Source: a virus
Virus record (IMG/VR): IMGVR_UViG_3300017783_000245
Location: 1 to 21,885 of that record
Direction: 5' to 3' (one strand)
DNA length: 21,885 nt
A program made the position numbers and the translations under genes. Below, piece by piece: positions 1-21,885 of this stretch (position 1 is its first letter; the number at the start of each line of letters is the position of its first letter). Below the pieces are notes generated by a model. The model was not told where the DNA came from. It was given only the letters and a program-made list of their open reading frames with translations, and searched no databases.

Positions 1-40
1 CCGCTCTCGTTATGGAAAAAAGAGAAAGTATCAAACAGCA

Positions 41-1279
41 TCAGCAATATGCAACGGGAGGAATACCTTCGATGAAGATGTTGTTAACAACGTTCTGCAA
101 TCTTTGTGCAATAGCGTTGCCCATCTTGTAACCTGTTGGCATGGTAACAATACCCTCAGACTTTTTGTAAAGATGAAACGCTCCAGCAGGAATGCGACCC
201 TCAGCAACATCACGGCGGTCATCTTGATGGACACGGATAACACGACCAATTGTCTGTGCCATCTCTACGATGGGCAGATTACGCAGCAAGATTGTATGTG
301 TCAGACCTGGCACATTGATACCCTCAGACAGAATGGAATAGTGAAAGATAACAAACTTCTTAGAGTCATCAGCACCCCACGATTGCAGCGTGTTGAAGAA
401 CTCCTCGCGTCCTACTTTCTTGTCGTTGATGATAGCACCAAACTTAGAGGTGATGTGCATCACGTCATATCCTTTGCGGTAGAAATACTCAAGGATGTCA
501 GTCTGTCCGAGCATGTTACCCAGCACTTTGCTAGATGGTGCTGCGATCAGAACTTTAGGATTCTGGAATACATCGAGTTGCTCGAACATATCCTTCAGGT
601 TGTCACCATCAACCTCATGTGCGTTGTACTTGTTACGACTGCGATTGGTCTCGAAAGGAACAATTCTAGGGGGGACAATTGCACCAGCAGCAATCAACTC
701 ACGAGCAGGAACATTGCACAGCACACCACCATAAACAGTGGTGTTATTCATGCCACGAGCAACACTCACGCCACGTCCTGTTTTAGGAGTAGCAGTGAAG
801 AAATAGCGACGTTTGGCATACTGAGAGACAGCAAATACTGCCTTGTGGAAGTGACGACCGCAACCATTGTGTGCTTCATCGAAATAGATAGTGTCGATAT
901 TGATGCCACTATCTACAACACGGTGCAGAGAATGATAGGTGGTGAATATAATGCAGGACTCACTAGCAGCACGAGCAGTATCATTGAAGAGTGCAATCTT
1001 GTCGGGTTTTGTGCTGCTGAAGTAGTGAGTTTCTCCGCTATGTGCATGACAGACATGCGTCCAGGTGCCACTGATATGCTGCATAAACTCCTCACAGAGT
1101 TGATTAGCAAGCAAGATACGTGGAGCAACAACAACAATCGTTTGACCTTGTGCAGCACGATGCAAAGCATCTGCGATCATGATATATGTTTTACCACCAC
1201 CCGTAGGGACAATCACCTGACCCGCATTCTTCTGTTGCATAGCATCAAAAGCACGTTGCTGATGTGGGCGAAGATTCAT
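41..1279 (-). CDS. DEAD/DEAH-box superfamily 2 helicase
   Basis: This is an ATP-dependent superfamily 2 helicase of 412 residues. It has the nucleotide-binding loop VPTGGGKT (about 24-31), DEAH (134-137), TATP (162-165), a motif V-like SEGINVPGL (318-326) and a motif VI arginine finger QTIGRVIR (342-349). It belongs with the type III restriction/UvsW-like helicases and probably acts in phage recombination, replication restart or R-loop removal. T4 UvsW carries an extra N-terminal domain, but here the helicase core starts almost at once, so I do not call it uvsW. An in-frame ATG 29 codons upstream would extend the protein through a hairpin and promoter, so I chose the ATG at 1279, which opens with NLRPHQQ as such helicases do. 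No clear Shine-Dalgarno sequence precedes it. A long open frame on the opposite strand is treated as a shadow. The family call is firm; the exact role is inferred. Confidence 0.9.
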   Translation of the reverse strand: MNLRPHQQRAFDAMQQKNAGQVIVPTGGGKTYIMIADALHRAAQGQTIVVVAPRILLANQLCEEFMQHISGTWTHVCHAHSGETHYFSSTKPDKIALFNDTARAASESCIIFTTYHSLHRVVDSGINIDTIYFDEAHNGCGRHFHKAVFAVSQYAKRRYFFTATPKTGRGVSVARGMNNTTVYGGVLCNVPARELIAAGAIVPPRIVPFETNRSRNKYNAHEVDGDNLKDMFEQLDVFQNPKVLIAAPSSKVLGNMLGQTDILEYFYRKGYDVMHITSKFGAIINDKKVGREEFFNTLQSWGADDSKKFVIFHYSILSEGINVPGLTHTILLRNLPIVEMAQTIGRVIRVHQDDRRDVAEGRIPAGAFHLYKKSEGIVTMPTGYKMGNAIAQRLQNVVNNIFIEGIPPVAYC

Positions 1280-1300
1280 GTGGTTTGTGTCGATGAATAT

Positions 1301-1329
1301 AATATAGAACCCCCTGACCGAAAAGTCAA
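1301..1329 (-). promoter_or_regulatory. Sigma-70-like promoter for the helicase gene
   Basis: On the minus strand, TTGACT (1324-1329) and TATATT (1301-1306) are separated by exactly 17 bases. Each hexamer matches the bacterial consensus at five of six positions. Transcription would begin near 1294, about 15 bases before the helicase ATG. The -35 hexamer lies inside a hairpin that also looks like a terminator for the upstream small-ORF operon. Confidence 0.6.
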
Positions 1330-1333
1330 GGGG
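1310..1333 (-). terminator. Likely intrinsic terminator after the small-ORF operon
   Basis: The minus-strand RNA can form a nine-pair stem (arms 1325-1333 and 1310-1318, one G-U pair) with a six-base UUUUCG loop. It is followed by a U/A-rich stretch, UUCUAUAUUAU. It lies just downstream of the stop codon at 1345 and overlaps the promoter of the next gene, so termination and re-initiation share the same bases. Confidence 0.6.
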
Positions 1334-1344
1334 TAGTGGACAGT

Positions 1345-1503
1345 TTATGCGGGTGTCACACTCCACTCATCAGTGGGGACAATTGTGTTAATTACATACT
1401 CTACATTGTGCATTCCATATACAACAACCTCTTGCGTCGAACTATATCCATTCACCTTCTTTTGTCTCTTCCATGATACGCGCCAGCGATCATAATCTCT
1501 CAT
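1345..1503 (-). CDS. Small hypothetical protein, 52 residues
   Basis: This is an open frame of 52 residues starting MRDYDRWRVSW and ending SVTPA. It is charged at the N-terminus and has no transmembrane segment or recognisable motif. Its ATG overlaps the TGA of the preceding gene in an ATGA arrangement, which points to translational coupling. It is the last of four overlapping small genes and is followed by a hairpin terminator. I do not recognise the family. Support comes from the gapless, overlapping organisation typical of phage early operons. It could be a host-takeover peptide, but nothing in the sequence shows that. Confidence 0.6.
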   Translation of the reverse strand: MRDYDRWRVSWKRQKKVNGYSSTQEVVVYGMHNVEYVINTIVPTDEWSVTPA

Positions 1504-1679
1504 CGTTTAATCTCCCAGTTTGGATCGTTTGTAGGATGTACCCAGAAATCGATACCTGTTGTAGGATTGCCAAGGTGCCATTTGTCCTTACGTTCATCAC
1601 ATTCCATATAGGGTGATCGCATATGATAACGCAAGAACTCTCGTGCATATCTTGTCTTTGGTATCAATTTAACTCTCAT
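1500..1679 (-). CDS. Small hypothetical protein, 59 residues
   Basis: This 59-residue frame begins MRVKLIPKTRYAREF and ends PNWEIKR. It is rich in basic and aromatic residues, including several Trp, Tyr and His, which suggests a small folded or nucleic-acid-contacting protein rather than random translation. It overlaps the upstream gene by four bases (ATGA) and the downstream gene by four bases. I do not recognise it, and no catalytic motif is visible. The tight overlaps on both sides are the main evidence that it is real. Confidence 0.62.
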   Translation of the reverse strand: MRVKLIPKTRYAREFLRYHMRSPYMECDERKDKWHLGNPTTGIDFWVHPTNDPNWEIKR

Positions 1680-1807
1680 TTAATTTCTGCCAATACATCA
1701 TAGATAGCATCTTGTTCTGTGCCTAAGACTGAAGAAATCCATTCATCTTCAGGTAACTGAATTGCATCGTTCTCGTCCCATTCGACGTTGAAAGTTTCAT
1801 CGTACAT
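1676..1807 (-). CDS. Small acidic hypothetical protein, 43 residues
   Basis: This is a 43-residue, strongly acidic protein (MYDETFNVEWDEND...DVLAEIK), with acidic residues spread through its length and only one basic residue, at the C-terminus. A good ribosome-binding site, AGGAGG, lies about 11 bases before the ATG, inside the end of the preceding gene. Small acidic phage early proteins sometimes mimic DNA or bind host polymerase; that is only a general possibility here. It overlaps both neighbours (11 bases upstream, 4 downstream), consistent with a coupled operon. Confidence 0.6.
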   Translation of the reverse strand: MYDETFNVEWDENDAIQLPEDEWISSVLGTEQDAIYDVLAEIK

Positions 1808-1970
1808 ACTGACCAAATCCTCCTTTGTTTTCAATTTGTTGGCGTTTGTAGATTTCAGTGAGATTTTTCTCCTGAAGTTTCATGTAATCCAATTCCTCTT
1901 GTTTGTAGAGGAATGCAGTGGATTCTCCGCTTTTGATTGCTTGGCGTAGTTTTTTAAGTTGTTTTTTCAT
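1797..1970 (-). CDS. Small basic hypothetical protein, 57 residues
   Basis: This 57-residue frame begins MKKQLKKLRQAIKSG and ends GGFGQYVR. The lysine-rich N-terminus followed by a heptad-like helical stretch (roughly residues 20-45, EELDYMKLQEKNL) suggests a short coiled coil. It is the first gene of a four-gene cluster. A sigma-70-like promoter ends only about 18 bases upstream, giving a 5' leader of roughly 10 bases. No Shine-Dalgarno sequence fits in that leader, so it may be translated nearly leaderless, or translation may start from readthrough transcripts. The family is unknown to me. Confidence 0.6.
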   Translation of the reverse strand: MKKQLKKLRQAIKSGESTAFLYKQEELDYMKLQEKNLTEIYKRQQIENKGGFGQYVR

Positions 1971-1987
1971 TGGTGAGGAACATTATT

Positions 1988-2016
1988 AGTATTGCATGGA
2001 TCCATGCTGTTGTCAA
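1988..2016 (-). promoter_or_regulatory. Sigma-70-like promoter for the small-ORF cluster
   Basis: On the minus strand there is a perfect TTGACA (2011-2016), a 17-base spacer, and AATACT (1988-1993, four of six to consensus). It sits immediately after the stop codon of the oxygenase gene and points into the four small ORFs. The spacer contains a perfect 14-base palindrome. Confidence 0.6.
1994..2007. repeat. Perfect 14-base palindrome in a promoter spacer
   Basis: GCATGGATCCATGC reads identically on both strands and fills most of the 17-base spacer between the -35 and -10 hexamers. With no loop it is more likely a protein-binding operator than an RNA hairpin. A dimeric repressor bound here would block polymerase directly. 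Confidence 0.55.
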
Positions 2017-2026
2017 GGTGCTTGTG

Positions 2027-2665
2027 TCAGTTTGTCCAACCGTCCACCTCAGGAGGGTAAACTCCTTTAGGTATCACTTTAAAGTTTGCACTAAAAGTAA
2101 TACGTTCTGTTGTACCACGATGTGGTGTAACAAGGTGATGATAATGAGATGGGAATATCAACAGCGTACCTTGTGTAACATCAGGAGTCGTGAATTGTTC
2201 TGATGGTATGCTCAACGTATCTGCTAATCCAGAGAGTCGAACAAACTTATGGTCTTCATTATAAAATTGGAACTTACACTCATCATCAGCATTTGACTGG
2301 TAGAAGTATACCATACTGACATTACATGTTGGTGTGCAGTGATCATGAATCTCTTGCGAATCACCAGGCATGTATTTGTTTACCCATGCTTCTTCTAGCA
2401 TGATTTCTATATTCTGTTGTGCCCCTACTTGATCAACAAACTCATCAAAATAGGGTTTCATTACCTCTAACCATTTTTGCCATGGTAGATTGTTGTTCCC
2501 CTCAACTTGATATGAAGATTGAACATTACATGCCCAATACTTTGGTTGAGCAAAGTTTTGATCATCAGAAATGTAGTCCGAAAAATACTCTCGAACTTTT
2601 GATTGTTCATCTTCAGTGAATTTACTAATGTAATACCACTTAGGATTAAATACTTGAATTGTCAT
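2027..2665 (-). CDS. 2OG-Fe(II) oxygenase (cyanophage type)
   Basis: This 212-residue protein resembles the 2-oxoglutarate/Fe(II)-dependent dioxygenases common in marine myoviruses (the group with an HxH-type first ligand, 2OG-FeII_Oxy_5-like). The double-stranded beta-helix core is recognisable. The first metal-ligand region is IHDHC with His107 and His109. The distal part is LLIFPSHYHHLVTPH (candidate distal ligand among His174, His176, His177), followed by ERITFSANF with Arg188, which usually holds 2-oxoglutarate. The start codon overlaps the stop of the upstream gene by four bases. Such enzymes hydroxylate proteins, nucleic acids or small molecules; the substrate cannot be read here. Host carbon/nitrogen signalling through 2-oxoglutarate has been proposed for cyanophage members, but that is not shown by this sequence. 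Confidence 0.88.
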   Translation of the reverse strand: MTIQVFNPKWYYISKFTEDEQSKVREYFSDYISDDQNFAQPKYWACNVQSSYQVEGNNNLPWQKWLEVMKPYFDEFVDQVGAQQNIEIMLEEAWVNKYMPGDSQEIHDHCTPTCNVSMVYFYQSNADDECKFQFYNEDHKFVRLSGLADTLSIPSEQFTTPDVTQGTLLIFPSHYHHLVTPHRGTTERITFSANFKVIPKGVYPPEVDGWTN

Positions 2666-2856
2666 TGATATAGTTCAGTCAAATGTAATCGTTCAACGAT
2701 TTGTTCAACCTCTCTCATCTTATTAAGATACAGAGGAGTTTCAATTACTTTGTCACTATAGTATCGTTTCTGTAAATCAGAAACATACATGAACAAAGCA
2801 TCCTTTAAAATCATTTTTTGATCCTTATCTAAAATTGCAGAGTGAAGTCCAACCAT
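2662..2856 (-). CDS. Small hypothetical helical protein, 64 residues
   Basis: This is a 64-residue protein predicted to be mostly helical (MVGLHSAILDKDQKM...ERLHLTELYQ). The frame is open for 18 codons upstream. I chose the ATG at 2856 because a strong AGGAGGAGA ribosome-binding site precedes it and because it shares its first base with the TAA of the upstream gene (TAATG). Its own stop overlaps the oxygenase ATG by four bases, so the two are probably translationally coupled. There is no recognisable domain. Confidence 0.68.
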   Translation of the reverse strand: MVGLHSAILDKDQKMILKDALFMYVSDLQKRYYSDKVIETPLYLNKMREVEQIVERLHLTELYQ

Positions 2857-3035
2857 TAGTCTCTCCTCCTGAGTGTATGCAGATAGTCTAGGACATGTTG
2901 CCTGACCCACATCAACTCATTGAAACATTCTTGATTGTGAGCACATTGTCGCAATTTGTTGTCTGGTTTGAGTACAGACTCGGCAAACAAGTCGAGTCCT
3001 CGGTTGAACGTTACGTCCTGAGATTCGTTGTTCAT
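2856..3035 (-). CDS. Small hypothetical protein, 59 residues
   Basis: This 59-residue frame begins MNNESQDVTFNRG and ends LDYLHTLRRRD. It carries two Cys residues in the stretch CAHNQEC (about 32-38) and a basic tail. A plausible AGGTGA ribosome-binding site lies just before the ATG, overlapping the stop of the preceding frame. The gene ends in a TAATG junction with the next one, and its last codons encode that gene's Shine-Dalgarno sequence. I do not recognise the family. The arrangement, rather than homology, supports it. Confidence 0.62.
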   Translation of the reverse strand: MNNESQDVTFNRGLDLFAESVLKPDNKLRQCAHNQECFNELMWVRQHVLDYLHTLRRRD

Positions 3036-3040
3036 TTCAC

Positions 3041-3286
3041 CTAATATTGAACTGTGTAATCAAGGTCGTAGTCTACTGATGATTCGTCATCATATGATAT
3101 AGGTTCGTCAATACCATCCTGTGTCGTTGTCAAGTTCTCCGTCAAACTTTCTTTTCTTTCTTGTTCCTTTTTGATGATTGTCATAATTTTCTTGAGTGTC
3201 CCAATTTGCTGATCGATTAGTTCCACCTTTAGATCGTTTGTCTCGGATGGATTTGCCAAACGAGTAATAACCTCGTTCGTTACCAC
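3041..3286 (-). CDS. Possible overlapping-frame protein, 81 residues (GTG start)
   Basis: This 81-residue frame has a GTG start and lies out of frame with the gene at 3108-3308, overlapping it over almost its whole length. The product would have a helical, Lys/Glu-rich middle (LKKIMTIIKKEQERKE, about 31-46) and an acidic Tyr/Asp tail (YDDESSVDYDLDY). In its favour, the stop lies only five bases before the next gene's ATG, leaving no gap, and the composition looks protein-like. Against it, the start is GTG with a weak ribosome site, and there is a competing frame. The two frames may both be used, or a frameshift could join the front of the other frame to this acidic tail. Confidence 0.42.
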   Translation of the reverse strand: MVTNEVITRLANPSETNDLKVELIDQQIGTLKKIMTIIKKEQERKESLTENLTTTQDGIDEPISYDDESSVDYDLDYTVQY

Positions 3287-3308
3287 CTCGTCGAAAAGTC
3301 TTGCCCAT
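3108..3308 (-). CDS. Small basic hypothetical protein, 66 residues
   Basis: This 66-residue, Arg/Lys/Gly-rich protein begins MGKTFRRGGNERGYY and has a second basic patch (KGTRKKRK, about 47-54). It resembles short basic proteins that I associate with T4-like cyanophages, although I cannot name the family. A well-formed promoter (TTGACA, 17 bases, TATACA) lies upstream, and this ATG is the first in its transcript. The positive charge suggests nucleic-acid binding. It overlaps the 81-residue frame at 3041-3286, and which frame is dominant cannot be settled by eye. Confidence 0.55.
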   Translation of the reverse strand: MGKTFRRGGNERGYYSFGKSIRDKRSKGGTNRSANWDTQENYDNHQKGTRKKRKFDGELDNDTGWY

Positions 3309-3346
3309 TGAATAGTTTGTGAAACAAATAATAAACTACGATACTA

Positions 3347-3375
3347 TGTATAGCACAGAACTCCTGTTATGTCAA
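3347..3375 (-). promoter_or_regulatory. Strong sigma-70-like promoter
   Basis: On the minus strand there is a perfect TTGACA (3370-3375), exactly 17 bases of spacer, and TATACA (3347-3352, four of six to TATAAT). The start site would lie near 3340, giving a leader of about 30 bases before the ATG at 3308. The -35 hexamer lies in the loop, and the spacer in one arm, of a perfect 13-pair inverted repeat. Confidence 0.7.
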
Positions 3376-3388
3376 GAGTTCTGTGCTA
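3351..3388. repeat. Perfect 13-bp inverted repeat overlapping a promoter
   Basis: Arms TAGCACAGAACTC (3351-3363) and GAGTTCTGTGCTA (3376-3388) are perfectly complementary, around a 12-base loop that contains the -35 element. It directly follows the stop codon at 3393. In RNA it would fold into a strong stem, but the sequence after it on the minus strand (AUACAUAGUAUC) is not U-rich, so it may be a transcript-end or processing hairpin, or an operator, rather than a classical terminator. Confidence 0.75.
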
Positions 3389-3392
3389 ATTA

Positions 3393-3611
3393 TTAGTCCC
3401 GAAGTGCTGATTGTAGCATGAAATCAAGGACGTTTGAATCCCTTTCTACATCACCAACACATTCCCTTACTTCTAGTTCTTCAAAAACATATCCGACTCC
3501 ATGAAGAAAATCAGTAGTCTTTTCAACTACTTCTTGTAAGATAGTTGCTTCAAATTCTTTAATTGTAGTCGTTTGATCGTCATCAGTACAGATTAATTTG
3601 AACTGAGGCAT
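3393..3611 (-). CDS. Conserved cyanophage hypothetical protein, 72 residues
   Basis: This 72-residue acidic protein begins MPQFKLICTDDDQTTT. It follows a pattern I associate with a small conserved protein of T4-like cyanophages: a KLIC..D(D/E) opening, a T..EFEA strand and a central DFLHGVGYVFEELEV segment. It probably folds as a compact alpha/beta domain; its function is unknown. AGGAG lies nine bases before the ATG, and an extended -10 promoter (TGCTATACT) lies about 30 bases upstream. A terminator isolates it from the late genes, and a long inverted repeat follows its stop, so it seems to be its own transcription unit. Confidence 0.78.
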   Translation of the reverse strand: MPQFKLICTDDDQTTTIKEFEATILQEVVEKTTDFLHGVGYVFEELEVRECVGDVERDSNVLDFMLQSALRD

Positions 3612-3637
3612 CGGATTGCTCCTGTGTTTACTCAGTT

Positions 3638-3646
3638 AGTATAGCA
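3638..3646 (-). promoter_or_regulatory. Extended -10 promoter
   Basis: The minus strand reads TGCTATACT, an extended -10 element (TG-N-TATACT, with five of six to TATAAT). A weak -35 match, TCTACA, 18 bases upstream falls within the preceding terminator hairpin. It would drive the 72-residue gene starting at 3611, with a leader of roughly 20 bases that includes AGGAG. Confidence 0.55.
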
Positions 3647-3647
3647 T

Positions 3648-3673
3648 AAAAAAGGGGTCTGTGTAGACCCCTT
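3648..3673 (-). terminator. Intrinsic terminator of the late structural region
   Basis: The minus-strand RNA forms a nine-pair stem (core GGGGUCU/AGACCCC) with a four-base loop, followed by six U residues. This is a textbook rho-independent terminator. It comes 25 bases after the stop codon of the last fibre gene and marks the boundary between late genes and the early-type small genes. Confidence 0.88.
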
Positions 3674-3697
3674 GTGACACTTATTTAAACTGTCACA

Positions 3698-4540
3698 CTA
3701 TACACCGAAGCGTGATCGTGTTTTTGTGAAATGATTCTTAATTTGAGCATCAGACCAATATTCTGATAACAATGCTATTTGTGCTATATCACCATCATAA
3801 TAGACATTATTTCTAGCGCCATCGTTTCCTGTTGCTTCAGAACCATCACCAATGAATCCCCATCTACGTGAACCTTGGTTCAAATATGAGAAACTATAAG
3901 TGCGTGTTCCATCAGGTTCTCCATCAAGATAGAACTTAATGTAACTATTAGAAGAAGAAACTACTACTGATGCCATGTGCCAATTACCATCATTACATGG
4001 AGTATCTCCTGTAATATCATAGTAAGAACCTACGTTGCTATTAGATTCACCAGAGAACTGAATTTTTCCAGTAGAACCTATGTTATAACTAAGACATTCA
4101 GATCTATCCCAATCTAACCATGACCAGTTGCTGCTATCCCATGCACCACCAGCATCTGCCGTGCCATAAGATGTTCTAAACCAGATAATAAATGTGATTT
4201 CACCCATTCGTCCATTGTTACTATCACCATGACTACCACCGTTACCATAGTTTAGATCATTAATCCAACCATAGTGAGTACTACCATTGAATGCCCAATA
4301 TCCAATGCTACCATCACCAGTTGTCACAGTATCATTATACACAGTGCCATTTACCATGGTCACGTCAGCATTAGCAAGCAAGGGATGTTGATACTTGGAT
4401 AACCATTTAGTACCAACAATTTGATCTGGTGCTCCATCCCAAAATGCTTCGATTCTTGAGAGAGTAGCATCAATGCCAGTGAAAGGTGCAGATGCACCAA
4501 CACCAGCACGTAAACTAGGAAGAGATAAAATAGGCGACAT
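3698..4540 (-). CDS. LamG-like (concanavalin-type) tail fibre/adhesin protein
   Basis: This 280-residue protein probably sits on the virion surface. Its second half reads as a LamG/concanavalin A-like beta-sandwich. It has the hallmark DGNWHMASVVVSSSNSYIKF followed by YLDGEPDG (about 185-215) and the closing YYDGDIAQIALLSEYWSDAQI (about 248-268), matching the G-x-I-x-x-hydrophobic...LSDAEI end of Laminin_G_3 domains. Glycine-, asparagine- and serine-rich strands precede it. Such domains bind carbohydrate, so a role in host receptor recognition is plausible. It starts two bases after the preceding gene ends and is the last gene before the terminator. The fold call is good; the exact position on the particle is inferred. 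Confidence 0.78.
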   Translation of the reverse strand: MSPILSLPSLRAGVGASAPFTGIDATLSRIEAFWDGAPDQIVGTKWLSKYQHPLLANADVTMVNGTVYNDTVTTGDGSIGYWAFNGSTHYGWINDLNYGNGGSHGDSNNGRMGEITFIIWFRTSYGTADAGGAWDSSNWSWLDWDRSECLSYNIGSTGKIQFSGESNSNVGSYYDITGDTPCNDGNWHMASVVVSSSNSYIKFYLDGEPDGTRTYSFSYLNQGSRRWGFIGDGSEATGNDGARNNVYYDGDIAQIALLSEYWSDAQIKNHFTKTRSRFGV

Positions 4541-4542
4541 AA

Positions 4543-5106
4543 TTAACTATATGTTGTTGTTGAACCCATCACAATATATGTGTTGGCAGCAGTTTTAGTG
4601 ATAGTATATGAATATACATCATATCCTGATGCTCCACCTTTTGCTTGTGGAGTGCCACCTGTCCAATAAACAGTTCTAGCAGTGCCATCAATACTTAGTG
4701 TTGCACTATATCCAGATGCTCCACCAAGTGCAGTGATCATTGTATATACTGTTACCTCACCAACTCCTAGCATTGATTCTAGTGTAGTGCTACCATCTCC
4801 TCTTAAATTATGAGTCCAATTGCCCGTACTTGCAGTTGTCCAAACCTTTACACCACCACTAATCAAGTCTATATTTGTACTAGAATTTGATGTATTTGCA
4901 ATAATTTGTGCAGTCTCCATTAGTGGTGTTGATTTTAATCTTACACCACCACTTTGTACCACCTCAAACGCTGCTGTTGGAGATGATGTGCCGATTCCTA
5001 CCTTATTTTCAGAGGCATCTACAAATAAAGTATTGGAATCAGCATCGATATCACCAGTTGTAACAACCGAAATGGCATTTACTGTTCCAACAGTTAGTGT
5101 TGACAT
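4543..5106 (-). CDS. Tail-fibre-like virion protein, 187 residues
   Basis: This 187-residue protein has the N-terminal module common in cyanophage fibre proteins: DSNTLFVDASENKVGIGTSS (about 23-42), also found in divergent form in the 464-residue protein at 8366-9760. The middle and end are Thr/Gly/Ser-rich beta repeats (SLDG- and YWTGG-type turns), as expected for a trimeric fibre shaft or head. There are no enzymatic motifs. A late-promoter motif, GATAAATA, lies 26 bases upstream, so this gene and the LamG-like gene form a two-gene late unit ending at the terminator. It may be the shaft or adaptor for the following adhesin. Confidence 0.7.
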   Translation of the reverse strand: MSTLTVGTVNAISVVTTGDIDADSNTLFVDASENKVGIGTSSPTAAFEVVQSGGVRLKSTPLMETAQIIANTSNSSTNIDLISGGVKVWTTASTGNWTHNLRGDGSTTLESMLGVGEVTVYTMITALGGASGYSATLSIDGTARTVYWTGGTPQAKGGASGYDVYSYTITKTAANTYIVMGSTTTYS

Positions 5107-5115
5107 GAAATGATC

Positions 5116-6861
5116 CTATTCTTCTTCATTCCTATTTATCTTATCAATAACAGCAATAACAACACCATTCCACCAGTCATTCGCATCTTCTGGTATTTCA
5201 GTGGTAATAATTCTCTTGAATAATACATTTTTGTCAGATAAAAACTTCTCTGCATTGTCAGTACAGGTCTGGAAGTTGGCATCATCAATGACCAAAATGT
5301 AATTATCTTGTGCTTCGTTATGCAAATGTTCTAGGTTTGCGACCATGTTATCTTCAATCTCTGCATCATAGAATATTACACTAGGACGATATTCAGTGTT
5401 AAAGTTGATCTCTTGAATAGATTTCAATGAGAGCACAGCAGAGCAATTAAGATTCATCCACTTCTCAGTATTCTTAATGAATGTATCTACAGGATTAGTA
5501 ATACGTTCAAAATCCTCAAACAAGTCTTTACGTTTAGGTACAATTAAACCATCAGAGAAATCATCAATTGCATATGCTTTGACTGATTCATTATTCATAA
5601 GAGCAGCAAACACTGTGCTGCCAACATAACAACCAACGTCAGCATATACTGTGCCACGTTCACTACAAAGATTGTTTAGTAAATGTCGTACTTTATTGGA
5701 AGATAGACCTACAATATCATACCCTACAGGATCAAATTTAGAATTATTATCTACTGCACCATCAATAGAACGAATAACATGATCAACTAAAGGATTCATT
5801 TTTCTCTGTTGCTTCTTCAGATGTGATTCTACCACAGTTTCACAATAATTACAATCCCAACAGTTAAACTTACATGTCTTAATCTTATCACGCCATATGT
5901 CAATTGGTTTCTCTTTGATGTCTACATCATTCAAATACTTTTGATACTCAGGATACATGAGAGTTTCATGATTTGCCCACCGTTCAACTAAATCCATGGA
6001 TTCTTTAAGACGCATTGCATCCTCTCTACCGTGCATTTTAAACACATCGATGCCATTATCTAAGAACCATTGCCAATCACTCCTCCAAGGCGGTAGATTG
6101 GCGCTCTTGAGTTCACTTGCAGGATCATATGCATCCCAACGTGAACATGAAACACGACTAATCTCACTGCTAAAGTATGCTGGTTCTGTGCCCTTTCGTG
6201 TGGCATTGTATTGATAATGCTCTGGCATAATAGGACAACCACCCCAGCAATGTTCATTAGCAAGTAATGATAATTCTATGGGTGTTCCTTTATTGGCACA
6301 ATAATCTTTTGCTTTGAGTAACATCTCAAATGCATCTTGATCGCGCATGATATCACGATCTAAGTTGATATAGTTAAACCCAGCACTCGCAAGAGTGACA
6401 ATTTCATTAGGTTTGATTACATCACGTAGAATTGTATTCTTAATCTTTAGTTCGGGAAATTCTTTCTTGAGTTGTCCTGTCATCACCCATGATGTATGGG
6501 GGATAGTTGCAGTTCTAACACCATTATCATACAAAAACTTAAAGTTCTTGATAAACTCATCTAAATTCTTTTGATCAGGTCTTACCCAGATGTTATTGAA
6601 TGTAGCAGACAATGGGATCTGAGTTTTCTCTGAAATATACAGAGCATTCTTTACAGCATCTTGTGCTGATTTGCTGCTAGTAAATACATCACCCATCGCA
6701 TCCTGTGCGAATGGTGGCATACGAGAGGTGAAGTATAAATCATAAATTAGCGTGTTATGCTTAAGAAGAAATGGAATAAACTCTTCTTCAAGATAATCAG
6801 GGGGCAATTTGGGGTTTATCGGCAGACTGAATCGACCTATCTGCGATGTTGTTGGTTGCAT
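5116..6861 (-). CDS. Peptidase-U32-like domain fused to class I SAM methyltransferase
   Basis: This 581-residue, apparently two-enzyme protein has an N-terminal half (about 15-250) that reads like the TIM-barrel U32 family: IPLSATFNNIWV, FLYDNGVRTATIPH, LKKEFPELKIKNTILRD, then ELSLLANEHCWGGCP with Cys205 and Cys209, and SCSRW with Cys239. Modern U32 members (UbiU/UbiV, TrhP) bind 4Fe-4S and act in oxygen-independent hydroxylation. A further cluster, CKFNCWDCNYC (Cys330, 334, 337, 340), follows. The C-terminal part (about 375-575) is a TylF/Methyltransf_24-like methyltransferase with glycine motif YADVGCYVGST (406-416) and IFYDAE...LVIDDANF (497-530). The ATG at 6861 has GGAG 12 bases upstream; its first 65 bases overlap the preceding gene. 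Its place among tail-fibre genes suggests modification of a virion protein or glycan, but the substrate is unknown. Confidence 0.72.
   Translation of the reverse strand: MQPTTSQIGRFSLPINPKLPPDYLEEEFIPFLLKHNTLIYDLYFTSRMPPFAQDAMGDVFTSSKSAQDAVKNALYISEKTQIPLSATFNNIWVRPDQKNLDEFIKNFKFLYDNGVRTATIPHTSWVMTGQLKKEFPELKIKNTILRDVIKPNEIVTLASAGFNYINLDRDIMRDQDAFEMLLKAKDYCANKGTPIELSLLANEHCWGGCPIMPEHYQYNATRKGTEPAYFSSEISRVSCSRWDAYDPASELKSANLPPWRSDWQWFLDNGIDVFKMHGREDAMRLKESMDLVERWANHETLMYPEYQKYLNDVDIKEKPIDIWRDKIKTCKFNCWDCNYCETVVESHLKKQQRKMNPLVDHVIRSIDGAVDNNSKFDPVGYDIVGLSSNKVRHLLNNLCSERGTVYADVGCYVGSTVFAALMNNESVKAYAIDDFSDGLIVPKRKDLFEDFERITNPVDTFIKNTEKWMNLNCSAVLSLKSIQEINFNTEYRPSVIFYDAEIEDNMVANLEHLHNEAQDNYILVIDDANFQTCTDNAEKFLSDKNVLFKRIITTEIPEDANDWWNGVVIAVIDKINRNEEE
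5133..5140 (-). promoter_or_regulatory. T4-type late promoter motif
   Basis: The minus strand reads GATAAATA, matching the cyanophage late consensus NATAAATA, 26 bases before the ATG of the 187-residue fibre gene. It lies within the last codons of the upstream gene. Late genes of this group depend on a gp55-type sigma factor. Confidence 0.65.
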
Positions 6862-7693
6862 AATCTGTTAATACTCCAGTGGTGTCAAACATTTGTGGCG
6901 GTCTTCCATCTAACATTTTATCGACTCGATTCTCTGCCGATTCTTTAATACCGCCGATACATCTATTAAGTGCTGTTGAATATGTGAGCGCAAGGTCAGC
7001 AACTGCTACTTGATCTTCAGGAGTCATCATCAACATACTCTCAAGATTACCTGATTGTATTCTACCACTAGTTAGAAGATCTAGTGCAGATTGTTTTGCC
7101 ATACGAGCAATCCAATACTTATGTTCTTCTTCCTCAAGGATATTATGATCGCTAATCCTATCCATCAGTTCGGTTGGATGATTAACATCAATATCATGTC
7201 GCTGTTTAATAATTTTCATCAATCCGTCCAGTTCTTGTTTAGACTGATTAATTTTATTTGCCCAGATTGTTTTATCAATTAGGAGCAATTCTAGTTCATA
7301 ACTCTTGTCTGTACGGTCCCACTCATCTTCTTCATGTTCAATCTCCATTCTAGTGCGAGCGATGTCATTAAGACACCGTTTATATTGAATGGTAGTTTTT
7401 TGCAGGGCATTATATCGTGACTGGATCTCCATGCACGCTTGTCTTAATTGTCTATATGGTGTTACTTGCGAACCAATAACAAAATATTTATTTTGATACT
7501 CAGACTGTTCAAAGTATTGAGTATCCGACCACTGAATTACTTGTTTGTCGAAGTCATCAAGATCCCAAGAATCAAAGTCCTTGAGATCTTCCACAATATC
7601 ACTTAAACTATAGTTATCAGAACTGAATGCCCGAGGGAGAGGGGATTTTTCTGCTGACAACGTTTGTTTCATCGTCTCTTGTACATCTTCCAT
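6797..7693 (-). CDS. Unrecognised helical protein, 298 residues
   Basis: I do not recognise this 298-residue protein. It is acidic near the N-terminus (SDIVEDLKDFDSWDLDDFD, about 30-48). From about residue 80 to 200 it is strongly helical, with heptad-like charged stretches (TRMEIEHEEDEWDR and NKINQSKQELDGLMKIIKQR) typical of a coiled coil. There is no signal peptide or membrane segment. It overlaps the upstream gene by 77 bases and the downstream fusion gene by 65 bases in different frames. An alternative ATG seven codons in would shorten the first overlap. The position among late genes suggests a structural, assembly or scaffolding role. Confidence 0.7.
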   Translation of the reverse strand: MEDVQETMKQTLSAEKSPLPRAFSSDNYSLSDIVEDLKDFDSWDLDDFDKQVIQWSDTQYFEQSEYQNKYFVIGSQVTPYRQLRQACMEIQSRYNALQKTTIQYKRCLNDIARTRMEIEHEEDEWDRTDKSYELELLLIDKTIWANKINQSKQELDGLMKIIKQRHDIDVNHPTELMDRISDHNILEEEEHKYWIARMAKQSALDLLTSGRIQSGNLESMLMMTPEDQVAVADLALTYSTALNRCIGGIKESAENRVDKMLDGRPPQMFDTTGVLTDYATNNIADRSIQSADKPQIAP

Positions 7694-8366
7694 ATGCTAA
7701 ACACAAATCATTAGATAAAGGTATACCAAAGTAGTCTTCTAAGAAGAGATTCACATCTTGAACGTTAGTACAAGATTTGCAAGTGGCAATAACTTTCTGT
7801 TCTTGTACGGCAAGATCATAAAGTTTCTCTTTCCACTCAGATTGCTTCTCTACTACTTTACTCGCAAATGCCTCAGTTGTCAAACCTCTAACTTCTGCTA
7901 ATCTATGTATAAGTTTAGTTTCAACAGTTGAATCTGCAATATATGCCTCAGATTCAGCAAGTTGGTCTGCCCATGTTATCTCTTCTAGATATGAATAGTT
8001 AGTACGCAGGTCACTATACCTTTTCTCAAAAATCTCTTGTACTGCCAAAGCAATTACTGCTTCCATAAATGGATTGACGTACTTAGAATATACATCAGGA
8101 ACGTTTTCTTTACTCTTTAATGTAGTTCCTTCCTCATCACTACCATAAGATGATGTCTGTTTCCTAGTTTCACCCCAATATCTATAACCATAATCTGCTG
8201 TTTTATAATCAAACCTCAGATAAGTTACCTCATGAGGAATATAATCCCAGTATATATCATCTAGGATAAAAAATCCTAAACCTAGTTTGTTGCCGAGAAT
8301 TGTTCCCCAATTAGCAATTTTGGGGAATCTTTCTTGATCTAAAACAATAACGTCTCTAGTTTCCAT
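7617..8366 (-). CDS. Unrecognised late protein, possibly tail-fibre assembly related
   Basis: This 249-residue protein begins METRDVIVLDQERF and is rich in aromatic residues in its first third (FFILDDIYWDYIPHEVTYL). From about residue 95 to 195 it is helical and charged (RLAEVRGLTTEAFASKVVEK and neighbours). That helical part recalls the DUF4376-like region of some tail-fibre assembly chaperones, but the match is by general pattern only. Three Cys lie near the C-terminus (CKSC and a later C). Its start codon shares one base with the stop of the kelch-like fibre gene (TGATG), so it is probably coupled to that gene, in keeping with a chaperone or partner role. Confidence 0.66.
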   Translation of the reverse strand: METRDVIVLDQERFPKIANWGTILGNKLGLGFFILDDIYWDYIPHEVTYLRFDYKTADYGYRYWGETRKQTSSYGSDEEGTTLKSKENVPDVYSKYVNPFMEAVIALAVQEIFEKRYSDLRTNYSYLEEITWADQLAESEAYIADSTVETKLIHRLAEVRGLTTEAFASKVVEKQSEWKEKLYDLAVQEQKVIATCKSCTNVQDVNLFLEDYFGIPLSNDLCLAYGRCTRDDETNVVSRKIPSPSGIQF

Positions 8367-9760
8367 CAGAAGTTGGGGATATTTGTACCATAATCATATG
8401 CAAGAGTGCCATCACCATTTGCACCACTTACAGCAGATGCAGAGGAACAATGAGCAGAACTCATGCCATCATGACCTTTAGGTTCTGCTGTAGCACCCAA
8501 GGAAGTTGTACTATCAGTTTGATAGTTTACCTTGAACGTTTGATTGTTCTGAGCACCATTATAGTTGCCCAAGCAATAACCTTTTCTCATGCCCATTTGG
8601 AAGTTTTCTTCACCCATTTGACCAAAGTTGATGTTACTGAGGTTAACACCTGTAGTATCATCAATCTTAGAATTATTATTCTGGTTATTGTTACCTCTAC
8701 CACAATAGAAATGACCAATCATAGATGACAGAATTTTCTTCCAACCATCACCAGCAGGAGCAGTCGCCCATGTTACCCAAGATTCAGTTTTCCAATCAAA
8801 TGCTTGTCTAGTATTACCTCTCTTATACCATCCTCTAAGTCTACCATGTCCACCCCATGTGGGGTCATCTCCAGTATCACCAGGAGAATTAGGGAAGTTA
8901 GCAGTAGACATCACTTCATTGGTAATATTAAATCTGTCCATCCTAGCATTACCACCACCATACAAGTAAGAGTAACCACCAGCAAATACATGATCTTGGA
9001 ATGAACCCATAGATGCACGAGATACGGTCATATCCCATGAACTTTGGTGTGCAATACCAACCTCATTGGTCATACTAAATCCAGATGTATAGTCAGAAGA
9101 ACCTCTATAAGTGTTCTCCATTGAGTGGAAGAAATGTTTATTATCATTCCAGGATCCTGACATGTAAGCACCAGATTTATCTAGTGTATCACCCAAGTTG
9201 ACAGATGTGTCTGTAGCATGGACTGTACGGTTTACATTGTTCCAAGGAGCAGATGATTTATATCCTCCGCCAACATAACCATGAGTCCAGATTCTCGATA
9301 AGGACCAAGAAGAAGCATTTCCACCGTCAAATGCCCAATATGTATTAGTGCCGTCTGATTTAAGAACAGCATTTTCAGAATAGTCGGCACTATATCTATC
9401 TGTTGACTGAGTAGGTGTGCCACCAGCACCAGCAATCGGTCCCCATTCTACTGCGGCAGTTTCTTCATTGAAAGCATAACCTTCAAATGTTCGATCTGTA
9501 GAGTTATATCTAAATAAACCTTCAATAGGTGTTGCAGGTCTTTCAGCAGTTGTTCCTACAGGTACAATAATACCATCAGTAGCATTAATATCTAGAGATG
9601 CTCTAGGTGTGGTGGTATTAACACCAATTTCATTATTTACACTATCAATATAGAGTGTGCCATTATCAAACTTAAATCCACCACCAGATTCCAATTGGAT
9701 CTCAGGGGATCCAACACCTCCAGTGAGGGATACTATTTTGTCAACATTAATTTGAGACAT
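8366..9760 (-). CDS. Tail-fibre-like protein with kelch/beta-propeller-like region
   Basis: This 464-residue virion protein has layered modules. NGTLYIDSVNNEIGV (about 33-47) is followed by the shared fibre module VPVGTTAERPATPIEGLFRY (66-85) ending in a Trp near 106. From about 140 on there are repeated strands in a kelch-like pattern (YVGGGY, HVFAGGYSYLYGGG, then ...MDRFNITNEVM and ...GFSMTNEVG), suggesting a beta-propeller or similar disc-shaped receptor-binding head. The C-terminal part is Gly/Asn-rich. A late promoter lies 22 bases upstream of the ATG, and AGGAACCAGGATC provides the ribosome site. It heads the late unit that includes the two unrecognised proteins and the fusion enzyme. 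Confidence 0.7.
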   Translation of the reverse strand: MSQINVDKIVSLTGGVGSPEIQLESGGGFKFDNGTLYIDSVNNEIGVNTTTPRASLDINATDGIIVPVGTTAERPATPIEGLFRYNSTDRTFEGYAFNEETAAVEWGPIAGAGGTPTQSTDRYSADYSENAVLKSDGTNTYWAFDGGNASSWSLSRIWTHGYVGGGYKSSAPWNNVNRTVHATDTSVNLGDTLDKSGAYMSGSWNDNKHFFHSMENTYRGSSDYTSGFSMTNEVGIAHQSSWDMTVSRASMGSFQDHVFAGGYSYLYGGGNARMDRFNITNEVMSTANFPNSPGDTGDDPTWGGHGRLRGWYKRGNTRQAFDWKTESWVTWATAPAGDGWKKILSSMIGHFYCGRGNNNQNNNSKIDDTTGVNLSNINFGQMGEENFQMGMRKGYCLGNYNGAQNNQTFKVNYQTDSTTSLGATAEPKGHDGMSSAHCSSASAVSGANGDGTLAYDYGTNIPNF

Positions 9761-9782
9761 CGTGATCCTGGTTCCTTCGTAT

Positions 9783-9790
9783 TATTTATC
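9783..9790 (-). promoter_or_regulatory. T4-type late promoter motif
   Basis: The minus strand reads GATAAATA, fitting NATAAATA, 22 bases before the ATG of the 464-residue fibre gene and overlapping the last codon of the upstream gene. Confidence 0.65.
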
Positions 9791-10823
9791 AGATACCGTA
9801 TGTATCTTTATAGTAGTTGTACACTTCAGTCCTTTCTGCAAGTGAAATGTGTCGTCCATAGTATAAAAATGGTCCTATAGTTCCACAATTTTGAGAACTG
9901 GTGTGCGGACTTATGACACCAGATCCCCATGCACCTACATGATAGAATCCTCTATTAAATCGAGAATTTGTGGTATTAATAGTTGCCCTTGCTGTTGATT
10001 CATTATTAAAGAAACATTGATAGCAAGGAGAATACTGTCCAGAAGTTGTATCTGAAAACAACCATGTGTACATATTCAACTTAGTATCCCAATCTGGGAA
10101 CGAGTTAATATCATACCCACTATCTTGGAAACCACCACCATTGTTATCATACATGCCTAGGTTTTTAGTACCATCTTGCACAATAACATGGTGGTCAGCA
10201 TTACGAGAACGCAAAGGTGTTCTCCATTGACTATCACTTGTTCTCCATTTAATAAACATTATAACAGAAGCATGATAGAATGTTGGTGCGTCTGTATATC
10301 CTCCACTAGTTGCCAACTTCATACAACCGTTTCCGTTTGTAGAGAAATCTAAAACGGTTACTAAATTATTATTATGAGTTTCAGTTACAATTCTATCTGT
10401 TGGTATGCCAAAGTTAAAATCATTGTCAACCAAATTGTGTATGATATTTGCACCATTGATTGATGCATTCTGCGCCATCGATCTTCCATCATTTGGATCT
10501 GTATGAATCACCAATGATTTTTGTGGAATACTTCCTGTTGTAGTAGTCTCCTCCTCCTCGACTACTGCATCACCTTGAAGCATCAAACTTGACCACGCAG
10601 TTCCATTGTAACCTTCAACAGTGTTGAGAGTTGTATTGAAACGAATCTGTCCTGCTACGGGTGATGCTGGTCTCTCATCTGTTGTTCCAACAGGCAACTT
10701 TAACTTACCATCAGCAGTTGTAGCAAAACCACCATTGATGTTTAAATGTGCATTAGAGGGAAGATTGATTTTATAATCATCTTCCGATCCTGCTTCTATT
10801 CTTTTTACTTTAATAGTGCTCAT
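9789..10823 (-). CDS. Tail-fibre protein with LamG-like C-terminal domain
   Basis: This 344-residue fibre protein carries the shared module LKLPVGTTDERPASPVAGQI (41-60) ending WSSL near residue 80, then an acidic Glu/Thr linker (VVEEEETTTTG). From about residue 100 to the end it resembles concanavalin/LamG-like lectin domains of phage particles: KSLVIHTDPNDGRS at the start, VIMFIKWRTSD and MYTWLFSDTT strands, and the typical close GPFLYYGRHISLAERTEVYN followed by YYKDTYGI. It overlaps the upstream fibrinogen-like gene by four bases (ATGA). It probably contributes one of several carbohydrate-binding tips. The module is directly visible; the binding target is unknown. Confidence 0.75.
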   Translation of the reverse strand: MSTIKVKRIEAGSEDDYKINLPSNAHLNINGGFATTADGKLKLPVGTTDERPASPVAGQIRFNTTLNTVEGYNGTAWSSLMLQGDAVVEEEETTTTGSIPQKSLVIHTDPNDGRSMAQNASINGANIIHNLVDNDFNFGIPTDRIVTETHNNNLVTVLDFSTNGNGCMKLATSGGYTDAPTFYHASVIMFIKWRTSDSQWRTPLRSRNADHHVIVQDGTKNLGMYDNNGGGFQDSGYDINSFPDWDTKLNMYTWLFSDTTSGQYSPCYQCFFNNESTARATINTTNSRFNRGFYHVGAWGSGVISPHTSSQNCGTIGPFLYYGRHISLAERTEVYNYYKDTYGI

Positions 10824-11866
10824 CGTACAAACATGTATCCTGGGTTTTTATTGTTGCTTCCATTAAATGAGTCAGATCCTCCGTAAATACCCTGCCCACT
10901 ATTAGCACCAGTATATCCCCAAAGGAATCTATTCACACCATAACGAGAGGTTTGATTGCTGGATGGATTAGAGTGGAAATCAAATACTTTATAGGCATCA
11001 CTATATACTCTGATATTTCCCCATCCACCAGGTTGTTCCCAACTATATGGATATGTATGTGAGACTGAGAATGTACCTTCTCTTCTGTCACCCTGGCGAC
11101 CATCACCGCCAGTATTACGAGATGAATAATAAAAACAACCATAATTATATCTAACGAATGCTGCATACCTCCAATCAGCAGAAGTTCCTCCGCTATATGT
11201 ATCATATACACCGCCAACAGGTTGTGCATTATTCCTAGACATTCTAAGATTAAAGATTTGATCTCCACCATTAGCAGGACTCATTAAGTCCCTAACAAAA
11301 ACATCTTCCCATCTTCTGCCATCAGTCGTGCTATAACCTGTACTACTTACTGGTATATAATCAGTAGTAATACCACCAACAGTACCAGTATAAAGATTCT
11401 GTGCCTCAATAGTGTCCCAATGTCTAGTTGAATCGGATCCTACAGTTTGTACACATACCCAACCACCATCATAGTTATCATTATCCACATAACATAATCT
11501 ACTAATAGTATATCCTACTGGTCTGATCCAATAATATCCAGAAGGTCTACCTACAAGTTTAATTTCTTTACCACTTTTAGCAGGATTGGTGAAGTCGCCA
11601 ACAGTAGGAAGTAAAGATCCCGAACCAACAGTTTCCCACTCAGAACCAGTAAACAATTCAATGGAACTAATATCGGTATTGAATCTAATATAACCAGGAT
11701 AAGCATTTACAGGTCTTTGTGCAGTTATACCTGCGGGAAGTTTATGTCCACCCGTATCTTTAAACTCCAACATCCCATCTATAGTCAATACAGTACCTAG
11801 AGGGATATTAATTGCACCTAACTGTGCAGCAGTGCCTTCTAAACCAGCAGTTGTAATTATACTCAT
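10820..11866 (-). CDS. Tail-fibre protein with fibrinogen-like C-terminal domain
   Basis: This 348-residue protein carries the shared module HKLPAGITAQRPVNAYPGYI (41-60) ending SEWETV at about 75-80. From about residue 92 it reads like a fibrinogen-related or collagen-C-terminal-like domain: NPAKSGKEIKLVG, then SGYYWIRPVG, then DGGWVCVQTVG, matching the S-x-x-I...SG-Y-Y-W-I-x-P-x-G...GGW opening of such domains. The rest is Tyr/Gly/Ser-rich with a WGYTG and YMFVR end, also usual for the fold. In animals and some bacteria this domain binds sugars or acetyl groups, so receptor binding is likely. It starts in a TAATG overlap with the upstream gene. Confidence 0.72.
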   Translation of the reverse strand: MSIITTAGLEGTAAQLGAINIPLGTVLTIDGMLEFKDTGGHKLPAGITAQRPVNAYPGYIRFNTDISSIELFTGSEWETVGSGSLLPTVGDFTNPAKSGKEIKLVGRPSGYYWIRPVGYTISRLCYVDNDNYDGGWVCVQTVGSDSTRHWDTIEAQNLYTGTVGGITTDYIPVSSTGYSTTDGRRWEDVFVRDLMSPANGGDQIFNLRMSRNNAQPVGGVYDTYSGGTSADWRYAAFVRYNYGCFYYSSRNTGGDGRQGDRREGTFSVSHTYPYSWEQPGGWGNIRVYSDAYKVFDFHSNPSSNQTSRYGVNRFLWGYTGANSGQGIYGGSDSFNGSNNKNPGYMFVR

Positions 11867-13284
11867 TATACTTTATCGAAAGTTAAACTGTACATTGCCC
11901 ATCCACCTTGAGTTCCTACAGTAGGATATGAAAGAGAAGATGAGTTGTTATCGACCATTTCTAACAAATACCAACGGTATCCATTTGTATTTGTGAATGG
12001 TCTAGTTAATTGACCACCTTCACTACCAGAACCAGACCCACCAAAATGTTGACGATCTATAAATGTCCATTGACTAGTGATATCATTGAATGAACTACGA
12101 TCGATATCATAGTTACTGCCCCAAATGTTAACATTACCAACAGCATTGGCATGTTTATACCATCTAATTCTATTCAATACTCGACCATAGGTATCATTAG
12201 AAACCTTAATTGCAAAAAATTGAGGCCAAGGAGTAGGAGAATGACCCGTATGCATAGAAAAGTTTGCATTATCTGTTGTTGAAACATATTCTAATGGGTG
12301 CCTCAAGTTTGGGGTATCATTAAAAGTTTCATTGCCAGTTGGTGCGCCATTTCTTCTGATATTTGACTGAAACGTCATCATACCAGCAAAGGTATGATTG
12401 ATGACATTAGTATCTATAGCACCTTCGGCAACTGTAAATCCTCCTCCAGGTCCTACAGAACCAATGGGATTCTCTACTGTTGGTTGAGGAGGTACTTCGT
12501 CTATTAAAATATTATTATTATCAACGACTTCCAATCTATTGGATGCCATATTATATTGCAGAACTCCAGTTTCTAATACCAAAGGATGAACAACTGGTTT
12601 AGCACTACCAGACCATGGAGATGGTGTTGAAGATTTCTCTAACATTAGACCATCAAACCACAATTCTGTACCTAAGGCACTTGTGCCATGACCATCTAAT
12701 CTTGTTTGTAATGCAACTGTTGTTGCGTTTGCGATAGTTCTAGTAACAGAAACTCTTTGCCAAGTTGTACCAATGTCTACTGTAACGCTTGGTGCTATGG
12801 TATAAGCTCCAGCAGCATTTACCTCAAATAAGTAGATCTGAGTTTGAGTAGTTGTATTCGCCTTTACATAAACACTCAGTGTCCATGTTTCTCCAGGTTG
12901 TGCTCTAGCAATATTCCAGGTAGAGGCATTATAAGTTTGAGTATAGGGATCATTAGCAGAAGTGGGAACCATCTTCAATGGTACACCACCAGCAGGTGAA
13001 TCAGTGACTGAAGTATCACGAGACATTGTTGCTCGTGCCGCAGCAGTTCCAAATGGTTCTAATATTGTAACGCCATCAGGACCAACTGCCCCATTATAAA
13101 GATCCGTAGGATTATACTTTTGTGCGATATAGTTAGGAACAGTAGGAATAGGCAAAGGGTGGAATGATTGACCATTCAACCGTACCTCTGCTAGGGTAGA
13201 CAATCTAGACCCTGCATCTACAGTTACAGTGTTATCTGTAGGTGGATTTAATGATGAAATATTTCCTACAATTAACTTTCCCAT
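11866..13284 (-). CDS. Tail-fibre protein with CBM4-like and discoidin-like domains
   Basis: This 472-residue virion protein has a central part (about 85-220) that follows the carbohydrate-binding module 4/9-like pattern seen in many phage fibres: ARAQPGETWTLSVYVKANTT, TWQRVSVTRTIAN and TELWFDGLMLEKSSTPSPW. After a linker with LVLETGVLQYNMASNRLEVV (about 235-254), the C-terminal third has a discoidin (F5/8C)-like stretch: VLNRIRWYKHANAVGNVNIW, WTFIDRQHF and YRWYLLEMVDNNSSS. It lacks a clear copy of the LPVGTT module. Start and stop codons share single bases with its neighbours (TAATG at both ends), so the fibre genes are translated as a chain. Confidence 0.72.
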   Translation of the reverse strand: MGKLIVGNISSLNPPTDNTVTVDAGSRLSTLAEVRLNGQSFHPLPIPTVPNYIAQKYNPTDLYNGAVGPDGVTILEPFGTAAARATMSRDTSVTDSPAGGVPLKMVPTSANDPYTQTYNASTWNIARAQPGETWTLSVYVKANTTTQTQIYLFEVNAAGAYTIAPSVTVDIGTTWQRVSVTRTIANATTVALQTRLDGHGTSALGTELWFDGLMLEKSSTPSPWSGSAKPVVHPLVLETGVLQYNMASNRLEVVDNNNILIDEVPPQPTVENPIGSVGPGGGFTVAEGAIDTNVINHTFAGMMTFQSNIRRNGAPTGNETFNDTPNLRHPLEYVSTTDNANFSMHTGHSPTPWPQFFAIKVSNDTYGRVLNRIRWYKHANAVGNVNIWGSNYDIDRSSFNDITSQWTFIDRQHFGGSGSGSEGGQLTRPFTNTNGYRWYLLEMVDNNSSSLSYPTVGTQGGWAMYSLTFDKV

Positions 13285-13721
13285 TATCTAATACTCCAAG
13301 ATCCACCAGATTCTACCGTTACTGTGTATCCAGTGGCAATAGTTATTGGTCCTGCACTCATGCCATTAGCAAATTGATTTCCAGCAGTAGGACCAACTGA
13401 AAGATTCTCTGAAATAGTATTAGCGTTTGTTCTAATGACAGAATCTTCACCAATAGACGGACCACCACCAGCAAGAGGCAACCATTCATCTGCTACACCA
13501 GGACCAGGAGGTTTATAGATTTCAGCAGATAAAGTAGTGCTGTTATATCTCAGCGAACCTACAACACCTGTAGGTCTTTGTGCAGTTGTACCTACAGGAA
13601 GTATGAAACTAGAAATAATTTGGGGCGATACATTTAGATCTGATGTAACGAATGCTAGGTTTTTAATGGTAGCATTTGTCTGATCGGCAATCTGATTGCC
13701 ACTAATTCTGGTAGTTGCCAT
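13284..13721 (-). CDS. Short tail-fibre-like virion protein, 145 residues
   Basis: This 145-residue protein is made largely of the shared module: SFILPVGTTAQRPTGVVGSL (39-58), RYNSTTLSAEIYKPPG (59-74) and DEWLPL (79-83). The short C-terminal tail is Gly/Thr/Ser-rich and ends TVTVESGGSWSIR. That ending resembles the short fibre-tip signature in phage proteins where a beta strand closes the trimer. It has no large adhesin domain, so it may be an adaptor or core onto which the longer fibre proteins attach. A late-promoter-like motif lies 23 bases upstream, and GAGGAAT serves as a ribosome site. Confidence 0.72.
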   Translation of the reverse strand: MATTRISGNQIADQTNATIKNLAFVTSDLNVSPQIISSFILPVGTTAQRPTGVVGSLRYNSTTLSAEIYKPPGPGVADEWLPLAGGGPSIGEDSVIRTNANTISENLSVGPTAGNQFANGMSAGPITIATGYTVTVESGGSWSIR

Positions 13722-13744
13722 TGGTTCTTACTATTCCTCGTTAC

Positions 13745-13752
13745 TATTTAGA
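13745..13752 (-). promoter_or_regulatory. Late promoter-like motif (one mismatch)
   Basis: The minus strand reads TCTAAATA, one mismatch from NATAAATA, 23 bases before the ATG at 13721. Spacing equal to that of the other four late motifs supports it despite the mismatch. Confidence 0.5.
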
Positions 13753-16700
13753 GTGGAAGTTCTACGATATGAACCGTATCAGTTGTCAATGGAGGATCAG
13801 CGAATGTAACAGAATTACTTGCTACATGATAGTTTGCTGTCCCTGCTGCTGTTTCTGCTGTAGAACCACCAATTTGAGCAACACCATTTAAGAATACTAG
13901 AACAGAACTTGAAGTGTGTGCTGTACCCTGAGCAGTGTAATTAGTGATTGCAAAAGTAGTGACAGATCCGTCAGGACCACCAGAAGTTCCTGGAGCATAT
14001 CGCCTAGTAATATACTTACTAGGACCAACAATGCCAAGACCAGTACCAACAACGTCACCATCAACTCTTACATTCCCATCGATATTGACTCGGTACGAAC
14101 TATTAGCAGCAGTGCCAATACCGACAACTGGGCTAGCACCACTAGAATCAATATTGATGAAACCAGTATCTGTGAGACCAAACTCTTTCCACGCTCCATT
14201 AAAATAAATCCAACCAAGAGATTTACCAGGCGTCCAATTTGTGTTATAAACAAGATCACCATCACCAGGGGTATCATACCCCGCAATGTTGGCAAGATTA
14301 GGTCCGTTTGAAGGGTCTGCGTTGAGTTCTGGAGCAAGAAGAGTTTGTCTTTGAACAGTACCATCTTGGTTAGAATAAGTTAATTTTCTAGCAACAATAT
14401 TGTTTGTGGAAGATAACGTGCTTTGGAATGTAACAGGACCAGCAAAGATTGATTCTAACTGGTTAGATGCACCACCAATAACAGTTAGTTTGTCTGTAAG
14501 AACCAACTCAGAGAATGTTTCAATGGTTGTATTCTCTTCACCAACAACATTCAACTGTGCAATATCTTCGTTCGTAATCTGTCCAGTAACAGGGTTAATA
14601 ACCTGGTTACCAATGAACAAGTCACCATTAGAGTTCAGACCTGAGTAGAATGCAACACCACCCTCTTCTTTAATAGACTGAGAGAACTTAATCTGATCAG
14701 AAGATAGTGTTTCAACCTGTGTCTGAGGGAATGCAGTTGAATAGTTACCAGGACCAAAACCAAGATACTCAAAAGTATGGATACCAGATCTAAGAATAGA
14801 GTGGCGTCTAAACTCAACAGCAATAGGAACATTGACACCAGCATTTTCTCTAATGTTAATTTTCCTAGTCTCTTCATCACCAGCACGAGCGGTAATTAGA
14901 ACATTACTAAGTGTTTGATCCTGTGCATTATATGCTGGATCATTCCAATTTGCATCACTAACAAGTTTGAGAGTTGATTCTTTAGTGATTGATAGTTTAG
15001 GATCTTTATTTTGACTGTATGGTGTCTGTCCGTTCGTTGAGTATACTAAACCTATAGTTTCGTTGTCAGCGATGGATACAGCAGCAGCAGGGTCAGCAAC
15101 AGGGTTGTCTCGGTCAAACGTAGGATAGACTTCGTTGACGTTTTGAGAGAACTTCCTGTCGCGGAAGTTATTAACTGAAGGACGTACAGTTGCATAAAGG
15201 AAGGTAATGTAGTAGATTCCATCTTGACTATCCCTAATATATTCTTGGACTACTTGAATATCATAGATGTAGAAAGTATTCGCTAAAGTATTATTTTCGC
15301 CCTCACCTTGCAGTGGTTGCATTACATAACCAGAGAGTGGATCTCTAGGAATGGGTGATGTTTTCTCTTTAGGAATTACTAGGCGAACACGATAAGTTCT
15401 ATCTGCTAGGTTTCTACTATCAGCAATACGCTTAATAAATGTTGTTGGTGTAAAGTTTAAACCACCAATAGCAGCGTTTGTCTTGATAGCATTGTAAATG
15501 GTGTTCTCTGTTTGATATTGAGTATTCACATTACATGCAATATACCAACCACCTTGCGTCTCTTTACCAGTTACAAGAGCACCTGCGGTTGTATCCCCAG
15601 AAGTACCAGTAGAAGCGTTTTGGTCAATATCATAATAATTGGAATCAAACTGAATAGGTGATCCAACAGCACCAGCAGCAAGACCCGAAACACTAGAACC
15701 AGCACCATCAATCTTTGCACTGAGGACAGAAGGATCTGCACCCGAAGTTGCTGCTAACAAACAAAATAGTTTATCAGGAACTGCGTTTGCTCCAGTACCA
15801 TCAACACGAGCACCAATCGTGAAACCCTGCACTCTAGTTGGAGGAGGTGTTGTCAGGTTGTTGTATCCATACAGATACAAACGAGTTCCTTCTTCACCAG
15901 ATGCTGCCAAACTTTGTGCGTTGACAAACTTTGTCTTCTGAACATCAACGTTGACCCAGTTGACAGTAGTTTCATCCCCAAAAATAATTGCTTGAGAAGT
16001 AAATGCACCAGTAAGTGTACGGTTAAGAGTAACAGTTCTATCAACTTCATTAACCAGAGTAACAAATGTATTCTCAGGAACTGCTTTAACACTACCAACT
16101 GTATAGTCGGAACTGACTCTCATGCCAGGTATAATGCCGCTAGAAGACCCGTCATCAGCAAGAACGATCTGTGAACCATTCAGTGACCCAGAACCGATTG
16201 TAGAGATGGTTGAGAGTGCTTTAGGGGGGATAATGTGAGAGATCTCACCCGCTTTATCTTTAGAGAATGATTGTGCTTTGAAACCAGCAGATCTTAAAGC
16301 TGTGTTTCCAAAATTACTATTCGAGTTAGTAATTGACATGTCACCGCCACTTAGTGCGATAAAATGACCCGCATATCCCACAGCAAAAACAGAAACTGCC
16401 TGAACAAAGGAATCATTAGAACACTTAATATGATCGTGTCCCCATCCTCTACGATACTCAGCAAATCCATCTAAGTGAGCACCATCGCCAGAAGTTGCAG
16501 GAACATAGTCACCACCAGTTGCAGATGATACAAACCTTACGAATGCTCTATCATCTTTTTGGAGGGACAATCCAGTGAACTGAGCTACAACCATAGACTT
16601 AAATCCAGTTGCTTTGCTACCATCCGCAAACATACCATTCATGCCCCAGACACTTCTCAGTGACAGGTTAAACGCATAAGGAGATGCAGAGTCAACAGTA

Positions 16701-17884
16701 TCAATCTCAGTCTTAACTGTAATATTGTCTCCAGTAGCATCACCAGATGGTTCCTGAATCATTTGGTAAGTAAACTTATTGCCTGACGCAGACGTGACGA
16801 CGAAGGATCCATTATAATATCCTCTATCGACGGAGCTATTTGGTCCAGTGCTACCATCAACTCCACTAATGTTAATGTTAACGCCAACGGAAAATCCGTG
16901 ATCGACTGCTGTTTGCTGACCATCGTTGCTAACAGTGTACGCTGTTGCAGTCGTTCCATTCTTCTGGATCTGGAGGACGGAATATTCATCGGAAATAGGA
17001 CCAACAATACGATTTTCTTCGACCCTTGCTTGAATTTGATCTTGTGTAGGATCACCAGAAGTATCAGGAATAGCAGTAAATGCCTTAGATACCTTCTGAT
17101 AGTAGATCTCTAGGTCAGTTCGTTGGTCAATATTAGGAACTGCTGTGTAATCACCAGCAGGAACTCTGCCTTGTGAAAGCAATGCACTCAAAGGATTCAA
17201 ACCATCAGCAAACTCAAAGCAAGTTAGTCTATGGTGAGAAAACTTAGGCGGAATAGTTTCTGTAGAGTCTGGTTTAAAGTATACACCTTCTTCAGCACCA
17301 TCAAAGAAAGAGAACTGCCAGAAATATGTACCACCAGTTACACGGAAGATAGCAGTTCTTGGTGGGAGATCTCCAAGAGATTCAAAGATGCCATCATCAT
17401 CAGCATCAGTCTCATCCTCAATGATACCTTTTGCAGGGTATGTTGTAGGATAAGGGATGTACTTAGGAATAATTTTTGTACGTCGAAGATCAGTACCAAC
17501 GAGGGAACAACCTCTAGGAACGATGACACCACCTTCGATTGAGTTAAACTTATATAATACGTTGTTTGGTGAGTTGAGATCTAAGTTTGAGTTGGAATCA
17601 ATAGGAGGAACATTGGTGTAAAGAATTTCACCAGGACGATTGTCAATGATATATTCTGCTGGATACAGCATGATCGAGAAGGCATCAAATTCATCATTTG
17701 ATAGTCCAACTCGATAAGAGAATTTAGCAACTTCTAGGAATGCCCTTTGTATGGTCTTAAAAGGACGCAGCGCAGAGTTCCCCCTATTATCAATAGAGTC
17801 AGAAGCGTCAAAATCGTCAGGGTTGACGTAAATAATACGTCCAGTTCTGGACGTGATTATATTTTTAAGTCTTGTAAGGGACAT
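13748..17884 (-). CDS. Large virion structural protein, 1378 residues
   Basis: This is the largest gene in the window. The N-terminus (YVNPDDFDASDSIDNRGNSA, then LRPFKTIQRAFLEVA and FSIMLYPAEYIIDNRPG, about 19-84) matches the 'PFKTIQ.A...I...PG.Y' opening of pectin-lyase-like right-handed beta-helix proteins and of a large protein conserved in T4-like cyanophages. The long middle is beta-rich with Thr/Gly/Ser/Asn repeats. The C-terminus contains fibre-type pieces: GDGDLVYNT...WIYFNGAWKEF, then INIDSSGASPVVGIGTA, and the common phage closing SVLVFLNGVAQIGG...VTFADPP. I infer a baseplate-peripheral or long-fibre component made late, but cannot assign a T4 gene number. A CATAAATA late motif lies 21 bases upstream, and TAGGAA precedes the ATG. 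Confidence 0.82.
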   Translation of the reverse strand: MSLTRLKNIITSRTGRIIYVNPDDFDASDSIDNRGNSALRPFKTIQRAFLEVAKFSYRVGLSNDEFDAFSIMLYPAEYIIDNRPGEILYTNVPPIDSNSNLDLNSPNNVLYKFNSIEGGVIVPRGCSLVGTDLRRTKIIPKYIPYPTTYPAKGIIEDETDADDDGIFESLGDLPPRTAIFRVTGGTYFWQFSFFDGAEEGVYFKPDSTETIPPKFSHHRLTCFEFADGLNPLSALLSQGRVPAGDYTAVPNIDQRTDLEIYYQKVSKAFTAIPDTSGDPTQDQIQARVEENRIVGPISDEYSVLQIQKNGTTATAYTVSNDGQQTAVDHGFSVGVNINISGVDGSTGPNSSVDRGYYNGSFVVTSASGNKFTYQMIQEPSGDATGDNITVKTEIDTVDSASPYAFNLSLRSVWGMNGMFADGSKATGFKSMVVAQFTGLSLQKDDRAFVRFVSSATGGDYVPATSGDGAHLDGFAEYRRGWGHDHIKCSNDSFVQAVSVFAVGYAGHFIALSGGDMSITNSNSNFGNTALRSAGFKAQSFSKDKAGEISHIIPPKALSTISTIGSGSLNGSQIVLADDGSSSGIIPGMRVSSDYTVGSVKAVPENTFVTLVNEVDRTVTLNRTLTGAFTSQAIIFGDETTVNWVNVDVQKTKFVNAQSLAASGEEGTRLYLYGYNNLTTPPPTRVQGFTIGARVDGTGANAVPDKLFCLLAATSGADPSVLSAKIDGAGSSVSGLAAGAVGSPIQFDSNYYDIDQNASTGTSGDTTAGALVTGKETQGGWYIACNVNTQYQTENTIYNAIKTNAAIGGLNFTPTTFIKRIADSRNLADRTYRVRLVIPKEKTSPIPRDPLSGYVMQPLQGEGENNTLANTFYIYDIQVVQEYIRDSQDGIYYITFLYATVRPSVNNFRDRKFSQNVNEVYPTFDRDNPVADPAAAVSIADNETIGLVYSTNGQTPYSQNKDPKLSITKESTLKLVSDANWNDPAYNAQDQTLSNVLITARAGDEETRKINIRENAGVNVPIAVEFRRHSILRSGIHTFEYLGFGPGNYSTAFPQTQVETLSSDQIKFSQSIKEEGGVAFYSGLNSNGDLFIGNQVINPVTGQITNEDIAQLNVVGEENTTIETFSELVLTDKLTVIGGASNQLESIFAGPVTFQSTLSSTNNIVARKLTYSNQDGTVQRQTLLAPELNADPSNGPNLANIAGYDTPGDGDLVYNTNWTPGKSLGWIYFNGAWKEFGLTDTGFINIDSSGASPVVGIGTAANSSYRVNIDGNVRVDGDVVGTGLGIVGPSKYITRRYAPGTSGGPDGSVTTFAITNYTAQGTAHTSSSVLVFLNGVAQIGGSTAETAAGTANYHVASNSVTFADPPLTTDTVHIVELPL

Positions 17885-17905
17885 TTCCTACGGTGCTCTT
17901 TGGAT

Positions 17906-17913
17906 TATTTATG
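17906..17913 (-). promoter_or_regulatory. T4-type late promoter motif
   Basis: The minus strand reads CATAAATA, an exact NATAAATA match, in the 45-base gap between two large virion genes and 21 bases before the ATG at 17884. Confidence 0.68.
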
Positions 17914-17929
17914 AACGAATAAAAGGAGA

Positions 17930-19411
17930 TCAACCACCACTACCAGAAGCAGCAGCGTCACCACCTTGAGGATTATAAACTCTTACTGAAAGTGCATCAG
18001 AAGCATCTTCAAATCCAATAACACTAAAGATATTGTTTTGAGTTGCACTCTCAACAATAACACGTTCGCCAGGACCAACAACTAAAGATGTGACACGATC
18101 TACATTGTTAGCAGCGAGTGTTTTATCTTTGGTGATGTAGTTAGAATCCTCAACTACAAGTGTTCCGATGGTTTCGCTGCTGACAGTTGCAGTTGCTCTA
18201 GCAGCAGTGGTCAACAAAGGAGCATCTTGGAATGTATCACTACCAGCAAAATCAGCAGAATTCAAACCTTTAACTACAGTCAAAGTAGTGCCCGTATAAT
18301 CACGAACAACACCATAAGGACCAGTCGTTAATGTTGTTACGTTATAAGTAACACCATTGTTTAGGAATGTATCTGCGCCTGCTACCCAAGTACCAACCAA
18401 ATCATATACATAAATTTCTGCATATGTGTATGCTGTAGATGTGGTAAAGTTGTATTGGGATCCACCAAATACATTTGCAGGAGATGTACCAGCACCACTA
18501 TTCTCAAAGTAATAGAATGTAGATGCAAGTGCAGCATCTTGAGTGAAATCATACTGGACGTATGCACCACTAGATCCTGCTGTACCGTTGGTTGTTTTAC
18601 CAGTTGTGTACTCTACTCCGCCATCGCTGGCATCACCAGTAAAACCATGAATACCATTGATAGTATCAGAGAGAGCAAAGTTTGTACCTGACATGGTGCT
18701 GTCAGCAATATCAAAACGATATGTTCTATCACCAAATATTGAAATTGGAGTTATAAGATTTAGTCCAAATGTTGCGCTACCATCTGTTGCAAATACAAAT
18801 TGATCTGTTGCAGTAGCAACACCAGATGCAGCAATTGTACCTGTACCACTTGAACTAGTAGTAATAGAATCACCATCAGAGAATGATCCAGCAGTGACAT
18901 TAACATACACATTGTAACTACCAGACGAATCTGCAATATCGTAAATGGTTGCAGCACCACCAGAACCATTAGAAATAGTTGCACCTACAGGGAATGTGCT
19001 CAGGGCAGTTGGTGTTGGACTGGTGTCAAGTGTGATTACCGTGATGGCAAGTTTCTTAACATCAACCTCAGTAAAAGGAGGAAGATAATATGATTCAAAC
19101 TTTGCTGTTTTTTCTCCGTCTGTAGAAGTTAATACAGTGCCTGGTGTTATTCCAGAGTCGGCAGCAATTGGTGTAGTACCAAGATTGATCCTATAACCAG
19201 TAATTACATCACCTTTGTGCAATTTATAAGTACTTTGATCGAGTACTAGTTTTTGATCATAATCTTTGATTGCGATATCATATGCAGCACCTGTGCCATC
19301 ATTAGCAACAGTTAGTACAGTGCTAGCAGACACATCGACAGGTGCTGCATACAAAATAGTATTTGTAGTTGCGGCGGGTTTTGCTTGCCCTAAAAGTCCT
19401 TGATCTGCCAT
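17930..19411 (-). CDS. Conserved cyanophage virion protein, 493 residues
   Basis: This 493-residue protein has an N-terminus (MADQGLLGQAKPAATTNTIL, then STVLTVANDGTGAAYDIAIK and LHKGDVITGYRINL) of a type I associate with virion proteins of T4-like cyanophages, placed beside the baseplate genes. The rest is a string of Gly/Thr/Ser-rich beta segments, with several ATV/TISNGSGGA-like turns, and ends in GGDAAASGSGG. There are no enzymatic motifs, Cys residues or membrane spans. It starts seven bases after the stop of the 442-residue gene, so the two share a transcript. It is probably a tail-fibre or baseplate-attached subunit; the exact location on the particle is not known to me. Confidence 0.78.
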   Translation of the reverse strand: MADQGLLGQAKPAATTNTILYAAPVDVSASTVLTVANDGTGAAYDIAIKDYDQKLVLDQSTYKLHKGDVITGYRINLGTTPIAADSGITPGTVLTSTDGEKTAKFESYYLPPFTEVDVKKLAITVITLDTSPTPTALSTFPVGATISNGSGGAATIYDIADSSGSYNVYVNVTAGSFSDGDSITTSSSGTGTIAASGVATATDQFVFATDGSATFGLNLITPISIFGDRTYRFDIADSTMSGTNFALSDTINGIHGFTGDASDGGVEYTTGKTTNGTAGSSGAYVQYDFTQDAALASTFYYFENSGAGTSPANVFGGSQYNFTTSTAYTYAEIYVYDLVGTWVAGADTFLNNGVTYNVTTLTTGPYGVVRDYTGTTLTVVKGLNSADFAGSDTFQDAPLLTTAARATATVSSETIGTLVVEDSNYITKDKTLAANNVDRVTSLVVGPGERVIVESATQNNIFSVIGFEDASDALSVRVYNPQGGDAAASGSGG

Positions 19412-19417
19412 TTTTTA

Positions 19418-20746
19418 TTAGAATCCAGCGTAAAAGAATTGTTGTAGTCTGGTTCGACCAGATAAGTTTGCGGCACCAATACCAGCACCAAAGTTAACAT
19501 CATCAAGAGTGACGTTTTCTGTTGAGAGAAGTGTAGCATCAGCATCAGGGAACTTAATTGTTCTCGGACCCGTAATATTCTCAACAGAAATAATTACTTG
19601 TCCGCTAGTGTTGCCAATTGTCTTTAACGTGGGATTGTAAAGACTCTTGTTAAACAGATCTTGCTCTGCTCTCTCGGTTGAAATGAAGTTTGTCCCACCA
19701 GAATTATTTAGTGCATTCGTTGGAGGGAATGAAAATACTTCATTTGATTGAACATTCTGGTTAGAAACATTGAACGTAACCTTTTTAGTATTGTCTGTAG
19801 GATCTTGAAGGATCAGAGTTTCAATACTTTTGTTCTGAATAACCTGTGTAGCGTCTGTACCAACCAAAATAATGTTGGTATCAGGCATTGTGATTGTTCT
19901 ATTCGCAGTAAGAGCATCAGTATTCATCTGCGTGTAGTTGGTATCAACCTCGTCATCAGCAACGAACTTGACATCAACCATGCTCTTGTTAAATACAATC
20001 AAACTAGATTTTGTATCTAGAATTGTAGATGTGAACTGGTTTGCTTCTTGAACAGTAGAGATGTTACCAGGATCAGGAATTGTATAAACTCTTTCTCCAG
20101 TACCACCAGATGTGTTGGGAAAACTTACAGCAAATCTTGCACGATCGCTTGCATTCTCAATGAATAAATTTGTGTCAGAAACGTTAATAGTTTTGTTAGT
20201 AATCGTTTGTGCAGTATCGGTACAAAGTACCTGTGCAATCAAACCACTAGCAACTTCAGGTAATTGAAATACTTTAGTTCCACTAACACCGACCTGAGAG
20301 ATATCAAACTTCGCATTAGTTGACGAAGAGTTGTTCTGCATGATGAACTCAGCATCTTCAACCCTAAAGTCACCCTCAACTTTAACAGCACCTGCACCAG
20401 AAGGAGCAAGAATCAAGTTAACGTTGGGACGAAGATCATCAATAGCAGTGATGTAATTTGAGGATTCACTAACATTGATAATGGTACGGTTAAAGTAGTA
20501 ACCACCTTCACCAATAGCAATACCAAATTCATTATATGCGTTCTGATAGATACCAGAATCACGATCCAAGTCAAAACAAAGTCCTGGAGCAGTTTTGCTA
20601 CCTTGAGACACCCCTTTGAATAACTGATTAACTTTCGCCTTTCGGTTAGGAATCAAAGGGTCAGATACAACTACAGGGAGAATCGCTTCACCCGACAGAT
20701 TTGCATCTGTAATTGTTTCCAATTGAGAAATTTTACGAGTTCCCAC
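19418..20746 (-). CDS. Virion structural protein with ~60-residue repeats, GTG start
   Basis: This 442-residue protein opens MGTRKISQLETITDANLSG, a typical cyanophage fibre/baseplate start, followed by a GSKTAPGLCFDLDRDSGIYQ motif (49-68) common in marine phage structural proteins. From about 155 to 405 it contains at least four degenerate repeats of 52-69 residues. Each has an NK(T/S)-hydrophobic element (184, 253, 305, 366), followed by a hydrophobic strand ending in a Pro (near 161, 224, 288, 341, 400), as in TITNKTI...YTIPDPG. This repeat type is seen in phage fibre shafts. The initiation codon is GTG without an obvious Shine-Dalgarno sequence; a perfect TATAAATA late promoter lies 27 bases upstream. 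Confidence 0.78.
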   Translation of the reverse strand: MGTRKISQLETITDANLSGEAILPVVVSDPLIPNRKAKVNQLFKGVSQGSKTAPGLCFDLDRDSGIYQNAYNEFGIAIGEGGYYFNRTIINVSESSNYITAIDDLRPNVNLILAPSGAGAVKVEGDFRVEDAEFIMQNNSSSTNAKFDISQVGVSGTKVFQLPEVASGLIAQVLCTDTAQTITNKTINVSDTNLFIENASDRARFAVSFPNTSGGTGERVYTIPDPGNISTVQEANQFTSTILDTKSSLIVFNKSMVDVKFVADDEVDTNYTQMNTDALTANRTITMPDTNIILVGTDATQVIQNKSIETLILQDPTDNTKKVTFNVSNQNVQSNEVFSFPPTNALNNSGGTNFISTERAEQDLFNKSLYNPTLKTIGNTSGQVIISVENITGPRTIKFPDADATLLSTENVTLDDVNFGAGIGAANLSGRTRLQQFFYAGF

Positions 20747-20773
20747 AGATAATTACACTATTTGCTACAGGTC

Positions 20774-20781
20774 TATTTATA
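20774..20781 (-). promoter_or_regulatory. T4-type late promoter motif
   Basis: The minus strand reads TATAAATA, the exact T4 late consensus. It lies 27 bases before the GTG start at 20746, in the only gap between the 224-residue gene and the structural genes. Confidence 0.72.
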
Positions 20782-20790
20782 CGGATACGA

Positions 20791-21465
20791 CTACGTGTCG
20801 GTGTAACGCTGATAATCATAAGTTTCTTCTTCCTCAGTTTTATACTGCCACTCATCAGTATGCCCAACTGACCACCATTTTGGTTCAGTTTCGACTGCAT
20901 AATTTTGTGTACAAACTTTAAAATCAGGTTGCTTAAGTTTATCTGGAATGAGACTACCGTCTCTCCAGATCACTCTATTGTTTGGTTGAGCAGCAAATTG
21001 TCCATTATCAAGGGCGATGATATTGAATGATTTGTGTTCGGGGTCCAACTCAGAAAAATTGGTATCAATAATAGAATGATCTGGATGAGCAGAGTCAATT
21101 GTGAATTCATATTCTCCCGAATGCATCCGTTTATCTTTGCCAAAGAATTCACATCTACCTAGTAATGGTTTTCTCACTACTGTGATATTATAATCAAAAC
21201 AATCCCAAAGTTCAAGCACATCTAACGGTAACTGATCATCTGGATTGAAGTCAGTCTTCCATACAAATGCACTTAAAGGCAATTTATCATACAAAGCACC
21301 ATATTCTGTGAGTAATGTCTCAAAATATAATGCTTTAGTTTGAACACTTTTTACTGAGATCCATATACCAGGAGTTAATTCTCCATGACCTTTTTGATGG
21401 TCATAGAGGAATTCTTTTTTAACCCATACTGGATTTGGTGGGATCGGATGTACCAGAAACGCCAT
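20791..21465 (-). CDS. Conserved cyanophage hypothetical protein, 224 residues
   Basis: This 224-residue protein begins MAFLVHPIPPNPVWVKKEFL and contains DHQKGHGELTPGIWISVKSV (22-41), LYDKLPLSAFVWKTD and LDNGQFAAQPNNRVIWRDGS. I associate this sequence type with a conserved protein of unknown function in T4-like cyanophages. It is acidic at the C-terminus, rich in Trp/Tyr/Phe and without membrane spans, so it is probably a soluble, compact mixed alpha/beta protein. Its start lies 47 bases inside the preceding 44-residue ORF. It may be part of, or an accessory to, the structural module, but nothing in the sequence proves that. Confidence 0.8.
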   Translation of the reverse strand: MAFLVHPIPPNPVWVKKEFLYDHQKGHGELTPGIWISVKSVQTKALYFETLLTEYGALYDKLPLSAFVWKTDFNPDDQLPLDVLELWDCFDYNITVVRKPLLGRCEFFGKDKRMHSGEYEFTIDSAHPDHSIIDTNFSELDPEHKSFNIIALDNGQFAAQPNNRVIWRDGSLIPDKLKQPDFKVCTQNYAVETEPKWWSVGHTDEWQYKTEEEETYDYQRYTDT

Positions 21466-21553
21466 GCTTTTTTAACCATTCACGAAATTGCTTTTTACCT
21501 GCCTCAACTTTATGCCAAGGTGCGTATAGTGGACCGTCGTAATCTTTTTTCAT
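21419..21553 (-). CDS. Small hypothetical protein, 44 residues
   Basis: This 44-residue basic ORF begins MKKDYDGPLYAPWHKVEAG and ends SDPTKSSMG. It lies directly after the tRNA cluster and overlaps the 224-residue gene by 47 bases in another frame. The Trp- and Lys-rich content and the KKQFREWLKKHG helix look protein-like. No strong Shine-Dalgarno sequence is visible; an AT-rich stretch (ATATATAATTTT) precedes the ATG. I cannot assign a family or function. The long overlap makes it somewhat uncertain, but no other frame fills the gap. Confidence 0.55.
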   Translation of the reverse strand: MKKDYDGPLYAPWHKVEAGKKQFREWLKKHGVSGTSDPTKSSMG

Positions 21554-21571
21554 AAAATTATATATAACTTA

Positions 21572-21643
21572 CTCCCCTTCCTGGGATCGAACCAGGGACC
21601 AAACGATTAACAGTCGTTCGCTCTACCGCTGAGCTAAAGAGGA
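21572..21643 (-). tRNA. tRNA-Asn (GTT)
   Basis: The 72-base cloverleaf has acceptor TCCTCTT paired to AAGGGGA with one G-U pair, a D-arm TAGCTCAGCGGTAGAGC, an anticodon loop CTGTTAA giving GTT, and a T-loop GTTCGATCC. The discriminator is G. The 3' CCA is not encoded. Confidence 0.95.
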
Positions 21644-21649
21644 TTGATA

Positions 21650-21731
21650 TGGGCAGGGTTGGATTTGAACCAACGTAGGCAGAGCCAGTGGATTTACAGT
21701 CCACCTCCATTAACCACTCGGACACCCACCC
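21650..21731 (-). tRNA. tRNA-Tyr (GTA)
   Basis: This is an 82-base type II tRNA with a long variable arm (TGGCTCTGCCTACG region). The acceptor GGGTGGG pairs with CCTGCCC through two G-U wobbles, the anticodon loop CTGTAAA gives GTA, and the T-loop is GGTTCAAATCC. The discriminator is A, and CCA is not encoded. Confidence 0.94.
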
Positions 21732-21733
21732 AA

Positions 21734-21805
21734 AGCCTCTGACAAGATTTGAACTTGCGACCTGAGCTTTACAAAAGCCCTGCTCTACCACTGAGCTACG
21801 GAGGC
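21734..21805 (-). tRNA. tRNA-Thr (TGT)
   Basis: The 72-base cloverleaf has an anticodon stem GGGCT/AGCTC around loop TTTGTAA, giving TGT (reads ACA and other ACN). The acceptor GCCTCCG pairs with CAGAGGC except for a C6-A67 mismatch. The discriminator is T, and CCA is not encoded. It lies two bases from tRNA-Tyr. Confidence 0.92.
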
Positions 21806-21808
21806 ATA

Positions 21809-21882
21809 CGGGATTGATGGGACTTGAACCCACGACTTCCTGCGTGACAGGCAGGCGCTCTAACCAACTGAGCTACAACCCC
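21809..21882 (-). tRNA. tRNA-Asp (GTC)
   Basis: The 74-base cloverleaf has acceptor GGGGTTG/CAATCCC (one G-U), anticodon stem CCTGC/GCAGG, loop CTGTCAC giving GTC, and T-loop GTTCAAGTC. The discriminator is G, and CCA is not encoded. It is the first visible tRNA of the cluster; more may lie beyond the window edge. Confidence 0.95.
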
Positions 21883-21885
21883 ATA

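Follow-up and report, generated by a model that had tools for sequence, protein, structure and literature searches.

Few known enzymes hydroxylate without O2. The U32 oxidases (PF01136), which include TrhP, RlhA, and UbiU/UbiV, belong to this group, and the oxygen they add likely comes from prephenate. The consensus Cys motif of the family is CX6CX15CX3C (PMC11574389), a Glu eight residues before the first Cys is essential in TrhP and RlhA (PMC6599085), and U32 hydroxylation is prephenate-dependent (PMC6599085, PMC11574389). In B. subtilis, the U32 proteins YrrN and YrrO (TrhP1 and TrhP2) are needed for hydroxylation of tRNA U34, and YrrM (TrmR) O-methylates the product to mo5U34 (PMC6599085). 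Among phages, a U32 protein annotated as 'peptidase' (phrog_5757; the RB69ORF050c group) is encoded by Straboviridae with arabinosyl-hydroxycytosine DNA, where it carries no methyltransferase and adjoins genes for chorismate mutase and a thymidylate-synthase-like protein. This arrangement was found in Serratia phage LC53 (L094:2986-5191), in Yersinia phage phiR1-RT (L081:5530-7858), and at L080:5923-7840, the mutase matching CM_2 at E 1.7e-11 in LC53 and 8e-9 in phiR1-RT. In these Straboviridae, the mutase could supply prephenate for a U32-assisted C5 hydroxylation of dCMP, a step that the literature attributes solely to the synthase. A search of plasmids gave no relatives of the Straboviridae U32 protein. 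On the methyltransferase side, the Methyltransf_24 family (PF13578) takes in TylF-type sugar O-methyltransferases.

The window analyzed here is a stretch of 21,885 bases from an IMG/VR virus record that resembles T4-like cyanophages. It encodes an intact 581-aa ORF at 5116-6861, as an earlier note on this DNA had said, and the ORF lies on the minus strand, which that note did not give. The protein joins a U32-like barrel to an O-methyltransferase in one chain, and our tentative reading, to which we give slightly less than an even chance, is that the two domains together methoxylate a component of the fibre apparatus. The genes of the region are as follows.

2027..2665, minus strand: 2OG-Fe(II) oxygenase in the same region (PF13759, E 1e-11)
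3698-4540: Laminin_G_3 ORF downstream of the fusion gene (E 2e-9)
4543-5106: fibre-like ORF downstream of the fusion gene (phrog_5906, related to phrog_1417)
5116..6861, minus strand: U32-like barrel/O-methyltransferase fusion, 581 aa (phrog_1458; T4-GC 354)
6797..7693, minus strand: partner gene 1, partly coiled-coil (phrog_1409, T4-GC 353), overlapping the fusion gene
7617..8366, minus strand: partner gene 2 (phrog_1604, T4-GC 352), overlapping partner gene 1
8366..9760, minus strand: fibre-like gene directly upstream of the trio (phrog_1417, T4-GC 351), overlapping partner gene 2

Direct sequence searches of the window protein against Pfam, NCBIfam, and the PDB returned nothing significant for either domain. 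The profile phrog_1458 covers almost the entire protein (E 1e-281), and phrog_36869 (346 aa) matches residues 9-351; both are labelled 'unknown function', and cyanophage annotation lists the gene as 'hypothetical protein'. Homologues detected by tblastn in 50,697 phage records occur in 123, all of them Synechococcus or Prochlorococcus phages, and scans of IMG/VR found relatives of the N-terminal domain encoded in at least 579 stretches. Because the reading frame is kept end to end in the 123 records and relatives are this widespread in IMG/VR, the fusion is not a chance ORF. The copy in Prochlorococcus phage P-SSM3 (L084:5923-7640) is split into ORFs of 445 and 114 aa, which is a frameshift or a sequencing error, and the gene is unannotated in that record. 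A standalone barrel, hinted at by the 346-aa length of phrog_36869, was rejected, as none occurs among 161 N-terminal ORFs, in which seven exceptions reach contig ends and one is an internal fragment. We put weak Yippee, PKD-protein, and CbiT-like matches of the window protein down to chance or fold noise. Outside cyanophage-type viruses, the fusion is almost absent, and a scan of 84,980 cellular genomes found the gene in two short MAG contigs only. These contigs, L085 (PBPE01000072.1) and L086 (DANB01000001.1), are binned as Dehalococcoidia and Euryarchaeota and carry the cyanophage gene, with L085 also sharing the fibre/partner synteny of cyanophage loci; both are probably phage contamination, and a cellular origin of the fusion was rejected. 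The literature searched, which excluded most subscription journals, held no paper joining U32 with cyanophages. Relative to that literature, the fusion, its cysteine pattern, and its obligate linkage to the fibre cassette are new, and the components and likely chemistry are already known.

The features within the fusion gene are listed here.

5134..5730, minus strand: Methyltransf_24-type methyltransferase, residues 378-576 (PF13578 in relatives, YrrM match in the PDB, Rossmann fold)
5281..5367, minus strand: stretch with the putative metal-binding codons Asp499, Asp526, and Asp527 (invariant in 31 sequences; YrrM alignment)
5806..6840, minus strand: N-terminal U32-like TIM barrel with terminal Cys cluster, residues 8-352 (AlphaFold, 5d88 fold match, hhalign)
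5842..5874, minus strand: codons of Cys330, Cys334, Cys337, and Cys340, putative Fe-S site 2 (conserved in 31/31)
6145..6249, minus strand: codons of barrel Cys205, Cys209, and Cys239, putative Fe-S site 1 (conserved in 31/31)

The earlier note had named beforehand, as grounds for giving up its reading, a structure prediction lacking either a TIM barrel or a Rossmann methyltransferase; AlphaFold predicts both. The full-length model, built on a 31-sequence alignment, consists of a TIM barrel followed by the methyltransferase (pLDDT 82.5, pTM 0.65), and the N-terminal domain modelled alone is again a TIM barrel (pTM 0.82). With the barrel alone as the Foldseek query, the solved U32 protein 5d88 had the highest TM-score and the fourth-best E-value among the best 50 matches listed, in which MTHFR barrels scored close to it; its TMt was 0.66-0.68 across Foldseek searches and 0.68 with the full chain. 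A structural match in BFVD was the 'Peptidase' of Escherichia phage OLB35 (E 1.7e-9, TMt 0.70). Sequence comparisons lead to the same phage group: tblastn with the window protein reached Straboviridae 'peptidase' genes at E 0.07-1, the reverse search from the Straboviridae protein reached cyanophages at E 8e-4 and 1e-3, and hhalign aligned the barrel with the Straboviridae U32 proteins over 310 columns, extending into the terminal Cys cluster, at E 5e-8, an E-value for a single comparison. These Straboviridae relatives, whose barrel is homologous and whose terminal cluster of four cysteines resembles that of the fusion, themselves pass the PF01136 cut-off. The same type of comparison with four E. 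coli U32 proteins was far weaker (E 0.012).

In common with the U32 oxidases, the fusion has a TIM barrel, conserved cysteines near the barrel end, and a conserved Lys-x-x-Gly-Arg near the last strand, and its homology to them is detectable by way of the Straboviridae proteins. It differs from them in being viral, in its fused methyltransferase, in its cysteine spacing (CX3C-X29-C plus CX3CX2CX2C, all invariant), and in giving no PF01136 match, be it in the window protein, in eight related virus records, or in two divergent family members scanned singly. The U32-like barrel claimed in the earlier note therefore stands as to its 5d88-like TIM fold and its homology to Straboviridae U32 proteins, whereas no PF01136 match and no canonical Cys motif were found. 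We call the barrel U32-like because it is homologous to the family yet lacks two defining marks of the characterised members, the Cys motif and the essential Glu, and it is a divergent branch rather than a textbook member. That its nearest phage U32 relatives sit within a DNA-modification cluster would fit a fusion that modifies DNA precursors to give methoxy-cytosine DNA, as the U32 protein of arabinosyl-hydroxycytosine Straboviridae may; however, no nucleotide-metabolism gene adjoins the fusion gene, whose linkage is to fibre genes, and we consider such a role very improbable.

Residue conservation was assessed in an alignment of 31 homologues of 40-75% identity. Cys205, Cys209, and Cys239 and the cluster C330-KFN-C334-WD-C337-NY-C340, all singled out in the earlier note, are present, and far from varying freely among homologues, the possibility on which that note would have abandoned them, the seven residues are invariant in 31/31. 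The remaining five cysteines (188, 399, 411, 473, and 533) vary, each being kept in 1 to 15 of the 31. Also invariant are Glu203, His215, Arg222, Lys275, His277, and Arg279. The CX6CX15CX3C motif is absent from the fusion protein, and position 197, where the essential U32 Glu would fall, is not a conserved Glu, Glu203 being invariant instead. A radical-SAM reading of the CxxxCxxC was rejected, as the motif lies after the barrel, and lacks an aromatic residue before its last Cys, and no radical-SAM relative turned up. The missing motif and Glu, together with the lack of a PF01136 match and the similar Foldseek scores of MTHFR-like barrels, would suit a barrel that is no hydroxylase but a structural or electron-transfer Fe-S (or Zn) domain positioning the substrate for a plain methyltransferase. 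We regard this as improbable, because the barrel is the more conserved part of the protein (49-83% identity to the window sequence versus 23-65% for the methyltransferase, in separate alignments) and many invariant polar residues lie beside its cysteines, which points to catalysis.

The earlier assignment of the C-terminal domain to the Methyltransf_24 type is borne out by relatives and by structure. PF13578, which is below detection in the window protein itself, scores 38.3 bits in L056 and 41.1 bits in L069 against a cut-off of 26.3, and the Rossmann fold appears both in the AlphaFold model and in Foldseek matches. When the methyltransferase profile was compared with the PDB, the top match was B. 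subtilis YrrM (E 1.8e-4, over part of the domain only) and the second was the YrrM-like S. aureus protein MW1564 (E 0.013). Asp499, Asp526, and Asp527, invariant in the 31 sequences, match the D and DN of YrrM in the alignment; by analogy with known COMT/TylF-type enzymes, we infer that they are metal ligands, as in metal-dependent O-methyltransferases. Although family members exceed the Pfam cut-off and the Asp triad is invariant, the domain is very divergent from Methyltransf_24/TylF-type enzymes and differs from them in being joined to a predicted N-terminal Fe-S-type barrel. Searching phages with the methyltransferase domain by itself brought up nothing beyond this family except one weak match in an uncultured phage, and a link to phrog_2675, labelled 'DNA methyltransferase', was taken as a shared methyltransferase fold.

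The place of TylF-type enzymes within Methyltransf_24, the presence of viral macrocin O-methyltransferases among the BFVD structural matches of the fusion, and a fibre context that suits glycan chemistry are all consistent with a methyltransferase acting on a sugar or glycan of the fibre or host surface, which the barrel would oxidise or prepare. Yet no glycosyltransferase was identified in the module within the window, and characterised U32 proteins target aromatic rings or bases, and such a role seems to us decidedly improbable.

The genomic setting favours a component of the fibre apparatus as the target of methoxylation. The fusion gene does lie between tail-fibre genes, as the earlier note had it, with the fibre-like gene 8366-9760 upstream and the ORFs at 4543-5106 and 3698-4540 downstream. 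From the successive overlaps of 65, 77, and 1 bp, we infer that the fusion gene is co-transcribed with its neighbours, the fusion, both partners, and the fibre-like gene 8366-9760 likely being read from one message; the late-promoter motif CTAAATA showed no excess over chance (3 seen versus 4.3 expected). The fusion gene, 6797-7693, and 7617-8366 match 123, 123, and 125 of the 50,697 phage records, respectively, and the organism-name split of the trio's matching records is identical (77/38/8); the comparison between lists was made on counts and on tallies of organism or host, and part of this co-occurrence stems from many closely related isolates. The two extra records of 7617-8366 carry the name 'Bacteriophage sp.'; one of them was examined and proved to be a Helicobacter prophage in which only about half of the protein was matched. 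By comparison, the window's helicase is found in 418 phage records.

Co-conservation with fibre genes in cyanophages, which the earlier note had proposed to survey, proved nearly complete: both partners accompany the fusion in 127/127 loci having enough upstream sequence, and a fibre homologue lies upstream in 107/108. Within the first locus set, the partners are immediately upstream of the fusion in 70 of 71 loci, the exception being S-RIM14, where they are several kb away. The trio stays linked even where identity has dropped to 40% for the fusion and to roughly 10-30% for the partners. In S-SM1 (L095:7839-25027), between the tail-fibre genes GC346/347 and the GC357 region, GC348 and GC350-354 are absent, so that most of the cassette, including the fusion and both partners, is gone as a block, and several 2OG oxygenases and ferrochelatase-annotated genes stand in its place. 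No annotation was found for the partner proteins 6797-7693 and 7617-8366; a tail-fibre-assembly role for the latter was set aside as a guess from sequence, lacking Pfam or PDB support.

If the fusion methoxylates a fibre-apparatus component, the barrel would hold an Fe-S site at Cys205/209/239, probably joined by another at Cys330/334/337/340, and would add a hydroxyl group without O2; the metal-dependent O-methyltransferase (Asp499/526/527) would then transfer a methyl group from SAM to that same hydroxyl, giving a net methoxylation of +30 Da. A methoxylating enzyme is the best reading of the fusion because it joins a U32-like barrel to a YrrM-related methylase and B. subtilis offers the precedent of U32 proteins acting with YrrM. 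The idea is chemically apt in light of the mo5U34 pathway, in which U32 hydroxylation is likewise followed by O-methylation by a related methyltransferase; there, however, separate proteins act on tRNA, and here one chain is encoded in a fibre cassette. As the gene is apparently co-transcribed and is co-inherited with two partners and a fibre gene, the fibre itself or the partner proteins 6797-7693 and 7617-8366 would be the likeliest substrate; the partners might alternatively serve in substrate delivery. Given that the partners have no annotation, this assignment is a guess from context. The more specific claim that cyanophages methoxylate a tail-fibre-apparatus protein via a single-chain Fe-S hydroxylase/O-methyltransferase is doubtful, and to our knowledge, U32 enzymes act on RNA bases and quinones rather than on proteins, which counts against a fibre-protein target.

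The similarity to YrrM keeps tRNA as the chief rival target. The fusion would then be a single-chain equivalent of TrhP and TrmR, placing 5-methoxyuridine or a related methoxy base in phage or host tRNA and tuning late decoding. YrrM and its S. aureus relative are the two top PDB matches, the substrate of TrmR in B. subtilis is supplied by U32 proteins, and the window holds four tRNAs, one of them for Thr with anticodon UGU. Still, the YrrM match is weak and partial, the gene sits in a fibre cassette and occurs only with two genes of no apparent link to RNA, and S-SM1 has tRNA genes yet lacks the fusion gene at this locus. On balance, we think tRNA modification unlikely.

A viral U32-like/methylase fusion locked to a fibre cassette in more than 100 cyanophage genomes would extend the U32 family to a viral chain that includes the next enzyme of the pathway, and perhaps to protein substrates, and would connect host recognition by abundant ocean viruses with oxidative tailoring chemistry. 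Were a protein of the tail-fibre apparatus the target, the fusion would be the first example of a U32-type oxidase with a protein substrate, and its product would represent a new class of post-translational modification of virions, one linked to host recognition. The fused chain with its seven invariant cysteines is also a compact system for the study of mechanism.

Several other features of the window and of related loci deserve mention. Four tRNA genes, Asn(GUU), Tyr(GUA), Thr(UGU), and Asp(GUC), occupy 21572-21883 on the minus strand, and the ORF at 21558-21833, which overlaps them, is probably spurious. The ORF at 20791-21465, also on the minus strand, matches phrog_3704, whose 'ferredoxin' label is doubtful here because there is no significant Pfam match. 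The 2OG-Fe(II) oxygenase is only loosely associated with the fusion: 40 of 76 loci have a homologue no more than 4.5 kb downstream. In 14 of the 76 loci with enough downstream sequence, the fusion is followed by both a 2OG-Fe(II) oxygenase and a tryptophan halogenase (PF04820, E 5e-98), and three loci (L053:7653-11066, L063, and L078:7632-9188) have 2OG-Fe(II) oxygenases and the halogenase just past the fusion. These oxygenase and halogenase genes possibly form an oxidative tailoring set beside the fibre genes.
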